Below, piece after piece: positions 1-64,000 of a DNA stretch of 64,000 nt (the first letter of the stretch is position 1; each line of letters starts with the position of its first letter). This DNA is from Gemmatimonas aurantiaca T-27 (GTDB taxonomy: Bacteria; Gemmatimonadota; Gemmatimonadetes; Gemmatimonadales; Gemmatimonadaceae): NCBI RefSeq assembly GCF_000010305.1, contig NC_012489.1, positions 4,285,646 through 4,349,645 on the forward strand, written 5' to 3'. The notes below the pieces were generated by a model. The model saw nothing but the letters and a program-made list of their open reading frames with translations, did no database searches and was not told the DNA's origin. The position numbers and the translations under genes were made by a program.

Positions 1-458
1 TAAGCGAGGAGTGCGTGGCCAAGCACCGCAAACTCGGCCCGCCCGGGACGCCAGAACGCCACATCAACACCACCGTGCATGGCGGTCCAATGGCCGCGCT
101 CGCGCACGTCCTCAATCGGGCAGTCGATGCCGGCGTAGGGGTAGGGGCGACACACCTTTCTCCGTTCCCGAGCACTGGAGAACGCCACGTCAAAGCCAAG
201 ACTGGAGTTGACCCGGCGGCCGGGCTGTCGGAATCGCCAGATTGGTGACAATCCCAGCAAAGGGGCGCTCATCGCCTCGTGCCGCACGTCGACCACGATG
301 GCTTCGTAGCCAAAGGCCGGACGTCGGCCGGGCGCTGTCGCCGTGGACTGTGCCGGCAGTACCGCCAGCGGCGCCCCTGCCGCCAGCACACCGGCCAGCG
401 CTGCCGCGACCCACCACTCGTGCACCCGCCGGTGCGCCCGCCAGATCCCCGGATTCAT
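1..458 (-). CDS. Secreted hypothetical protein, 3' end cut by window edge
   Basis: An open frame starts at an ATG at 456-458 on the minus strand and runs without a stop off the left edge, giving 152 residues. The N-terminus has arginines and histidines (MNPGIWRAHRRVHEWW), then a hydrophobic Ala/Leu/Val stretch ending near LPAQS, which looks like a signal peptide. The rest has alternating short strands rich in Phe, Val and Arg, which would fit an outer-membrane or periplasmic beta-rich protein, but I recognise no family. It is divergent from the aldolase-like gene starting at 534, so the 75 bases between them probably hold both promoters. Function unknown; that it is coding is supported by the uninterrupted frame and the leader. 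Confidence 0.6.
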   Translation of the reverse strand, partial: MNPGIWRAHRRVHEWWVAAALAGVLAAGAPLAVLPAQSTATAPGRRPAFGYEAIVVDVRHEAMSAPLLGLSPIWRFRQPGRRVNSSLGFDVAFSSARERRKVCRPYPYAGIDCPIEDVRERGHWTAMHGGVDVAFWRPGRAEFAVLGHALLA

Positions 459-533
459 CAACGCCCCCTTGTCCGCCGTCGTAAGTTCATCAGCCGTTCC
501 CGCCTACTTTTCCCGCCTTCCCCCAGGATCCCC

Positions 534-1514
534 ATGCGCCCTGTTCTAGCGTTCGCCGCTGGCGCCGCTGCCGTGCTTGCACTTCCTGCCATGGCCACGG
601 CCCAGAAGGCCGATCGCCTCAACCCGGTGATCGCCGTACAGGAGAAGGGATTGCCGATCTTCGGCATCGCCCATCCCGCCATCGTGCGTCGCGGACCGGG
701 AGGTCCTGGTGGACCGCCGCGTGGGCCAAACGGAGCACCACCCGCTGCCGCACCGGCTACACCCCCAGCGCCGATGCCGGAGATCGTGCTCAGTGATGTG
801 GCCAAGGAAACCGTGGGATACACGCGGGCAGATTTCCTGTTCACCTCCGCCGCCAACGAGACCTTCTACCGCTATCTCGACGAAATCAAGAAGGCCGGCG
901 GTTCAGCCCGCACCCATCCGTTCTCGTCCAAGATCGGCATTTTCCACAAGGATCCGGCAGTCGGTCAGCAGGTCATCATCCGCCAGCTCAACGCGGGGCT
1001 CGTGAACATCTCGGCCGAAGAAGTCTCTTCGGCCCAGGAAGTGCGCGACGTGCTCAAGGCCATGCGGTTTGCCTCGGCCGGCGGCACACGCCCCGACACC
1101 GGCTTGGCCGCCGCCGCATCGTACTGGGGTCTTTCGGTCGACCAGTACAAGCAGCGTGCTGATGTCTGGCCGCTCAACAAGAAGGGTGAGCTGTTCCTCA
1201 CCTTGATCATCGAAAGCAAGGAAGGCGTCGCCAAGGCACGGGAAATCGCCGCCGTGCCGGGTGTCGGGCAGATCTTCGTCGGTTACGGCACGCTGGGCGG
1301 TGTATTCCGTGACGATCCCGCCGGCCGCGAGAAGGCCACCTCCGAAATCCTCGCCGCGTGCAAGGAGTTCAAGGTTCCCTGCGGCTTCCCGGCGAACAAC
1401 CCGGCCGAGATGGAACAGCGCATGAAAGAAGGCTGGACCGTCTTCATCATTCAGCGTCGCGACGAAAACGGCATGGGCGCTATCGAAACCGGACGCAAGC
1501 TGTCGGGACGCTGA
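534..1514 (+). CDS. Exported HpcH/HpaI aldolase-like protein
   Basis: 326 residues. The ATG at 534 is chosen because it begins a clear signal peptide (MRPVLAFAAGAAAVLALPAM, then ATAQ); the frame is open further upstream but that part reads like non-coding sequence. A Gly/Pro-rich linker (about residues 50-80) precedes a domain resembling the HpcH/HpaI class II aldolase TIM barrel: LTLIIESKEGVAKAREIAAV followed by VPGVGQIFVGYGTLGG matches the family's metal-binding Glu strand and the next conserved strand. Oddities: the family is normally cytoplasmic, and the second metal ligand, the Asp of the usual ADLS motif, appears to be replaced (GTLG). It may therefore be a binding or altered-chemistry homologue. 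A strong hairpin follows the stop. Confidence 0.7.
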   Translation: MRPVLAFAAGAAAVLALPAMATAQKADRLNPVIAVQEKGLPIFGIAHPAIVRRGPGGPGGPPRGPNGAPPAAAPATPPAPMPEIVLSDVAKETVGYTRADFLFTSAANETFYRYLDEIKKAGGSARTHPFSSKIGIFHKDPAVGQQVIIRQLNAGLVNISAEEVSSAQEVRDVLKAMRFASAGGTRPDTGLAAAASYWGLSVDQYKQRADVWPLNKKGELFLTLIIESKEGVAKAREIAAVPGVGQIFVGYGTLGGVFRDDPAGREKATSEILAACKEFKVPCGFPANNPAEMEQRMKEGWTVFIIQRRDENGMGAIETGRKLSGR

Positions 1515-1550
1515 TCTCCACCGACTGACTGACCAATGGCTGTACAACAC

Positions 1551-1579
1551 GAGAGCCACTCCCGATCGGAGTGGCTCTC
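1551..1579. terminator. Bidirectional hairpin terminator between convergent genes
   Basis: A perfect 12-bp inverted repeat (GAGAGCCACTCC at 1551-1562 and its complement at 1568-1579) has a 5-base loop. It lies between the aldolase-like gene and the convergent GNAT gene and overlaps the latter's stop codon. There is no long T run, so the terminator role is inferred from strength and position. Confidence 0.65.
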
Positions 1580-2018
1580 AGTGTTTCCGGGCCGACAGAT
1601 GCTGCACGAACACCGTGAGCGGACCGGCTTCATCGTCGCACATGTTCACCGGCATCCACCCCTGCCGCTGCAACAGCGGTCCCGCCGTCGACGTGGCGCA
1701 GTAGACGTGCGCGTATCCCAAGCGTTCGGCATGACTCCTCAGCGCGGCGAGCAACTGCGTGCCGATGCCGGCCCCTCGTCGATGTGGCACCACATAGCCC
1801 GCCACGGCCCACGGCGTGAGATGCCGGTGACTCGCCACGGAGTCTGCCTTGAGTGCAGCAACACCCACCGGCTCACCATGCTCGAAGGCGATCACTCCAA
1901 GGGGCAATGCATCGGGGGATGTGCTGAAAGCCGCCACATCGGCCGCCGCATCACCAGGACCACCGTCGCCGTACCAGTCTGGCCACTCAGCAACGAACCA
2001 TGCAGCCACCAGCGGCAA
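1578..2018 (-). CDS. GNAT family N-acetyltransferase
   Basis: At least 146 residues. The acetyl-CoA binding signature is visible: VAGYVVPHRRGAGIGTQLLA (strand beta4 plus the R/Q-x-x-G-x-G/A loop), then a helix and GYAHVYCATS. The C-terminus (LLQRQGWMPV) is typical of the fold. The start is uncertain. A TTG at 2018 begins the stated frame, but family-like sequence (DLLANHRGHLPLVAAWF) continues upstream into the end of the DUF1801 gene, with no ATG or GTG before a stop. Translation may begin at a rare codon overlapping the upstream gene. Substrate unknown. It lies downstream of the DUF1801 gene on the same strand and ends in the terminator hairpin. Confidence 0.85.
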   Translation of the reverse strand: MPLVAAWFVAEWPDWYGDGGPGDAAADVAAFSTSPDALPLGVIAFEHGEPVGVAALKADSVASHRHLTPWAVAGYVVPHRRGAGIGTQLLAALRSHAERLGYAHVYCATSTAGPLLQRQGWMPVNMCDDEAGPLTVFVQHLSARKH

Positions 2019-2043
2019 GTGTCCGCGATGATTGGCCAGCAGG

Positions 2044-2472
2044 TCAATGGCCAGGGTAGCGACGCCGCACCTCGTTCACCGAATGCTGCACCAGGCTTTC
2101 GAGCACGGGCACCTGTACGTCGCGCAGCCGCTTCACGTACAGGCAGGCCTTGCCCGTGCGATGCTTGCCGAGCTGGGCGAGCAATTCCTGCACCTGTGGC
2201 TCATCGTAGCCCGGCATCAGATAGATGCTGATATCGCCCTTGCGCGACGAGAAGCCCACCTCACAGGCGTCCCCTTCGTGCCCGCTGTCGTACTTGTAGT
2301 GGTAGCTGCCAAAGCCGACGATGCTGGTGCCCCACATCCTGGCTGGAGCGCCGGCGATCTTCGACATCATCGCCGTCAGCGCTTCGCAGTCGGCACGACG
2401 CTCGTCGCTCTCGATGGCGGCCAGATAGCTCTCGACACTCACGGCCGTGGGCTTCGTCTTCGGTTCGTACAT
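2044..2472 (-). CDS. DUF1801 domain-containing protein
   Basis: 142 residues. The ATG at 2472 is chosen because AGGAGG lies five bases upstream on the minus strand, whereas the longer frame reads back into the porin gene. The sequence matches the DUF1801 (YdhG-like) pattern: an N-terminal helical stretch (SVESYLAAIESDERRADCEA), the WGTSIVGFGSYHYKY strand pair and the C-terminal GKACLYVKRLRD segment. These are small cytoplasmic proteins of poorly defined function, related in fold to the frataxin-like iron-chaperone family. It sits 19 bases downstream of the porin gene on the same strand and its 3' end abuts the GNAT gene, so the three may be co-transcribed. Confidence 0.88.
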   Translation of the reverse strand: MYEPKTKPTAVSVESYLAAIESDERRADCEALTAMMSKIAGAPARMWGTSIVGFGSYHYKYDSGHEGDACEVGFSSRKGDISIYLMPGYDEPQVQELLAQLGKHRTGKACLYVKRLRDVQVPVLESLVQHSVNEVRRRYPGH

Positions 2473-2491
2473 ATGACCTCCTGGCGGGAGG

Positions 2492-3778
2492 TCAGAAATT
2501 GAACTGCGCCTGCAAACGCAGCAAGTGACCGGCTTGACGATTGAACGGCAACGACGAGTCCTCGAACCGTCGGTCACCACGGTACCACTCGGCCACCATT
2601 TCAAAGTTGCCGTGGGGTTGCCACTCCATACCGAACTCCACGTCATTGACGTTGTAACTGCGCGCATCCCGCTCGTGTTTCTTGCCGCCGTCGTAGACCT
2701 GCCAACGCGCAAACGGAAAGAACGTGTGCCCGCCCTTCTTCACGCGGTAGGTGGCCGTCACAAAACCACCACGCAGTGATTGCGTCTCGATACTGTCGCG
2801 CGCGGGATTGTATTCTGGTCCGCGCCCCACGTTGTATTCGGCCAACAGACCGAACGGCTGCGGTGCGATGGACAGCGATGTCACGACACGTTCGTCGCGA
2901 TAGGTCCAGTTTTCGTGTCCCTTCACGCCTACGGTGCGCTGGTCGACGGGCAGGGTGTATTCGCCGGAATACGCGGCCACTGACGGCTCGATGATCTGCC
3001 CGCGCCATTCCAGCGGATAGGTCGCACGCGCAATGACGTGCTGATTGTCGTTGGCTTCGGCCTTGTTGGCGGTCTGTCCATTGTACACGCCCACGGTGAA
3101 CACCCCGTAGTCACCGCTGCCCTTGAGATTGTCGTTGACGAGGTGCGCAAAACGCTCGCGAATGTGCTTGGGCGCCCACATGACAAACGCGCCAAGATCC
3201 CGCTCATTGGCATTCGCGCTGTTGGTGGCATCGGCGCGATCGAGCGGCAGGCGATTCTGGCTGCTCTGCATGTTCTCGAAGCTGTACGGGACCTTGCTCT
3301 GACCGACGCGCAAGCGGAAGGTGTTTTCCTTGTTGAGCCCCAGATCCACGTACCAGTCGCGCAACTGCGCCACGTTGCCCGAGCTGCCCACTGAGCTGGC
3401 AAAATCGGGCTGCAGGTAGATGAACACCTGCGGATGCACATAGCCCTGGACAATCACGCGCGCACGGCGGATGAACACCCCACCGTCTTCGCCCCAGCTC
3501 TTGTCACACTGCTCGCACTGAAGCTGGTCGTTGTTCTCCATCAGGCGGTTGAACCGCACCTGACCATAGCCCCGAATGCGCAGTTTGTCGTACCACGCCG
3601 GAGACTTGGCCGCGGCTTGAGTGGGAGCACCGCGAACGGGCGGTGCTTCCTGGGCCGCAATGGATGTTCCAGAGAGCGCCTGCAACGAACTCAACAGTAT
3701 CAGGCCACCGAATACGCGCGTCGAACGGCGAAGGGGTGCCACGGGCGCGAAGTGACGCGCCGGTACGGGACGAAGCAT
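2492..3778 (-). CDS. Phosphate-selective porin O/P family outer-membrane protein
   Basis: 428 residues. The ATG at 3778 gives an N-terminus with basic residues, a hydrophobic signal (VFGGLILLSSLQALSGTSIA) and an AAQ cleavage region; the open frame further upstream is implausible. The mature part follows the OprO/OprP porin pattern: RIRGYGQVRFNRL strand at the start, GVFIRRARVIVQGYVHPQVF, DWYVDLGLN, then FRLRVGQSKVPYSFEN and a C-terminal LRLQAQFNF strand ending in Phe, as expected for BAM-dependent barrels. It would form an outer-membrane channel for phosphate or other anions. The upstream region has 11-nt-spaced direct repeats like a Pho box. Confidence 0.85.
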   Translation of the reverse strand: MLRPVPARHFAPVAPLRRSTRVFGGLILLSSLQALSGTSIAAQEAPPVRGAPTQAAAKSPAWYDKLRIRGYGQVRFNRLMENNDQLQCEQCDKSWGEDGGVFIRRARVIVQGYVHPQVFIYLQPDFASSVGSSGNVAQLRDWYVDLGLNKENTFRLRVGQSKVPYSFENMQSSQNRLPLDRADATNSANANERDLGAFVMWAPKHIRERFAHLVNDNLKGSGDYGVFTVGVYNGQTANKAEANDNQHVIARATYPLEWRGQIIEPSVAAYSGEYTLPVDQRTVGVKGHENWTYRDERVVTSLSIAPQPFGLLAEYNVGRGPEYNPARDSIETQSLRGGFVTATYRVKKGGHTFFPFARWQVYDGGKKHERDARSYNVNDVEFGMEWQPHGNFEMVAEWYRGDRRFEDSSLPFNRQAGHLLRLQAQFNF

Positions 3779-3867
3779 GGAATCTGTCGGAGTGCCTGGG
3801 CCGTTCCCTCCAGTCGGGAACGTCACCGCAAGAGCGGGCTGAACTGCGACAGAACCGTAACTCGTTG

Positions 3868-3905
3868 TTACACAAGAACCTCTTGCGTTACACAGCCGTG
3901 ACACA
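3868..3905 (-). promoter_or_regulatory. Pho-box-like direct repeats upstream of the porin
   Basis: On the plus strand TTACACA occurs at 3868-3874 and 3888-3894 and TGACACA at 3899-3905. The last two are separated by four bases (11-nt period), the 7+4+7 architecture of PhoB boxes; the first is 20 bases away. Read on the minus strand they lie about 90 bases upstream of the phosphate-selective porin start. Regulator identity is inference. Confidence 0.4.
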
Positions 3906-3990
3906 AATGTGCATTGGCTGTTGCAATTCTCGGGGAATTGCGACGGATACGGGCATTTCTTTCCATCCCCAATCCGTGCTCCAGGCGGTA

Positions 3991-4974
3991 ATGTGGGATA
4001 TGCCACACTTCGGATATTCCCAATCGTTCTCGCTGGAACACCTCCGTGCGATCGTCCGGCTCTCGCCAGGACGTCCCGTGTTTCTGGCGACTGCCACCGA
4101 TGGCAGTGAAGTCGTTCTCAAGCAGGAAGTCCTTCAGCACGCGGGGGAGAAGGAAAACCTCAAGTTCGCCCTGAAGGTCATGAAGACCGGGAGCGACAGC
4201 GCCAAGGGTAAAATCCTCACCGATACTGAAGTCCGCGCGCTGCAAGATTACATCGACACCTACGAGTACATCGCCGACGTATTGGGCAAGGAGCTCGACC
4301 CCGATAAAAAGGCCTTGAAGACATGTCTCGACGAACAGAACGGCGCCTGGTTCAAGATGGACAAGGGCGACGGCGTCGTGGATATGAAGGGCGCGCGAGA
4401 GCGGGCGGCCGCTGGTGACAAGAGCGGCATTCGTGATATCGCGGCCGCGCTCAACGCTACGGATGGATTGGAGTCGTTGGGGCGCATCGTGGCTTGCGAC
4501 CTGTGGAACGGCAACGCCGATCGCTTCTCACCACATGGCACAGGACGCAGTGACCTTATCGTCACGACCAACGTCAGCAACGTGCTGCTGTCCGTTCAGA
4601 ATGGAAATCTCAAACCGATCGGCCTCGACGCGTACGAGGCGATGGGTGCGTATCGCGACATGCGCCAGACACTCGACAACCTCGAGTTCGGGGACTATTG
4701 GAGCGGACGGCTGCTGGGCACCGCGCAGAGCGGTCCGTTGACGCAGTTTTGCAAGCAGATCGTGGAAGACCTCGAGACCATGCTCGGGCCGCGCAATCGC
4801 AAGAATCTCCTCGGCCGCAAGAAGCGACTGGTGTCCAACGCCGTCAATCGTCTCAAACACGGCATCGTCTCCGGCGCACTGCCCATCAAGGCCAAGATGC
4901 GTCAGGTTGCGGGGAAACCGAACCCACCAGCGGGTCTGATCGACCGCTTGACGGCTCTGAACTGGTGGCCTTGA
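3991..4974 (+). CDS. Kinase-like protein (HipA / actin-fragmin-kinase-like fold), function unknown
   Basis: 327 residues from the ATG at 3991 (an AGGCGG lies just upstream; an ATG at 4000 is also possible). The protein has the landmarks of a distant protein/lipid kinase: a beta3-like strand with lysine (EVVLKQE, Lys44), a catalytic-loop-like segment LGRIVACDLWNGNADRF with Asp170, Asn175 and Asp177-Arg178, and a following strand LKPIGLDAYEA with Asp213 as a possible metal ligand. This resembles the D-x-x-x-x-N-x-D-R-F pattern seen in actin-fragmin kinase and HipA/PI-kinase-like families. There is no signal peptide. The C-terminus is basic. No adjacent antitoxin is seen, so a toxin role is not supported. 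A hairpin follows. Confidence 0.55.
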   Translation: MWDMPHFGYSQSFSLEHLRAIVRLSPGRPVFLATATDGSEVVLKQEVLQHAGEKENLKFALKVMKTGSDSAKGKILTDTEVRALQDYIDTYEYIADVLGKELDPDKKALKTCLDEQNGAWFKMDKGDGVVDMKGARERAAAGDKSGIRDIAAALNATDGLESLGRIVACDLWNGNADRFSPHGTGRSDLIVTTNVSNVLLSVQNGNLKPIGLDAYEAMGAYRDMRQTLDNLEFGDYWSGRLLGTAQSGPLTQFCKQIVEDLETMLGPRNRKNLLGRKKRLVSNAVNRLKHGIVSGALPIKAKMRQVAGKPNPPAGLIDRLTALNWWP

Positions 4975-5010
4975 GCTTCAACCATTTTCGTTGACGATCG
5001 GCCAAGAGTT

Positions 5011-5053
5011 AGCGCCCGGCACCCATCGCCTTTGACATGGTGTGCCGGGCGCT
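5011..5053 (+). terminator. Hairpin after the kinase-like gene
   Basis: A 12-bp perfect stem (AGCGCCCGGCAC at 5011-5022 pairing with 5042-5053) with a 19-base loop lies 37 bases after the stop. There is no marked T tract; terminator role inferred from position. Confidence 0.5.
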
Positions 5054-5157
5054 TCGTATGAGAGATCGTGAATGCGGCTCGGCCTCGCATAGGGGACGCA
5101 CGTGACAGCGGGTTTCCACTGCGACTTGGTGCGCATGCGCTCTCCTTGTGAACAGAC

Positions 5158-8100
5158 ATGCCCCCCGCCCGCATGCCTCGATATTTCTGGTTGGTACTGT
5201 TCTTTGCCCTGCCCCTCTCCGCTCAGGAATCTCCTGACCGGCTGCGCGGCCGAATTCGGAATGACTCCGGCCTCGTGGTCGCTGGCGCATCGATCTACGT
5301 CACCCGCGGCAGCGATCGCGCCGTACAACAAACCACCAGCGACACCGACGGTACCTGGACGATCCGATTCGACGACGGAACTGGTGACTACCTCGTCTTC
5401 GTCGCGGCGCCGGGGTACCAGAGCGCACGCATCCGTGTGCAACGGTCTGGCAATGAGCGCGAGTTTGTCGTGGACCTGGTGCTCAAAGCGAGCAGCGCCG
5501 CGCAACTCGCCACGGTGCGCGTAGCGGCGACGGGAGGCCGACGGCCCGACAATGGTGTGCGCTTGGGCACCGAAGAAGTGGGGGCCTCGGAGCGATGGAT
5601 CGACGGTGTCGCCGCCGTATTGCCTCCCACGGTGCGCGGCGATGCGTCCGCCACACTGGGTACCGTACCCGGCGTGATCGTCGGCTCCGACGGGGCGTCG
5701 CTGTTGGGAGCGGCGCCCGGCTCGAACCTGGTCACCCTGAATGGCGTGGCACTACCAGCGGGACAACTTCCGCGCGGTGCGCCGGTTGATGCGCGCTTTT
5801 CCGCCGGCACCATGGACGCGACGCGGGGTGGCTTTGCCGGAGGCCAACTCGACTTCCGCCTGCCTGCCGGCAATCGGGACATGCAGCGTCGACGTGGTTG
5901 GGGCACCCTCACCCCTTCGCTCCTGCAAGGCACTGATGCCATCGGCCGAGCGACAGGCGCCGACGCGGGCAATCTTCGGCTGTCCGGCAGTGCCGACGGT
6001 GAGGCCATTCGACGGGCGATGTCGTACAACGTCAGCGCCGACTACATGCGCACCACGTCCACACCGGCGACGCTCATCACGGCCGACCCGGGTGCATTGG
6101 GCATATTTGGATTGTCAGCCGACAGTGTGACGAGACTGCAATCCGCCGCTGCGGGGCTCGGACTTCCTGTGGGCACGACACGCGCGCGATCCACCGACAG
6201 TTGGAGTCTGCTGGCCCGCATCGACGACACGAGAGACACGGCCCGCGTGCTGGCCCTGACCGCCTTCGTGAGTGGCGCCGCACATCGCGGCATGGGTGCT
6301 TCACCTCAGCTCTCTCCACTCACCACGAATACGCGTACCGATCGTGCGACCAACGTGCAATTGCTGCATCAGCGCACGGGTGCACGGCGGTCGTGGTTCA
6401 ATGAGAATCGCCTCTCCGTGTCTCGCACCGATATCGACGGACGCGCGCGCACGACGGCGCCCACCGCCGTGGTCATCACGGATCAAACGGACGGCGCACT
6501 GGCGGTACTGGGCGCTTCGCCCACGGGCCACGTCGATCGTGGACAATGGACCGTCGAAGGGGCCAGTGAATGGGCGTGGCTGGGACGCACACCGGCACAT
6601 CGCTTCCGCGCCATTGCCTGGTCCCGTTTCGATGCTCTGCGGGATGCCAGTCTTCAGGATGCACTGGGCACGTGGTCCTTTGCATCGCTTGGTGACTTCA
6701 GCAATTCCCGACCATCGCGCTTCACGCGTACGTTGGTCCAGCCTCCTACCACTGGATCGGCCTGGAACGGTGCACTGGCGTTGGCACACCAATGGCGTGC
6801 GACCCCATCACTCCAGGTACTATCCGGCGCGCGGATCGAAGGCAACGCCTTTGGTGGTTTGCCCGACACACCCATTGAACTCGGCAGCGGCAATACGCGG
6901 CCCGCAGAACGGCTACGCACCGATGCCGTGCCGATGCGCGTACACGTGAGCCCGCGCATCGGCCTCACCTGGCAACTTGGTGGTGGTGATGCGCGTAGCG
7001 CCCAGATGTTTTCGTCGTACGGCACGGTCGTGCGCCCATCCATGGGCGTGCTGCGCGCCGGCATCGGCGAGTTTCGCGACATGTATCAGGCGTCTGCGGT
7101 GGTCGGCACCCGGACCGGCGCTCAGCTCCTGAGTTGCGTCGGCGCTGCGGCCCCTGCCCCCAATTGGCACGCGTACACCGATGCCGGCACCAGTCCCGCG
7201 TCGTGTGTCGGCAGCGATCCAGTCCTGACACAACGCGCGGCATCGCTACGGTATCTGAGGTCGTCGTACGACACCCCACGCGCATGGCGCAGCTATGTGA
7301 ACTACTCACGCAATGTCGGACCCGTGCTCGCTCGTGTGGAAGCGATGGGTGCGGTCAACCTGGCGCTGCCGGGAGTGATCGATCGCAATCTCGATGCCTC
7401 CCGCGCGACCCTGTTGCCCGACGAACAGCGTTTGATCTTCGTGTCCGCCGAGGCGATCGACCCGCGCTCCGGCGCTGTGTCACCAGCAACCAGTCGCATG
7501 GACACACGTTCGGGTCTCGTGCACGAAGTGCGCAGCGACCTGCGATCGGAAGCTGGGCAAATTTCGTTGGGCATTTCGTCGGACATTTTCAAGCGGCCGT
7601 CGCCATTCTATTCCGCCACGTGGACCGTGCAGCAGGTGCGGCAGCAGTATCGTGGCGCAGATGGGGGCGGCTTCGGAGACCCCACTCGCATCGAATGGGC
7701 CCGCGGCGCCAACGATGCGCGACATGTCATGCAACTGCAGGCAGGCTACACGCTGCCTCGGCAGGGTTCACTCACGCTCTTCGCGCGATTGCAGTCGGGA
7801 ATCCCGTTCACACCAATCGTACGCGGGGATGTCGACGGTGACGGAATACCGGGGGATCGCGCCTTCGTGTTCGATCCATCACGCGACACCGATGCGCAGC
7901 GGGCCAACGCCATGCGTGCGCTGCTCGACCACTCCAATGCGCGAGTACGCGACTGTCTGTCTTCTCAGACCGGACGGGTGGTGTCGAGGCAGAGTTGCAG
8001 TGGCCCATGGACCGTGTCCGCAAATGCCCGCATCGATATCACAGTGCCCATATCGGTTGCCGGTCGTCGATTGAGCGCCGCCCTCAATCTCGAAAATCTG

Positions 8101-8817
8101 GCCGGCGGACTCGATCTGCTGCTGCATGGAGCGAACACGCGTGGATGGGGCAATACTGCTCTGCCCGACCCCGTGCTGCTGGTCCCACGGGGGTTCGACG
8201 CCAATGCCAGTCGCTTCCTGTACGCCGTCAATCCGCGCTTTGGCAGCAGCAATCCCGCGCATACGCTGTTGCGCAACCCTTTCCGCGTGACGCTCGACTT
8301 CTCGCTCGATCTCACGAAGCCGCTGGCCGAACAACGGCTGGCGCGCACACTGGAGCCCGTGAAGCGCAACGGGAACTGGGAACGCCCGACCCTCGCCGAT
8401 ATGGAGCGTGTGCAAATGCGCCAGGTATCGAGTTTGCACCGCTTGCTGCTGTCGTTCACCGACACACTGTTTCTCACACGCGATCAGATCGACCGACTGC
8501 GTGGTGCGGACTCCGTCTTTCAGGGTGAAGCACGTGCACTCTTCCTGCCTCTCGCCGAGCGGCTGGCCGCACTGCCAAGTGGCTTCGCGGCGACGCCGGT
8601 GCTGGAAGACATCCGTGCCACCGAGCTGGCCTATCAACGTCGCTTCTGGGCGCAACGCGACATCGTACGCGGCATTCTCACGCCGCTGCAAACCAGCGTG
8701 ATGCCGGAGATTGCCAAGATGATCATGGCCTACCAACTCGCGCCGGACTCCCGGCGTTGGCCTCGTTGGTTCTTCAGCGACGATGGATCGACAGCGGGCG
8801 TTGGCCCACCACCGTGA
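5158..8817 (+). CDS. TonB-dependent receptor-like outer-membrane protein with carboxypeptidase-regulatory domain
   Basis: 1219 residues. The signal peptide is MPRYFWLVLFFALPLSAQ, starting at the first or the second ATG (5158 or 5173). An Ig-like carboxypeptidase-regulatory domain follows (about residues 28-110: LRGRIRNDSGLVVAGASIYV...TWTIRFDDGTGDYLVFVAAPGY), then a plug-like region (TLGTVPGVIVGSDGAS...LNGVALPAG) and a long barrel with many aromatic/Arg-ended strands. The pattern is that of Oar/SusC-like receptors common in Bacteroidota and Gemmatimonadota. After the last barrel-like strands (FRVTLDFSLDLTKPL) there are about 150 residues of helical, charged sequence (RMQ..MRQVSSLHRLLLSFTDTLFLTRDQIDRL...), unusual because most such receptors end at the final strand. 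Ligand unknown; no SusD-like partner is present. Confidence 0.8.
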   Translation: MPPARMPRYFWLVLFFALPLSAQESPDRLRGRIRNDSGLVVAGASIYVTRGSDRAVQQTTSDTDGTWTIRFDDGTGDYLVFVAAPGYQSARIRVQRSGNEREFVVDLVLKASSAAQLATVRVAATGGRRPDNGVRLGTEEVGASERWIDGVAAVLPPTVRGDASATLGTVPGVIVGSDGASLLGAAPGSNLVTLNGVALPAGQLPRGAPVDARFSAGTMDATRGGFAGGQLDFRLPAGNRDMQRRRGWGTLTPSLLQGTDAIGRATGADAGNLRLSGSADGEAIRRAMSYNVSADYMRTTSTPATLITADPGALGIFGLSADSVTRLQSAAAGLGLPVGTTRARSTDSWSLLARIDDTRDTARVLALTAFVSGAAHRGMGASPQLSPLTTNTRTDRATNVQLLHQRTGARRSWFNENRLSVSRTDIDGRARTTAPTAVVITDQTDGALAVLGASPTGHVDRGQWTVEGASEWAWLGRTPAHRFRAIAWSRFDALRDASLQDALGTWSFASLGDFSNSRPSRFTRTLVQPPTTGSAWNGALALAHQWRATPSLQVLSGARIEGNAFGGLPDTPIELGSGNTRPAERLRTDAVPMRVHVSPRIGLTWQLGGGDARSAQMFSSYGTVVRPSMGVLRAGIGEFRDMYQASAVVGTRTGAQLLSCVGAAAPAPNWHAYTDAGTSPASCVGSDPVLTQRAASLRYLRSSYDTPRAWRSYVNYSRNVGPVLARVEAMGAVNLALPGVIDRNLDASRATLLPDEQRLIFVSAEAIDPRSGAVSPATSRMDTRSGLVHEVRSDLRSEAGQISLGISSDIFKRPSPFYSATWTVQQVRQQYRGADGGGFGDPTRIEWARGANDARHVMQLQAGYTLPRQGSLTLFARLQSGIPFTPIVRGDVDGDGIPGDRAFVFDPSRDTDAQRANAMRALLDHSNARVRDCLSSQTGRVVSRQSCSGPWTVSANARIDITVPISVAGRRLSAALNLENLAGGLDLLLHGANTRGWGNTALPDPVLLVPRGFDANASRFLYAVNPRFGSSNPAHTLLRNPFRVTLDFSLDLTKPLAEQRLARTLEPVKRNGNWERPTLADMERVQMRQVSSLHRLLLSFTDTLFLTRDQIDRLRGADSVFQGEARALFLPLAERLAALPSGFAATPVLEDIRATELAYQRRFWAQRDIVRGILTPLQTSVMPEIAKMIMAYQLAPDSRRWPRWFFSDDGSTAGVGPPP

Positions 8818-8823
8818 TGCGCA

Positions 8824-9174
8824 TCATCCTCCCGCCATGGCCCCCACGATCAGCAGCGGCTCCCGACCATCCTGCACCGCCTCGGGCAGTGGCGTGTCGG
8901 GCAACTCCAACGAGAGATCACGCTCGCAGGCGTAGAACCGGATGAACGCGCGGCGTTTGTGTGTGCCATGATCGCGGATGGTCCCGCGGAGCGCGGGAAA
9001 GCGCTCTTCGAGTACGTCGAGCACCCCACGCACAGTGGCTGCACCCATCACCGTCACATCGAGTTCGGCGTCAGTGCGCGCCAACGCCCGCAACGGTGCG
9101 GGCAAGACCACCCGCACCGTACGCGGCGTCTCCACCGCCGTCTCGTTTGACCCCGTCACGTGTGACGCTGTCAC
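8824..9174 (-). CDS. MoaD/ThiS family ubiquitin-like sulfur-carrier protein
   Basis: 116 residues. The core [21 protein letters not shown]...[20 protein letters not shown] is the beta-grasp pattern of MoaD/ThiS, and the protein ends in GAMAGG, so the C-terminal Gly-Gly needed for thiocarboxylation is present. It has about 20 extra N-terminal residues. Its start overlaps the end of the BNR-repeat gene by four bases (translational coupling), and a matching E1-type enzyme with a rhodanese domain is encoded divergently at 10412. Together with the neighbouring IorBA molybdoenzyme, a role in molybdopterin or other sulfur transfer is likely; thiamine or protein modification are alternatives. Confidence 0.85.
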
Positions 9175-10286
9175 GCCAACGTCTGCACTTCCACCGACAG
9201 CACCGGTGGCAGATTGTGCACGATGGCCGACCAGTTGTCACCACCATCCGGTGACACATACACCTGCCCACCAGTGGTGCCGAAGTAGATACCACAATCA
9301 TCGAGGCGATCCACCGCCATCGCATCCCGCAGCACGTTCACGTAGCAGTTGTCCTGCGGCAGCCCCCGCCCCAGCTCTTCCCATTCATGACCGCCCGTAC
9401 GACTGCGATACACGCGCAGCTTGCCATCGGGTGGGAAGTGGTGCGCATCGCTGGTGATCGGCACCACGTACACGGTCTCCGGTTCATGCGCGTGCACATC
9501 GATCGGAAAACCGAAGTCGGTGGGGAGATTGCCGCTCACTTCATACCAATGATCGCCACCATCGTCGCTGCGCATGACGTCCCAGTGTTTCTGCATGTAC
9601 AACCGCTGGGGATTGGACGCATGCAAGGCAATGCGGTGCACGCAGTGGCCCACTTCGGCATCACCGTCGGGAATTTCACCGGAGCGCAGTCCCTTGTTGA
9701 TCGGCGTCCAGGTGGCGCCACCGTTCACCGTACGAAACGCGCCGGCCGCGGAAATGGCTACGAACATGCGCTGCGGATCGGTGGGGTCGGCCACGATGGT
9801 GTGCAGACACATACCACCCGCGCCGGGCTGCCACTGACTGCCAGACCCATGCCCGCGCAGCCCTGACAACTCATGCCAGCTCGCGCCGCCATCGGTGGAC
9901 TTGAACAGCGCCGCATCCTCCACACCGGCAAACACCACATCACGCTCGGTGAGCGACGGCTCCAGGTGCCAGACGCGCTTGAATTCCCATGGATGGGGCG
10001 TGCCATCGTACCACATATGGGTGCCCGGCACACCATCGTAGGCAAAAGAGTTGTCCACGGGATTCCAGTTGCGTCCACCGTCATCGGAACGCTGCACCAC
10101 CTGGCCGAACCAGCCGCTCGACTGCGAGGCATACAGTCGGTCCGGGTCAACCGGTGATCCCTTCACGTGATACAGCTCCCACCCGGGGAAATGCGGACCG
10201 TCCACGGTCCATGACTTCCGCGCACCATCGGCATGCAGAATGAATGCGCCCTTGCGGGTGCCGACCAGAACTCGAACCCGACTCAT
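9171..10286 (-). CDS. BNR/Asp-box beta-propeller protein (sialidase/YVTN-like)
   Basis: 371 residues with no signal peptide. At least five Asp-box motifs (S-x-D-G-G-x-x-W type) can be read in order: [48 protein letters not shown] and [12 protein letters not shown], so the chain should fold as a multi-bladed propeller. The opening [14 protein letters not shown] and the repeated [16 protein letters not shown] strands are typical of cytoplasmic BNR/YVTN proteins often annotated as glycosyl hydrolases. None of the catalytic residues of a true sialidase can be assigned. It is the first gene of a two-gene unit with the MoaD/ThiS-like protein (four-base overlap), which suggests a functional link I cannot define. 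Confidence 0.8.
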
Positions 10287-10411
10287 CGTCGCTCCAGGAT
10301 GCAGAGTGCAGGAAGCAGGTGATTCGCTAAACTACTTCTTGGACTCCGTCGCCGTCCCGAATTCATCGGTCCGCGGCGGACGCCCTGCGCTTCCTCTTCT
10401 GGTGCTGTCCC

Positions 10412-11593
10412 GTGGATGCGAACCTCACTCAACACGCCCCTCCGGTCGCGTCGCCGGACTCAGCAGCCGGCCTGACGTCGGACGAGCGCGATCGGTATCG
10501 GCGGCAGCTCACCCTGCCGTCATTTGGCCTCGAGGGGCAGGAGCGTCTCAAAACCTCCCGCGTGCTCATTGTGGGCGCCGGTGGGCTCGGATCACCGGCG
10601 GCGTTGTACCTGGCTGCAGCGGGCGTGGGCACCATCGGACTGGTTGACCACGACGTGGTCGACATCACCAACCTGCACCGCCAGTTGCTGCACGGCACCA
10701 GCGATGTGGGACGCGACAAGCTGGCCTCGGCCCGTGATCGCCTGCGCGACATCAATCCGCTGGTGCAGGTGGTCGCACACGATAGCTGGCTCACGTCGGC
10801 CAATGCGATGGACATCATCGCGAACTACGACCTGGTCATCGACGGCGCCGACAACTTTGCCACCCGCTATCTCGTCAACGACGCCTGCGTGCTGCTGGGG
10901 AGGCCCAATGTGCACGGCTCGGTGTTTCGTTTCGACGGACAGGCGTCGGTGTTTGGCATGCCCGATGGCCCCTGTTATCGCTGCCTGTACCCGGAGCCAC
11001 CGCCGCCGGAGATGGTGCCCAATTGTGCGGAAGGGGGCGTACTCGGTGTGCTGCCTGGTCTCGTGGGGACCATTCAGGCCACCGAAGCCATCAAGGTGCT
11101 GCTCGGCATCGGCACGTCACTCGCCGGTCGCCTGCTCATGATCGACGCGATGCGCATGCAGTTCCGCACGGTCATGCTGTCGCGAGACCCTGAGTGCCCG
11201 GCCTGCGGCACGCGCACCATCACCGCACTCATCGACTACGACCAGTTCTGCGGCACCCCAGGCTTGCATGCGCTGGCCGACGCGCGCGCGGAAGAGATCT
11301 CCGTGGCCACCTTGCGGGGATGGATCGACCGGAACGAGCGCATCACCGTGATCGATGTGCGTGAGCCAACGGAAACCGCTGCCGGTGTGATTGGCGGTGC
11401 ACGCCTGGTGCCCATGGCGGAACTCCAAGCCGCGATGGACACCCTGCCGCGCGATCACACCCTGGTGATGGTGTGCAAGAGTGGTGTGCGCAGTGCCCGC
11501 GCCACACGTCAGCTCAAGGCAGCGGGATTCACCAAGGTGTGCTCGCTGGCCGGCGGTATGGTGCGCTGGGAGGAGCACCATACCGCCGGATAG
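10412..11593 (+). CDS. moeB: Molybdopterin-synthase adenylyltransferase/ThiF-type E1 with C-terminal rhodanese domain
   Basis: 393 residues from a GTG at 10412. The N-terminal domain (about residues 30-275) is an E1-like adenylyltransferase: GAGGLGSPAALYLAAAGVG nucleotide loop, DHDVVDITNLHRQ with the conserved Arg, and a CPAC zinc half-motif near residue 268. The C-terminal domain (about 290-393) is a rhodanese with active-site CKSGVRS. This MoeB-rhodanese (MoeZ-like) architecture activates the C-terminal glycine of MoaD/ThiS and supplies the sulfur. It is divergent from the BNR and MoaD/ThiS genes and convergent with the IorBA molybdoenzyme genes. The gene symbol is given for the family; ThiF or MoeZ naming is equally defensible. 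Confidence 0.85.
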   Translation: MDANLTQHAPPVASPDSAAGLTSDERDRYRRQLTLPSFGLEGQERLKTSRVLIVGAGGLGSPAALYLAAAGVGTIGLVDHDVVDITNLHRQLLHGTSDVGRDKLASARDRLRDINPLVQVVAHDSWLTSANAMDIIANYDLVIDGADNFATRYLVNDACVLLGRPNVHGSVFRFDGQASVFGMPDGPCYRCLYPEPPPPEMVPNCAEGGVLGVLPGLVGTIQATEAIKVLLGIGTSLAGRLLMIDAMRMQFRTVMLSRDPECPACGTRTITALIDYDQFCGTPGLHALADARAEEISVATLRGWIDRNERITVIDVREPTETAAGVIGGARLVPMAELQAAMDTLPRDHTLVMVCKSGVRSARATRQLKAAGFTKVCSLAGGMVRWEEHHTAG

Positions 11594-11619
11594 ACAGATG
11601 TGTGTGTGTGCGCTTTGAG

Positions 11620-13917
11620 CTATGCGCTTTGCACGGGCAGACTGCGAATGCGCGTGCGCCGCGCGGCAAATACGGCGTTGGCAAATGCTGGTGCAACCGG
11701 TGGCACACCGGGCTCACCGACACCACCAATCGGACCTTCGACATCCACCAGATGGACCCGAATGTCCTTTGGCGCACCCGCCATGCGCAGCACACGATAG
11801 TCGTTCAGGTTGGACTGCACCACACGCCCCCGCGCAAACGTGAGCTCGGAGAGCATCGCGTTCGACAGTGACATGATCACCGCGCCTTCGCACTGAGAGC
11901 GTACACGATCGGGGTGTGCGGCGTAGCCACAGTCCATGGCGATGTCCACGCGGGGCACCGAGATACTGCCGTCGGGCGCGATTTTCACCCGTACCACCGC
12001 CGCGACATACGTGAGGAACGAGCGATGCACCGCCACGCCGCGTCCTTCACCGGCCGGCAGCGCCGATCCCCACCCCGACTCCTGCGCGACCAGCTCCAGC
12101 ACGCGACGATGACGCGCCGTATCATTGGGATGGTCTTCCCACTTGGCACCGTAGTTCTCCACCGGCTTCTTCGCACCGGTGGCCGTCATGTCGATGATGT
12201 GGTCTCCGCCCAGCGACTCGATGAGGAACTGCACCGGATCCTTGCCCGCTGCCTGCGCCAGTTCATCCATGAAGCAGCCCAACGCAAAGGCGTGCGGGAT
12301 GTTGCTCACCGAGCGGTACCACCCGATGCGGGAATGTGGCGGTGCCTTGCACACCTCCACACGCACGTTGGGAATGGCATAAGGCATATCGAGCACACCG
12401 AGCCCCAGCTCACCTTCCGAGTGATACTCCTGGTCGGGTCCGAAGGTGGAGCCGATGGGCGGTGATGCAATGCGGTGCACCATGCCCACGATCTTGCCCT
12501 TGGCATCGAGTCCGGCTTCGAGACGCTGCATCGAAATGGTGTGCGGGAACCCATTCTGGATATCGTCTTCACGGGTCCACACCACCTTGATCGGCGCCTT
12601 CATCTCTTTCGACAGGAACGCCGCTTCAGCAATGAAATCCGGCTTCGACTTACGACCGAAGGCACCTCCCAGGAAGGTGACGTTCACGGTGACTTTCGAT
12701 TTGTCGAGACCGACCATGCCCGCCACCACCCCCTGTGCCGTCTGTGGATCCTGCGTGCAGGCCCACACCTCACATTGACCATTGGCAAAGTTGGCCATGG
12801 CCGCTGGGGGTTCCATCGGCACATGCGCGAGATGTGGTGCGTAGTACTCGGCCGTCACCTTGCGCGTCGCACCTGCGATCGCCGAGGCCGCATCACCCAG
12901 GTCGCGCACCACGTTGCCCGCCGCGCGCACCGAGGCTTCGAGTTCCGTGCGATAGGCGACGGAATCGTGCGTGTCGTTGGGGCTTTCGGTCCACTCGATG
13001 ATCAACTTCTTGCGCGCTTCGATGGCTGCCCACGTGCTGGTGGCAACAATTGCCACACCACCCAGCGGCATCATGCCTGATGGTACCGGCGCACTTGGTA
13101 CTTCGATCACGCGCTCCACACCCTTCACCTGCATGGCGGCCGCACTGTCGACGGTTTTCACCTTCGACCCGTACACCGGCGGTCGCGCAATCACGGCAAT
13201 GCGCATACCCGGCATGGAGAGATCCTGCGCGTACTTCGCCGTGCCAGTGATCATCGACTGCAGATCGAGCGACGCCATCGTCTTGCCGATGAAGCGATAC
13301 TGTGCCGGCGTCTTGAGCGGCACGTCCTTCGGCACGGGCAACTTGCTGGCGCGCTTGACGAGTGAGCCATAGCTGGCCCGACGATTGGAGGCCGCATGCA
13401 CCACTTCACCATTGGTGCCCTGCACATCGCCCACCGGCACTTTCCACTCGTCGGCGGCCGCTTGCTGCAACATGGCGCGCGCCGCAGCGCCTGCCTGGCG
13501 GAAGGTCATCCAGCCACCGTTGCGAATACTCGTGGACCCGTCGGTGTTCTGATCGCCGTACTTGGCATCACCGATGGCCTGCTCGATTCGCACCATCGAC
13601 CAATCGGCCTCGAGTTCATCGGCCATCGCCATCGCCAGACCGGTGCGCACCCCCTGCCCCATCTCGGAGCGGTGCACGATCACGGTGACGATACCGTCTT
13701 CCCCAATGCGCAGAAACACCGAGGGCTCGAAAGTCCCTGACGCCGCCATATCGGCCACACAGCCGATGCCGGACGCCGAGATGGCCAACACCAAGCCACT
13801 GGCCGCCATGCGCGTGAGAAACTCACGACGATCGAGGCCACTTGCCGGCGTTGCTCGGGATTCTGGATCGGCCGTTCGCGGATCACGACGCAGCCAGGGC
13901 GCCTTGCTCGGGGTCAT
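11620..13917 (-). CDS. Xanthine dehydrogenase family molybdopterin-binding subunit (IorB-like)
   Basis: 765 residues. The ATG at 13917, two bases after the stop of the small subunit, is chosen. A Tat signal is visible (LDRREFLTRMAASGLVLAIS), so the protein is exported folded with cofactor. The body follows isoquinoline 1-oxidoreductase beta-type sequences: HRSEMGQGVRTGLAMAMADE, RYIGK-like FIGK, NVTFLGGAFGRKSKPDF, SNIPHAFALGCFMDELA and the C-terminal GVGEPGVPPVAPAFANAVFA, which surrounds the active-site Glu (the GEP motif). It pairs with the 2Fe-2S subunit encoded immediately upstream to form a periplasmic molybdenum hydroxylase; substrate not predictable. Confidence 0.9.
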   Translation of the reverse strand: MTPSKAPWLRRDPRTADPESRATPASGLDRREFLTRMAASGLVLAISASGIGCVADMAASGTFEPSVFLRIGEDGIVTVIVHRSEMGQGVRTGLAMAMADELEADWSMVRIEQAIGDAKYGDQNTDGSTSIRNGGWMTFRQAGAAARAMLQQAAADEWKVPVGDVQGTNGEVVHAASNRRASYGSLVKRASKLPVPKDVPLKTPAQYRFIGKTMASLDLQSMITGTAKYAQDLSMPGMRIAVIARPPVYGSKVKTVDSAAAMQVKGVERVIEVPSAPVPSGMMPLGGVAIVATSTWAAIEARKKLIIEWTESPNDTHDSVAYRTELEASVRAAGNVVRDLGDAASAIAGATRKVTAEYYAPHLAHVPMEPPAAMANFANGQCEVWACTQDPQTAQGVVAGMVGLDKSKVTVNVTFLGGAFGRKSKPDFIAEAAFLSKEMKAPIKVVWTREDDIQNGFPHTISMQRLEAGLDAKGKIVGMVHRIASPPIGSTFGPDQEYHSEGELGLGVLDMPYAIPNVRVEVCKAPPHSRIGWYRSVSNIPHAFALGCFMDELAQAAGKDPVQFLIESLGGDHIIDMTATGAKKPVENYGAKWEDHPNDTARHRRVLELVAQESGWGSALPAGEGRGVAVHRSFLTYVAAVVRVKIAPDGSISVPRVDIAMDCGYAAHPDRVRSQCEGAVIMSLSNAMLSELTFARGRVVQSNLNDYRVLRMAGAPKDIRVHLVDVEGPIGGVGEPGVPPVAPAFANAVFAARRTRIRSLPVQSA

Positions 13918-13919
13918 GA

Positions 13920-14393
13920 TCAGCGCTCCGCGGCGGTAGTGGGAAGACCCGCCGCACGGCGAATCGCTTCGCGGATGCGGGGATAGGTGCCACAGCGGCA
14001 GATGATACCCGTCATCGCGTTGTCGATGTCCTGCTCGGTGGGCTGTGGTTTGGCCTTGAGCAACGCGGCCGCAGCCATGATCTGTCCCGACTGACAGTAT
14101 CCGCACTGTGGCACGTTCTGTTCGGTCCAGGCACGCTGCACGGCGTGCTGCCCGTTGCCATCGAGTCCTTCGATGGTGAGCACGGTGCGTCCGTCCAGCG
14201 TGCCCATCGTGGTCACACACGATGTCACCGGTGCGCCATCCACATGCACCGTACACGCACCACAGGCCGAGACGCCGCATCCAAACTTGGTGCCGGTCAA
14301 TCCGAGTTCGTCACGCAGGAACCAGAGCAGAGGCTGGTTGGGATCGCCGGTGTACTCACGGCTGGAACCGTTCACGGTCAGGCGCATGTGCAA
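13920..14393 (-). CDS. (2Fe-2S)-binding small subunit of molybdenum hydroxylase (IorA-like)
   Basis: 157 residues; start at 14393, or the second Met at 14387. The N-terminal plant-ferredoxin-like domain carries [16 protein letters not shown] plus a later Cys (CVTT), and the C-terminal helical domain carries CGYCQSGQ and CRCGTY, so both 2Fe-2S cluster sites are complete. It begins [20 protein letters not shown], typical of isoquinoline 1-oxidoreductase alpha and aldehyde-oxidase small subunits. It transfers electrons from the molybdenum subunit encoded two bases downstream to an acceptor such as a cytochrome. No signal peptide is present, consistent with co-export with the Tat-bearing large subunit. 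Confidence 0.92.
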
Positions 14394-14521
14394 GTATGGT
14401 GGGTCACTGTATGAGACGATAGAGGACTACCTGCTGCGCATCGTCTATGTCACGCCCTCACTCAACCGGCTGTGTCATCCCGAGTAACGTGCTCGTGAAT
14501 CATGCATATCACGCGCCGTGC

Positions 14522-14974
14522 TCAGGAGAGCGTCCGCACATAGAAGATGTAGTCCGTCACGGCTGGTGTGCCGCCACCCTGACGGGCCAGCAACGCCAAT
14601 TGTCCACGATGATAGCTGCCGTGCAGTACCACCTGCGTGAGGATATCCGACACGGTGTTGCGAAAGGCCTGCCCAGCACTGTTGCGATACTCCACGACCC
14701 GATCCAGATCGCCGTGGGCCGCCGCCGCGCGCAACCCAGCGACGCTGGCCTGTGCGAGCGCAGTGGCCTCATCGAGCGAGAGGGAAGGCCACACCGGATG
14801 TTCGGTGGGACGCCCCGCGATGCGCGTGCACCATGTGTGTGCGGCACCAGCCAGGTGTGCATACAATCGCACCGCTTCCGCATGGTGGGTGCCCTGCGGA
14901 TCGAGAGATGCCATCGCCATCAGGGCCTGCTGGTCCGCCCATGCGAGATGGTCGAACAGTCTGGAGAAGTTCAT
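14522..14974 (-). CDS. DinB family protein
   Basis: 150 residues. The four-helix DinB/YfiT-like metal site can be traced: His9 in the first helix (MNFSRLFDHLAWAD), a second region AHLAGAAHTWCTRIAGR, and the HGSYHRGQLALL segment, whose two histidines are the characteristic C-terminal ligands. These proteins are typically thiol-dependent S-transferases or of unknown function. It is a single gene on the minus strand. The 128 bases between its stop and the start of the 2Fe-2S gene hold no recognisable feature. Confidence 0.88.
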   Translation of the reverse strand: MNFSRLFDHLAWADQQALMAMASLDPQGTHHAEAVRLYAHLAGAAHTWCTRIAGRPTEHPVWPSLSLDEATALAQASVAGLRAAAAHGDLDRVVEYRNSAGQAFRNTVSDILTQVVLHGSYHRGQLALLARQGGGTPAVTDYIFYVRTLS

Positions 14975-15152
14975 CGGTGGAAGGGGTAGACGTGGATGAG
15001 GCCGCGTGATGAATATCGACCCATACCCCCATCGTGGCGACGATGGGGCCCAGGTGGTATCCTGCCGTATGCCTCAATCAGGAATTCACCGGACGCCCTG
15101 CGAGCGTCGCTCGCGCCACATCGCTGGCCGCGCCGCTGGCCGCGCAACACCC

Positions 15153-15878
15153 ATGCGGCGAGGCGCCTTCGCGGTCCTGGCCGCAGCGCTTTTTGCCGCG
15201 CCCGTCTTGCCGGCGCTTGAAGACGACCAGAAACATGCGGCCTCGGGCACCAAGCCACGTCCCCAGCCGCAAGCGAGCCACCTCGCGGGCGCGGTGGGCC
15301 ATTGGGCCGACACCACCATCGGCACGCCTGGCATCGTGGTGAACGGAGAACGCTGGTCCGGACAGACGGACCCGGGAGCGCTGCGGCGTGTGAGCACGCA
15401 GCTCTTTGGTTCGGCCAACGACAGCTTTGTGAAAAACGGCACGGCGGCCGGTGCTTTTCCGTTTGCCGTGCACACCACCACGGCATCGTTTGCAAACGGC
15501 ACACTGCGTGCGCAGTTCAACATGATCGGCGGTAAATCGGACCAGGTGGCCGGTATCCTGTTTGGCCTCTCACCACAGGGTGAGTACTACGCCGCGCGCT
15601 ACAACACCAAAGAAGGCAACCTCGCCATCTGGGGATTTGCCAACGGCGAACGCCGGGTGGTGGCGCGTGGCAACGTGAAAACGCAATTGCCGCTCAATAC
15701 CTGGCACACGCTCCAGGTCACCGTGGCGGGTAAGACGGTGCGTGTGTCACTGGCCTCTGACAGCACGTTGTCCGTCACACATACATTCGACACCGCACCA
15801 ACCGGCCGCGTTGGTGTGTGGGTCAAACGTGATGCCATCACGGCGTTCAGGGCTTTCGACGTTTTGGCGCGACCTTAG
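15153..15878 (+). CDS. Secreted LamG/DUF1080-like jelly-roll protein
   Basis: 241 residues from the ATG at 15153, selected because it begins a clean signal peptide (MRRGAFAVLAAALFAAPVLP); in-frame ATGs at 15006 and 15069 would add a basic extension. The mature part looks like a concanavalin-like beta sandwich: GTLRAQFNMIGGKSDQVAGI, GEYYAARYNTKEGNLAIW, LNTWHTLQVTVAGKTVRVSL and a final GRVGVWVKRDAITAFRAFDV strand, all typical of LamG or 3-keto-disaccharide hydrolase-type domains. No catalytic residues can be assigned. Its last 32 bases overlap the convergent TfoX gene. Confidence 0.7.
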   Translation: MRRGAFAVLAAALFAAPVLPALEDDQKHAASGTKPRPQPQASHLAGAVGHWADTTIGTPGIVVNGERWSGQTDPGALRRVSTQLFGSANDSFVKNGTAAGAFPFAVHTTTASFANGTLRAQFNMIGGKSDQVAGILFGLSPQGEYYAARYNTKEGNLAIWGFANGERRVVARGNVKTQLPLNTWHTLQVTVAGKTVRVSLASDSTLSVTHTFDTAPTGRVGVWVKRDAITAFRAFDVLARP

Positions 15879-16263
15879 CGGTCTTGCTCGTCTTGGCAGT
15901 TTTTGCCGTCTTCGTGTTGGCCGCCTTGCTCGTCTTGGCGGCCTTCTGCGTTTTGGGCTTGGGCGCCGGCAGGGCATCGGCCGTCACCTGCAGAATCTCC
16001 TGCAACCGGTCGCGGTCCTCGAGCAACTCGTCGAGCACCCAATGGGCTTTGGCACCGGGATAGGGTGATCCCTGCGGCAACCCGGTCGCCAGTGCGGCAT
16101 TCGCAGGCAGCGGCTTGAGAAACACACTGTTGTCGCAGATGAGCACGAGCACCTTGCCATCGAGGTACAACGCGTATTCTCCAAACATCTTGCGTGTCGT
16201 GAGACGCGCGCCGAGTGCGATGCGCTCCGTCACAAAGTCCACGTAGTCTTGGCTGCTGCCCAT
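15847..16263 (-). CDS. TfoX/Sxy N-terminal domain protein with lysine/alanine-rich tail
   Basis: 138 residues. Residues 1-100 match the TfoX N-terminal domain: DYVDFVTERIALGARLTTRKMFGEYALYLDGKVLVLI with the family's RKMFGEYALY-type core, then a helical end. The last 37 or so residues are a low-complexity Ala/Lys/Thr tail (KAAKTSKAANTKTAKTAKTS) resembling histone H1-like C-termini, which would bind nucleic acid nonspecifically. TfoX proteins are linked to competence regulation in Gammaproteobacteria, but the isolated N-terminal domain family is widespread and uncharacterised. No competence genes are nearby. Confidence 0.85.
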   Translation of the reverse strand: MGSSQDYVDFVTERIALGARLTTRKMFGEYALYLDGKVLVLICDNSVFLKPLPANAALATGLPQGSPYPGAKAHWVLDELLEDRDRLQEILQVTADALPAPKPKTQKAAKTSKAANTKTAKTAKTSKTAKVAPKRRKP

Positions 16264-16292
16264 CGCTCAGGTCCGAAAGGTAGGGGAAAGGA

Positions 16293-16892
16293 TCAGGGAA
16301 TCGGTCGCAGCGATGCTCGCAGACCGTTGATGAGCATCTGCACGGACACCATGACCAACAGCATGCCCATGAGCCGCTCCATGGCAATCAGTCCGCGTTC
16401 ACCGAGAATGCGAAACAGCGATGTGGAGGACAGCAGAATCACCGCGCTCAGCGCCCATGCCACGGTCATCGCCAGCATGACGGGGCCCAACGCGTTGCCC
16501 GACGCACTTTCCAGCAGCAGCAGCGTGGCCAGTGTGGACGGTCCCGCCACCAGCGGAATGGCCAGTGGCACAATGAAAGGCTCGCCCTGCAACGCATCTC
16601 CCGACGCCGCCCCGTGATCGGGGAAAATCATGCGCAAGGCGATGAGGAACAGTACGATGCCACCGGCAATGCCCACCGCTTCGGGCTCGAGCCCGAGAAA
16701 CTTGAGCAACGATCGGCCAAGCAGCGCAAAGATCACCAGCACTACATAGGCAAAGCCGATCTCGCGCAACAACACCGTGCGGCGGCGGTGTGGTTCCACC
16801 GTCTTGAGGACCGACAGGAACATGGGCACGTTCCCGAGCGGATCCATCACGAGGAACAGCGTCACAACGGCGGCCATCACGTCCATGGTCAT
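16293..16892 (-). CDS. MarC family integral membrane protein
   Basis: 199 residues with six predicted hydrophobic spans. The family pattern is clear: VTLFLVMDPLGNVPMFLSVL at the N-terminus, GIAGGIVLFLIALRMIF in the middle and PLAIPLVAGPSTLATLLLL in the fourth span. MarC/UPF0056 proteins sit in the inner membrane; the old link with multiple antibiotic resistance has not held up and the substrate is unknown. Its start lies one base after the stop of the DUF2809 gene, so DoxX, DUF2809 and MarC genes probably form one minus-strand operon. Confidence 0.92.
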   Translation of the reverse strand: MTMDVMAAVVTLFLVMDPLGNVPMFLSVLKTVEPHRRRTVLLREIGFAYVVLVIFALLGRSLLKFLGLEPEAVGIAGGIVLFLIALRMIFPDHGAASGDALQGEPFIVPLAIPLVAGPSTLATLLLLESASGNALGPVMLAMTVAWALSAVILLSSTSLFRILGERGLIAMERLMGMLLVMVSVQMLINGLRASLRPIP

Positions 16893-16893
16893 C

Positions 16894-17307
16894 TCACGGC
16901 AGAGCGTTCAGGGATTTCCGGTTGAAAGCTAGCACTCCCTGATCCACGATCACGGCCAGCAGCACACCAACGGCGTAACACACCAGATCCGACCACAGAA
17001 ACCCCTGGCCGAGTGCCAGGGCGCCGGCCGTTGTCGCGCGCAGACCGTCGAGCCACGGTGCATGCCAGAGCTGAGAGCACTCCACACCCCACGACAGGGC
17101 CAGTGCACAACCCGCCAGCACAACAGGTCTGGCGGTCGGGAGGAACCATGCAAGACCCCAATACACCATCATCGCCCACAGTGTATCGCCGGCGTATCGA
17201 GCCATCCAAGCCGGCTGCCACTCCGGGAATCGTCGGGAGGCCAGGCCTGCCATGACGGTGAGCACCACCAACGCCGCCACGATCGCACGCGCGCGTCGAT
17301 GGCGCAC
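16894..17307 (-). CDS. DUF2809 family membrane protein
   Basis: 137 residues from a GTG at 17307. This start avoids a 70-base overlap with the DoxX gene that the longest frame (from 17397) would impose, and leaves a basic N-terminus (VRHRRARAIVAALVVL). Four to five hydrophobic spans follow, with the family's YAGDTLWAMMVYWGLAWFLP, WGVECSQLW and LWSDLVCYAVGVLLA segments. DUF2809 proteins are small inner-membrane proteins of unknown function resembling VanZ in layout. It is the middle gene of the DoxX-DUF2809-MarC unit. Confidence 0.82.
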   Translation of the reverse strand: MRHRRARAIVAALVVLTVMAGLASRRFPEWQPAWMARYAGDTLWAMMVYWGLAWFLPTARPVVLAGCALALSWGVECSQLWHAPWLDGLRATTAGALALGQGFLWSDLVCYAVGVLLAVIVDQGVLAFNRKSLNALP

Positions 17308-17327
17308 CGGATGAGCGACGGAGTCGG

Positions 17328-17750
17328 TCAGCGCTCGCTCCCGACCGTCGCCAACGAGGATGCGGGCCTGGTGGTTGATGCCACCAACAGAAAACACACC
17401 AGCAACAGCACGCTGTATTCAGCACCGCCCACCTGATGTCCCACCGTGAACCAGCCGCGGGGTGCATGCACCAACACGATGCCCATCACGTGTTGAAACG
17501 CAAACACCGCACAGAGCGCACGCACCAGAAAGCCAGCGGCCAGCACAAACCCACCGAGTATTTCCGTCGTCGTGATGCCCCACGCCAACATGAGACCAAA
17601 CGGGAATCCCGTCTGGGTGAGAAACCCACCGAAGTCATCGACCGTACCCACCGCGGCGCGCGTGATACCGTGGGCTGCCATGTAGAGCCCCAGCAACACG
17701 CGCAACACACGCAACCACTGAACCGTCTGCAGAAAGGGAAATGTGCGCAT
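17328..17750 (-). CDS. DoxX family membrane protein
   Basis: 140 residues with four hydrophobic spans. RVLLGLYMAAHGITRAA, GWITTTEILGG-like AWGITTTEILGGFVLAAGFL and LCAVFAFQHVMGIVLVH follow the DoxX pattern (a conserved Gly-rich span and a Glu in the second span). The long loop WFTVGHQVGGAEYSVLLLV before the last span is also typical. DoxX-like proteins are inner-membrane oxidoreductase-associated proteins with diverse roles. First gene of the probable DoxX-DUF2809-MarC operon. Confidence 0.85.
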   Translation of the reverse strand: MRTFPFLQTVQWLRVLRVLLGLYMAAHGITRAAVGTVDDFGGFLTQTGFPFGLMLAWGITTTEILGGFVLAAGFLVRALCAVFAFQHVMGIVLVHAPRGWFTVGHQVGGAEYSVLLLVCFLLVASTTRPASSLATVGSER

Positions 17751-17783
17751 GCCGTCAGGCGTCAGGATGAGGGGGGCGGTGAC

Positions 17784-18290
17784 CTATCTCGACCAGTGCC
17801 GCGCCGAATCGGACGTCGCGTGCTGCATGCGCGTGAAGGGGAATCCGTTGCAACCCGTGCGTGGGGCCTGACGATCAGCGGGCGGTGTGTTGCGCGCATC
17901 CTGTTCCGTAGCCGCCCGATACGCGGTGAGGCAGAACCCCCAGGTGTACGGCGCCATGTTGTCGAATGGCATCCAGTCGATGCGCGTCCACAATGCTTTA
18001 TCGGCCACGTTGTTCGTGTCATTGCGGGCGATGAGATATCGCTCCACCGGATGCCACGACACGATGTGATACTTCGCTCGCGGCAGATGCTCGAACAGGG
18101 TGGCCGACACACGATAGCTGCTGCCATAGTCGTCCCGAAACGCGCCCAGCAGTTCGGCGGGCGCCGCCGGCAACGCCACGCTCGGCGCGGGACGCTGCGC
18201 CGCGGGACGCTGCGCCGCAGCGACCACAGGCCCTGCGCCCATGACGAATGCAACAGCGACATGGCGCACGAAGGTCCTACGCCGTCTCAT
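17784..18290 (-). CDS. Secreted hypothetical protein
   Basis: 168 residues from the ATG at 18290, eight bases after GGAGAG; an ATG at 18296 is the alternative. The N-terminus is basic ([10 protein letters not shown]) with a hydrophobic signal ([14 protein letters not shown]). A duplicated 15-bp unit at 18187-18216 encodes AAQRP twice. The mature part ([58 protein letters not shown]) matches no family I can name; two cysteines remain. It overlaps the zinc-ribbon-like gene upstream by 14 bases, implying co-transcription. Probably a lineage-restricted periplasmic protein. Confidence 0.65.
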
Positions 18291-18501
18291 TGGCATAACT
18301 CTCCAGATAGCCACAGCGCGGACACCGGAACGTGCGCACCGGGAGCTTTTCGCGTCCCTTGGTTTTGATCCCCACCCATATGCTGCGTTCCACTTCGCCC
18401 TGCACCCATTCCTGCTCCTGCGAGGCGTTGGCGTGCCCACGATCGAGCAGAAATCCCTGCTCCATGGCGCTCTGACAACGAAGACATGCGGGGGCGCGCA
18501 T
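18277..18501 (-). CDS. Small zinc-ribbon-like protein (DUF6487-like)
   Basis: 74 residues; the ATG at 18501 has AGGAGAGG upstream on the minus strand, while the longer frame has none. Two cysteine pairs are visible: CLRC at residues 6-9 and CPRC near residue 61, so a zinc ribbon is likely. The pattern [19 protein letters not shown] then [22 protein letters not shown]-like ending is that of small PF20097/DUF6487-type proteins. Function unknown. Its stop overlaps the start of the secreted hypothetical gene. Confidence 0.75.
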
Positions 18502-18624
18502 CAAACCTCTCCTGCTGGTGCGATTGAGAACAGGCACTCCAGTGGTGTGCCGGTGGACAGTACCTTGCATCGATCAACATCACGAACCGCGGGACAGCCC
18601 CGCACTGCCTTCAAGAGAGATCCT

Positions 18625-18978
18625 GTGAGCGAGTTTCCCGCCTGCCCCAAATGTGCATCGGAGTTCAGCTATTCGGACGGCTTCCAGTTCGTCTGCCCCT
18701 CCTGTGCGCATGAATGGCCGTTGTCGTCCACCGCTGGCGACACCGCCGCAGTGGGCGAAACCAAGGTCTGGCGTGATGCCAATGGGAATCAGCTCATCGA
18801 CGGTGATACCGTCACGGTGATCAAGGATCTCAAGATCAAGGGCACCTCCAGCGTCGTGAAGGTGGGGACCAAGGTGAAGAACATCCGCCTCGTGGACGGT
18901 GACCACGATATCGACTGCAAGATCGACGGCGTGGGCGCCATGAAACTCAAGTCGGAGTTCGTGAAAAAGTCGGGCTGA
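18625..18978 (+). CDS. yjdM: YjdM/PhnA-like zinc-ribbon protein
   Basis: 117 residues from a GTG at 18625, preceded by AGAGAG; the longer frame upstream lies antisense to the zinc-ribbon gene. The N-terminal ribbon CPKC...CPSC is followed by the PhnA C-terminal SH3-like domain: [37 protein letters not shown] and [12 protein letters not shown], all family-diagnostic. It is named for the phosphonate cluster of E. coli but has no demonstrated phosphonate chemistry. Single gene followed by a hairpin. Confidence 0.93.
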
Positions 18979-18985
18979 CCAGGCT

Positions 18986-19004
18986 CGGCACCATCGTGGT
19001 GCCG
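18986..19004 (+). terminator. Hairpin after yjdM
   Basis: An 8-bp perfect stem (CGGCACCA and complement) with a TCG loop begins 8 bases after the yjdM stop. It is short and lacks a T run, but its position suggests termination before the M16 gene. Confidence 0.5.
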
Positions 19005-19098
19005 CCCGATTCAATCCCTCCAGCCCCCTGGAGCATCCAAGACCGTGAACGGCGCCGGTTCTGCCCCTCGTCCGGGGCCATCGACCGCCCATCACAGG

Positions 19099-21402
19099 AT
19101 GGCTATGACGCATCGGATTGGCATTGGAGCGTGGTGCTGGGGACTGCTGATCACTGTGGGACTTGGGGTCTGCACCCCTCTCAGCGCGCAGACACCGCGA
19201 TTTCTCGATCACATCGTGAGCTACCGCCTGGCCAACGGGCTCCGTGTGGTACTGGCGCCCGATTCTTCGGCCCGGCATGCGAGCGTGGAGCTCTGGCTGG
19301 CCTCCGGCACCATCCACGATCCTCGTGGACAACGGGGTACGGCCCACCTGCTCGAACACGTGTCCGCGGCGCTGGCGGCTCCGGTGGATACCATCGGCCG
19401 GCGACAGGCGCAGCCGCTCTACGCCAACTCCAATGCCCAGGTACGCCGCGATCATGCGCGGTACTTCCTGCTCGTCGATCCATCGGCCCTCGATGCCGCG
19501 CTGGCCACACATGCTGCGCGTCTCGCACTCGACCGTAGCACCATCACGGACTCCATCGTACGCCAGCACGCTGATATCGTGGTCAATGAAGGACGCGGGG
19601 AGGGTACGCCGATCACCGAAGGCGTGCAGCCCTATTGGCGTCTGCAGACCGGCACCTATGGTGACACCCATCCGTATGGACTGATCGGGGAGAGCGAGAC
19701 ATCTGTCCGCTCCATCACGGCCGCCGATCTGCGTGCGTTTGCCGAGTCGCACGCGGCCGTGGGTGATGCTCTGCTGCTCGTTGTCGGCGCCTTCGATGTG
19801 CCTGCGGCGCGCGCACGTATTGCCGCGCGGTTCGGCGCGCTGCCGGCGCGAGCCGGTATGTCCGCTCGGCGTTGGCGTGAACTGCCACCGGCGCAGTCGC
19901 TCCGCCGCGATATGCAGCGTGCCACATCGGGACCATCGCGCATCACCCGTCGCTTTGCCTTGCCGCCACTGGGTGATCCTGCGCTCGAGCACGCCGAGGT
20001 GGCGTTGCGCATGGCGGCGGCGCGCTGGCACCAACATGGCGCCACGTTCCGTCAGGCGCCCCGTGTGTCCATTGAACCCGGCATGCTGGCCAGCGACCTC
20101 ACCATCGACGCCGAAGTGACCCATGCCGAACGCGTTGACGGCAGCGTCATCATGGCCAGCAGCCGCGCGCTCGACAGTGCATTGGCAGCGGTAGCCCGCG
20201 GCGACACCGCAGCACTGACCGACGCCCGTGCCGATGCCACGGCGGCCCTGCTCACACTGCACGACGCATTGGGGTTCCAACGCTCACGCACCGAACAACT
20301 GGGCGAAGCGACGTTTTTCACGGGTGACCCCAACGTGGCGCGCGTGCGTCTACGGCGGCTTCAGCGCGTCACCCGCACCGAGGCCATGCGCGCGGCGGCT
20401 GATTGGTTGGTGGGACGTGGGTACGAACTCGCGCTCGTAGCGACATCGGAGAGCCGGCCACCAGAGGGCACACTGCCGACCAATGCGCCGATGGTGTTTG
20501 GCACATCGGGCGCGCGCACCATTGCCGAAACACACGATACGACGGTGCACGACGTGCGATTCATCGTCACGCCGCTCCACACCTTGCCGGTGGTGCGCAT
20601 TTCCGTCGTCAGTGACAGCGCCCCGGTGGCAACCCGTCAACGGGCCACCGGCAGTATCGCACAACTCTGGACATGGCTGGCTGGTCTGCGCCCGCAATCC
20701 GGGGCCACGGTGTACGTGGAGGGCGACATTACGCCAAGTTCTGCGGTCAATGCCCTGTCGCGCGCCACGCACGGTTGGCTACGCACGACAAAGACCGGCG
20801 GCCTTCCGGCTGTCGCCGTCGCGCCGCTCACGCCAGGCGTGCGTAACATCCCGGCACCGGGACGTGTGCAGACGCAGTTGCGCATCGAACTGCGCATTCC
20901 TTCGGCCACACCAGCCGATGAAATCGCGCTGCGGGTGCTGCGCAAACGACTCACGGCGGCGCTCAACACCCGCCTGCGCACCGAACGGCGATGGAGTTAT
21001 GGCGCCAACAGCACAGTGGCTGTGGAAGGCGACTCGTCTCGTCTCACGATGCTGGCGGAAGTACAATCCGATCGGGTGCGGGAAAGCCTGCAGGAAGCGG
21101 AGGCCGTGGTGCGCGCCTTTGCTGATGGCACGCTGCGCTTGCCGGATCACCAGGTGTTGGCCGAAGAGATACGACAGGAGCTCCTGCTCGATCACGCCAC
21201 GCTGGCAAGCATCGAAGGGTCCTTGCGCGCCGACCTCGCAGCAGGCCGTACAGTGCACTGGCGGTCCTTGTTGCTGGCGCGTGTCGCGACCACAAACGCG
21301 GAAGACGTGGCGCGTGCGCGTCGTCTCGCCGACTGGTCGCGTATGACCATCACGCTGACCGGTGATCCGCAGACCCTGCCTCAGGCGCCGTCAGGTCGAT
21401 AG
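19099..21402 (+). CDS. M16 family zinc metallopeptidase (insulinase-like), exported
   Basis: 767 residues from the ATG at 19099 (19105 and a GTG at 19045 are alternatives). The signal peptide ends near PLSAQTP. The inverted zinc motif HLLEH is at residues 83-87 and the third ligand Glu164 lies in VVNEGRGEG, 77 residues later, as in M16 enzymes. A second M16 C-terminal domain follows, and a second, inactive M16-like half begins near residue 480 (VRFIVTPLHTLPVVRISVVS) with the RTERRWSYGANSTV region, equivalent to the R/Y substrate-binding pair. Periplasmic peptide degradation is the likely role. Convergent with, and overlapping by 12 bases, the next DinB-like gene. Confidence 0.87.
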   Translation: MAMTHRIGIGAWCWGLLITVGLGVCTPLSAQTPRFLDHIVSYRLANGLRVVLAPDSSARHASVELWLASGTIHDPRGQRGTAHLLEHVSAALAAPVDTIGRRQAQPLYANSNAQVRRDHARYFLLVDPSALDAALATHAARLALDRSTITDSIVRQHADIVVNEGRGEGTPITEGVQPYWRLQTGTYGDTHPYGLIGESETSVRSITAADLRAFAESHAAVGDALLLVVGAFDVPAARARIAARFGALPARAGMSARRWRELPPAQSLRRDMQRATSGPSRITRRFALPPLGDPALEHAEVALRMAAARWHQHGATFRQAPRVSIEPGMLASDLTIDAEVTHAERVDGSVIMASSRALDSALAAVARGDTAALTDARADATAALLTLHDALGFQRSRTEQLGEATFFTGDPNVARVRLRRLQRVTRTEAMRAAADWLVGRGYELALVATSESRPPEGTLPTNAPMVFGTSGARTIAETHDTTVHDVRFIVTPLHTLPVVRISVVSDSAPVATRQRATGSIAQLWTWLAGLRPQSGATVYVEGDITPSSAVNALSRATHGWLRTTKTGGLPAVAVAPLTPGVRNIPAPGRVQTQLRIELRIPSATPADEIALRVLRKRLTAALNTRLRTERRWSYGANSTVAVEGDSSRLTMLAEVQSDRVRESLQEAEAVVRAFADGTLRLPDHQVLAEEIRQELLLDHATLASIEGSLRADLAAGRTVHWRSLLLARVATTNAEDVARARRLADWSRMTITLTGDPQTLPQAPSGR

Positions 21403-21867
21403 CGCTCGCCACAGCATGGCCATCTGTCCGCCGTGATATGCCGCGTGTTCGACGACACCGTCCAGCATCACGGCAGTGGTGTAGTCTTGCCCGTCCACGG
21501 TTTTTGCGAAGCGTTCTTCGGGCAGTGATTCCACACGGGCGGCCAGTGTTTCGTACGCGGCAAACAGACGTGTCTTCGCACGTGCCCATGCCTGTGCGGT
21601 CGCAGCAGCGGGAACTGGCGGCCAGTCCACGTCTGGCGCGGGGTACCCCTGTGTATCGCCATCGAGTCGCTGGGCGACGATGTCGGCCCACGCGGTCATG
21701 TGGAGGACCAGCTCCCACACACTGTGCGCGCCTGCGATGGGATGCTGTCTGGCCTGCGTAGCCGTGAAATGCGGCAACAATTCTGCGATGGCTGATCCAT
21801 GCCACATTTCGCCAGTCATGGACAGCCGCAAACGCTGCGCAATGTGTGGGCCGATCTGGAAGGCCAT
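21391..21867 (-). CDS. DinB family protein
   Basis: 158 residues from the ATG at 21867; the longer frame starts with low-complexity sequence antisense to nothing recognisable. The DinB ligands can be seen: the first His in SVWELVLHMTAWAD and the paired C-terminal histidines in GVVEHAAYHGGQMAML. The intervening helix (AWARAKTRLFAAYETLAARV) and LPEERFAKTVDGQDY loop are typical of DUF664/DinB proteins. Paralogue of the gene at 14522-14974 at family level only. Function unknown. Confidence 0.85.
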   Translation of the reverse strand: MAFQIGPHIAQRLRLSMTGEMWHGSAIAELLPHFTATQARQHPIAGAHSVWELVLHMTAWADIVAQRLDGDTQGYPAPDVDWPPVPAAATAQAWARAKTRLFAAYETLAARVESLPEERFAKTVDGQDYTTAVMLDGVVEHAAYHGGQMAMLWRALST

Positions 21868-21892
21868 AGCTATTGGTGGACGGATCGTGGAG

Positions 21893-22474
21893 TCAATGCG
21901 TATATCGCGGCTCCGGTGTGTGCCCATGCGAAGACACAGAGGAAGACACAGCCGAAGACACAGGTGCATGCCCGTACGAAAACGGCATCGGCTGGCCGTC
22001 AGGTAGAGCTGCAGAGGTTGCAGAATGTAGATCCGGCATCGTGTCTTCGTCGGCACTCGCGCGTGCCTGGCGTGCGACCAGCAGCGTGGCCACGGCCGCG
22101 CACGCACCCAGGGTCACGAGCAGGACGAAGTTGCCGATGGCTGCGGAGACATCCCACGCCCGGTAGCCGGCCATGACCAGGCAGAAGAGGTAGTACAACA
22201 AGCCGGCCACGCCGCCCATGGAAGCCACCAGCGGCACCGACAGTGAGGCAAACGACTGTCGCCGCGCCACCAAAGCGAGCGCCCCCGAGAAGGCCACGCC
22301 AAGAATGAAGGACACCACGGAAACCCGTACGGTGACCTGCCCGATCTCGAACACGGTCAGCTCACCGACAGCCCAGCCGAGCAAGGCGGCCGCACCGGCC
22401 AATCCGCCGAGACCACCGGCGAAGGTGAGTCCGGTTCCGATCATTCCTCGGGCAATCCGCATCCAGCGTGGCAT
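21893..22474 (-). CDS. Four-span membrane protein, paralogue of the divergent neighbour
   Basis: 193 residues. Four hydrophobic spans: TGLTFAGGLGGLAGAAALLG, VVSFILGVAFSGALALVA, PLVASMGGVAGLLYYLF and NFVLLVTLGACAAVATLLVA. The second to fourth resemble the protein encoded divergently at 22577 (FIGGAIFSVVLSVVARRRAF..., ACVTLLVARRSS), so the two are paralogues. The hydrophilic C-terminal tail is low complexity and contains three copies of a 12-bp unit encoding Val-Ser-Ser steps. No family recognised. The shared 102-base divergent promoter region contains a 21-base perfect palindrome, so both genes may answer to one regulator. Confidence 0.6.
   Translation of the reverse strand: MPRWMRIARGMIGTGLTFAGGLGGLAGAAALLGWAVGELTVFEIGQVTVRVSVVSFILGVAFSGALALVARRQSFASLSVPLVASMGGVAGLLYYLFCLVMAGYRAWDVSAAIGNFVLLVTLGACAAVATLLVARQARASADEDTMPDLHSATSAALPDGQPMPFSYGHAPVSSAVSSSVSSHGHTPEPRYTH
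21930..21965. repeat. Three tandem 12-bp repeats in the membrane protein tail
   Basis: GAAGACACAG plus two variable bases is repeated three times without interruption, encoding the Ser/Val-rich tail of the gene on the minus strand. Length variation between strains would be expected here. Confidence 0.8.
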
Positions 22475-22519
22475 GGCATCTCCAACGACGTGAGGCTTGT
22501 GGCATGGTGTCGATCCACT

Positions 22520-22540
22520 GTACTTTGCATTGCAAAGTAC
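22520..22540. promoter_or_regulatory. Perfect palindromic operator candidate (ACTTTGC-ATT-GCAAAGT core)
   Basis: Nine-base arms (GTACTTTGC and its complement) flank a three-base spacer. The site lies between the divergent membrane-protein genes, 36 bases before the plus-strand start. A close relative occurs at 24508-24526 between another divergent pair. The shape is that of a dimeric repressor site; the regulator is not identifiable here. Confidence 0.55.
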
Positions 22541-22576
22541 TGTGCAGTCAAGACGTCTGACCTACCGGAGGGTCAC

Positions 22577-23275
22577 ATGGGGCGGTCTCAGGGGAGGTTC
22601 CTGCAGCGGGTGCGCGGCGCGCTGGGCATGGGGTTCACGTGGGCCTTTGGCTGGGCTGCAGCCGGGATTCTCATCGGGGTCGCCAGCATTGTGGCCCCCG
22701 GTCGCATGTGGGATGCCTTCTTCCGGGTGTTCGATGCCCCATTGCCGGCGCTCGCCGTTCCGGGCTTCATCGGTGGGGCCATCTTTTCCGTGGTACTGTC
22801 GGTGGTCGCGCGCCGACGCGCGTTCGGGCAGTTGTCGCTGGTGCGTTTCACCGCGTGGGGCGCAGTGGGGGGCGTGCTGCTCTTTCTCGTGCCCTACGCG
22901 ATGGCCACACTGGGTCTCGCCACGCCGGCAGAAAATGGGCCGGGCTTCTGGCGCCTCGCGGCGGTGATCGGCATCCCATTCACGATGCTCAGCGCCATCT
23001 CGGCCTGCGTGACCCTGCTCGTCGCACGCCGTTCGTCCGCACGGTTCGCAGTTGACGATGTCGCCGGCGATATCGTCGGCAATGCTGGTGACGATGTTGG
23101 TGTTGCCGAGGTATGGATCAACAACCGCCCGACAAACGCGCTGCGCGACGAACGCGTGATCCGAGCGCTCCACGAAGCCGCACAACGTGCAGCGAATGGC
23201 GCTCTGCCACATTCCGGTCGAGAGAATGTGCTCGCTGCACGGCACGTGGAGACCGCTGCCGTGCGGCGGGACTAA
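22577..23275 (+). CDS. Four-span membrane protein, paralogue of the divergent neighbour
   Basis: 232 residues from the ATG at 22577, preceded by CCGGAGGG at good spacing; the frame upstream is unlikely. Four hydrophobic spans (GFTWAFGWAAAGILIGVASI, PGFIGGAIFSVVLSVVA, WGAVGGVLLFLVPYAMATL, GIPFTMLSAISACVTLLVA) match those of the minus-strand neighbour. After the last span a 75-residue cytoplasmic tail carries an acidic run (VDDVAGDIVGNAGDDVG) and a helical end (DERVIRALHEAAQRAANGAL). No known family. The palindrome at 22520-22540 sits directly upstream. Confidence 0.6.
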   Translation: MGRSQGRFLQRVRGALGMGFTWAFGWAAAGILIGVASIVAPGRMWDAFFRVFDAPLPALAVPGFIGGAIFSVVLSVVARRRAFGQLSLVRFTAWGAVGGVLLFLVPYAMATLGLATPAENGPGFWRLAAVIGIPFTMLSAISACVTLLVARRSSARFAVDDVAGDIVGNAGDDVGVAEVWINNRPTNALRDERVIRALHEAAQRAANGALPHSGRENVLAARHVETAAVRRD

Positions 23276-23334
23276 CTTGCCTGGACGGTTCGTCTCGCCG
23301 TTTCCTGCTGCTCGATCACGAGAACCCGTTTCCG

Positions 23335-23817
23335 ATGAAGCGTTCCCGCACGTTGCTCGCCGCGCTGCTGATGGCGCCGCTCGCCGCCGCCTGTTTCGCC
23401 GATCCACTGGCTCCCGAGCTCATCATCGACCCAGTGCATCCGGTGCGCCTGTCGGCGGTGAGCGCCAATGGTCACGCGCTTCCCGCTTCCGTGCCGCTCA
23501 GCACCACGGGATCTCAGGGGCATGTGTTCACGTCGGCGCAGCTCGTGATCATGGCACCGGATTCGCTACAGGTCGTCATCGCCACACGACCCGCGAGCTA
23601 CATGGGCGCTGCGCTGTGGCTCGACACACTGCGGGCACACGTGCGACCCGACGGCGATTCGATCATCGTGACCCCCATGGGATCGCACCGGTTCGCCTTC
23701 AACCAGCGAGGCAGCTTCGGAGCCGACGGCTCGCTCCTCCTTACCCTGCGCGACCTGACGTTGTCGAGCGATGGCAGCACCATCAGCACGCCCGTTACGC
23801 TGCTGTTTGCGCGCTGA
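23335..23817 (+). CDS. Lipoprotein, hypothetical
   Basis: 160 residues from the ATG at 23335. MKRSRTLLAALLMAPLAAAC is a lipoprotein signal with lipobox LAAAC, so it should be acylated at Cys20. The mature protein is short beta-rich sequence (HVFTSAQLVIMAPDSLQVVI, SIIVTPMGSHRFAF, SLLLTLRDLTLSSDGSTIST) without a recognisable domain; similar small lipoproteins are frequent in this kind of genome. Position 59 bases after the membrane protein gene, same strand. A long inverted repeat starts 53 bases after its stop. Confidence 0.65.
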   Translation: MKRSRTLLAALLMAPLAAACFADPLAPELIIDPVHPVRLSAVSANGHALPASVPLSTTGSQGHVFTSAQLVIMAPDSLQVVIATRPASYMGAALWLDTLRAHVRPDGDSIIVTPMGSHRFAFNQRGSFGADGSLLLTLRDLTLSSDGSTISTPVTLLFAR

Positions 23818-23870
23818 GCAGCAGGCTCTTCGTATACCTGTCGTTTTCGAGCCCCGTTTCGTCGCTGTTC

Positions 23871-24020
23871 CCCTTCTCTCCCTTCGCATCCTGCCGTTTT
23901 CGCGCGCAGCGCCGGCAGGTATCCTTTCCGTTCCGCAGTGCTTTCGAACGACAGTAAGGGATCCAAGGGTTACAACAGGCGCTGCGCGCGAAAACGGCAG
24001 GACACGAAGGGAACGAAGGG
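23871..24020. repeat. Long inverted repeat (43-bp arms)
   Basis: Arms at 23871-23913 and 23978-24020 are complementary at 39 of 43 positions, the inner 25 bp (23889-23913 with 23978-24002) perfectly. A 64-base unique segment lies between them. There is no open reading frame across it. It could be a REPIN/MITE-like element, a transcribed long hairpin, or a terminator for the lipoprotein gene. I see no other copy in the window. Confidence 0.75.
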
Positions 24021-24058
24021 CAAGACCAGTTTTGATGCAGACCTGACTTTGTCCTGAT

Positions 24059-24506
24059 TCAAGGTACGGGAGTGGGCCGCGGCAGTTGTGTGACGTGTTT
24101 GCGGAAATTGAGTACGGTGCCGGAAAATGCGTCGGTCACCACAAACACAATGGGCAGGCTAGGCTCGGCATCGTCCACGATGCGCGCCTGAAAGCCGCGC
24201 GATTGGAGAAACTGCGCCGCGTCGCGGGCCGCACCCAGCGGATGGGCTGCCACCAACCGATGCTCGCGCCGGGATGACCAAGCTTGTCCAACACGGTCGC
24301 GTCAGAGGTGTTGATGATCGTGCCATCCCACATGATTGAGCGCAGCACCCCGTCCGTATCGAAATGGAAGCGCGCCCGCGCAACAAGGCCATGAGCCATG
24401 CACCCATCCCCACCAGCAGGATGGCGGTATTGCTCCGGCATTGCTCCCGAATTGCTTCGGCTTCTGGTCTCAGGTGAAACTCTTGACCAATGATGCCCCG
24501 TACTGT
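24059..24506 (-). pseudogene. Frameshifted small membrane-anchored protein gene
   Basis: Three minus-strand frames join into one sensible protein. The first frame (open below a TAG at 24507-24509) reads FHLRPEAEAIREQCRSN then a membrane span TAILLVGMGAWLMALLRGR. A one-base deletion in the GC-rich run near 24375 shifts to FHFDTDGVLRSIMWDGTIIN...KLGHPGASIG. A second one-base deletion near 24257 shifts to LVAAHPLGAARDAAQFLQSR...QLPRPTPVP and a stop at 24059. Both shifts are in the same direction. No standard start codon is visible at the 5' end. Either a decayed gene or two sequencing deletions. It is divergent from the ABC operon across the palindrome at 24508. Confidence 0.6.
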
Positions 24507-24507
24507 C

Positions 24508-24526
24508 TACTTTGTACTGCAAAGTG
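24508..24526. promoter_or_regulatory. Second copy of the ACTTTG-N5-CAAAGT operator candidate
   Basis: TACTTTGTACTGCAAAGTG matches the site at 22521-22539 at 16 of 19 bases, with inner arms ACTTTG and CAAAGT. It lies 23 bases before the ABC ATPase start and abuts the divergent frameshifted gene. Confidence 0.5.
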
Positions 24527-24549
24527 CTTTCACGACCGACCAGTCCGCC

Positions 24550-25461
24550 ATGCATCCCCCCGTTGAACTCCAGATCCGCCACGTCTCCAAGACCTACGCC
24601 AATGGCGTTCAGGCCCTCAAAGACGTCTCGCTCACCATTCCCGCCGGCATGTATGGCCTGCTCGGCGCCAATGGGGCGGGCAAGTCCACCCTCATGCGCA
24701 TCCTCGCCACGCTTCAGGACCCCGACGCGGGGTCCATCATGCTCGGTGATATCGATGTGGTGGCGCAGAAGGACAAAACCCGTCGCACACTCGGCTATCT
24801 GCCGCAGGAATTCGGCGTGTACCCCAAAGCCAGCGCCGAAGACCTGCTCGAACACTTTGCACTGCTCAAGGGCGTGGCATCACGCACCGAACGACGCGCG
24901 CTGGTGGAAGTGTTGTTGCGGCAAGTCAACCTGTGGGATGTGCGCAAACAGCGACTGGGCGGCTATTCCGGCGGCATGCGGCAGCGGTTCGGCGTGGCGG
25001 TCGCCCTGCTCGGCAATCCGAAGCTCATGATCGTGGACGAGCCCACGGCCGGTCTCGATCCCGCTGAACGGGTGCGCTTCCTCAACCTGTTGTCGGAGCT
25101 TGGTGAGAACAGTGTGGTGCTGCTCTCCACACACATCGTCGAAGATGTGAGCGAGCTGTGCACGCGCATGGCCATCATCGACCGTGGTGAAATCCTGCTG
25201 GAGGCCGAACCGCTGCGTGCGGTGTCGGAACTGCGCGGACGCATCTGGCGACGTGTGGTGGCGCGCAGCGAACTCGCCACCATCGAGCAGCAGTATCAGG
25301 TGATCTCCACAAAGCTGCTGGCCGGTCGCACCGTGGTACACGTATTCCATCCCGACACCCCCGGGACCGGGTTCGAACCCGCGGAGCCCGATCTCGAAGA
25401 TGTGTACTTCAGCACCATGGCCGGACATATCGGCCGACGCGCGAACATGGTGACGGTGTGA
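24550..25461 (+). CDS. ABC transporter ATP-binding protein
   Basis: 303 residues; the ATG at 24550 begins the canonical N-terminus (ELQIRHVSKTYANGVQALKD). Walker A GANGAGKST, Q-loop YLPQEFG, signature YSGGMRQR, Walker B LMIVDEPTAGLD and H-loop STHIVED are all intact. The C-terminal 70 residues are the usual CcmA/NatA-type extension. Its stop overlaps the GTG start of the permease/peptidase gene by four bases (GTGA), so the two form one transporter. The upstream palindrome suggests repressor control. This resembles CcmA-like exporters of unknown cargo. Confidence 0.93.
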   Translation: MHPPVELQIRHVSKTYANGVQALKDVSLTIPAGMYGLLGANGAGKSTLMRILATLQDPDAGSIMLGDIDVVAQKDKTRRTLGYLPQEFGVYPKASAEDLLEHFALLKGVASRTERRALVEVLLRQVNLWDVRKQRLGGYSGGMRQRFGVAVALLGNPKLMIVDEPTAGLDPAERVRFLNLLSELGENSVVLLSTHIVEDVSELCTRMAIIDRGEILLEAEPLRAVSELRGRIWRRVVARSELATIEQQYQVISTKLLAGRTVVHVFHPDTPGTGFEPAEPDLEDVYFSTMAGHIGRRANMVTV

Positions 25462-28400
25462 GCGGCACATCAGCTCTTTCAATGGGTGTGAAGAAACTGC
25501 CGGGGATCTTCGCATTCGAATTCCGCTATCAAATGCGACGCGTCTGGCCATGGCTGTTGTTTGCCGTGTTGACCGTGTTCTGCTTTTTCATGACACGTGA
25601 CGGTTCCTTGCCGGTGATGCTGTATCAGGACCTGCAACTCAATGCGCCGTTCACCGTAGCCAAGACGTACATCTTCGGCACGTTGATCTGGATGCTGTTT
25701 GCGGCATCGATCGCCGGAGAATCTGCGGCACGTGATATCAGCACCGGCATGTATCCGCTGGTGTTCACCACGTCACTGAGCCGGTTGGAATACCTCGGTG
25801 GACGGTTTCTGGCCGCGCTGGTGATCAACCTGCTCGTCTTGCAGGGCGTGACGGCGGGCATTCTGCTGGGGATCTATGCCCCCGGTGTCGACCCAGCCCT
25901 GGTCGCGCCATTTCGCGCAGCGACGTTTCTCACCGGATTTGCCTACATCACGCTGCCAAACGCCGTCGTCGCCACGGCGTTGCAGTTCGTATTGGCTCTG
26001 CGCAGCGGTCGCACCATGGCAGGCTATCTGGGCAGCATGACGCTGTTCTTCATGGGGTTCTTCGTGGCATCGCTGATCATGTATCGGCAACGCTTCGGTC
26101 CGATGTTCGATCCCATCGGTGTGCGGTTCATCATGGAAGAGATTTCCCGCTCATGGACCGAAGTGGAGAAGAGCACCCGCCTGCTGTCGCTCTCCGGGAC
26201 GATCCTCGCCAATCGGGTGGTGTGGCTGAGTGTGGCCGCATCGGCATTGATTGCGACCCTGGTGCAGTTCCGGTTTGTGCATCGCGCTGAACGTAGCGGC
26301 GTGTGGCGCCGCCTCTTCCAACGGTCCCGCGCGTCCACTGCCAGCGCACCGGTGCCGTCCACAATCGCGATCTCCTCCCAGGCACCGGTGGTGGTACCCA
26401 ATGTCACGCGATCGTTTGGCGCTGGCATCGCGCTGCATCAGTTGCTGGCGACGGCGTGGATCTCGTTTCGTGCCATTGCCACGAGTTGGGCGGGATTGGC
26501 GCTGCTGGTGTTTCTACCAGTGATCACGTTGCCGGTACTGATCGACCAGATGTCGTCGCTTGGCTCGCCACTGGTACCCACGACCATTCGCATTCTCGGC
26601 GAACTCATCGCACCACTGTCCGATGAACTGAGCCGCTGGGTGATTGTACCGCTGCTGCTCGTGTTCTTCGCCGGTGAATTGGTATGGCGCGAGCGAGAAG
26701 CCGGTCTTGGCGACATCAGCGATGCGATGCCCGGCTCGGACTGGACCCCGCTGGTGGGCAAGTTCCTCGGGTTGGCGTTGGTAGTAGTGGTGTTTCTGGC
26801 TGCGCAGATGTGTGCCGGACTGCTCGCCCAAACCATTCTCGGATACAGCGAGTACGACGTGTCGTTGTATCTGCAGATCCTGCTGGGGCTGCAATTGCCC
26901 GAGTATCTGCTCTTTGCACTGCTGACGATGGTGGTGCACGCCGTTGTGAACCAGAAGTATGTGGGCCATCTGGTCGCTATCCTGGCCTATGTGTTCATCA
27001 CGCTGGCCTCGTTGTTCGGCGTGGAACACAACCTGTTGGTCTTCGGCGCGGCGCCGCAGTGGTCCTACACCGAGATGCGCGGATTTGGTGGCACCGTCAC
27101 CCCATGGCTGTGGTTCAAGCTGTACTGGGTGTCCTGGTCGGTATTGCTGGCGGTCGTGGCACGATTGTTCTGGAATCGGGGCCGCGAGCACAGCGTGCGT
27201 CTTCGCCTCGCGATCGCCCGGCAACGGTTCAGGGGACCGACCGCGATCACCGCGGGCGTCGCCAGCACGCTGATCCTGACGTTTGGCAGCTACGTCTTCT
27301 ACAACACCAACGTGCGGCACGACTATCGCACGGCAGATGAGGTGGCGGAGCGCAGTGCGGAGTACGAACGACGGTATGGCCGATTCGCCGCCGTCACACA
27401 GCCGCACCTCGCGATCGCCAACCTCGAGGTCGACCTGCACCCGGCGCAACCTTCCGTCGATATCACAGGCACCTATCATCTGGTGAATCGCAGCGCGGCG
27501 GCCATCGACTCGGTGCATGTGGCCACACCTGTTGGCGTATCTCCACTCGAGCTGACCATCAATCGGTCCGCCGTTCACGCCGTCAACGACAGCGCATTGG
27601 GCCATCACGTGTTCGTACTGGCTACGCCGCTCGCGCCGGGCGATGCGATGCAGCTCAACTTTCGTGTGCACGTCGCTCCTCGGGGCTTTGCGGAGACAGG
27701 CATCGACCCCTCGCTCGCCGCCAATGGCACATTCATTGGCAACAACTGGCTGCCGGCGATTGGCTATCAATCCAGCCGAGAGCTGATGTCGCCCAGCGAA
27801 CGTCGGGCCTACCAGTTGCCCTCTCGTACAGTCATTCCCTCGCTGTACAGCAAACAGGCACCGCTGGCACCGCGTGGGGGCACGCAGCTCAACACCGTCC
27901 TCAGCACCACCGAAGATCAGGTCGCCGTTGCACCTGGCGCACTGCAGCGTACCTGGGTGCGCGACGGTCGGCGCTACTTTCACTACGAGACCAGCGCGCC
28001 CATCGGCAATGAATGGGTATTTGCATCCGCACGCTACGCCGTGCACGACGAGACATGGAACAACCCGGATCAGTCCGGTCAGTCCGTGCAGATCCGCCTT
28101 TACCACCACCCCACTCATACCCAGTATCTCGACCGCACCCTGCGCAGTATCCGCGCGTCACTGACGTACTACTCAGCACAGTTTGGCCCTTACCCGTACA
28201 CGCATCTCACCATGGTGGAACGTCCGGGTGAAGGGACCGGCCTGCACGCCGACGCCAGCATGCTGTCGCACTCGGAAGGTTTTGTCCACTGGCACCCGCG
28301 CGAAACGGCAGGCAGTCTCGATATGCCGTATGCCGTGGTGGCTCACGAGATGGGACACCAATGGGGAGTACCGTCGGCGTACGTGGAAGGTGCGCCCGTG

Positions 28401-29096
28401 ATGTCGGAGAGTCTCGCGTGGTACTACGCCATGCGTCTGGTGCAGCACACCTCCGGTACGGAGCAGTTGCGTCGACTCACGGCATTCATGCGTGAACCGT
28501 ATCCGTATGCACCCATCCGTCGCGGCGAACCGTTGCTCCGTGGACTCGACCCCTACATGTCGTATCGACGGGGGCCTTTTGCCTTGCAAGCGCTCAGCGA
28601 ATATGTGGGCGAAGCGCACATCAACAGCGCCATGCGGAGTCTGCGTAACACACATCTTCCCGACTCGGCGCCATTGGCCACGACCCTCGATCTGTACCGT
28701 GAACTCAAAGCCGTCACGCCCGATTCTTTGAACGGCCTGCTGCATGACCTGTTCGAAGTGAACACCTATTGGTCATTGGAGACCGAGCAGGCATCGATGG
28801 AGAAGATGGCCGAAAACATGTGGCAGGTCACGCTGGATGTGCGTGCGCGCAAGAGTGCTTTCGACAGCGCCGGCGTGGAGACCATCGTGCCAATGGACGA
28901 ATGGGTGGAAGTCGGAGTGTTCAGCGAGGGCGCGTCCGAACCTCTGTACCTGCAGAAGCACCGCATTCGCACAGGATCACAGCGCATCGTCGTGTCGGTG
29001 CCTAAGGCTCCTTCACGGGCTGGCATTGATCCATTTCATCTATTGATCGATTCCACTCCTCAGGACAACGTCCGCCCGCTGCGCGCCAGCCGCTGA
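25458..29096 (+). CDS. ABC transporter permease fused to an M1-type aminopeptidase domain
   Basis: 1212 residues from a GTG coupled to the ATPase gene. Residues 1-640 contain about a dozen hydrophobic spans in two ABC-2-like blocks (from PWLLFAVLTVFCFFMTRDGS; second block from about 330). Residues 660-1210 form an extracytoplasmic peptidase M1 domain: beta-sandwich region, GTGLHADASMLSHSEGF (GxMEN-equivalent), then HEMGHQWG at 963-970 with Glu984 in SESLAWYY as third zinc ligand. The spacing between HEMGH and that Glu is shorter than the usual 18 residues of M1. Such ABC-M1 fusions are known in several phyla but their substrate is unknown. A strong hairpin follows. Confidence 0.9.
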   Translation: MSGTSALSMGVKKLPGIFAFEFRYQMRRVWPWLLFAVLTVFCFFMTRDGSLPVMLYQDLQLNAPFTVAKTYIFGTLIWMLFAASIAGESAARDISTGMYPLVFTTSLSRLEYLGGRFLAALVINLLVLQGVTAGILLGIYAPGVDPALVAPFRAATFLTGFAYITLPNAVVATALQFVLALRSGRTMAGYLGSMTLFFMGFFVASLIMYRQRFGPMFDPIGVRFIMEEISRSWTEVEKSTRLLSLSGTILANRVVWLSVAASALIATLVQFRFVHRAERSGVWRRLFQRSRASTASAPVPSTIAISSQAPVVVPNVTRSFGAGIALHQLLATAWISFRAIATSWAGLALLVFLPVITLPVLIDQMSSLGSPLVPTTIRILGELIAPLSDELSRWVIVPLLLVFFAGELVWREREAGLGDISDAMPGSDWTPLVGKFLGLALVVVVFLAAQMCAGLLAQTILGYSEYDVSLYLQILLGLQLPEYLLFALLTMVVHAVVNQKYVGHLVAILAYVFITLASLFGVEHNLLVFGAAPQWSYTEMRGFGGTVTPWLWFKLYWVSWSVLLAVVARLFWNRGREHSVRLRLAIARQRFRGPTAITAGVASTLILTFGSYVFYNTNVRHDYRTADEVAERSAEYERRYGRFAAVTQPHLAIANLEVDLHPAQPSVDITGTYHLVNRSAAAIDSVHVATPVGVSPLELTINRSAVHAVNDSALGHHVFVLATPLAPGDAMQLNFRVHVAPRGFAETGIDPSLAANGTFIGNNWLPAIGYQSSRELMSPSERRAYQLPSRTVIPSLYSKQAPLAPRGGTQLNTVLSTTEDQVAVAPGALQRTWVRDGRRYFHYETSAPIGNEWVFASARYAVHDETWNNPDQSGQSVQIRLYHHPTHTQYLDRTLRSIRASLTYYSAQFGPYPYTHLTMVERPGEGTGLHADASMLSHSEGFVHWHPRETAGSLDMPYAVVAHEMGHQWGVPSAYVEGAPVMSESLAWYYAMRLVQHTSGTEQLRRLTAFMREPYPYAPIRRGEPLLRGLDPYMSYRRGPFALQALSEYVGEAHINSAMRSLRNTHLPDSAPLATTLDLYRELKAVTPDSLNGLLHDLFEVNTYWSLETEQASMEKMAENMWQVTLDVRARKSAFDSAGVETIVPMDEWVEVGVFSEGASEPLYLQKHRIRTGSQRIVVSVPKAPSRAGIDPFHLLIDSTPQDNVRPLRASR

Positions 29097-29117
29097 GACG
29101 CCCAGGTCGTACGCACA

Positions 29118-29145
29118 AACGCCGCGCAGAGATCTGCGCGGCGTT
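29118..29145. terminator. Bidirectional hairpin between convergent genes
   Basis: A 13-bp perfect stem (AACGCCGCGCAGA at 29118-29130 with 29133-29145) has a two-base tip. It begins 21 bases after the permease/peptidase stop and 25 bases before the end of the convergent PEP-CTERM gene. Confidence 0.7.
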
Positions 29146-29169
29146 CGTGTCATGGACCAGGCGATCGTG

Positions 29170-29787
29170 TCAGGCTGCCTGACGCCGCCGCCGGAAGGCC
29201 AGCAGGGCACCCAGACCAGCCGCCATCAAGGCATAGGTGCTGGGTTCCGGTACAGTGCTCACGTTCTGCGCAATGAAGCTGCCCGTGCCGAAGTCCTGAT
29301 TCTGCTGCCAACTGCACGCCACGGCGTAGTACGTATCGCCTTTCGCTCCGCAGATGAAGAACTGTCCGTCGGCCAGCGTCAGCTCCAGACCATCACCGAA
29401 GAACATGCTCAGAGTTTGCGCGCCACCGCTGATCAGTGATCCCTGTAGGCCATCCCCTTCGAGATTCAGCGCGTGCACCCAGGGCTCTACGGGAGCCTCG
29501 GGCGGGAGTCCGGTGTAGACGAGGAACGAATCCAGCAGATTCGAGCCTTCATACGTGAACGAGACGAAGTTGTTGTTCGTCAGCATCTGGCCCTGCACGT
29601 AGTTGTTGAGGACCAATCTCCCCCCCACTTGGTACGTGCGCTCTTCTGCCGCCCTCGCACAGTCCTCACAATTGCCCACGAATTCCCAGAACGAGAGCTG
29701 GGCCTCAGCGGCTCTTGGTGTCCCCATACCGACCAGTGCTGATACTGCCAACAGCGTCCCGACCAGCTTTCCGCGAAGTGGCGCCAT
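29170..29787 (-). CDS. PEP-CTERM sorting domain protein
   Basis: 205 residues. The ATG at 29787 is chosen because AGGAGAAGG lies upstream; a start at 29805 would include that site in the coding region. The signal peptide runs to about AAEAQ. The C-terminus is VPEPSTYALMAAGLGALLAF followed by RRRR, the full PEP-CTERM signal: VPEP motif, hydrophobic span and basic tail, recognised by exosortase. The middle is a beta-rich extracellular domain (YEGSNLLDSFLVYTGLPPEA, LELTLADGQFFICGAKGDTY). No exosortase or EPS locus is within the window. Likely processed and exported with extracellular polysaccharide. Confidence 0.9.
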   Translation of the reverse strand: MAPLRGKLVGTLLAVSALVGMGTPRAAEAQLSFWEFVGNCEDCARAAEERTYQVGGRLVLNNYVQGQMLTNNNFVSFTYEGSNLLDSFLVYTGLPPEAPVEPWVHALNLEGDGLQGSLISGGAQTLSMFFGDGLELTLADGQFFICGAKGDTYYAVACSWQQNQDFGTGSFIAQNVSTVPEPSTYALMAAGLGALLAFRRRRQAA

Positions 29788-30042
29788 CGCCTTCTCCTGC
29801 TGCATGGTGAATAGGTAGATGCGTTCCAATGTCATGCACTTGGCATGAAACATGCCCGAGCAACCAATGCTGGGCTCGGTGAGGGGATTGCGGCGGAACC
29901 CATTTGTTTCCAGTCATTTGAACGTGACCGATCTCGGTATCTCTGAACGGAGAGATCTCACAATGTGACGGTGCACCTACATATTGTGGCGACGACGCGA
30001 CTCTCAGCCGTTTCCATTTCCCCCACGTCGAGAATCCGAATC

Positions 30043-30669
30043 ATGCGAAGTCATGTCATGGCGATCGTGATGGTACTGACGAGCCCTGCTTTGCTTGCAG
30101 CCTCCAAGGCATCTGCGTCAAAGGCGAGCTCAACCGCGCGCGACGTGATGATGCCCGTCGATTCGTCCGCCGCGTTTCTCACAGCGCTGCGTACCCACTG
30201 CGGTCGTGCGTACGAAGGCCAGCTCGTGAATCCGCAGCCGGCCGACAGTGCCATGCGTGGACAGCGTCTGGTGATGCACGTGCGCGGATGCGGCGACACC
30301 GTGCGGGTCCCATTTCACGTGGGTGACAATCGATCCCGCACGTGGGTCTTCACGCGCACATCGAACGGCGTGCGTCTCAAACATGACCATCGCCATGAAG
30401 ACGGCAGCGAAGATCGCGTGACGCAGTATGGTGGCGATGCCATGGCTCCGCGGGCTGCGTCCCACGTGGAATTCCCCGCCGACAGCGCCACCGCTGCACT
30501 CATCCCGACCGCGCGCACCAACGTGTGGACCGTGGAGCTCACGCCCACCCGCTTCAGTTACCAACTTCGCCGCGAAGGCAGTGATCGCCGGTTCCGGGTG
30601 GACTTCGATCTCACCCGACCCATCACGCCGCCACCAGCCCCGTGGGGTGCCGACACCAAGGCGCGTTGA
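30043..30669 (+). CDS. Secreted hypothetical protein
   Basis: 208 residues from the ATG at 30043, starting a signal peptide (MRSHVMAIVMVLTSPALLAA). The mature part has two cysteines that could pair (THCGRAYEG and VRGCGDTVR), then HVGDNRSRTWVFTRTSNGVR, LKHDHRHEDGSEDRVTQYGG and a final RFSYQLRREGSDRRFRVDFD strand. These segments recur in small secreted proteins of several Gram-negative phyla that I cannot name with confidence. It stands alone, divergent from the PEP-CTERM gene across 255 bases in which I see no definite promoter or operator. Confidence 0.65.
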   Translation: MRSHVMAIVMVLTSPALLAASKASASKASSTARDVMMPVDSSAAFLTALRTHCGRAYEGQLVNPQPADSAMRGQRLVMHVRGCGDTVRVPFHVGDNRSRTWVFTRTSNGVRLKHDHRHEDGSEDRVTQYGGDAMAPRAASHVEFPADSATAALIPTARTNVWTVELTPTRFSYQLRREGSDRRFRVDFDLTRPITPPPAPWGADTKAR

Positions 30670-30725
30670 CGGCCGTCGATCAGCTCTCCTTCCGCCAGTG
30701 TTTCATGTCGCGAAGACGACCTGAT

Positions 30726-31421
30726 TCAACGGCCCTTGGACACACATGCTGAGCGAAAGGAAGAATCGCCGAGTGTATTGACGTCCGGTTTTGCGTAGGA
30801 ATACACGAACCGGTTGCCACCGTGCTCGAAGGTGGCGCGACGGAAGAAACGAACCGCGCCGTGTTCCTGCCAATCGTCGAACACCACACGAACCTCCCGC
30901 GGACCCGAACCCGTGTGATTCACCACGTCGAGTCCAACAGGCACAGAATCGGTGATCCGCAGGTGCATCAACAGCGGGGCACCAAGTTCGTCGGTGAAGC
31001 GCAACGACATCACGCTGTCCGCACCCCAGCGTCGGTCCGCATCCCGTACCGGCGCCGCCATCCAGCGTGGTGATACGACGAGCATATGCAGGTCGTGTCC
31101 ACGCACCACACTGCGAGTCACCGAATCGAGGGGCATCGCGGTGCCGTCGGCATCGCATGACCACCCCGTCCCGAAATCCACACCCGCCACCAGACTGCTG
31201 CCCATGGTCAGATGCACACGACCATCCGTAGCGGATGCGATGCGTGCGTCGAAACCTCCGGATGGCGACTCCACCGTCGCCACTGTCAGAATGGTCTTGA
31301 TCGTGTCGGTGATGCCGAGTGCGCGATGGGCGGCATCGAGCAACTCCGGGCCGGATGCCTCAGGCGATGGGCTCCGGCAGGCGGAAAGCAGTGCGACCGT
31401 GACGAACAGCGCGCGGTACAT
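30726..31421 (-). CDS. Lipoprotein, hypothetical
   Basis: 231 residues from the ATG at 31421. MYRALFVTVALLSAC is a lipoprotein signal (lipobox LSAC, Cys15), followed by the disordered RSPSPEASGPE. The mature domain has alternating strands typical of LolA/LolB-like lipid- or lipoprotein-binding shells: TILTVATVESPSGGFDARIA, GRVHLTMGSSLVAGVDFGTG, LLMHLRITDSVPVGLDVVNH, REVRVVFDDWQEHGAVRFFR. The family assignment is tentative. It starts 52 bases downstream of the SDR gene on the same strand and may be co-transcribed with it. Confidence 0.65.
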   Translation of the reverse strand: MYRALFVTVALLSACRSPSPEASGPELLDAAHRALGITDTIKTILTVATVESPSGGFDARIASATDGRVHLTMGSSLVAGVDFGTGWSCDADGTAMPLDSVTRSVVRGHDLHMLVVSPRWMAAPVRDADRRWGADSVMSLRFTDELGAPLLMHLRITDSVPVGLDVVNHTGSGPREVRVVFDDWQEHGAVRFFRRATFEHGGNRFVYSYAKPDVNTLGDSSFRSACVSKGR

Positions 31422-31473
31422 GGTGCTGGGAATCTCGAGTTTCACAGGGTTCTCGTGTTCGCTACAACGCCCG

Positions 31474-32436
31474 TTACTTCGCCCGCGCCAGCGCCTCATC
31501 CAGCATCTTGATGAGCGCTGCACGGTCGTAGCTGAACTGGTGGCCGTGATTGAGCTGCACCATCTCTTCCATGGCCTTGCGGATGGTCACCGTGGCCTGA
31601 GCCTCCGCGGGTACCACCATGTAGCGCGGTCGCGGCTGCGGGGCAGTGAAAGCATGCAATGCGGCCGACGCCACGCTGTCGGGCGGCGCGTACGAATCGT
31701 AGTTGCCCATGGCGCGCACGAAATTCTGCATGGGCGTCTCGAACGGAGTGCCCTTCGCCCGTTCGGCGGCGGCCACGGCCGCGGCCATCGTGTTGCGGCC
31801 GATCTCCGAGCGATAGTTGCCCGGTTCAATGAGACTGGACGTCACACCCAGCCCGGCCAGTTCCACACCCAACGCATCACCAAAAGCCTCCACCGCGTGT
31901 TTGCTCATGGAATACACACCGAGCATGGCACCCGACAGAATGCCGGAGATGGAGGAAATGGTCACCACGCGTCCCTTGGATGCGAGAAGCAAAGGGGCCA
32001 TCCCCCGCGTCACACGCAGCGGCCCCACGACATTCACATCGAGCACCCGCGTGAGTTCTGCATCATCCGTGGCAATGAGGGGACCGCCAGTGGCCACACC
32101 GGCGTTGTTCACCAACCCATACAACCCGCGCCCATCGGCCTGAATCTGCTTCGCCACGGCCGCCACATCGGCCGTTGAGGTCACATCGAGCCGCACCCCA
32201 CGCATGTTGGGAATGGCCGACAGGGCCGCGATGTCGTCCGCCTGACGCGCGCCGGCGTACACGAAGAACCCTTCCTTCGCGAGTCGCTCGGCAATCACAC
32301 GCCCAATGCCGGAACTCGCACCGGTCACCAGCACCGCAGGTTGCGGAGCGGCCTGAGCACGCAGGGCGTGTGTCGGCGCCATCGCCAATGCGCTCAAGAG
32401 CGCAAGCGCCATCAGTATCGGACGAGTGAGGGGCAT
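31474..32436 (-). CDS. SDR family oxidoreductase with N-terminal export signal
   Basis: 320 residues from the ATG at 32436. The classical SDR features are present: TGASSGIG cofactor loop at about residues 38-45, NNAG at 110-113, catalytic Ser161/162, and YSMSK with Tyr175 and Lys179. Unusually, a 28-residue hydrophobic leader (MPLTRPILMALALLSALAMA then PTHALRAQAA) precedes the Rossmann fold and looks like a Sec signal peptide or membrane anchor. NAD(P)-dependent SDRs are normally cytoplasmic, so either the leader anchors the enzyme or the protein is a non-standard exported variant. The C-terminal half is typical of short-chain ketoreductases. Confidence 0.85.
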   Translation of the reverse strand: MPLTRPILMALALLSALAMAPTHALRAQAAPQPAVLVTGASSGIGRVIAERLAKEGFFVYAGARQADDIAALSAIPNMRGVRLDVTSTADVAAVAKQIQADGRGLYGLVNNAGVATGGPLIATDDAELTRVLDVNVVGPLRVTRGMAPLLLASKGRVVTISSISGILSGAMLGVYSMSKHAVEAFGDALGVELAGLGVTSSLIEPGNYRSEIGRNTMAAAVAAAERAKGTPFETPMQNFVRAMGNYDSYAPPDSVASAALHAFTAPQPRPRYMVVPAEAQATVTIRKAMEEMVQLNHGHQFSYDRAALIKMLDEALARAK

Positions 32437-32661
32437 CGAAAGGCAGGTATGGAGGGAGTGGATCGATCGCGCCGATGTGGCGCAGGGGAGAGAAGATGCC
32501 ACCAATCGTACAGATCGTCGGTCCCTGCGCATCTCCACTCGTCCCACTCCGACAATTTTGCAACATCTCGCAGGAGAGCGTCAATCCGAAACCGCCCGTG
32601 ACGTGATCGCGTATTGAGCGCGCAAGCGATTCTTCGCGGTCCCCTCACACCACAGGCTCTC

Positions 32662-33885
32662 ATGCGGCACGTCATGGGCGTTGGCATCGCGCTGTACGCG
32701 ATCGCAGCCCCCGCGTCACTCGCGGCGCAAGCGCCTCCGGTCACTAGGCCGGCAGCCGCCGCAGCGCCCACACTCGCATCACTGGACAGTCTCATCACAC
32801 ACTCGATGGACGAAGCCGGCATCATGGGTTTCAGCGCGGCCGTGATCGTCGACAAGCGCGTCGTGTGGATGAAGGGGTACGGATTCATGGACTGGCAGCG
32901 CACACGTCCGTTCACACCCAATACCACTGCCAAAGTCGCCTCTGTCGCGAAGCCATTTGTTGGCGTGTCCATGATGCGGGCCGTGAAGGAAGGCAAGCTC
33001 TCGCTGGATGCCGACATCAATCGGTACCTGCCGTTCCGCGTGGTGAACCCGCACCGCCCCGATGTGCCCATCACACTGCGACATCTCGCCACGCACACCT
33101 CGGGCATCACCGATCGATGGGAGATCTATCGCGCCACCTACACGTTCGACGGCGATTCCAGGGAACCGTTGTTGAGTTTTCTCACGGCGTACTTCACACC
33201 GGGCGGGAAGTACTACGCGAAGGAGAACTTCCTCGAGGCCAAACCAGGTGAATTGCGCGACTATTCCAACATCGGCGCCGCACTCGCTGGCCTGATCGTG
33301 GAGCGCGCGTATGGACAGCCGCTGAATGTGTATACCAGGCAGCATATCTTCACGCCGCTCAAGATGACGCACACCGGCTGGTTCATGCGCGACGTCGACC
33401 GCACGAATCACTCCACGCCGTTCGTGTCACAGAGCGGATTCACGGTACCCATCCCAATCTACGGCGGCACGACTTATCCGGACGGCGCCCTGCGCACGTC
33501 GGTGTCCGATCTGTCGCGTTTCTTCATCGCGATGCTCAACAACGGTACCTACGAAGGCACACGCATCCTCGACTCGGCAAGCGCCGCCGAGATGCGGCGT
33601 TTCCAGCTCACGGACGCGAACCGTCCGACCAACTTCCCAGCCGCCGACGGCAATACCGGCCTGTTCTGGCGCACCAAGTTCAATGGCCTGCGAGTGGGTC
33701 ATGGCGGCAACGACCCCGGGGTGGAAGTCGAAATGCTGTCGGACGTTGCCGGCAACGTGGGCGTCATCTACATCTCCAATACATCCCTGAGCGGCACCGA
33801 TCGACGCGCCACCGGGGCGATCTTCGATGCCCTCTGGAAATACGGCGAGCACATACGCGCGACCGGATCCCCCAGCTCGCGCTGA
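32662..33885 (+). CDS. Serine hydrolase of the beta-lactamase (class C/PBP4*) family, exported
   Basis: 407 residues from the ATG at 32662 with signal peptide ending near SLAAQ. Catalytic motifs are all visible: SVAK with nucleophile Ser94 and Lys97, YSN at 201-203, and HGG at 347-349. The HLATHTSGI segment and GLFWRTKFNGLRVGHGG are typical of the class C beta-lactamase-like serine hydrolases, most of which are esterases, peptidases or D-amino-acid amidases. Divergent from the SDR gene; the 225-base divergent region shows no clear operator. Followed after 18 bases by the ArsC-like gene, so perhaps co-transcribed. Confidence 0.9.
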   Translation: MRHVMGVGIALYAIAAPASLAAQAPPVTRPAAAAAPTLASLDSLITHSMDEAGIMGFSAAVIVDKRVVWMKGYGFMDWQRTRPFTPNTTAKVASVAKPFVGVSMMRAVKEGKLSLDADINRYLPFRVVNPHRPDVPITLRHLATHTSGITDRWEIYRATYTFDGDSREPLLSFLTAYFTPGGKYYAKENFLEAKPGELRDYSNIGAALAGLIVERAYGQPLNVYTRQHIFTPLKMTHTGWFMRDVDRTNHSTPFVSQSGFTVPIPIYGGTTYPDGALRTSVSDLSRFFIAMLNNGTYEGTRILDSASAAEMRRFQLTDANRPTNFPAADGNTGLFWRTKFNGLRVGHGGNDPGVEVEMLSDVAGNVGVIYISNTSLSGTDRRATGAIFDALWKYGEHIRATGSPSSR

Positions 33886-33903
33886 AGCAGGAGACCAGGA
33901 TCG

Positions 33904-34254
33904 ATGGCAGCAACGTTGTACGGGTTTCGGAGTTGCGACATGGTACGCAACGCGATCAAGTGGCTCGACGCCAATGGCGTGGCCTACACCTTCTTCGACT
34001 ATCGCAAGGACGCGCTCGATCCGGCGGTGGTCGACGACTGGTTCGCACGCGCCGATTGGGAGCTGGTGTTCAATCGCAACTCCACCACCTTCAAGGAATT
34101 GCCAGAGCAGCAAAAGGTGGGCATCGATGCACAACGCGCGAAGCAGATGATGCTGGCCGAGACCAATCTCATCAAACGTCCGGTGCTCGATACGGGCGAT
34201 CAGCTCCTGCTCGGCTTCAAGGCGGCGAACTGGGCCACCGCACTGGGCAAGTAG
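33904..34254 (+). CDS. ArsC/Spx/YffB-like thioredoxin-fold protein
   Basis: 116 residues. The thioredoxin-like fold of the ArsC/Spx/MgsR superfamily is recognisable: LYGFRSCDMVRNAIKWLDA with a single Cys11 in the redox position (no second Cys, so not Spx-like CxxC), VAYTFFDYRKDAL, TTFKELPEQQK and the NLIKRPVLDTGDQLLLGF end with the conserved cis-proline-containing KRPVL. It is closest to the YffB/arsenate-reductase-related group. Function in this group is unclear; no ars genes are nearby. GGAG-like sequence precedes the ATG. Confidence 0.88.
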   Translation: MAATLYGFRSCDMVRNAIKWLDANGVAYTFFDYRKDALDPAVVDDWFARADWELVFNRNSTTFKELPEQQKVGIDAQRAKQMMLAETNLIKRPVLDTGDQLLLGFKAANWATALGK

Positions 34255-34261
34255 TGGTCAG

Positions 34262-35431
34262 CTAGCGGGCACGGCGCAGCAGTGCCTTGATGCCGAGTGC
34301 CACGAACCCCGCAAGCAATCCCCACAGCGCGGCCCCCAGTCCGAACAGCGCCAGGCCTGAGGCCGTGGCCAGAAAGGTGATGATGGCGGGATCGCGCGCA
34401 TCCACGTCACCGAGCATCTGTTCGATGGCCCCGATGATCGAGGGGATGAGCGCAACGCCGGTCAGTGCGGCGATCGTCGAATGTGGCAGGGCGACGAATA
34501 CCCGCACCAGCACCGGCGAGAAGAGCGCCAGCAGCAGATAGAACGCACCATACAACACGCCCACCACCCAACGTCGGTGGTGATCGGGGTGGGCGTCCTT
34601 GTTGGTGCACAGTGCTGCAACGATGGCTGCCAGATTCACGGCATGGGCGCCGAAGGGCGCGGCCAGCAGACTGGCAAACCCGGTGCCCAGCAGCAGTGGG
34701 CCCGCTTGTGGCTGGTAGCCCGCCGATCGCAACACCACGAGCCCCGGCAGATTCTGCGACACCAGTGTCACGAGGAAAAGTGGCACGCCCACACTGACGA
34801 TCGCGCGCAGATCAAACACCGGCATGACAGGCAGCAACGCACCGAACGTGGCGCCTGCTGGCACATCGGCGATATCACCACGCGCGAGTGTGAGCAGCAG
34901 TCCCGATGTCAGCACCAACAGTAGTGCATACAATGGCACCCGCTGACGGGCGGCGACATACACCACGACCAGCAGGGAGACCAGCAGCGGGTCCACGGCC
35001 CCCAGTCGAAACAACTCCAGCGAGAACGGCATCAACACGCCCGCCAGCATGGCCGACGCAATCGCATTCGGCATGCGCTCGGCCAGTCTGCCGAGCACCG
35101 GGATCAATCCCACCAGAATCATCATGGCCGCCGCGGCCACAAAAACGCCGATTGCGACCTCCCAGCGTAGTCCCGCCGTGGTGGCACCGAGCAATGCTGC
35201 ACCCGGTGTAGACCAAGCCAGCACGATGGGCATACGCACCCGCATGGACGCCACGATACCCGTGACGCCCATGGCGAGGCACAACGCAGTCACCGCTGAT
35301 CCTGTTTGTTCGACCGTCGCCCCAAGCGTGCGCATGGCTTGCACCACCAGGGCGACGGTGCCACCGAATCCGATCAGGACCGCCACCAGTGCGGAGGTCC
35401 ATGACGGAATCGGGGGGAGCTTGCTGTGCAT
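34262..35431 (-). CDS. benE: Benzoate/H+ symporter BenE family transporter
   Basis: 389 residues from the ATG at 35431; upstream codons belong to a non-coding stretch. About eleven to twelve hydrophobic spans can be counted. Family landmarks include VLIGFGGTVALVVQAMRTLG, LAWSTPGAALL, PNAIASAMLAGVLMPF, NLPGLVVLRSAGYQP and FGAHAVNLAAIVAALC, as in BenE. It is an inner-membrane symporter probably for an aromatic or other weak acid; no benzoate catabolism genes are adjacent, so the substrate is open. Convergent with the ArsC-like gene, 7 bases apart. Confidence 0.9.
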   Translation of the reverse strand: MHSKLPPIPSWTSALVAVLIGFGGTVALVVQAMRTLGATVEQTGSAVTALCLAMGVTGIVASMRVRMPIVLAWSTPGAALLGATTAGLRWEVAIGVFVAAAAMMILVGLIPVLGRLAERMPNAIASAMLAGVLMPFSLELFRLGAVDPLLVSLLVVVYVAARQRVPLYALLLVLTSGLLLTLARGDIADVPAGATFGALLPVMPVFDLRAIVSVGVPLFLVTLVSQNLPGLVVLRSAGYQPQAGPLLLGTGFASLLAAPFGAHAVNLAAIVAALCTNKDAHPDHHRRWVVGVLYGAFYLLLALFSPVLVRVFVALPHSTIAALTGVALIPSIIGAIEQMLGDVDARDPAIITFLATASGLALFGLGAALWGLLAGFVALGIKALLRRAR

Positions 35432-35459
35432 CCCGTATGCTAGCAGCGCGGCGTGTGAA

Positions 35460-35897
35460 TTACGCGGCGTCGCTCGGGGCCAGCGAAAGCCGTACATCGA
35501 GGCCGTTGCGCGTGGCATGCGAGTACGGGCACACCACGTGCGCCGCCTGCATCAGTTCCGTCGCCGTGGCGGCATCGACACCCGGCAGGCTGATGGTGAG
35601 TTCGACATCGAGTCCAAAGCCCTGTCCATCATCACGCTTGCCGATGCCCACGGCCGCCGTCACGGTGGATTCGGGCGAGACGGTCACCTTGCGCTGGCTG
35701 GCCACGAACTTGAGCGCGCCGAGAAAGCAGGCGGAGTATCCGGCGGCGAAGAGCTGTTCCGGGTTGTTGCCCTCGCCCCCGGGTCCGCCGAGTTCGCGTG
35801 GCGTTACCAGGGCAACACTGAGCGCGCCATCGTGGGTGGCAGCCTGGCCGGTGCGGCCTCCGGTGGCGGTAGCGGCGGTGCGGTAGAGAACGTTCAT
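35460..35897 (-). CDS. ohr: Organic hydroperoxide resistance protein Ohr (OsmC family)
   Basis: 145 residues. The two redox cysteines of Ohr are present: Cys57 in AAGYSACFLGAL and Cys123 in HVVCPYSHATRNG. GGEGNNPEQLFAAGYS and LVTPRELGG are Ohr-type, distinguishing it from OsmC. It reduces organic and fatty-acid hydroperoxides using lipoylated proteins as the electron donor. It is divergent from the MarR/OhrR regulator gene across 140 AT-rich bases with repeated operator-like sequences, the standard arrangement for peroxide-induced derepression. Confidence 0.95.
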   Translation of the reverse strand: MNVLYRTAATATGGRTGQAATHDGALSVALVTPRELGGPGGEGNNPEQLFAAGYSACFLGALKFVASQRKVTVSPESTVTAAVGIGKRDDGQGFGLDVELTISLPGVDAATATELMQAAHVVCPYSHATRNGLDVRLSLAPSDAA

Positions 35898-35924
35898 GGT
35901 ATGAGCTCCGGTTGAGATTGAACG

Positions 35925-35994
35925 GTAATTGTTATCGCGATAAAGAATATGAAATTAGTCGATACATTTGTCAACAGTAATTATTATCGCCATA
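35925..35994. promoter_or_regulatory. Operator candidates between ohr and ohrR
   Basis: An 18-base sequence GTAATTGTTATCGCGATA (35925-35942) recurs at 35977-35994 with two changes. The first copy contains a perfect 12-base palindrome TTATCGCGATAA (35932-35943). The region is strikingly AT-rich for this genome. OhrR dimers binding both copies would control both genes. Confidence 0.55.
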
Positions 35995-36037
35995 TCTTTC
36001 TGCCGAGAATCGTGGTACGTTTGATGGAGGAGACCTT

Positions 36038-36508
36038 ATGACCAATCCTGCAAGCACCGCGCTTTCTCTCGATCAGCAACTCTGTTACGCCATCTACTCG
36101 GCGGGCATGGCCATCCAGCGCGCCTACAAGCCGTTGTTGGATGAACTGGGCATCACATACCCACAATATCTTGTACTCAGTGTATTGTGGCGCGATGATG
36201 CGCTGACAGTGGGCGTAATAGCTGAAAAATTGGCGCTGGAGTCGAGCACCCTGACCCCTCTGCTCAAACGCCTCGAGTCGGCCGAATTGGTGCAGCGCAC
36301 GCGCAATCCGGAGAACGAACGGCAGGTAGTCGTGTCGTTGACGCCCAAGGGGCAGGCCATGCAGACGCGTGTCGGTTGCCTGGGCGAAACACTGCTCGCG
36401 ACCGCCGGGATGTCACCTGCGGAATTGGGTGCCCTCAACAGCGATGTGAAACGACTGCGCGATTCGATCTACACCGCGATTGGTGGGTGGAGCGTCAGCG
36501 CGGTCTGA
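36038..36508 (+). CDS. ohrR: MarR family regulator, OhrR-type
   Basis: 156 residues. The N-terminus LDQQLCYAIYSA contains Cys16, the peroxide-sensing cysteine position of OhrR proteins. The winged helix follows (TVGVIAEKLALESSTLTPLL recognition helix; NERQVVVSLTPKGQAM wing). Oxidation of the cysteine by organic hydroperoxide releases DNA and de-represses ohr. Divergent from ohr; it probably autoregulates through the same operator. Start at 36038 follows GGAGGAGACCTT. Confidence 0.93.
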   Translation: MTNPASTALSLDQQLCYAIYSAGMAIQRAYKPLLDELGITYPQYLVLSVLWRDDALTVGVIAEKLALESSTLTPLLKRLESAELVQRTRNPENERQVVVSLTPKGQAMQTRVGCLGETLLATAGMSPAELGALNSDVKRLRDSIYTAIGGWSVSAV

Positions 36509-36513
36509 GCCAG

Positions 36514-37134
36514 CTACTTGAGACGCAGCCCCACGTTGACCGGCACGAATCGCATCGGCGCCTGGCCGAACTGCTGATAGCGAACCTCCCCAAACAGGAT
36601 CGCACGGCGAACCGGAGTCTCCACCCCAGCGCCCGCCGTGAAGCCCGTCGTACGCATGGTCATCGAAGCGGACTGCGGCGCAGATTGGGACAAGAGCGAG
36701 GGCAGGACAGCCGACGACCGTACCCAATAGCTCCCTCCACCGGCCAGTGCATAGGGCTGCACCGCGGTCCGAAGCCCAGGCCATCGGAGCACGACACTCG
36801 CCGCAGCGGAGTACATCGCGTCTGAACGCTGCATTTGCCCCACTGCGACACCATTGGCATCGGTGACGATCGCCGTTCTACCGCCCAGCGACTGATATCC
36901 GGCATCTACGCGAACGGCCAGCCATGACAACGGCATGCGCACCTCGCCAAGTACACCGATCTGCCCCCCTCGGCCGTAGAGTTGGCCGGCCTGCGCACCA
37001 TTGGGCGTGCTCCATCCAGCCATGACGCCGAGTGAAACGGGCGAGCGCGCGGCCTGCTGTGCTTCGACTACATCCGTCGCAGCAAACATTCCGGCCACGC
37101 CGAGCAGGATGGACCGACCTATTGAAGCGCTCAT
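36514..37134 (-). CDS. Outer-membrane beta-barrel-like protein
   Basis: 206 residues. The ATG at 37134 is preceded by GGGGG at proper spacing (37140 would be too close). Signal peptide MSASIGRSILLGVAGMFAAT, cleaved near VEAQ. Amphipathic strands follow: VSLGVMAGWSTPN, GQIGVLGEVRMPLSWLAVRV, DAGYQSLGG, LRTAVQPYALAGGGSYWVRS, TGFTAGAGVETPVRRAILFG and a final FVPVNVGLRLK. This is an OmpA/OmpW-like eight-stranded barrel style of unknown ligand. Convergent with ohrR, 5 bases apart; divergent from the GyrI-like gene. Confidence 0.7.
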   Translation of the reverse strand: MSASIGRSILLGVAGMFAATDVVEAQQAARSPVSLGVMAGWSTPNGAQAGQLYGRGGQIGVLGEVRMPLSWLAVRVDAGYQSLGGRTAIVTDANGVAVGQMQRSDAMYSAAASVVLRWPGLRTAVQPYALAGGGSYWVRSSAVLPSLLSQSAPQSASMTMRTTGFTAGAGVETPVRRAILFGEVRYQQFGQAPMRFVPVNVGLRLK

Positions 37135-37256
37135 TGGCATACCCCCAAAGTGGTGACGCGTTGTGCTTGCCCTTGCAATTCTGGAAGTGGATTCCACAAA
37201 TGCAAGGCTACGCCCCGATCATGAAGCCTCTCCGTCGTTCAGCACATCACACGGTC

Positions 37257-37868
37257 ATGACCAAACTCGACCTCAAGAAAGACCTCCGCCATCTCTATGC
37301 GCCCTCCGCAAAGGACGTGGCCGTAGTCGACGTGCCGTCGATGCACTTTCTGATGATCGATGGCGAAGGGGATCCCAATCACGCACCCGCATACGCGGAG
37401 GCTGTGGAAGCGCTGTTCACGCTCGCCTACGCCATCAAGTTCGCGGTGAAAAAGGGTCCCGCCGGCATCGACTATGGTGTGATGCCGCTCGAGGGACTGT
37501 GGTGGGCTGACGACATGAGCGCGTTCACCACCGGCGATCGCTCGCAGTGGCAATGGACCATGATGATCATGCAGCCGGACTTCGTGAACGCGTCGTTGGT
37601 TGCCGACATCACGAAGGAAGTGACACGCAAGAAGAACCCCGTTGCCCTGCCGTTGGTGCGCTTCGAGGCCTTTGCCGAAGGGCCCGCCGCGCAGGTCATG
37701 CACCTTGGGCCCTTCTCAGAGGAAGGCCCCACCATCGAGCGGCTGCACGGGTTCATCGAAGCCTCCGGTCGTCAGCTCGCCGGCAAGCACCACGAGATCT
37801 ACCTCAGCGACATCCGCAAAGCCGCGCCGGACAAGTGGAAGACGGTGGTGCGGCAGCCCTTACGCTGA
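37257..37868 (+). CDS. GyrI-like small-molecule-binding domain protein
   Basis: 203 residues from the ATG at 37257 (family proteins start MxKxDLKKDL...; an ATG at 37221 adds 12 residues). Segments DLKKDLRHLYAPSAKDVAVV, VPSMHFLMIDGEGDPN, YAIKFAVKKGPAGIDYGVMP and LEGLWW match the GyrI-like family related to the AraC/BmrR effector-binding fold but lacking a DNA-binding domain. PALPLVRFEAFAEGPAAQVM-like C-terminal half carries the second SHS2 repeat. The family binds or hydrolyses small hydrophobic compounds. Single gene. Confidence 0.9.
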   Translation: MTKLDLKKDLRHLYAPSAKDVAVVDVPSMHFLMIDGEGDPNHAPAYAEAVEALFTLAYAIKFAVKKGPAGIDYGVMPLEGLWWADDMSAFTTGDRSQWQWTMMIMQPDFVNASLVADITKEVTRKKNPVALPLVRFEAFAEGPAAQVMHLGPFSEEGPTIERLHGFIEASGRQLAGKHHEIYLSDIRKAAPDKWKTVVRQPLR

Positions 37869-37930
37869 CTCCGCCCCGACCCCCCAAAAGCGCCTGTTGA
37901 CGCGCCGTCCCATTTCCGTATGTTGGATTT

Positions 37931-37943
37931 TCAGCACTGCTGA
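37931..37943. promoter_or_regulatory. 13-base palindrome upstream of a membrane-anchored protein gene
   Basis: TCAGCACTGCTGA is a perfect odd palindrome, flanked by outer GTTG...CAAC, 24 bases before the start at 37968. Possible operator; the protein is not known. Confidence 0.3.
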
Positions 37944-37967
37944 TATTTCAACACACCGGAGATGACC

Positions 37968-38681
37968 ATGCCCGTCAATGAAGCCCCCGAAACGCCCGCC
38001 CTCGAGACCCTGCGCCGCGAGTTCATCCGCTACCGGCGCCGCAGTTTGGCCATCCAATGCCTCGGTGCGACGCTGCTGCTCGGCGCCTGGACCGCCCAGC
38101 AGCGCCAGGATCAGGTGATCCGCGTGCGTGGCATCATCGTCGAAGACTCGCTCGGCCGGCCACGCATCATGATCGGGGCCCCGCTCAACCTACCCGGACG
38201 CACCGCCGCACAATCCGGCGATGGCATCGCGGTACTCTCGCCCACCGGTGCGCTCCAGACCGCACTCGGCGCGCCCACACCGGCCCCGATGGTCAATGGG
38301 GCCCTGGTCAATCGCCTGGGCGGCAGCGCGGGGTTCGTGATCGCCGACCCGGAAGGCAACGAACGTGGTGGCATGGGCGCATTTCCCGATGGCCGCGCCA
38401 ATGTCTGTCTCGACTACGCCAAGGGTGTGAAAGAAGCCGCCTGTCTGGTCGCGTTCGCCAACGACCAGATGGCCGGCCTGGTGGTGAACGGACTGCCTGG
38501 CGAAAAGGCCTTCGATCGCGTGACTGCACTCGTGGGCAAAGGTGGGTGGGCGCAAATGAAAATCGCCGCACCCACCGGTCAGGAGAGTGCCATCCTGCGC
38601 AGCACCGGCACCGATCGCGCGCAACTCATGGTCTACGATTCGACCACGAAGACCTACAAGGATGTGCTGCCCAGGGAATGA
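37968..38681 (+). CDS. Membrane-anchored repeat-rich hypothetical protein
   Basis: 237 residues; the second ATG (37968) sits six bases after CCGGAG, the first (37962) directly against it. A single hydrophobic segment (LAIQCLGATLLLGAWTAQQR) near residues 30-50 is preceded by arginines (RREFIRYRRR), so the protein is a type II membrane anchor with the bulk outside. The remainder is a series of short parallel motifs (RVRGIIVEDSLGRPRIMIGA, DGIAVLSPTGALQTALG, GFVIADPEGNERGGMGAF, GKGGWAQMKIAAPTGQESAI), suggesting a beta-solenoid or repeated beta sandwich. Proteins of this type (LGRPRIMIGAP pattern) recur in soil bacteria without known function. Confidence 0.65.
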   Translation: MPVNEAPETPALETLRREFIRYRRRSLAIQCLGATLLLGAWTAQQRQDQVIRVRGIIVEDSLGRPRIMIGAPLNLPGRTAAQSGDGIAVLSPTGALQTALGAPTPAPMVNGALVNRLGGSAGFVIADPEGNERGGMGAFPDGRANVCLDYAKGVKEAACLVAFANDQMAGLVVNGLPGEKAFDRVTALVGKGGWAQMKIAAPTGQESAILRSTGTDRAQLMVYDSTTKTYKDVLPRE

Positions 38682-38687
38682 CGCGAG

Positions 38688-39310
38688 CTACCGCAACGGT
38701 ACCTCCACACCGACCCGGACGGCATACCAGGATGGCCGCACCACGATCGGCCTGGAGTTGGCGTCCAGACGGGGGAAACCGACCACCTCGGTGGCATCGA
38801 CACGTGATTGCATGCGCTCCACCGTGAGGAGCAATCGCATGTTCTGACCGCGAGTACCGGCTGCCACACCCACGACAGCCACCGGTCGCATCGGACCGCC
38901 CCACAGCACACCCATACCTGCCGTGGCCCGCAACAACGGCAGGTTGGCCGGTGTTTCGATGCCAACCTGCACGGTGGATGTAGCAAACAGATCCCGCCGA
39001 TCCTCCGCGTTGTATGTGGTATCCACGTTGAATCCGATGAGGGTGCATCCGCTGGGGGCGACACGCACGGCTGCTCGCAGGTCGCCCTGTACGACCAGTA
39101 ACCTCCATGGACGTATCACCAATGCACCGTTCGCCTCTGGCCCACCGCCATCGCCTCCGTTGCGCCCACACTGCGCGCCGAGTTCATCGGGGATGGATGT
39201 GAGGCCACCGGTGATCGCGATTGCCGCGCGCCGATCCCGGCTTTTTGCGCCTCGGCAACGTTGGCGCACACCACAAGCGCGGCCACCAAAGCAAACAAGA
39301 CAGTCTTCAT
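38688..39310 (-). pseudogene. Frameshifted secreted protein, paralogue of the gene at 40261
   Basis: The ATG at 39310 has GGAGG upstream and begins MKTVLFALVAALVVCANVAE then AQKAG in one frame. From about 39236 the continuation lies in another frame: DRRAAIAITGGLTSIPDELG to a stop at 38688. The intact paralogue at 40261-40890 reads MKIVLSVVLAGLLLMPSEVV then AQNAGKRRVGLGLSGGLST, which aligns without gap if one base is added to the three-C run at 39236-39238. The corrected gene would encode 207 residues against 209 in the paralogue. Either a homopolymer sequencing deletion or a fresh pseudogene. Function unknown; strands suggest a small beta-barrel or beta-sandwich. Confidence 0.75.
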
Positions 39311-39401
39311 GCATACACCTCCATGGGTGGTACTGCGGGAGATACCGCCACATAGCGCGCCGCCATTGCCGGGCGGATTCCCTGAACGATAATTCAGGGC
39401 A

Positions 39402-40238
39402 ATGACCACACCCATCTCGGAGGCACCACCTCCCGCCGATTCACACCGAGCTCGTCTGCATCAGATCATCTTCGAAGCCGACACGTTTGCCGGTCGCGCG
39501 TTCGATGTGAGTCTCATCGTGCTCATCCTGGTGAGCATTCTCGCGGTGAGTGTGGAGACACTGCGTGACCTGTCGCCGCGTACGCAGGCGGTGATGGTGG
39601 TGCTCGAATGGGTGCTCACGGCCATCTTCACGCTCGAGTACATCCTGCGGCTGGTGGCCGTACGCAAACCGCTGCGTTATGCCACGAGCTTCTTTGGCGT
39701 GGTGGATTTGCTGGCCATTCTGCCGTCATGGCTTGGCCTGTTCGTGCCAGGCGCTCAGGCACTGCTGGTGGTGCGCGTCCTGCGGCTGCTCCGCATCTTC
39801 CGCATTCTCAAGCTGGCGCGGTTCCTGTCCGAGGCCGAACGGCTCACGCACGCCCTGCGCGCCAGCATGCGCAAGATTGCGGTCTTCCTGCTGACCGTGG
39901 CCACGATCGTGGTGATCGTCGGCTCCATCATGTTCGTGGTGGAAGGCCCGGAGAACGGGTTCACCAGTCTGCCGGTGTCGATGTATTGGGCTGTGGTCAC
40001 ACTGACCACAGTGGGATACGGCGACATCGCGCCGAGAACACCACTCGGGCAGTTGCTGGCGTCACTGGTGATGATTCTGGGCTATGGCATCATCGCCGTG
40101 CCAACGGGTATCGTGACCAGTGAGCTGACCGCCGGCCGTTTCCAGCATGGAGTGTCAACACAATCGTGCCCGTCCTGTTCAGCGGGCGGGCACGATCTCG
40201 ATGCGAAGTACTGTCGGGTGTGCGGGGCAGCGTTGTAA
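39402..40238 (+). CDS. Voltage-gated potassium-channel-like ion transporter with C-terminal zinc ribbon
   Basis: 278 residues with six transmembrane segments. S4 is RVLRLLRIFRILKLARF with arginines every third residue; the pore helix is followed by the selectivity filter TVGYGD at residues 203-208; S6 is SLVMILGYGIIAVPTGIVTS. This is a KvAP-like tetrameric K+ channel. The unusual part is the C-terminal tail: CPSC...CRVCGAAL, a four-cysteine zinc ribbon after S6 that could sense metal or redox state or assist assembly. It lies between the two paralogous secreted-protein genes, on the opposite strand. Confidence 0.9.
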   Translation: MTTPISEAPPPADSHRARLHQIIFEADTFAGRAFDVSLIVLILVSILAVSVETLRDLSPRTQAVMVVLEWVLTAIFTLEYILRLVAVRKPLRYATSFFGVVDLLAILPSWLGLFVPGAQALLVVRVLRLLRIFRILKLARFLSEAERLTHALRASMRKIAVFLLTVATIVVIVGSIMFVVEGPENGFTSLPVSMYWAVVTLTTVGYGDIAPRTPLGQLLASLVMILGYGIIAVPTGIVTSELTAGRFQHGVSTQSCPSCSAGGHDLDAKYCRVCGAAL

Positions 40239-40260
40239 AGGCGCTCTTGTGACGCCATGC

Positions 40261-40890
40261 TCAACGGGCGATCGGTAGTTCCACTCCAACACGCAGTGCA
40301 CTCCACCGTGGACGCACGACCATCGGTGTGCGCGACGTATCTACCTGCCCGTTACTGCGCACCTCCTCCGCATTCACGCGCGCGCGATACTGATCCCATT
40401 CGATGAGTAACCGTGCACGCTGCCCTCGTGTACCGGTGGCGATGCCCCATACCATCAAGGATGGTTGAGTGCCGCCCAATACCCGCCCCGTGCCGATAGT
40501 GGCACGCAACAGCGGCAAACGCGGTGGCGTTTCAAGTCCGATACGCACCGTAGATAGGAAGGTGGGATCCTGCCGGTCTCTTCTGTCGTAGCCAACCCTG
40601 ACACGAGATACCAGCCCGAGACAGCTTGACGGCATGGTGATCACTGTTGCGCTCAGATCCGCCTGTGTGGTGATCCATCCCCAAGGCCGGAACAGGAATG
40701 ATGCAGCGCCTAAGACACCAGCCCCTCCTCCATTCTTGGGCACTCCACACTGAGAGACAAAGGCATCAGGAAGGGTGGAGAGCCCGCCGCTCAATCCCAA
40801 CCCCACGCGGCGCTTCCCTGCGTTCTGCGCCACCACCTCGGAAGGCATGAGCAACAGACCAGCGAGAACAACTGACAAAACAATCTTCAT
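40261..40890 (-). CDS. Secreted hypothetical protein (paralogue of frameshifted gene)
   Basis: 209 residues. Signal peptide MKIVLSVVLAGLLLMPSEVV then AQNAG. Strand-like blocks include RVGLGLSGGLSTLPDAFVSQ, SFLFRPWGWITTQADLSATV, VRVGYDRRDR, TVRIGLETPPRLPLLRATIG, LMVWGIATGTRGQRARLLIE and a terminal RWSALRVGVELPIAR. The alternating pattern and final aromatic/Arg ending suggest an outer-membrane barrel of eight to ten strands. The sequence is shared with the frameshifted gene at 38688, including RLLLTVE/RLLIEWDQ. It lies four bases after the stop of the large hypothetical gene upstream, likely an operon. Confidence 0.7.
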   Translation of the reverse strand: MKIVLSVVLAGLLLMPSEVVAQNAGKRRVGLGLSGGLSTLPDAFVSQCGVPKNGGGAGVLGAASFLFRPWGWITTQADLSATVITMPSSCLGLVSRVRVGYDRRDRQDPTFLSTVRIGLETPPRLPLLRATIGTGRVLGGTQPSLMVWGIATGTRGQRARLLIEWDQYRARVNAEEVRSNGQVDTSRTPMVVRPRWSALRVGVELPIAR

Positions 40891-40894
40891 GGAC

Positions 40895-42115
40895 TCAGAA
40901 CCTCCGAGGCATCGTGTAGCCGAGTCGAGCCATCATCATACTGTCACTCGCACGGACCTTTCTAGCGAGCGGTTCGAGCGCATCCCATGCCATCTCGGGA
41001 GCGCCACCCAACATGAACTCGAACACGCCATTCATTGTGCGACGAGCTTCATTGCCCGGCGCTGTCGGTCGATCGCCCACCGAGAACCATCCAAGTGGTT
41101 GGCGATTTGCCCGCGTTGTCGCCATGCTCACAGGCATGCCAGTTGAATCAACGGCTTCTCCGACCAGGGTATAGCCGTTGATATGCGGCGAGGAAAGCAA
41201 CTCTGAAGTGGTCCGTTCCACATCCATAGCCATCCAGCGATAGGCAAGCTGTGGCTGAGTGCGGAAGTACCAAGCGTATGGCGCGCCATCTACATGTAGT
41301 TCCACCCGATAGGTACCGCGTAGCCTGCTGGACGTCCTTTGCGCCAACGTCCAATCGAGCTCGAGCACGGCCTCGCGCAGAATGGAGCGCAGTGGCTCCA
41401 TCTCGGCCAGTGCACTATTCGTGCGAGCCCATGCCATGGCCCGGACGATTCGCGCGCGATCAGCCGCATCCAGGTCGCCAGGACGGCGTTCTGGCGAGTG
41501 CCGCCACGGTCGATCAAGAATCGATTCGATACCGAACATCGCTTCCGGTGAAGCCAACTGGACGCTGCCAGGTACTCCTTCCGGTCTGCCCCGTCGTGGA
41601 TAGGGATATGAACCAAGTGCGCGGATCAGAAATACGGGCACGTTCCCAACCCAATGCTCCCGCGGCAGCAGCGAAGCGCGCACAAAGCTCACTTCACTGG
41701 CCACCGCAAATGTGTCAGTGCTTGCCCAGGGCACGGAGCGGCAGTCGGCTCCATATGGAGCAGCACGAATGAGTGCGACCGGCTGACGGTCGACGATGCC
41801 AGACCCGGACAACACGGCACGAGTCGCCGAGTCGAGATTCAGTATGCGCACCCGTGCTGCCGGCAGGAGCACCGGCCGCGCTACGCTGCCCGGCTCCCGT
41901 GCATTGCCATAGGACGCCTGTTCGTCGGCGGTAAACGACAATGTGGTGTCGCGCTCCACGCGTACGACCGCAAGCGTGGGCTCGGGCCCCATCGAACAAC
42001 GCGAGTTGGCCCGGAGTTCCGGTAGGTGGGTGGTAAGAGCCACACCAACACCACACACGCCAATTGCAGCGGCCCGCCACGGTGACATTTGCCAGGAGCA
42101 CATGAACTTCAACAT
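40895..42115 (-). CDS. Hypothetical protein with N-terminal membrane anchor
   Basis: 406 residues from the ATG at 42115 (42103 is an alternative). A hydrophobic segment (WRAAAIGVCGVGVALTTHLP) near the N-terminus suggests a signal peptide or anchor. The rest has no recognisable domain. Visible features are PGSVARPVLLPAARVRILNL, GNVPVFLIRALGSYPYPRRG, a helical HSPERRPGDLDAADRARIVR and a beta-rich C-terminus (GTYRVELHVDGAPYAWYFRT, YTLVGEAVDSTGMPVS). It precedes the secreted barrel-like gene by four bases, so the two are probably co-translated and perhaps act together at the cell envelope. Confidence 0.6.
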   Translation of the reverse strand: MLKFMCSWQMSPWRAAAIGVCGVGVALTTHLPELRANSRCSMGPEPTLAVVRVERDTTLSFTADEQASYGNAREPGSVARPVLLPAARVRILNLDSATRAVLSGSGIVDRQPVALIRAAPYGADCRSVPWASTDTFAVASEVSFVRASLLPREHWVGNVPVFLIRALGSYPYPRRGRPEGVPGSVQLASPEAMFGIESILDRPWRHSPERRPGDLDAADRARIVRAMAWARTNSALAEMEPLRSILREAVLELDWTLAQRTSSRLRGTYRVELHVDGAPYAWYFRTQPQLAYRWMAMDVERTTSELLSSPHINGYTLVGEAVDSTGMPVSMATTRANRQPLGWFSVGDRPTAPGNEARRTMNGVFEFMLGGAPEMAWDALEPLARKVRASDSMMMARLGYTMPRRF

Positions 42116-42257
42116 GCGAAGAGGTACGTACCGAAACCAGCATCTGGCAAATGGCCATGTCACATCACCACCCGCCATCTCGTCACACCACTACAAGAGC
42201 CCGTCGCGATTCCGAGGTGGTCTGATGTCACATAGATGAAGTAAGAGGAGCATAGCC

Positions 42258-43010
42258 ATGAAGATCGCCATCGCCGGGGGCACCGGCACCGTGGGCCGCC
42301 ATACCGTGGCGGCGGCCCGAAGCCGAGGCCATGAGGTCGTCATTCTGTCCCGATCCCATGGGGTGGATGTGCAGACTGGAGAAGGACTCGCCGCAGCGCT
42401 CACCGGTGTGGACGCGCTCATCGACGTCACCAATACCACCACGTTGTTCGCCGCTACCGCGCGCCGGTTCTTCGAGACAGGGACCCGCAACTTACTGAGC
42501 GCCGAACTCACGGCAGGGGTGAAGCACCATGTTGCCCTGTCGATTGTGGGTATCGATGGCATCGATGCGGGCTACTACGCCGGCAAGCTGGCGCAGGAGC
42601 GGCTGATTGCCGCGGGGCCGGTTCCGTACACCATTGCGCGGGCAGCGCAGTTCCATGAGTTCGCCGGACAACTGCTCCACGGCATGAAGGGACCGATCGC
42701 CATCATGCCCATGACGCTCATGCGGCCCGTGGCGGCGCAGGAGGTCGGGGATCATCTGGTGACCGTGGCGGAAGGCGGACCGGTGCAACGCGCCGTGGAT
42801 CTGGTAGGACCTCGTGACGAGCGCCTAGCCGATCTGGCACGTCGCCAGCTCGCTCACGAAGGCCATCGGCGACGCGTGGTGGAACTACGCATTCCTGGTG
42901 TCTACGGACGCGGATTGGCCTCGGGTTCTCTTCGCGGTGTATCACCACGCATCGAGGCGCGTCTGACATTCGATGAATGGTTACAATCAGGGACAGCGTT
43001 TGCGCGTTGA
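42258..43010 (+). CDS. NAD(P)-binding SDR/NmrA-like protein
   Basis: 250 residues; the ATG at 42258 follows AGAGGAG. The N-terminus MKIAIAGGTGTVGRHTVAAA is an atypical-SDR GxxGxxG nucleotide loop, followed by HEVVILSRSHGVDVQTGE and DALIDVTNTTT. The substrate half (HHVALSIVGIDGIDAGYYAG KLAQE region) has the atypical YxxxK (YYAGK). This places it near NmrA/HSCARG and NAD(P)H azoreductase-like proteins, which act as redox sensors or reductases. Its last 24 bases overlap the convergent AlkD gene. Confidence 0.85.
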   Translation: MKIAIAGGTGTVGRHTVAAARSRGHEVVILSRSHGVDVQTGEGLAAALTGVDALIDVTNTTTLFAATARRFFETGTRNLLSAELTAGVKHHVALSIVGIDGIDAGYYAGKLAQERLIAAGPVPYTIARAAQFHEFAGQLLHGMKGPIAIMPMTLMRPVAAQEVGDHLVTVAEGGPVQRAVDLVGPRDERLADLARRQLAHEGHRRRVVELRIPGVYGRGLASGSLRGVSPRIEARLTFDEWLQSGTAFAR

Positions 43011-43664
43011 GGCTTTCCGGATGGACGATGCCGCACTGGGGGTCTTGCAGTCTGTTTCCCCATGGTCGATCTCGACCGTGCCGATACGCTGCGCCGCAGC
43101 AAGCGCCTGTTCACGCAGCAGCGGCTTGTAAATGCCAATCGAGATCAGGGCGTTGTTCATCGCGTACCGTGCCCAGTTCGCGGAGCCATGAATCCGCTCT
43201 TCGATGGTCGTCAGTATCTGTTCGGCATATGCATCGCTGATCGCATCCGGATCGTGCTTCAGACGATCGGCCAGTATGCCATAGCCCATTTCACCATGCC
43301 GTTCGTCCGAGGACAGCATCCAGTCGCGCATGGTCTCATCGGCAATTGGGCTGCGCGCCAGCAGTGCTGACAGATAGCACCCCACGAAGTGCACGGGTCC
43401 GTCCTGAATCCAACGATCAGCGTCGGACCGCGTCACCTGCTCCGGATTGGCAACCAGCAATGCCAGGATGCGGGCCTCGGCGTTTCCTGTTTCCCAAAGC
43501 GCCATCGCAAGCGGATGATTCCTCTTGATCCGCTTCTGCAGCTTGGCGATCTCCGAGGTCAGCACGCCAAAGACCCGTTCGCCAGAACCATGACGCCGAT
43601 AGATCACGGCGGTCTGCGGCTTCCCGAGCTGCGCGAGTGTAGTCAGGATGTCTTCCGTGTTCAT
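42987..43664 (-). CDS. DNA alkylation repair protein (AlkD-like HEAT-repeat glycosylase)
   Basis: 225 residues built from HEAT-like helical repeats: KLQKRIKRNHPLAMALWETG, NAEARILALLVANPEQVTRS, DADRWIQDGPVHFVGCYLSA, DAYAEQILTTIEERIHGSAN, WARYAMNNALISIGIYKPLL. The helical pairs and the conserved aromatic/acidic residues (W-D positions) match AlkC/AlkD DNA alkylation repair proteins. C-terminus ends in a basic tail (SIRKASTRKRCP), which would suit DNA binding. It would excise alkylated purines. Single gene, 18 bases downstream of the serine hydrolase's stop region on the same strand but oppositely placed; likely independent. Confidence 0.85.
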   Translation of the reverse strand: MNTEDILTTLAQLGKPQTAVIYRRHGSGERVFGVLTSEIAKLQKRIKRNHPLAMALWETGNAEARILALLVANPEQVTRSDADRWIQDGPVHFVGCYLSALLARSPIADETMRDWMLSSDERHGEMGYGILADRLKHDPDAISDAYAEQILTTIEERIHGSANWARYAMNNALISIGIYKPLLREQALAAAQRIGTVEIDHGETDCKTPSAASSIRKASTRKRCP

Positions 43665-43682
43665 CGCTACCTCCCATTGAAG

Positions 43683-45260
43683 CTAGTGCCGGGCGCCATG
43701 CAAGCGCGATGGTGTTCCCGCATGCGTCAGACTGTCGAGCATCCGTTGCGCTCCTGCTCGTGTCTCGCCGGTCACAGCACTGCCCAGAATTTCCCCAAGG
43801 TAGCGCCTGGCTGCCTCGGTGTCGGTGGGCGCTGACATCTGCGCCAGCGCCATCCAGCTCCACGCCTTGAAGAGTCGGCTGAGGAAATCCGGATGCTGGT
43901 TGGGCAACGCCAGAATGCGCTCGAAATGTGCCTTGGCTTCCGACATGCGCCCACGTGACTGCAGCAGTTCCCCTTGGGACAGCAGCATCCAGCGATTGAG
44001 TGGATGTTGGATCAATAGCTGTGCGCCGTCGCGAATACCCAGATCCCGCTGAGCCGTGTCGGACAACATGGCAGATGCAAAATGCATCACCGGATCAACG
44101 GCATGCGGATAGCGGGAGCGGACGAGCATCAGTTTTGCCTCGGCACCTGGCACCTGTTCTGTCCATAGGTCCATCATCGCCCACCCGATCAGTTCATCGC
44201 GAAACCGATAGCGATGTGCCGTCTCCATCGAATCGAGTGCCGCGGCGAGTGCGACATGGTTGCGGGCTGGCCGCACGATGGGTGCGCCTGGTGCCGAAAA
44301 GGCAAACAGACGTAGAAATGCCATCGCAAATGGCGACTTGGTGACATCCCCCATCAGCAACCGAAACGGATCGCTGAGTACGTTGGAATTGGCAAAGATG
44401 AATACCGACAATTGACGGTCCGGCAGACGCACCAACAGCGCGCCGGAGTGTTCGGGGTCGTCCTGCCCGAAACTCCACATCACCCGCTCGCCCTGCACCG
44501 TCTGTGCAAACCAACCCAGGCTCACCGGTAGGGGTGTGTCGTGTATCGATCGCGACGGTGTAGCGAGTTGAGTGAGTCCTTTCTCCGAGAGCAACATTCC
44601 ACGATCTATTGTTGCAAGGAACGCACCCATGTCTCGCGTAGTGGAGACCAGGCCGGCATGAGCACCGAGATGCGGCGACTCGTGTCCGTGCATGCCCGCG
44701 GGACGCACGATATGGGCCGACAACACATCGTGCAGCGACGAATCCGTGATGGCTTCGATGACTTGTCCCAGCATGGCATACCGATTGGTGCCATACACAT
44801 ACTCCGTTCCGATCTGACCTTCGGCCGTGTGCGTGAGCAAGTGTCGAACGGTGACACTCTCAGGCAGTGCCAAGGCCTGCACATAGGATCGTGCCGGTGC
44901 ATCGAGTATGAGTCGCCCTGATTCGACCATCTGCATCGCAACCACACCGGTGAGAGCTTTGGTGACCGATGCGATGCGCAGTGGCGTATCCAGGCTGAAC
45001 GACGTGGTATCCGGCGGATGCGCTGTGCCGAAGCCACGGGCGTGCACCACCTGTCCGCGCTCCACGATGGCATAGGCCAATCCGGGAATGGCCAGCGCAC
45101 CCTGCAGATCCTGCAGCTCCTGATCGAACGCGGCGACACTGGCCTGCCAGCCGCTCGCCGGACGGGATGAGTCGGTGCAATTCGCGAGAACAATGCAGGC
45201 GCAGACGGCTGACACCAGGGCGGCTGTCGATGGCACACCGTAGCGAAACGAAATTTTCAT
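43683..45260 (-). CDS. Serine hydrolase of the beta-lactamase family with C-terminal helical domain
   Basis: 525 residues from the ATG at 45260. A hydrophobic leader ends near Cys28 (VLANC), possibly a lipoprotein, though Asn before the Cys is unusual. The N-terminal domain has SVTK (nucleophile Ser98, Lys101), LLTHTAEG, and EHSG near residue 283. The YxN motif reads YGTN at 156-159, so the expected Asn is displaced by one; catalysis may be altered. Residues 330-520 are an added helical region resembling tetratricopeptide-type repeats (ALDSMETAHRYRFRDELIGW, GRMSEAKAHFERILALPNQH). Divergent from the S41 protease gene. Confidence 0.82.
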   Translation of the reverse strand: MKISFRYGVPSTAALVSAVCACIVLANCTDSSRPASGWQASVAAFDQELQDLQGALAIPGLAYAIVERGQVVHARGFGTAHPPDTTSFSLDTPLRIASVTKALTGVVAMQMVESGRLILDAPARSYVQALALPESVTVRHLLTHTAEGQIGTEYVYGTNRYAMLGQVIEAITDSSLHDVLSAHIVRPAGMHGHESPHLGAHAGLVSTTRDMGAFLATIDRGMLLSEKGLTQLATPSRSIHDTPLPVSLGWFAQTVQGERVMWSFGQDDPEHSGALLVRLPDRQLSVFIFANSNVLSDPFRLLMGDVTKSPFAMAFLRLFAFSAPGAPIVRPARNHVALAAALDSMETAHRYRFRDELIGWAMMDLWTEQVPGAEAKLMLVRSRYPHAVDPVMHFASAMLSDTAQRDLGIRDGAQLLIQHPLNRWMLLSQGELLQSRGRMSEAKAHFERILALPNQHPDFLSRLFKAWSWMALAQMSAPTDTEAARRYLGEILGSAVTGETRAGAQRMLDSLTHAGTPSRLHGARH

Positions 45261-45437
45261 AGCGATTGGACATCGGAACGGCTCAAGCCGTTTGAACTCA
45301 CCCACCCCGCAATGGTACCGCAGAGCTACCTGACCAACGAGGCATCACGCTCGCGGGAGACCCCAGGAAAGTGCAGTTTGTTGGCAGTGCCTTCAAATGC
45401 TGGCGTTCCTTCCGCCTCCAATCTACCGGCAATCCCT

Positions 45438-47168
45438 ATGCGCCTCCCCGCCTTGACCGGCCGGGCATGCTCGGCACTCGCCGCGCTCGGCCTGTTTCCC
45501 ACGGTGATCCTGTCACAGGCGCCGACCGTCGACGCGGCCCCGTTGCGTCCGGATCAGTACGAATCGGCGGTCTTGCTTGGGCGTGTGTGGGGCTTCGTGA
45601 AATACCATCATGCCCGATTCGTCGTTGCCGGGGCGAACGCCGACTCGGCGCTCATCGAGTCCTTCTCCCTCGTACTCGAGGCAAAAACTCCCACGGCTGC
45701 TCGGGATTCCATCGTCGCATGGCTCGACCGGATCGGCCCCCCACCACCATGCGCAGACCGGTGCGCTTCAGGCACGGGAGATGTCGCGCTGAGCGCCGAT
45801 ATCGCGTGGATCCGTGATACCGCGACCGTGGGTGCGCGTATTGCCGAGCGTCTCGGTCGCATTCATGCAGAGCGGCCGCAGGTGGCGCGGCAACGCTATG
45901 CTGGCCCCGCGACGCAGGCGCAGAATCCCGGATTCACGAACGAACCACCATACGAAGCGCGTTTCCTGGCGCACTCCATGATACGCCTGGTCGGTGTGTT
46001 TCGGCTCTGGAACATACTGGAGTACTGGTTCCCCTATCGCGATCTGATGGAGCCCGACCGCGTGCGCATCCTTCGTGATGCGGTGCCGGCGGCATGGACC
46101 GCCACACGCACCGATGACTATCAGCGTGTCCTCATCCGCCTCATGGCCCGCGCACAGGATACACACGCCAATCTTTGGAGTTCACTGTCGTCTCGTCCAC
46201 CGGTCGGACGATATGTCCTACCCGTCGGCATGCGCATGATCGAAGGCAAACCCGTCGTGTTCCGGTTTACCAATGATTCCCTGGGACCACGCAGCGGATT
46301 GCAGGTAGGCGATGCCATTCTCGCGGTAGATGGGGCGCCGGTCGATTCACTCTTCCGCGTGTGGGCGCCGCTGTATGCGGCGTCCAATCAACCCACCCGC
46401 GAACGCGATATGACCCGTGGATTGGGGCGAGGAGACGACACGATTGCCACGCTCCTTGTGGATCGGGGCGGCAAGTCTCTGATGCTTCGCGTGCCGCGGG
46501 TCTCTCCAGCATTGACCAACCCAATGGCTGCCAGCACGCACGACCTTCCGGGCGAGACGTTCCGGATGCTGACGCCGGAGGTGGCATATGTGAAGCTCGG
46601 GCCGCTCATGCCGGACAGCGTCGCCGGCTATGTACAGCGCGCGATGAGTGCGAAGGTGTTCGTGGTCGACAATCGAAACTATCCGAGCCACTTCCCGTTG
46701 GCGGCACTTGGCGGTCACCTGGTCCCGGCACGAGCAGAGTTCGCCCGCATCACCGCCGCGGACTGGTCCAATCCGGGCACATTTCGTTGGAGTGGTATGG
46801 TGTCTTCCCTGCAACCACGTGTCCCACTGTTCACAGGCAAGGTGGTGATACTGGTAGACGAAGCCACGCAAAGCTCCGCGGAATTTCACACCATGGCATT
46901 TCGTACAGCACCCGGTGCGCTGGTCGTTGGCAGTACTACCGCTGGGGCTGACGGCAACGTCTCTCGTATTCCACTCCCCGGTGGCATGCACGCGTTGATC
47001 AGTGGAATCGGCGTGTTCTACCCGGACCGGAGACCAACACAACAAATCGGTATCGTGCCGGATCTCGTTGTGCGGCCGACACTGGCAGGATTTCGTGCAG
47101 GTCGCGATGAGGTGCTCGAGGCAGGAGTGAGTCGCGCCCTGGGGCGTCCCTTCAAGCTCCAACCGTAG
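45438..47168 (+). CDS. S41 family (C-terminal processing-type) peptidase, exported
   Basis: 576 residues from the ATG at 45438; upstream in-frame codons read as non-coding. Signal peptide ends near ILSQAP. The N-terminal half is a helical region (LLGRVWGFVKYHHARFVVAG, FRLWNILEYWFPYRDLMEPD) typical of a Gemmatimonadota/Bacteroidota S41 subgroup. A PDZ domain follows (GPRSGLQVGDAILAVDGAPV, about residues 270-360), then the S41 core with TGKVVILVDEATQSSAEFHT, where Ser480 is the probable nucleophile; the next Lys is not obvious. C-terminal region ends PVGIVPDLVV-like (IGIVPDLVVRPT). Periplasmic proteolysis is likely. Confidence 0.85.
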   Translation: MRLPALTGRACSALAALGLFPTVILSQAPTVDAAPLRPDQYESAVLLGRVWGFVKYHHARFVVAGANADSALIESFSLVLEAKTPTAARDSIVAWLDRIGPPPPCADRCASGTGDVALSADIAWIRDTATVGARIAERLGRIHAERPQVARQRYAGPATQAQNPGFTNEPPYEARFLAHSMIRLVGVFRLWNILEYWFPYRDLMEPDRVRILRDAVPAAWTATRTDDYQRVLIRLMARAQDTHANLWSSLSSRPPVGRYVLPVGMRMIEGKPVVFRFTNDSLGPRSGLQVGDAILAVDGAPVDSLFRVWAPLYAASNQPTRERDMTRGLGRGDDTIATLLVDRGGKSLMLRVPRVSPALTNPMAASTHDLPGETFRMLTPEVAYVKLGPLMPDSVAGYVQRAMSAKVFVVDNRNYPSHFPLAALGGHLVPARAEFARITAADWSNPGTFRWSGMVSSLQPRVPLFTGKVVILVDEATQSSAEFHTMAFRTAPGALVVGSTTAGADGNVSRIPLPGGMHALISGIGVFYPDRRPTQQIGIVPDLVVRPTLAGFRAGRDEVLEAGVSRALGRPFKLQP

Positions 47169-47172
47169 CAGG

Positions 47173-48756
47173 CTATCGCCGGAATGATCGAGACCCACTC
47201 GCCGCCTGCGCCTGCGTCTCCGGTAACGCCAGACGATATACCGCGAGGCTTACTGCCGGTTGCCCCGAACGGGCGAGCGTGATGGTGCCGAGTGAATCGA
47301 GTGGCCCGAGTTGGCCGGTGAGCGCCACCGACGCGGGCTGCCAACCGCGCTTCCAGGGCTGCACATGTTCCACGACCAATCGCGGAAAGACCGTCGCCGG
47401 ATAGCGAAACAGCAGATGATGTGCGTCGTCGCACGCACACATGATTGGCGTGGTCGCGCCCAATGCCACACCGAGCTTGCCAGCTTGGATCCAGCTACGC
47501 GTCGTCACGCCGTCCCGTATATCGATGCCGCGTACTGACAATGAATCACGCAGCGCACGCCAGTCGAATGCATCGAGCGTCGGGTCGGCTGGCGCGCTGA
47601 GCACCGCGATATGAGGGCTCAACCATCCAGTCGCGACATGGCTCCCGAGGATCAGCACCAATGTGAGCCACGTCCCCGCGGCCATGGGCAGCCACCATCG
47701 CGGCCAACGAACATCGCGTGTGATCGCGCGGTCCAGCATGCGACCGACCAATGGCGCAGCAAATAGCCAACCCGGTGCCTGCCAGTGGGGTAATCCGCGT
47801 GCGCCGCCGAGCGTGATGACGGTGAACACGCACACTGGCACGAGCGCCAGGCATGCGAAGAACCACTGACGCACGTCGGTCCGCCCCGATGCGATGGCTC
47901 GGCCAAGTGCGACAGCAAACGGCACGGCCATCCACGGCAGGAGCCAGAGTGCCTGACCAACCACGTTCTCAACGAATGGGGCGATCGACCACGCGGCGGT
48001 CGTTGCAGCGCGCGCTCCCTGAAAGGTGAACGACACCCATCCATGCTCCGCATTCCACCAGAGCACCGGCACGGTGCACAGCAGGGCGATTGCCGCGGCA
48101 AGCCACGGTCCTGATGTGCGGAGCTGCCGGCGACCCGACTCCGTAGTGAGAAGAAACAGTAGAATTCCTGCACCGTAGAGCACGGCGTGATACTTGCTCA
48201 GTAGCGCGCCTCCCAACAGCACGCCAACCACTCCCCAACGCAACCACGAATTCGTGGTTGCCGGATCACGAGTGGGATTGGCCGTGTTGAACAACAGAGG
48301 TGCGAGCATCAAGGCGGCCAGTGACGCGCACATCACGAGCGGCCCGTCCGGCAACACCCACGTACCGGTGGTGAGTCCGAGCACTCCCGTGCAGACGAGC
48401 GACAACGCACCCAGTGCGCCCGCACGAGCGCCAAATGCATGCTGACCAAGGCGCCCAATGGCCCAGAGCGTCACGCTGAACGCCAGCACAAACGGTAGAC
48501 GAACCGCCAAGGCACGCGTGTCACCCGTCAACCACGTCATGCCACCGGCCATCCAAAAGTGCAACGGTGGATGATCGAAGTAGCTCCACGACAGCGGCCG
48601 GGCCACGGTCACGGCGTACGACTCGTCGACACCGAGTCCTGTCGCGGCGGCAACCATCAGTCGAACAACGGTTGATGCAGACACAATCAACCAGAGACGC
48701 CTGTTCCACACGGCATCCGATGCGGCGCGCCCCGCGATGTTCACCTCAGCGTTCAC
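47173..48756 (-). CDS. GT39 family (dolichyl-phosphate-mannose-type) glycosyltransferase
   Basis: 527 residues from a GTG at 48756, which overlaps the PHP-type gene stop by four bases (GTGA). About eleven hydrophobic spans. The first periplasmic loop contains GLGVDESYAVTVARPLSWSY with the Asp/Glu pair and FDHPPLHFWMAGG, both diagnostic of the GT39/ArnT-like PMT_2 family. It would transfer a sugar from a polyprenyl-phosphate donor to lipid or protein in the periplasm. The C-terminal 150 residues (DSLGTITLARSGQPAVSLAV) are an extracytoplasmic domain. Coupled to the PHP-type hydrolase, suggesting a shared glycan pathway. Confidence 0.88.
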   Translation of the reverse strand: MNAEVNIAGRAASDAVWNRRLWLIVSASTVVRLMVAAATGLGVDESYAVTVARPLSWSYFDHPPLHFWMAGGMTWLTGDTRALAVRLPFVLAFSVTLWAIGRLGQHAFGARAGALGALSLVCTGVLGLTTGTWVLPDGPLVMCASLAALMLAPLLFNTANPTRDPATTNSWLRWGVVGVLLGGALLSKYHAVLYGAGILLFLLTTESGRRQLRTSGPWLAAAIALLCTVPVLWWNAEHGWVSFTFQGARAATTAAWSIAPFVENVVGQALWLLPWMAVPFAVALGRAIASGRTDVRQWFFACLALVPVCVFTVITLGGARGLPHWQAPGWLFAAPLVGRMLDRAITRDVRWPRWWLPMAAGTWLTLVLILGSHVATGWLSPHIAVLSAPADPTLDAFDWRALRDSLSVRGIDIRDGVTTRSWIQAGKLGVALGATTPIMCACDDAHHLLFRYPATVFPRLVVEHVQPWKRGWQPASVALTGQLGPLDSLGTITLARSGQPAVSLAVYRLALPETQAQAASGSRSFRR

Positions 48757-49979
48757 GTGAGAATCGGTCGGGCTCTTGGCACACGGCGAGGCTGTCGCGC
48801 ACGTATCGAGGTGAATGCGGCGCCATACAGACAGAACGCAATCCATCGCAGTGCGGAGGTGCGTGATGTGTCGACCGTGGCCAGCGCCGCGCCGAGTGCC
48901 TGACCATCCCATCGTACCACCGGGTTGAGCAGCAACAGTTCGCCTTCACTCGTGCTATCACCCTGCACCGTGGTACGCAAATAGCCGTCGTCGGATCGTG
49001 CGATGGCGCGCGCAATGATGATGCCGGCCGAGTCGGTGATGACGGTATTGCGTGCGACACCGTCCTGACCAGAGATCGTCACCCGACCAACGGGTCCGCG
49101 CACGCGCACTTCGAGCGTATCACCAGTGATGTGTTGTGACAGGAACTGCAGATGTGCTTGGCCGCGCTGGCCGCGCACGCCAATCGTACGGCCAGCCCGA
49201 ATTGCCAATCGCACATCAGCAGCAGCACTGGATGGTGTGTGCACGAGTGTCCAGTTCACCCCGGTCTCGCCGGCGCCATGAATATCATGCGAATCGTCGT
49301 TGGCGAGCACCCACACCGCGCGCCCCGCCGAGAGGGCGGCGTCCCACTGCGCGGTGGCCGGAGCGACGAAGTGATTGAGCACCTCGAGCGCATCATAGCC
49401 TGAGAGCCGGCGGAGGTCGGCCAGTGAGTGTCCGTCGCGTATTGCCGGATGGGCAAGGGCTACTACGGCGCCAGTGGCACGGATCCGATTGATGATGTCC
49501 TGCTGCTGGTGTGCGGTCTGCCCCAACGGATAGTCACGCCACACCACTTTGTCGCCGCCGATCGCCAGGCGATGCGACTTCTGCACGTTCCAGCCTTGCT
49601 CATAGACCGGGAATGTGCCGGTGACTTCACTGGCCGACAGGGAGTGATAGTTGGACACACCCACGATGTCGTAGCGCATGCCAGCGTAGGCGCTCACGAC
49701 GTCCTGCGCAGACTGCCCCCCGTTCGTGAGGCCACCCCAGGCGATCGAGTGCGCATGAAAGTTTGCCTTCTGCCAGCGCCCTGCGGCGGGCAGATCACCG
49801 TACGGGTTGTACCATCCAGGGCCGACGAATGGCTGGGACACCGCAAAGACGTAGAGCGAGGTCGTCGCGTACAGCAGCGAAACGAGGAGGAGTACGGCGA
49901 GCAGCCCTGTCATCGCCTGGGCCGCACAGAACCAGCACAGCCGCGCTAGGGCTGATGTCATCGCACGCACTGCGTGCAT
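48753..49979 (-). CDS. CehA/McbA-type PHP-domain metallohydrolase, membrane-anchored
   Basis: 408 residues (start 49979 or Met7 at 49961). One membrane span (GLLAVLLLVSLLYATTSLYV) near residues 25-45, then the PHP domain: NFHAHS with His75 and His77, GVSNYHSLS, ALAHPAI and a final ANDDSHD Asp/His site, giving the metal ligands of the CehA/McbA group. After about residue 270 there is a beta-rich C-terminal domain (GDTLEVRVRGPVGRVTISGQ). Such enzymes hydrolyse phosphoesters or lactones. The stop codon overlaps the GT39 gene's start, so the two are translationally coupled; the DUF3108 gene 111 bases upstream may join the transcript. Confidence 0.85.
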   Translation of the reverse strand: MHAVRAMTSALARLCWFCAAQAMTGLLAVLLLVSLLYATTSLYVFAVSQPFVGPGWYNPYGDLPAAGRWQKANFHAHSIAWGGLTNGGQSAQDVVSAYAGMRYDIVGVSNYHSLSASEVTGTFPVYEQGWNVQKSHRLAIGGDKVVWRDYPLGQTAHQQQDIINRIRATGAVVALAHPAIRDGHSLADLRRLSGYDALEVLNHFVAPATAQWDAALSAGRAVWVLANDDSHDIHGAGETGVNWTLVHTPSSAAADVRLAIRAGRTIGVRGQRGQAHLQFLSQHITGDTLEVRVRGPVGRVTISGQDGVARNTVITDSAGIIIARAIARSDDGYLRTTVQGDSTSEGELLLLNPVVRWDGQALGAALATVDTSRTSALRWIAFCLYGAAFTSIRARQPRRVPRARPILT

Positions 49980-50090
49980 CGCACTCCGTCACGTAAGTTT
50001 CCGACAACCTTGCCGGGCGTGCCGTGACTGCCAAGCTCTCGTGCCTGGATGTGACAGGCTGTGACCAAACCGTCATACGACGGACGAGAT

Positions 50091-50903
50091 CTACTGTGGA
50101 GAAGCGGTGGTGAAAGACCGCAGCTCCATCGTGAGCGTGGCGATACTGACCTTCGCGCGCACCTTGAGCGGAATGTGCCGCGCGTCGTTGGTGAACCACA
50201 CCTCCGCTTCGCCGCCCTCGGCAAAAAGGCCCTTGGTGCGAATGATCGGCTTCACCACCACCGCATCGAATTCACCGGCCGGTACCTTGATGCGCTCCGT
50301 GCGCAGCACACGCACCGTGACCGGGTTGCCATCGCGTCGGTAGTACCGTGGTGCCGTGTATTCGTCGCCTACCTGCAATCGCAGCGTACGAATGAAGTAG
50401 ATGAACGAGACATCGTCGAGCGGCTGGGCCGAAGCCAGCGTGCCGGTGTCGTCGGGAAAAGCCAGGCTCTCGTAGCGCAGACTACCGGGGAGAAACTCGT
50501 AGGTGCGGTCTTTGGAGTATCCCGTCTGGTTGAGTTTCTGCTCGAAACGATGTGAGAACAGATCAATGGCATCGAGCCAGGAGCGCTGCTGGTCATTGAT
50601 CTTGAATACCGTGATGCCTCCTCTGGTGCGAAACCCGAGGCGATAGGCTGGCCTGCCGCGCACGGTGTCGAGCGCTTCGACGGCCAGCGTGGCGGTGCCA
50701 CCGCCGCTCACGAGAAACCATCGAACCTGAACCCGGAAGTCGAACGACTCCCCAACCCCGAACGGGACGAGTGCGAACCCAGCGGGCAGGCTCCCGGGGC
50801 TGGATAGGCGGCCGGCCTCCTGCGCAAACGCGAAGGAGGGCAGCAGCACGGCGAGGATTCCGGACAGACACAGCTTCCGGGCACGGGAGATCAGCGAACG
50901 CAT
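50091..50903 (-). CDS. DUF3108 domain-containing exported protein
   Basis: 270 residues; the ATG at 50903 begins a signal peptide (MRSLISRARKLCLSGILAVL, cleaved near FAFAQE). The DUF3108 pattern is clear: GESFDFRVQVRWFLVSGGGT, RPAYRLGFRTRGGITVFKIN DQQ region, KLNQTGYSKDRTYEF, then VKPIIRTKGLFAEGGEAEVW followed by FTNDARHIPLKVRAKVSIAT. These periplasmic proteins are thought to bind lipid or glycan but have no proven function. It lies upstream of the PHP/GT39 pair on the same strand and may belong to the same operon. Confidence 0.9.
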   Translation of the reverse strand: MRSLISRARKLCLSGILAVLLPSFAFAQEAGRLSSPGSLPAGFALVPFGVGESFDFRVQVRWFLVSGGGTATLAVEALDTVRGRPAYRLGFRTRGGITVFKINDQQRSWLDAIDLFSHRFEQKLNQTGYSKDRTYEFLPGSLRYESLAFPDDTGTLASAQPLDDVSFIYFIRTLRLQVGDEYTAPRYYRRDGNPVTVRVLRTERIKVPAGEFDAVVVKPIIRTKGLFAEGGEAEVWFTNDARHIPLKVRAKVSIATLTMELRSFTTASPQ

Positions 50904-51144
50904 CCCGCAATGATATGCCGGAACACTCCACACGATCCCTCTGTGGCACAATTGAGACGATCGCCCAATGGTCAAGACATGACGTGTGGTTCCATCAAGT
51001 CGCGCCTACTGTATCGTCGGCATGCAACGTCTGCAGGAATGCCTGCAGGTACCGGCCAATGACAAATGCCGGTGCTTGCTGAGTGGGGTGGTGCGTGACC
51101 ATTGTGATACTCACCAAACTCCTGCTGATCGATCGACACCGCCA

Positions 51145-52575
51145 GTGATTCCGTTTTCCCCCGCGCCACCCCTCGCCGACTGGCCGACCCGCTTTCCGAC
51201 GCCGTTCGATCGTGGTGCCGTGCACCCGCTGGCACGGCGAGCGGCGGTGGAACTCATGGACACGATCGAAGTCCACCATGCCCTGCCATGGCGCCTGCAC
51301 GAACCGGGCAATGGCAAGATGTTCGGCGTGCTGGTGGTCGCCGGAGCCGATAGCACCATCGGTTACCTGCGCGGCTTCTCCGGCATGGTCGACGGGCAAT
51401 GGGACATCGATGGCTGGGCGCCTCCGGCTTTCGATCGGTTCACGCGCGATCTGGTGTGGGTTCCCGGTGAAGCAGAAATGTTCGACTTCGCCGCGAAACG
51501 CGCGACACTGGTCGGTTGCCTGCCCGACCACCTGGACGCGACGGAGGCGGCACAGATCACCGCCGCGATTCGTGCGCTCGACGAAACACGCACGGCACGC
51601 TCACGCACGCTGATGCGAGAGATTCAGGACAGCTACCATTTCGGGAATGCGCTGGGTGCGGTGCGTTCCCTGCGATCGATCTTCACGCCAGCCGAACCGC
51701 CGGCCGGTGCGGGTGACTGCGCGGCACCCAAGCTGCTGGCGCAGGCGTATCGGGCAGGGCTCACGCCGCTCGCACTCGCCGAATTCTGGTGGGGTGCGCC
51801 CGCTCCGACCGGGGATCGCCGTCAGGGTGTGTTCTACGCCGCCTGCCGTGGCAAGTGTCTGCCCATTCTCACGCATATGCTGGGCGGGTTGTCGGTCGAT
51901 CCACCACCACTCTACGGTTCGGCCGCATTGGGGCCCAACGAACCGGCCGTGGTCTACGAAGACGATCATCTGCTGGTGGTGAACAAACCCAGTGGCATGC
52001 TCACCGTGCCAGGGCGCGGCCCTACCATGCAGGACTGTGTGATGACACGGCTCCGGGCGCGGTATCCGGATGCGACCGGTCAGATGGTGGTGCATCGCCT
52101 CGATCTCGACACGTCGGGGCTGCTGCTGGCCGCAAAGGACCCCATCACGGCATCGGCGTTGCAGCGGCTGTTCTCCTTGCGCGAGATCGACAAACACTAC
52201 GTGGCGTGGCTCGATGGCGTCGTAACGGACGATCACGGGCACATCCATCTGCCGCTGCGCATGGATGTGGATGATCGTCCGCGAAACATCCACGATCCGG
52301 TGTTCGGAAAACCCGCACACACGGAATGGCAGGTGATGGCGAGGACCGATGGACGCACGCGGGTGCGGTTCACGCCGCACACCGGCCGCACCCATCAACT
52401 GCGTGTTCACGCCGCCCACCCCGATGGACTTGATGCACCCATTGTCGGCGATCGGTTGTACGGGCGTACCGCGCCAGATGAAGACGAACGGTTGCAACTG
52501 CACGCCGAACGCTTGGCGTTTGTGCATCCGGTGTCCGGTGCCAAGGTGGTCGTGGAGCAACCCGCGCCGTTCTGA
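51145..52575 (+). CDS. RluA-family RNA pseudouridine synthase
   Basis: 476 residues from a GTG at 51145; homologues start just before PTRFPTPFDRGAVHPLARRA, and the 50 codons upstream in frame read as non-coding. The N-terminal domain (GKMFGVLVVAGADSTIGYLR) is typical of the large RluA-like group. The catalytic block is VVHRLDLDTSGLLLAAKD with Asp320 in HRLD, followed by DKHYVAWLDGVV, TRVRFTPHTGRTHQLRVHAA and PIVGDRLYG. It isomerises uridine in rRNA or tRNA. Divergent from the DUF3108 gene; the RluA stop lies 17 bases before the next gene, so they may be co-transcribed. Confidence 0.93.
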   Translation: MIPFSPAPPLADWPTRFPTPFDRGAVHPLARRAAVELMDTIEVHHALPWRLHEPGNGKMFGVLVVAGADSTIGYLRGFSGMVDGQWDIDGWAPPAFDRFTRDLVWVPGEAEMFDFAAKRATLVGCLPDHLDATEAAQITAAIRALDETRTARSRTLMREIQDSYHFGNALGAVRSLRSIFTPAEPPAGAGDCAAPKLLAQAYRAGLTPLALAEFWWGAPAPTGDRRQGVFYAACRGKCLPILTHMLGGLSVDPPPLYGSAALGPNEPAVVYEDDHLLVVNKPSGMLTVPGRGPTMQDCVMTRLRARYPDATGQMVVHRLDLDTSGLLLAAKDPITASALQRLFSLREIDKHYVAWLDGVVTDDHGHIHLPLRMDVDDRPRNIHDPVFGKPAHTEWQVMARTDGRTRVRFTPHTGRTHQLRVHAAHPDGLDAPIVGDRLYGRTAPDEDERLQLHAERLAFVHPVSGAKVVVEQPAPF

Positions 52576-52592
52576 GTCTGGTACATTGTGAG

Positions 52593-53504
52593 ATGTCTGA
52601 TACGGCCGAGGTCCAGACCGCACCGACCGGCGAGTCGGTGTTGACGACTGCCGAATGGCAGGCACGTGCCCTGGCACACGTCGAGCGCGTGCAACGGTGG
52701 ACGCGGCCCTATCGGGAGCGGCGTTCGCGTGGGGAAGCGCACCCGGTCTACGATTTCCTGTTCCAGTACTACAGCTATTCCGGCGGCAGACTGGAGACGT
52801 GGCACCCCAGTGCACATGAACACCTGATCGACAGCCCTGAAGCCCGGGAACGCTTCAGCGGACCGGCGTATCACGTATTGAATGGCGTGATCAGACGGAA
52901 CATGGGTGCACTCCTGCCAGCGGAAGGCGAGACCCTGCAGCAGGTACTGCACGTCTTGCGCACAACGCGCGATCGTGCGCCGAACTTCGGATGTTATGGC
53001 ATGCACGAATGGGCCATGGTCTACGGTGGCCACGATATTCGTCATGCCGGCATTGCGCCGCTCCGATTGTCGCAGGAGGACGTGGACGCGCTGGTAGAGA
53101 GTCGTCCGGTGGCGTGCAGCCACTTCGACGCGTTCCGGTTCTTCGCACCGGCCGCCCGACCGATGAACCGCATCCCGCTGACCTGGCACACGCGGTATGA
53201 GATGGAACAGCCGGGGTGCATCCATGCCAACATGGATCTCTATCGATGGGCGTACACGGCCATGCCGTGGATCGGCAGCGATCTGCTCTGGGATTGTTTC
53301 GAGCTCGCAACGACGCTTCGTGTGCTCGACATGCAGGCTGGCCCCTATGATCTCCGCGCGTTCGGCTTCGATCCAGTGCGGATAGAGACGCCCGACGGAC
53401 GAGAGGAGTATCAGCAGCGTCAGCGGGAGATGAGCGCTCGTGGCGGCGTACTGCGCACCCGGTTGATCGAGGCGTTGGCCGAGGCCGTGCGCGACCTGCA
53501 CTGA
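52593..53504 (+). CDS. Conserved hypothetical, possibly a 3-methyladenine-DNA-glycosylase-type protein
   Basis: 303 residues with no signal peptide. The N-terminal region (WQARALAHVERVQRWTRPYR, RRSRGEAHPVYDFLFQYYSY, SGGRLETWHPSAHEHLI) and CYGMHEWAMVYGG, RHAGIAPLRLSQEDVDALVE follow a widely distributed family that genome pipelines often label 3-methyladenine DNA glycosylase, mainly in Actinobacteria. I see no helix-hairpin-helix or the AAG catalytic Glu context, so the label is weak. Conserved His, Trp and Tyr residues suggest an enzyme. Followed by a hairpin and then by the peptide cluster. Confidence 0.55.
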   Translation: MSDTAEVQTAPTGESVLTTAEWQARALAHVERVQRWTRPYRERRSRGEAHPVYDFLFQYYSYSGGRLETWHPSAHEHLIDSPEARERFSGPAYHVLNGVIRRNMGALLPAEGETLQQVLHVLRTTRDRAPNFGCYGMHEWAMVYGGHDIRHAGIAPLRLSQEDVDALVESRPVACSHFDAFRFFAPAARPMNRIPLTWHTRYEMEQPGCIHANMDLYRWAYTAMPWIGSDLLWDCFELATTLRVLDMQAGPYDLRAFGFDPVRIETPDGREEYQQRQREMSARGGVLRTRLIEALAEAVRDLH

Positions 53505-53511
53505 GGTGCCA

Positions 53512-53533
53512 CGCGAACGTCGGATCGTTCGCG
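53512..53533 (+). terminator. Hairpin separating the upstream gene from the peptide cluster
   Basis: Eight-base perfect stem (CGCGAACG at 53512-53519 with 53526-53533) and a six-base loop, 8 bases after the stop at 53504. It would set the 5' boundary of the operon. Confidence 0.5.
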
Positions 53534-53537
53534 CAAT

Positions 53538-53840
53538 GTGATCGGAGAGGCCTACGCGACCACCGTCATCAAGTGTTTGGATGACGGGTCGCTGACGGCG
53601 ACTGGTAGGGTGGCGCTGTCACTAGCCGACTTCGCAGGCAAGCTCGTTGGCCTGGCCAAGTCACTCTCCAGCAGAATGCCCATGCCGTATACCAGCTCGA
53701 CCTATGCTGGCCTTGCCATCTCGCTCATCGTTGTTGGTGGAGCGCTGCTGGAACGTCAGGCTGCACTTGGTGGCCCGATTCTCTTGTGTGGCATTGTCTC
53801 GGCGTTGATCTCGATCCGGCTCCGTCGGAGGAGACCGTGA
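53538..53840 (+). CDS. Small membrane protein, first gene of the peptide cluster
   Basis: 100 residues from a GTG at 53538; an ATG at 53676 would give a 54-residue protein that covers the better-looking part. The C-terminal half has two hydrophobic segments (STYAGLAISLIVVGGALLER, LGGPILLCGIVSALISIRLR) and a basic end (RRRRP), a small two-span membrane protein. No family recognised. Its stop overlaps the GTG start of the thioredoxin-like gene by four bases, so the two are translationally coupled. It could be an immunity or export accessory protein; that is inference from context only. Confidence 0.55.
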   Translation: MIGEAYATTVIKCLDDGSLTATGRVALSLADFAGKLVGLAKSLSSRMPMPYTSSTYAGLAISLIVVGGALLERQAALGGPILLCGIVSALISIRLRRRRP

Positions 53841-54346
53841 GCACCTCGCTCAAGGCCTTCGCCTACCTGGTCTTTGCAACACTCGTACTGGGCATCGGCG
53901 GGATCGTCTACAGTATCCGCAGTCGACCATCGGTGACTTCGCTGGTGGGCACACCTGTGCCTCGCCTCGATGTCGCGACACGAGAAACACCCCTTCGATT
54001 GGATACGCTCACCGGATCTCCACTGGTGGTCGTCATCTACTCTCCCCGGTGCGATCACTGTCATCGGCAATTGGATGCCTTTGCCAGATCCACCATGCCC
54101 GTCGGCGCGCGGCTCCTTTTAGTCAGCATCGCCGATCTGCCACTCGACAGCCTCGCCGATATCTGGCCCGCCTTGCGCGCATCCAGCGCCGTCACCTGGG
54201 CTCAGGCCTCGTGGCCCGCTGTGAAGTCGCAGTTCCACATCCGAGCCGTTCCCACGGTGCTGGTATACGACCGCAATCGCCGCCTGGCGAAGGGATTTGT
54301 CGGAGAAGTGCGGGTCGACTCGGTTTACGCCCTTGCTACGAAGTGA
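53837..54346 (+). CDS. Membrane-anchored thioredoxin-like (redoxin/TlpA-type) protein
   Basis: 169 residues from a GTG at 53837, preceded by CGGAGGAG. An N-terminal anchor (LVFATLVLGIGGIVYSIRSR) is followed by an extracytoplasmic thioredoxin-like domain: LVVVIYSPRCDHCHRQLDAF with active-site Cys72 and Cys75 (CDHC), and the cis-proline loop RAVPTVLVYDRNRRLAKGFV. This is a TlpA/ResA-like thiol-disulfide oxidoreductase. Sitting immediately before two cysteine-containing secreted peptides and their exporter, it is a good candidate for forming or resolving their disulfides. Alternative roles in cytochrome maturation are unsupported: no ccm genes are nearby. Confidence 0.85.
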   Translation: MSTSLKAFAYLVFATLVLGIGGIVYSIRSRPSVTSLVGTPVPRLDVATRETPLRLDTLTGSPLVVVIYSPRCDHCHRQLDAFARSTMPVGARLLLVSIADLPLDSLADIWPALRASSAVTWAQASWPAVKSQFHIRAVPTVLVYDRNRRLAKGFVGEVRVDSVYALATK

Positions 54347-54443
54347 ATGCGGGATTCGCGCGTGCCGGATGCTGGGCATCGACCCAGGGCGAACAACTTC
54401 AGGCCAACGCATGCCATGCCTGCCATTCGAGATGGAGGGAGCG

Positions 54444-54620
54444 ATGCAGACGATGTCAGTGGCGGAACAGTCCCGATTGGTCGGTGGCGATTTCGATTTT
54501 GGGCTCTTCGTTCGGGGAGCCGCCTGTGGTCTTGGTATGGCGGCAGGCGTAGCGACGGCAGTCGGCACCGTCGCGGCGATCGCCGCGTGTCTCACGCTGC
54601 TTCCGGGCGAGCTCACCTGA
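54444..54620 (+). CDS. Double-glycine-leader peptide A (bacteriocin-like)
   Basis: 58 residues from the ATG at 54444, with GGAGGG seven bases upstream; the longer frame upstream (from 54297) reads as non-coding. The leader is MQTMSVAEQSRLVGG, ending in a Gly-Gly cleavage site with hydrophobic Leu/Val before it, the signature cut by C39 exporters. The 43-residue core begins DFDFGLFVRGAACGLGMAAG, is rich in Ala/Gly/Val, and holds two cysteines (core positions 13 and 34) that could pair. Hydrophobic, glycine-rich cores of this type are membrane-active class II bacteriocin-like. No similar peptide family is recognised; activity is inference. Confidence 0.75.
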   Translation: MQTMSVAEQSRLVGGDFDFGLFVRGAACGLGMAAGVATAVGTVAAIAACLTLLPGELT

Positions 54621-54675
54621 TAGCAAACGCTCTCAGGGACTGCGTGCAAACATCCAACTCAATCGAGGATTTGTC

Positions 54676-54855
54676 ATGAAAACTCTCACGATGCAGCAAC
54701 AGCACGAGATCGTTGGTGGCGACTGGGGATTTCTGTGTGGTGCAGCGATCGGCGCCGGCATCGGTGCGGTGATGATCTCCGGCGGTGGCGCCCTTCCAGC
54801 CGCGATGATCGCCGCTGAATGGGCGTGTGCCTTGGACATCGTGGTCTTCAAGTAG
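54676..54855 (+). CDS. Double-glycine-leader peptide B (bacteriocin-like)
   Basis: 59 residues from the ATG at 54676, with a GAGGA-type site nine bases upstream. The leader is MKTLTMQQQHEIVGG, ending in Gly-Gly and similar in shape to peptide A (I/L-V-G-G). The 44-residue core DWGFLCGAAIGAGIGAVMIS and onward is glycine/alanine-rich with a GAxxGAGxGA pattern, and has two cysteines (core positions 6 and 36). The two peptides share leader type, core start (D-[FW]) and a Cys-Gly/Ala-rich-Cys layout, so they look like partners of a two-peptide bacteriocin. Spacing to peptide A is 55 bases. Confidence 0.75.
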   Translation: MKTLTMQQQHEIVGGDWGFLCGAAIGAGIGAVMISGGGALPAAMIAAEWACALDIVVFK

Positions 54856-54930
54856 ACCTGGCAGGCCTGGGTCGTGGCGATCACCAGCGTTCGCGACCCA
54901 GGCCATGCACCAGCTCCACATGGCCATCCT

Positions 54931-57054
54931 ATGACCACTCTCGCATCGACACTCTCGTCCGTTCTGACGAAGGCATCCCATCATCCCGTCGTCGGGCAGT
55001 TGGATGACGCGGACTGCGGGCCGGCCGCTCTGCTGACCGTGATTCGCGCCTTTGGTGGGAAGGCGACGCTGCCTGATATTCGAAGCCAGTGTCTACGCGA
55101 TCCACGAGGCGCCTCCCTTGCCGATCTGGTCTCTTGCGCCAATCACATGGGCTTCAGCGCACGTGCCGCGTCCGGCAGTCTCGACCAACTACAGGCGTGC
55201 ACATTGCCGTGCATCGCCCATGTCGTGAATGAACGTGGACGCCCGCACTATGTGGTCGTGCAATCCATCGGCCGCACAGTACGGATTGGGGATCCGGCGC
55301 TTGGGCCGAGAAAACTCTCCCGAGAGCACTTTGAAGAAATGTGGAAGAGTCGGGCCGTACTGCTCTTCGAAGACCGTGCGCCCGTTCCTCCATTGACCTT
55401 GCATGTTCCGCAAATCCAATGGACGCTGAATCTGCTGATGGAGTCCAAGGCCCTGCTCGCGCAGGCCACATTCCTCATCATGCTTGGTACAGCGGGGTCG
55501 ATTCTCTCCTCGCTGGTCGCCGCGCAACTGGTCACAAGATCCGTACCCGCGGGGCAGTCCAGTTCGATCTATGCGCTCGCCGGCGCGCTGCTGGGCATCG
55601 GGATGGCGCGTGCCCTCATCGGGTTTGCCAGACATCTATTCGTATCACGGGCCTCCGAACGCCTGGTGCGGCGCCTTCACACCGTGCTGCTGGAAGCCCT
55701 GCTCAACGTGCCGGAGCGGCTGTTTCATTCCGGACTATTGGGCAATCACGGCGCCCGGTTGGTCGACGTGCAGATTGCGCAAATACAACTCCTGCGCTCG
55801 CTGTCCACCATCGGTTCGGACATCCTGCTGCTGACCGTGACGTGCGTGGTCATTGCGTTCATCAGTGCTGCACTGCTCCCCTTTCTCCTCATCGCCGTTG
55901 GCATCCTCGCGATCGGGCTTCGTCGGCACTTTCGCCGACTTCGGGAGTCGAGTCTTCGTGTGGCATCCGCCTACTCCGATCTGGAGGAGCGCTTCAGGGA
56001 GGTGCTCTCCGGTAGTCGGGACCTTCGATTTGCGAACGCCTGTTCGTTCGGAATGAATATGTACGAGCAGCGCGTGAGCACATTCGCCGCCCTGCAGTAC
56101 CGAGTTGCCTCCTCTCTGGGATCCCTGACGCTCTCATCGGAGTTGATCGGCGCCATGGTACTCTCCGGAATAGTGGGCTACGCCGCGATGCATGTGCTGG
56201 GTGGCCAACTGCGACGCGACGAGCTGTTCATGCTCTACATCGTGGGCGGATTGGCCGTACCCAGCATCGTGCGGGTGCTGGACTCGGTGAATTCCCTGCA
56301 GACGGCCTTGGTCGCCGCGACCCGCATCGAAGAGCTGCAGACGAGCAGTGATCGCTCTTCTCGATCACTATCGAGCACTCCGGTCTCGATTGCCCTCGAG
56401 ACCGCGTCGCTGCGTCGGGCTGCCCAAATGCCCGTGTGGGAGAATGTCAATTTTGTGGTGCGACGCGGAGAGCTGGTCACACTCGAAGGGCCCAGTGGAT
56501 GCGGAAAGTCGTCACTGGTCGCTGTCATTGCCGGGCATTTGCGGCTCACCACGGGAAACATCCACGTGGAAGGAAGCGATGGTCAGCGGTTGGCCGACGA
56601 TGAACTGGAGCATGTGGTCGCGCTGATCCCTGCCACCACCATCATCTTCTCCCGCACGGTGCTCGAAAATATCGCGCTCGGACGGCCGATCCCTGCATTG
56701 ACCATTCAAGCGCTGGCCGTGGAAGCAGGGCTGTGGAGTCTGCTGGAACGCTTGCCGAACGGGCTGCACACCGTGGTTGGACACGGTGGACATCCACTCT
56801 CTGCGGGAGAGCAACAGGCGATCGGAGTGCTTCGAGTGCTGGTGGCCAAGCCACCGTTCATCGCGATCGATGAAGGACTCAATGCGTTGGATGAACCACG
56901 CGCGGCACAGGTCCTGTCGGCCGTGGTGGGTAGCTCATGGCGCCCCGGTGTGATTCTGATTTCACACAGCGCCAAACTCCGGGCGCTCGCCCACACTCAC
57001 TATTCACTGCGGGTTCGGGAGAATCGGAATGGCCATGATGCGGTCACTTCGTAG
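54931..57054 (+). CDS. C39 peptidase-containing bacteriocin-type ABC exporter
   Basis: 707 residues from the ATG at 54931. Residues 20-145 are a C39 peptidase: DADCGPAAL with nucleophile Cys29, PHYVVV with His106 and GDPALG with Asp121, spaced as in PCAT exporters. Six membrane spans follow (about 160-420). The ATPase domain has Walker A GPSGCGKSS at 520-528, signature LSAGEQQ at 623-629 and Walker B FIAIDEGLNALD with catalytic Glu648. The protein would cut Gly-Gly leaders in the cytoplasm and export the cores of peptides A and B. It is the central gene of the cluster; the next gene overlaps its 3' end by 26 bases. Confidence 0.93.
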   Translation: MTTLASTLSSVLTKASHHPVVGQLDDADCGPAALLTVIRAFGGKATLPDIRSQCLRDPRGASLADLVSCANHMGFSARAASGSLDQLQACTLPCIAHVVNERGRPHYVVVQSIGRTVRIGDPALGPRKLSREHFEEMWKSRAVLLFEDRAPVPPLTLHVPQIQWTLNLLMESKALLAQATFLIMLGTAGSILSSLVAAQLVTRSVPAGQSSSIYALAGALLGIGMARALIGFARHLFVSRASERLVRRLHTVLLEALLNVPERLFHSGLLGNHGARLVDVQIAQIQLLRSLSTIGSDILLLTVTCVVIAFISAALLPFLLIAVGILAIGLRRHFRRLRESSLRVASAYSDLEERFREVLSGSRDLRFANACSFGMNMYEQRVSTFAALQYRVASSLGSLTLSSELIGAMVLSGIVGYAAMHVLGGQLRRDELFMLYIVGGLAVPSIVRVLDSVNSLQTALVAATRIEELQTSSDRSSRSLSSTPVSIALETASLRRAAQMPVWENVNFVVRRGELVTLEGPSGCGKSSLVAVIAGHLRLTTGNIHVEGSDGQRLADDELEHVVALIPATTIIFSRTVLENIALGRPIPALTIQALAVEAGLWSLLERLPNGLHTVVGHGGHPLSAGEQQAIGVLRVLVAKPPFIAIDEGLNALDEPRAAQVLSAVVGSSWRPGVILISHSAKLRALAHTHYSLRVRENRNGHDAVTS

Positions 57055-57700
57055 GGATCTGGCGTCCCAGGCAGACCCATTTGCCACATGGCAGGTCTTT
57101 GGCCTCGCGGCGGTGCTGTCCGTTCTGTTGACGTACTACACCGCCAATGTGGTCGTGACACGTGAGTACTTCGAACAATTGCTGTCGGCCAGACTGGATC
57201 AGACCCAGATCGAGTCGCGGTATGCATTGTGGAAGGAATGGCAGACGGTTGGTATCTACTTTGCTCCCGCGATCCTGGCGTTCAAGGCACTGTTCACCGC
57301 CTTGCTCATCCAGTTGGCGCTGATCATCCTGGGATCAGAAGTGGGCTTCCGTCTCGTATTCCGCGCCGTGTTGTACGCCGCCCCGGTGATGCTTGCCCAG
57401 TCCCTTTCACGTCAGTTGTGGAGTGCCGCGCATGTCGCGGAGGATGCGCTGACCTCGGTGGCCCAATATGTCCCCCTGTCATCGTCATTTCTCGTTCGCC
57501 CGGATCCCAACGGAAGTGCTGCGCTCCTGCAGGTCTTGAACGCCCTGAGCGTGGGCGAGGCCATCTGGATGGCGGTGGTGACGTTTTACCTCGTGCAGCA
57601 AGGGCCACTTGGCTTGCGACGCGCCGCTCTCGCCGTTTTTGCGGTTTGGTTGCTGATTGAGGGAGTTGCCGCCTCCGCAGTAGCAATTCTCATTCCTTAG
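57029..57700 (+). CDS. Multi-span membrane protein (Yip1-like), cluster accessory
   Basis: 223 residues (starts at 57029, 57035 or 57038 are possible; the first overlaps the exporter gene by 26 bases). Five hydrophobic spans: TWQVFGLAAVLSVLLTYYTA, GIYFAPAILAFKALFTALLI, LVFRAVLYAAPVMLAQ, EAIWMAVVTFYLVQQG, AALAVFAVWLLIEGVAASAV. The layout is similar to Yip1/YIF1-type or other small permease-like proteins. No specific family is certain. Between the peptide exporter and a second ABC transporter it is placed like an immunity or transporter accessory protein. Confidence 0.65.
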   Translation: MAMMRSLRRDLASQADPFATWQVFGLAAVLSVLLTYYTANVVVTREYFEQLLSARLDQTQIESRYALWKEWQTVGIYFAPAILAFKALFTALLIQLALIILGSEVGFRLVFRAVLYAAPVMLAQSLSRQLWSAAHVAEDALTSVAQYVPLSSSFLVRPDPNGSAALLQVLNALSVGEAIWMAVVTFYLVQQGPLGLRRAALAVFAVWLLIEGVAASAVAILIP

Positions 57701-57706
57701 GAGACG

Positions 57707-58411
57707 ATGCGGATGTTGAGGGTGCACCACGTAACCAAGCGCTATGGGCAGACCGTCGCGGTGGACGAGCTGAGCATGACGGTCAACCCCGGGGAGATCG
57801 TGGGTCTGCTCGGACGCAATGGCGCAGGCAAGACGTCGCTCTTTCAGTGCATTGCCGGGATATCACGACTGGACCAGGGCAGCATCGAGGTCTGCGGACA
57901 CAGCATGCAGTCTTCCTCGGAACACGCCAAGATGAAACTGGCCTATCTGCCGGATGTGCCCGAGTTCTTCGATGGGTTGACCGTCGTGCAACACGCAATG
58001 CTGTGGGCCATGATCTATGGTACCAGCAAGGCGGAGGCGGTTGCGGTGGTGAAAGACTGCGGGCTGGACGATCACGGTCATCTGGAACCGGCGGTCCTGT
58101 CGCGCGGCGAGCAACAGTTGTTCCTGTTGCGATTGGCCCTGGCCCGAAAGCCCAGCGTATTGGTGTTGGATGAACCGCTGACCGGGTTGGATCCCATTGT
58201 CATTCAGGAGGTCAAGGCGCTGGTGGTCGACGCGGCGCGAGCAGGAGCCTCAGTGTTACTCAGTTCGCACAATTTGCCATTGGTGGCGGAGCTCTGTACC
58301 CGGGTCTGCTTTCTGGTCGAAGGGCGCCTCATGACGGAGTCGGATGTCCAGACCCATTCCGTCGAAGAGCTCGAGAGCCGGTTTCTGGACCTACACGCCA
58401 TCCGGAGCTAG
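57707..58411 (+). CDS. ABC transporter ATP-binding protein of the peptide cluster
   Basis: 234 residues, ATG at 57707 following AGGAG. Walker A GRNGAGKTS, Q-loop YLPDVPEFF (Asp replaces the usual Gln), signature LSRGEQQL, Walker B VLVLDEPLTGLD and H-loop SSHNLPLV are visible. Six bases separate it from the exporter accessory gene and six from the permease gene, so one operon is clear. A separate ATPase plus permease downstream of a bacteriocin exporter is the arrangement of LanFEG/BcrAB-like self-immunity transporters that remove the peptide from the producer's membrane. That role is inferred from position. Confidence 0.9.
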   Translation: MRMLRVHHVTKRYGQTVAVDELSMTVNPGEIVGLLGRNGAGKTSLFQCIAGISRLDQGSIEVCGHSMQSSSEHAKMKLAYLPDVPEFFDGLTVVQHAMLWAMIYGTSKAEAVAVVKDCGLDDHGHLEPAVLSRGEQQLFLLRLALARKPSVLVLDEPLTGLDPIVIQEVKALVVDAARAGASVLLSSHNLPLVAELCTRVCFLVEGRLMTESDVQTHSVEELESRFLDLHAIRS

Positions 58412-58417
58412 GGAGCC

Positions 58418-60058
58418 ATGCGCTCGGGTTGGTTCCTGGGGATGGCGCATCTGCAGTCACAATGGCGGGCGCTGACCAAAGACCCTCTGCAACTGGCAGG
58501 CGTAGTGCTGCTGCTCGGCATCGTTGCGGCGCGAAGCTCGCAGGTCCTGAACACGACCGCGAGCAGCAAGTCCACCGCACCACCGGTGCTGTCGTTGGTC
58601 GCCCAGCTTTTTGTCGTGGTGATGCTGTTGCGATCGGCGTTTGGGCGCTCTTCATGGGTGGAAGCCCGTGCGGGAGAGCGGCTGTGGCTGGCCAGCGCGC
58701 CGGTATCCCTCGGGACGCTCCTGCTGTATCGAACCGTTGCGACTGCCCCCATGACAGTGCTGTCGGCGGTGCTGCTGACCCTGACCCTCGGGGCCACCAG
58801 TGGGCCGGAGTTCGCCGTGCACCTCTGGGGCGCGTTCTCGGTGCTGATGCTCTTTCGGAGTGTCGAGCTTGTGGAACTCCTCGAGCTCCGGGCGAAGCAC
58901 TCCTCCAATTCCGGGCAGCAACAGGTTGCTCGGAGCATCGTGGTCCTGGTGCGTACGATCTCCGTGTGCGGAGCGGTGGGATTGCTCGCCGAGATCGGTA
59001 GTCGCCTGGTACCGCGTTGGCCCGTGGGAGGAGTGGCGAGCGTCGTTGAGTATGCGACATGGCTCGTCACACCGATATCCGTTGTGGCGCGCGCGATTTA
59101 CGACGGCACAGGGCCCAGTTTGGTGGGCAGCGTGGCCGCGGTATCGGTCAGTGCCATCATCATCGCGCTCACGCTCCAGGATTCCTCTCCCTGGAGATTT
59201 CGAGAGGATCGCGGTGAGCCCCTCATGCGCCGTGCTCATCGTGATGGGTACGCAACACAGCAAGCAGCGAATGCCGTGTATCGTCTCAGCAGCATGTTGG
59301 GTTTGCATGGGCGCTCGCTCGTCTGGAAAAATGCGGTTGGGTTCAGGCACACCCAGTCGATACAGCCTCTCCTGCTTGCTGCGATAGGCGGCCCAGCGCT
59401 GTTGGCGCTCTGTGCGCTCCCGGTGTTGGCGCATTTGTCGTCATTTGTGCTCGGACTGGTGGCGTCCTGGGGGATGTTGCTGCTGCTGGGTGGTCCGCTC
59501 TTCATCCGATCGGACATTCGTTTGTCGCTGCCGAAGGTGCATCTGCTCAAAGGTCTCCCCATCGACATGTACCATCAGGTGATCGGCGAGAGTGTCTGCA
59601 CGGTCCTCGCACTGACGCTGGTGCAAGGTCTCCTCATTGGCCTGACATACACGGTCTGGCGGGTGCTCGAACCAGCAACACCGATGCCCTCATCGGTTGT
59701 CATTGGCGGAATACCCATCGTGCTGCTCGCGTTCAATACCGCGAATGTCGGTATCCACGGCGTGTTCGGAATCTTCATGCCATCGCTCACCAAGGTCGGC
59801 CCCTGGCGCGCGGAGAGCCGCGCCGAAGCGAGCAAGGTGTACATCACGATGATCGTTGCATGCCTAGTCGGAGGCGTGCTGATACTCATCGGATCGAGCA
59901 GTCTGCTGCTTCCAATGTTGCGGAACGGGCAGATCGCGCCGGTGTGGCGGGAACTGACGGCAATGACCTACTTCATTCTGTCATTGGGAGCGGTGGGGTT
60001 GGCGGCGATGAAACTGACCGCATGGCAGATTGACCGACGGGACCTGAGGGGTTGGTAG
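58418..60058 (+). CDS. ABC transporter permease-like membrane protein of the peptide cluster
   Basis: 546 residues with roughly twelve hydrophobic segments (LQLAGVVLLLGIVAARSSQV, GTLLLYRTVATAPMTVLSAV, LSSFVLGLVASWGMLLLLGG, YITMIVACLVGGVLILIGSS, LTAMTYFILSLGAVGLAAMK). A long loop in the middle (RFREDRGEPLMRRAHRDGYA) is cytoplasmic and basic. It is not a standard MacB or ABC-2 sequence I can name, but as partner to the preceding ATPase it is the probable transmembrane component of the second transporter. Last gene of the cluster; 180 bases without a recognisable feature follow before the Big2 protein gene. Confidence 0.7.
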   Translation: MRSGWFLGMAHLQSQWRALTKDPLQLAGVVLLLGIVAARSSQVLNTTASSKSTAPPVLSLVAQLFVVVMLLRSAFGRSSWVEARAGERLWLASAPVSLGTLLLYRTVATAPMTVLSAVLLTLTLGATSGPEFAVHLWGAFSVLMLFRSVELVELLELRAKHSSNSGQQQVARSIVVLVRTISVCGAVGLLAEIGSRLVPRWPVGGVASVVEYATWLVTPISVVARAIYDGTGPSLVGSVAAVSVSAIIIALTLQDSSPWRFREDRGEPLMRRAHRDGYATQQAANAVYRLSSMLGLHGRSLVWKNAVGFRHTQSIQPLLLAAIGGPALLALCALPVLAHLSSFVLGLVASWGMLLLLGGPLFIRSDIRLSLPKVHLLKGLPIDMYHQVIGESVCTVLALTLVQGLLIGLTYTVWRVLEPATPMPSSVVIGGIPIVLLAFNTANVGIHGVFGIFMPSLTKVGPWRAESRAEASKVYITMIVACLVGGVLILIGSSSLLLPMLRNGQIAPVWRELTAMTYFILSLGAVGLAAMKLTAWQIDRRDLRGW

Positions 60059-60238
60059 GTCTGCCAATGTCGCGAGATAGAGCGGCAGGCATCTGGATTC
60101 CAGACGCTTTGGATCGTAATCTCTGACCGGCTTGAATGTGCAGAACGCAGACATGCGGAATTGCCTACCACAATTCGCATGAGTTCGTCATGACAAGCAG
60201 AACCAGTTCCGGCTGACCATCAAACTGATGATCGATCG

Positions 60239-62566
60239 ATGACATACGAACGAGTACCAGCGCTGGCGAATGCATCTGCAAGCACAAGGCTGGCCTTGAC
60301 GCTGTGTTTCGCGTTCCTGTTTGGATGCGAAAGCTCCAAATCGCCACCGACCGGATCAGACAATCTCGATACGCCGATCGCGAATTCGATCGTGATATCC
60401 CCAGCAACGATCGCGTTCACCGCTGTTGGTTCGAGTCAACAGTTGACGGCAACCGTCAGGGATCAAAAGGGAGCTGAACTATCGGCCCAGGTGACTTGGA
60501 TGATTCAGAATAGTGCGATCGCCACAATCACTTCGACCGGCGTGGTCGCGTCGGTAGGCACGGGGAGTACAACGGCTACAGCAACCGTTGGAACGATCAC
60601 GACTTCCGTTGCTGTGTCTGTCCAGCAGACGATCGCATTACTGCAATCAACCGTACCCACTGCAACTTTGGCATCGATTGGGGAATCGACGCAAGCCGCG
60701 CTGATCGCAAGTGATGCGAACGGGAACAGGATTGCCAATCCCGCAGTGACGTGGAGCAGCACCAATATCGCCGTAGCTACTGTTTCGGCGACGGGCCTCA
60801 TCACCGCAGTTGCAAACGGCAGCTCGGAAATACGGGCAACAGCAGAAGGAAAGACAGCAACCATTGCCATCGCCGTGAATCAACGTGCGAATGTTCTTCA
60901 ACTTACTCCCCCCAGAGACACTCTCTCTGCCGTCGGGGAGACTTCGCAATTGACCGCGACCATACGGGACGCGCGCGGGACCGCGATGAACGGGACGGTC
61001 ACGTGGACATCGGGGAGCAACACGGTCGCCACGGTATCCAGTATGGGTGTAGTAACGGCGGTAGGGCGGGGCTCCACGACGGTGACAGCGCAGCACGGAG
61101 CATTGTCTGCCATGACTCAAGTCATTGTTGATGATTTCGGGGACCTCGGCATTGGCTATGTCCACCGCTCTCCGGAAATTGACTTCGTCCGGGGAAGTGC
61201 AAACCCGACACGGGAAGGGTGGCCGGCTGCCGGTCAGACCGTAACCTGGGAAGCAAAGATCAAGAGTACTTCCCGATTCAACAGGACTGCCGTGCCCTAC
61301 CGGTGGACTGTTGATGGCATTCAGGTTTCAGCTGGCACCATAGATATGCCAGCAGGTGCTGTCATCACGATTCCTCTGCTTCGGAACTGGACGTTCTCGC
61401 GCACCAAGATCGGGTTCGAACTGGACCCTGACAATTCGTTCGGAGAAACTGAAGAACGAAACAACACGATTGAGGTGTTCTCGGATGCGCTGGCGATCGG
61501 CTTCTATGTTGAAAGGTCCGTATATGACTATTTCGGGGAGAATCAGCGCAAATTGGGGGTTGGATCGAACTCCTGGGAGGATTGGGCCCAGCGTCATGTT
61601 CGGTTTTGGAATACCATGTTCGAGAATGCCCGATACCCACTTAGCCCTGTGGGAGTGCTCGATCGTGTTCGGATCGACAAGATCACCGTAGTGCCGGACG
61701 GAGCGCTCCCGTTGGTTCCCGGCGGGGTCGCAGGGAACCTTCCCAACGGCAATGATCGCACCGTTGACCTGCAGTGGGGGTTCCCGGCGTCATTGCTGCA
61801 GGGAAACATGTATGGCAACCATGTCGGAATTCCTGGCGCCAACAACCAGCCCGACAATCCGTTCTATTTTGAAAGTTCTCTACTGCACGAGCTTGGACAT
61901 GCGCGCTACCTCGTCGATGTATACGGCTTCAACGTAAAGGATGGGGCTTGGACTCCAGCTGGAATCATCGACAAGGGATCAAATATTGCGATCATGGAAG
62001 CAGGGCAGTTCGTTGCGGGATCTCCCTACATGCGAATCGCAAACTGGGAGCATGTGTACTACACTCCGCTTTTCAATGGCCTAATGGGGGGCGACTACTA
62101 TACCGTCGGTGAATACAACGCGGCAGCATTGAACCTGATTGCGGGTCGGCGTGCCGTTCTTGGAAATGCCAATGCTCCTGGAAACATTGGAGCATTTCTG
62201 AATGACCTTCCTGCCCAGAATAGATTGAAGATTACGGATGCGGCGGGCGTTCCTATTGCCAGGGCATCAGTGCGCATCTATCAATCCACTCCGAAAGCGA
62301 ATGAGTGGTACGGAAAATACTTCGACAACACACCAGATCTGCAATTGAGTACGGACGCGCAGGGGCAGGTGTTGCTTGGCAGAAACCCTTTTGGAGGATC
62401 TGGCATTGTCCACACCTACGGTCACAGCAACGGAGTGGTGATCATCCGTGTGGAAGGGCAGGGTCGAGTTGGATACACATTTCTCGAATCAGCTATGTTC
62501 AATTTGGAGTACTGGAGAGGCCATACTGCGCTCGGTGAATACATCCTCGCAGTTGTGCTCAGGTAA
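60239..62566 (+). CDS. Big2-repeat lipoprotein with zinc-metallopeptidase-like domain
   Basis: 775 residues from the ATG at 60239. A lipoprotein signal ends at LFGC (Cys30). Three Big2 (bacterial Ig-like group 2) domains follow at about 45-130, 132-215 and 217-297, recognisable by VTWxSxNxxVATVSxxGxxTAV-type strands. A CARDB-like beta-sandwich (about 325-425, NSFGETEERNNTIEVF) precedes the catalytic region, where FYFESSLLHELGHARYLVDV contains His550, Glu551, His554 and a possible third ligand Asp560 (HExxHxxxxxD). The metzincin Gly is replaced. The base composition is visibly less GC-rich than in the preceding genes. Likely a surface-anchored protease; substrate unknown. Confidence 0.8.
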   Translation: MTYERVPALANASASTRLALTLCFAFLFGCESSKSPPTGSDNLDTPIANSIVISPATIAFTAVGSSQQLTATVRDQKGAELSAQVTWMIQNSAIATITSTGVVASVGTGSTTATATVGTITTSVAVSVQQTIALLQSTVPTATLASIGESTQAALIASDANGNRIANPAVTWSSTNIAVATVSATGLITAVANGSSEIRATAEGKTATIAIAVNQRANVLQLTPPRDTLSAVGETSQLTATIRDARGTAMNGTVTWTSGSNTVATVSSMGVVTAVGRGSTTVTAQHGALSAMTQVIVDDFGDLGIGYVHRSPEIDFVRGSANPTREGWPAAGQTVTWEAKIKSTSRFNRTAVPYRWTVDGIQVSAGTIDMPAGAVITIPLLRNWTFSRTKIGFELDPDNSFGETEERNNTIEVFSDALAIGFYVERSVYDYFGENQRKLGVGSNSWEDWAQRHVRFWNTMFENARYPLSPVGVLDRVRIDKITVVPDGALPLVPGGVAGNLPNGNDRTVDLQWGFPASLLQGNMYGNHVGIPGANNQPDNPFYFESSLLHELGHARYLVDVYGFNVKDGAWTPAGIIDKGSNIAIMEAGQFVAGSPYMRIANWEHVYYTPLFNGLMGGDYYTVGEYNAAALNLIAGRRAVLGNANAPGNIGAFLNDLPAQNRLKITDAAGVPIARASVRIYQSTPKANEWYGKYFDNTPDLQLSTDAQGQVLLGRNPFGGSGIVHTYGHSNGVVIIRVEGQGRVGYTFLESAMFNLEYWRGHTALGEYILAVVLR

Positions 62567-62742
62567 GTCCTTTTGTCTGGAGCGTAAAGAAATGACGGCG
62601 GTTGGCGAAGAGGCGGCTCAGCGCAGACATCACTGGATGTGTCCGCCTTTTACAGCGGAGTTTCGAGTAGCATTGCCTCATAGCATTTCTCGTAGCGCTA
62701 TCGCGAATCACTGATCCTCAATTTCAGCCGCCACGCCCGCCG

Positions 62743-64000
62743 ATGCGATCCTTCACGATGGCCCAATTAGTGCGAAACTGGCCCTGGGCACTTCTGGTGT
62801 TTTTGATTTCGTGCAGCTCGCCTGACAATCGTTCAACCAATCCCGTGCGCGATCCAGTCGTTCAGGTAACGCTGTCGTCTTCGGCTTCTGAGCTCACCGT
62901 TGGGCAGACTGCAATTTTGACAGCTATGATCACTGGTCGCACGGGTCAGGTGCTCTCGGATCGCGCAGTCACGTATCGCTCGGAAACACCGGAAATTGCT
63001 ATGGTCAGTTCGACAGGCACCGTTGCTGCACTCGCGGTCGGAACGGCTAGAATTGTTGCAACGAGTGAGGGTATCAACGGTGGGATTACACTGACGGTCT
63101 CCGCTGCACCAATCGCCAGTATTGTCATCACGCTACCGAACGCCGTGCTCGAGGTCGGTGCGACAGCGCAAGCATTGGCCGCGGTGCGTGATGCAAACGG
63201 TGCGCTGCTTTCCGGTCGACCGATCACATGGCGCAGCAACAATTCATCTGTGGCGTCGATTAGTGCGAGCGGCGCAATCACCGCCCTCGCCATCGGTACC
63301 ACCACGATTGCTGCGACGACAGAAAACGTGACGGGAACCGCCACACTTACTGTGACTGCTGCCACATTGAGTACATTCCGCGTGCGATTTGATCCTCATG
63401 GGCTCATAGTTGGAGACACGCTCGTCCCACTTTGGATTGCGGAGTCTGCCACGACAGGAAATCGATCGAGCTTCGTGCGATTTGAGCTGCTTCGCGGAAA
63501 TTCCGCCGTGAGCGTTGATAGCGTGACAGGTCGTATTGTCGCAATTGCGCCGGGCAGCGGAGTGGTGCGTGCGCGTGTCGATGGCAACACACTTGATGCG
63601 ACGATCGAAGTTTTTCCACCATCGCCAGTACGGTTCGCCATTTTGTGGCAAGGGACGAATCGCCCTTCGACTCGCGTACAGGCTGCCGTTGAGCGCGGTG
63701 TGCGACGTTGGGAGCGTGTGTTCATTGCTCGAATGCATGGGTCAGCGATTCGCCATACGCTTCCTGCGAACAGCTGCGCCAACGATCAGCCCCTTGACAT
63801 CAATACCCAGGATTTCGTTTTCGTCATTCGTACTGGTGCTGTGGTGGCATCGGGCGCATCCGGTAGACCTTGTTCCACATTGAGCAACTCATTGCCATTT
63901 GCAGGCGCCATCATGTACGACGACAATGAATTCACCCGAGAGGTCGGGCTTGATTCTGCCTCTTTGTGGGTCGTAGAAGCGACGGCTGCCCACGAAGCCG
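62743..64000 (+). CDS. Big2-repeat lipoprotein, probable metallopeptidase, 3' end cut by window
   Basis: The frame from the ATG at 62743 (or 62758) is open for 419 codons to the window end. The lipoprotein signal is QLVRNWPWALLVFLISC with lipobox ISC (Cys28 from the first Met). Two Big2 domains follow (about 42-125 and 127-208), with VTYRSETPEIAMVSSTGTVA and ITWRSNNSSVASISASGAIT typical strands, then a further Big2-like strand set to about 290. The last visible residues EATAAHEA match the start of an HExxH zinc motif in leishmanolysin/metzincin-type proteins (AAHExxH), so the rest should be a peptidase domain. It is the same architecture class as the preceding gene, suggesting a tandem of related secreted enzymes. 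No stop in the window. Confidence 0.7.
   Translation, partial: MRSFTMAQLVRNWPWALLVFLISCSSPDNRSTNPVRDPVVQVTLSSSASELTVGQTAILTAMITGRTGQVLSDRAVTYRSETPEIAMVSSTGTVAALAVGTARIVATSEGINGGITLTVSAAPIASIVITLPNAVLEVGATAQALAAVRDANGALLSGRPITWRSNNSSVASISASGAITALAIGTTTIAATTENVTGTATLTVTAATLSTFRVRFDPHGLIVGDTLVPLWIAESATTGNRSSFVRFELLRGNSAVSVDSVTGRIVAIAPGSGVVRARVDGNTLDATIEVFPPSPVRFAILWQGTNRPSTRVQAAVERGVRRWERVFIARMHGSAIRHTLPANSCANDQPLDINTQDFVFVIRTGAVVASGASGRPCSTLSNSLPFAGAIMYDDNEFTREVGLDSASLWVVEATAAHEA

Follow-up and report, generated by a model that had tools for sequence, protein, structure and literature searches.

A probable bacteroidetocin-type gene cassette with two double-glycine leader peptides in a Gemmatimonas genome

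Two short open reading frames lie directly in front of a gene for a peptidase-containing ABC exporter in the stretch of DNA analysed here (64,000 nucleotides, hereafter the window), which is part of a genome consisting of a single contig of 4,636,964 bases. This raises the question of whether the frames encode genuine secreted peptides and, if so, to which kind of system they belong. The original prediction was a two-peptide, double-glycine, bacteriocin-like locus with a thioredoxin-like protein in a Gemmatimonadota genome, and it is upheld by a peptide profile and by a conserved module in relatives. Its further suggestion, that such a locus may be undescribed in a Gemmatimonadota-like genome, needs correction: the arrangement is known in kind as the bacteroidetocin (class IIf) cassette, for which the homology of three accessory genes was tested. 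No report of a bacteriocin from Gemmatimonas was found in a literature search. We consider it likely that the locus is a cassette of this type, in a two-peptide form and with its own extra ABC transporter. Judging from the sequence, the locus probably yields two small antibacterial peptides, which it furnishes with disulfide bonds and exports.

Gene organization and the two peptide precursors

All genes between positions 53538 and 60058 are on the plus strand, and neither a match to a sigma-70-like promoter nor a convincing terminator was found. The first frame (53538–53840) would encode 100 amino acid residues with two predicted transmembrane helices near the C-terminus; its codon-usage score is weakly positive, it has no match in Pfam or the other family models searched, and it is uncertain whether it is a real gene. 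Its stop codon overlaps the GTG start codon (53837) of the next gene in the sequence GTGA, just as had been proposed. The latter gene (53837–54346) encodes a membrane-anchored thioredoxin-like protein (redoxin) with the motif CDHC. It is followed by the genes for the precursors of peptide A (54444–54620) and peptide B (54676–54855), the C39 peptidase/ABC exporter (54931–57054, with a GTG at 54874 as an alternative start), a protein with five hydrophobic spans (5-TM protein, 57029–57700), the ABC ATPase of a second transporter (57707–58411; Pfam ABC_tran, 7e-27) and an ABC-2-like permease with about 10 spans (58418–60058). The last three genes had been described as following within 6–7 bases of each other, which is correct for the ATPase and the permease genes, both at 6-nt gaps, but not for the 5-TM gene, which overlaps the end of the exporter gene by 26 nt.

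Peptide A consists of a 15-residue leader ending in VGG (MQTMSVAEQSRLVGG) and a 43-residue core (DFDFGLFVRGAACGLGMAAGVATAVGTVAAIAACLTLLPGELT) with cysteines at core positions 13 and 34, and peptide B of a 15-residue leader with the same ending (MKTLTMQQQHEIVGG) and a 44-residue core (DWGFLCGAAIGAGIGAVMISGGGALPAAMIAAEWACALDIVVFK) with cysteines at core positions 6 and 36. The coordinates, the leaders, the two-cysteine cores and the exporter gene directly downstream are all as first described. Both cores are hydrophobic, carry a net charge of -2 and are poor in Ser and Thr.

These two short frames are more than chance. Using a profile of the relatives' peptides from which both window peptides were excluded, frames A and B ranked as the top two of the 655 open reading frames in the window (E 1.3e-8 and 2.6e-4), and a peptide-family profile which included both of them matched nothing else significantly in the complete genome (3e-14 and 1e-9 for the two frames). 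Moreover, codon usage scores highest in the own reading frame of both peptide genes. The window peptides have no match at E<=1 to Bacteriocin_IIc (PF10439) or TIGR03949; within the family, members other than the window peptides match weakly, five of the 17 peptides PF10439 (best 5e-4) and three TIGR03949. Two peptides also match the model of lichenicidin A2 weakly (E 0.03), which would be in line with cores that are further modified as RiPPs, for example by lanthipeptide-like thioethers. However, no LanM, LanBC, rSAM, YcaO or other modifying enzyme was recognised between 52.6 and 60.1 kb, and the low Ser/Thr content of the window cores also speaks against such thioethers, which we regard as very improbable.

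Conservation of the module in Gemmatimonadota

The exporter contains the domains Peptidase_C39 (PF03412, 2e-26), ABC_membrane (PF00664) and ABC_tran (PF00005). Its triad C29/H106/D121, counted from the ATG at 54931 (C48/H125/D140 from the GTG), is intact as predicted and invariant in the aligned exporters, and the Walker residues are likewise kept in the alignment. A profile leaving out the window still finds the window exporter at 4e-105. An exporter search of 200 Gemmatimonadota genomes gave one clear relative (L035), in which a redoxin, two two-Cys peptides, an ABC ATPase, the exporter and a 5-TM homologue occur within 6 kb in a shuffled order; a scan of genome contigs with the exporter returned generic ABC matches only. 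The 5-TM profile detected its protein in 14 of 395 Gemmatimonadota genomes, and in nine of these 14, window included, the gene is directly after that of a related C39 exporter. The 5-TM protein is absent from the plasmids searched, and together with the locus it is absent from the other Gemmatimonas genomes sampled. In three relatives the two conserved genes upstream are succeeded by unrelated ones, and therefore the module stands in a variable place.

One of the nine loci has lost its upstream side at a contig end and is outside the peptide count. The eight others (window included) all encode two or three short peptides, namely three in L075 and exactly two in the remaining seven. The possibility that the short frames are lost in relatives keeping the exporter was thus examined, and the peptides are kept in all seven uncut loci besides the window. 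The leaders in these eight loci follow the 15-residue pattern MxxLTxxEMxxIxG[G/E/S/A/R], where in several relatives GE, GS, GA or GR replaces GG at the cut site, and the cores have two cysteines (three or four in L072), frequently with the motif GFWxGxxCG. Co-conservation of the peptides with the redoxin and both transporters, as had been envisaged, is true in part: peptides, exporter and 5-TM protein occur together, a redoxin is present in four of the eight complete loci (none was found in L069, L071, L074 and L075), and the permease is not shared. In addition, L076 and L077 hold fragmentary copies of the locus.

In the exporter tree, the window exporter and eight exporters from loci of this module form a clade with 100/100 support, separate from 12 other C39 exporters of Gemmatimonadota; the branch of the window exporter is long (2.8). 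Two HlyD-associated loci for GG-peptides (L037 and L040) and L038 were considered as the same system and rejected, because these loci showed neither a 5-TM protein nor a redoxin and their exporters group in a clade of their own. The long branch, together with the missing match to a sigma-70-like promoter and the fragmentary state of L076 and L077, could mean that the window copy is decaying, so that the genes are present and production is lost. Against this, all frames are intact, the catalytic and Walker residues are kept and codon usage is normal, and we think that decay of the window copy is unlikely.

As for the second transporter, its ATPase is 44% identical to an ATPase beside a 5-TM fragment in L077 (genome G026), and its permease is 29% identical over 182 amino acids to the permease there. 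In L077 the ATPase and permease genes adjoin the 5-TM fragment without exporter or peptide genes, and this locus could be an immunity-only remnant. No homology links the window permease to its counterparts in the other tested loci, which rules it out as a conserved part of the module and marks the second ABC transporter as an addition to it. Considering the gene position and the variable permease, the second transporter plausibly confers immunity, with the permease as a candidate immunity exporter, but because the permease is not shared among the loci tested this role stays a guess.

Relationship to bacteroidetocins and other known systems

The bacteroidetocins, the proposed class IIf, have so far been described only from Bacteroidetes, among gut bacteria (Coyne et al. 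2019, PMC6671954). Their cassette comprises a 5-TM protein, a GG-leader Cys peptide, a thiol oxidoreductase and a C39 exporter, and these four genes are enough for E. coli to produce the toxin; the genes for the TM protein and the thiol oxidoreductase, the latter present in most cassettes, are required for the toxin and are not protective (PMC6671954). The leaders have 15–16 residues and end in GG, the cores of about 42–48 residues contain at least two cysteines, and while bacteroidetocins A and B are cationic with four cysteines, weakly similar two-Cys peptides were admitted by the authors (PMC6671954). The target is BamA, and Bacteroidales are killed (PMC8546649).

The window locus has in common with these cassettes the 15-residue VGG leaders, the two-Cys cores of 43 and 44 residues (within the range of about 35–50 taken for the class), the C39 ABC exporter and, according to profiles, a homologous 5-TM protein and a homologous redoxin. 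The window 5-TM protein is found at 1e-29 and 7e-27 by Gemmatimonadota and Bacteroidota profiles built without the window, and the window redoxin at 1e-22 and 4e-16 by the corresponding profiles built without it. The link to the bacteroidetocins runs via L130, a cassette fitting the published description, where the 5-TM protein, a four-Cys peptide, the redoxin and the exporter are encoded in exactly the published order; profiles from Gemmatimonadota only find its 5-TM protein at 3e-8, its redoxin at 3e-8 and its exporter at 6e-93. In addition, the window redoxin matches Pfam Thioredoxin_2 (E 9e-4) and gave no match to PDB sequences, and the pattern C-x-[H/Y/F]-C recurs among its relatives. The AlphaFold model of the 5-TM protein alone is poor (pLDDT 57).

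Outside Gemmatimonadota, the 5-TM profile found its protein in 14 of 345 genomes from the phylum of a Bacteroidales genome and in 17 of 393 from its order; none was found in 349 genomes from the phylum of a Legionella MAG, an empty result which weighs little. In most of the fetched Bacteroidota loci the 5-TM protein, the redoxin and the C39 exporter are present together, a combination recurring in more than 25 loci, with one to several Cys peptides with 15-residue leaders nearby and, in about half of the loci, also an ABC ATPase. Some Bacteroidota loci contain a gene that by eye resembles MauE/DoxX. The window differs from the bacteroidetocin cassettes in its Gemmatimonadota host, in its two peptides with two cysteines each and in the added ABC ATPase and permease; furthermore, when compared by description, its very hydrophobic cores with a net charge of -2 contrast with the cationic, four-Cys bacteroidetocins A and B. 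Thus what is new here is a class IIf-type cassette in another phylum, with paired peptides and an added transporter.

Other systems resemble the locus in part. The class IIb bacteriocins (lactobin A/cerein 7B family, TIGR03949 and PF10439) have paired GG-leader peptides and small-residue-rich cores as well, whereas the 15-residue leader, the redoxin and the 5-TM protein set the window apart. Pediocin-type operons contain a thioredoxin-like accessory protein, PedC, along with a C39 exporter and a disulfide-containing bacteriocin. The window likewise has a dedicated thiol protein next to its C39 exporter, and differs in having no YGNGV motif, in its other accessory genes and in its Gram-negative host. 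The 5-TM protein also resembles YknW of the YknWXYZ system, which protects against the SDP toxin (PMC4887032), but the profile match is weak (E 0.007, far below the cut-off), and the bacteroidetocin 5-TM protein is not protective (PMC6671954).

Pairing of the peptides and possible function

When the cores were compared and scored against shuffled cores (z), L069, L070 and L071 proved to contain two core lineages with one member of each per locus, z being 10–15 within lineage 1, 6–13 within lineage 2 and at most 4 across. L035 fits this pattern more weakly. Core B of the window goes with lineage 2 (z 3.8–5.1 against L069, L070 and L071, and also 4.6 against the second peptide of L075, L075_2), while the divergent core A is tied weakly to lineage 1 (best z 3.1). 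Two different peptides are encoded together and retained as a pair, as in the class IIb bacteriocins, whose activity needs both peptides. This steady pairing is the main reason why we prefer a two-component product, in which the disulfide-closed pair would act only jointly on the envelope of competing Gemmatimonadota and the swappable ABC transporter would provide immunity, a proposal we put forward tentatively, as somewhat short of probable. It is also quite possible that the peptides made by this cassette work independently, each as a one-peptide bacteriocin with its own target: bacteroidetocins act singly, from producers without self-immunity (PMC6671954), and the Bacteroidota loci encode one to several peptides, as L075 encodes three. 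The constant number of two in seven of the eight complete Gemmatimonadota loci, with one peptide per lineage where these can be distinguished, argues against such independence.

C39 exporters also process signalling peptides, and the products might instead be secreted signals of the quorum type or developmental factors, with the ABC pair exporting something else. However, the cores are long, hydrophobic, rich in small residues, two-Cys and divergent, the accessory genes are homologous to those of a toxin-making cassette, and the distribution is patchy; we hold a signalling role to be improbable.

For the preferred two-component bacteriocin, we propose the following route. C39 exporters cut leaders after GG, and given the family and the intact triad we assume that the C39 domain would cut the precursors after the GG of their 15-residue leaders and that the ABC part would move the cores across the inner membrane. 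The anchored CDHC redoxin, likely a thiol oxidase or isomerase for the peptides, would form or sort the single disulfide of each core; in a CxxC motif, oxidation is favoured when the second Cys is preceded by His, as it is in DsbA. Bridging two distant cysteines, this disulfide would give one closed hydrophobic hairpin per core. The 5-TM protein may assist maturation or export, by analogy with its relative needed for toxin activity in Bacteroides. Both cores would then jointly target the envelope of related bacteria, while the producer may rid itself of them through the second ABC transporter, which is the weakest step.

Since the strain is apparently in culture, the locus can be tested. If the proposal is true, it would give this soil phylum its first bacteriocin system. 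The machinery of 5-TM protein, redoxin and exporter across Gemmatimonadota and many Bacteroidota lineages, regularly joined in Gemmatimonadota by peptide pairs and a further ABC transporter, widens the bacteroidetocin class, and it offers a searchable genetic signature together with a candidate weapon and a candidate immunity in an abundant and poorly known phylum of soil bacteria.

Surroundings of the cassette and the second C39 exporter

Downstream of the cassette lies a gene (60239-62566) for a protein of 775 aa with repeated Big_2 domains (Pfam, 1e-23), and the G+C content of this region is 0.55, which is below that of the window (0.62). The sole other C39 exporter of the genome is found outside the window, at 4.581-4.589 Mb (L047, 6700-14000). 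It is adjoined by an ORF of 1163 aa in the LanM position and an ORF with the leader RAWKDxxFRxSL...LPANPAG; by eye, the region resembles a type II lanthipeptide cluster.

Related loci in Gemmatimonadota

The same module as in the window cassette occurs at L072 (10693-11092) with a four-Cys and a three-Cys peptide, whose cysteine counts are nearer to those of the true bacteroidetocins. L077 (5421-8098) contains a fragment of the gene for the five-span membrane protein (5-TM) together with an ABC ATPase and a permease, 44% and 29% identical to their window counterparts, respectively; neither exporter nor redoxin was found there, and this is possibly an immunity-only remnant. In two genomes of one genus (L074 and L076), a large ORF, polyketide-synthase-like by eye, comes after the 5-TM gene, which is only partly retained in L076.

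Related loci in Bacteroidota

Between the redoxin and the exporter, L095 (6512-8005) and L102 (7421-8263) each have an ORF judged by eye as glycosyltransferase-like; these are possibly glycosylated variants. In the Bacteroidales loci L121 and L129, there are three 5-TM genes per locus, and one exporter is common to several differing GG-leader peptides. The repetition of 5-TM(-redoxin)-peptide units in both loci points to a possible specificity of the 5-TM protein for its own peptide.
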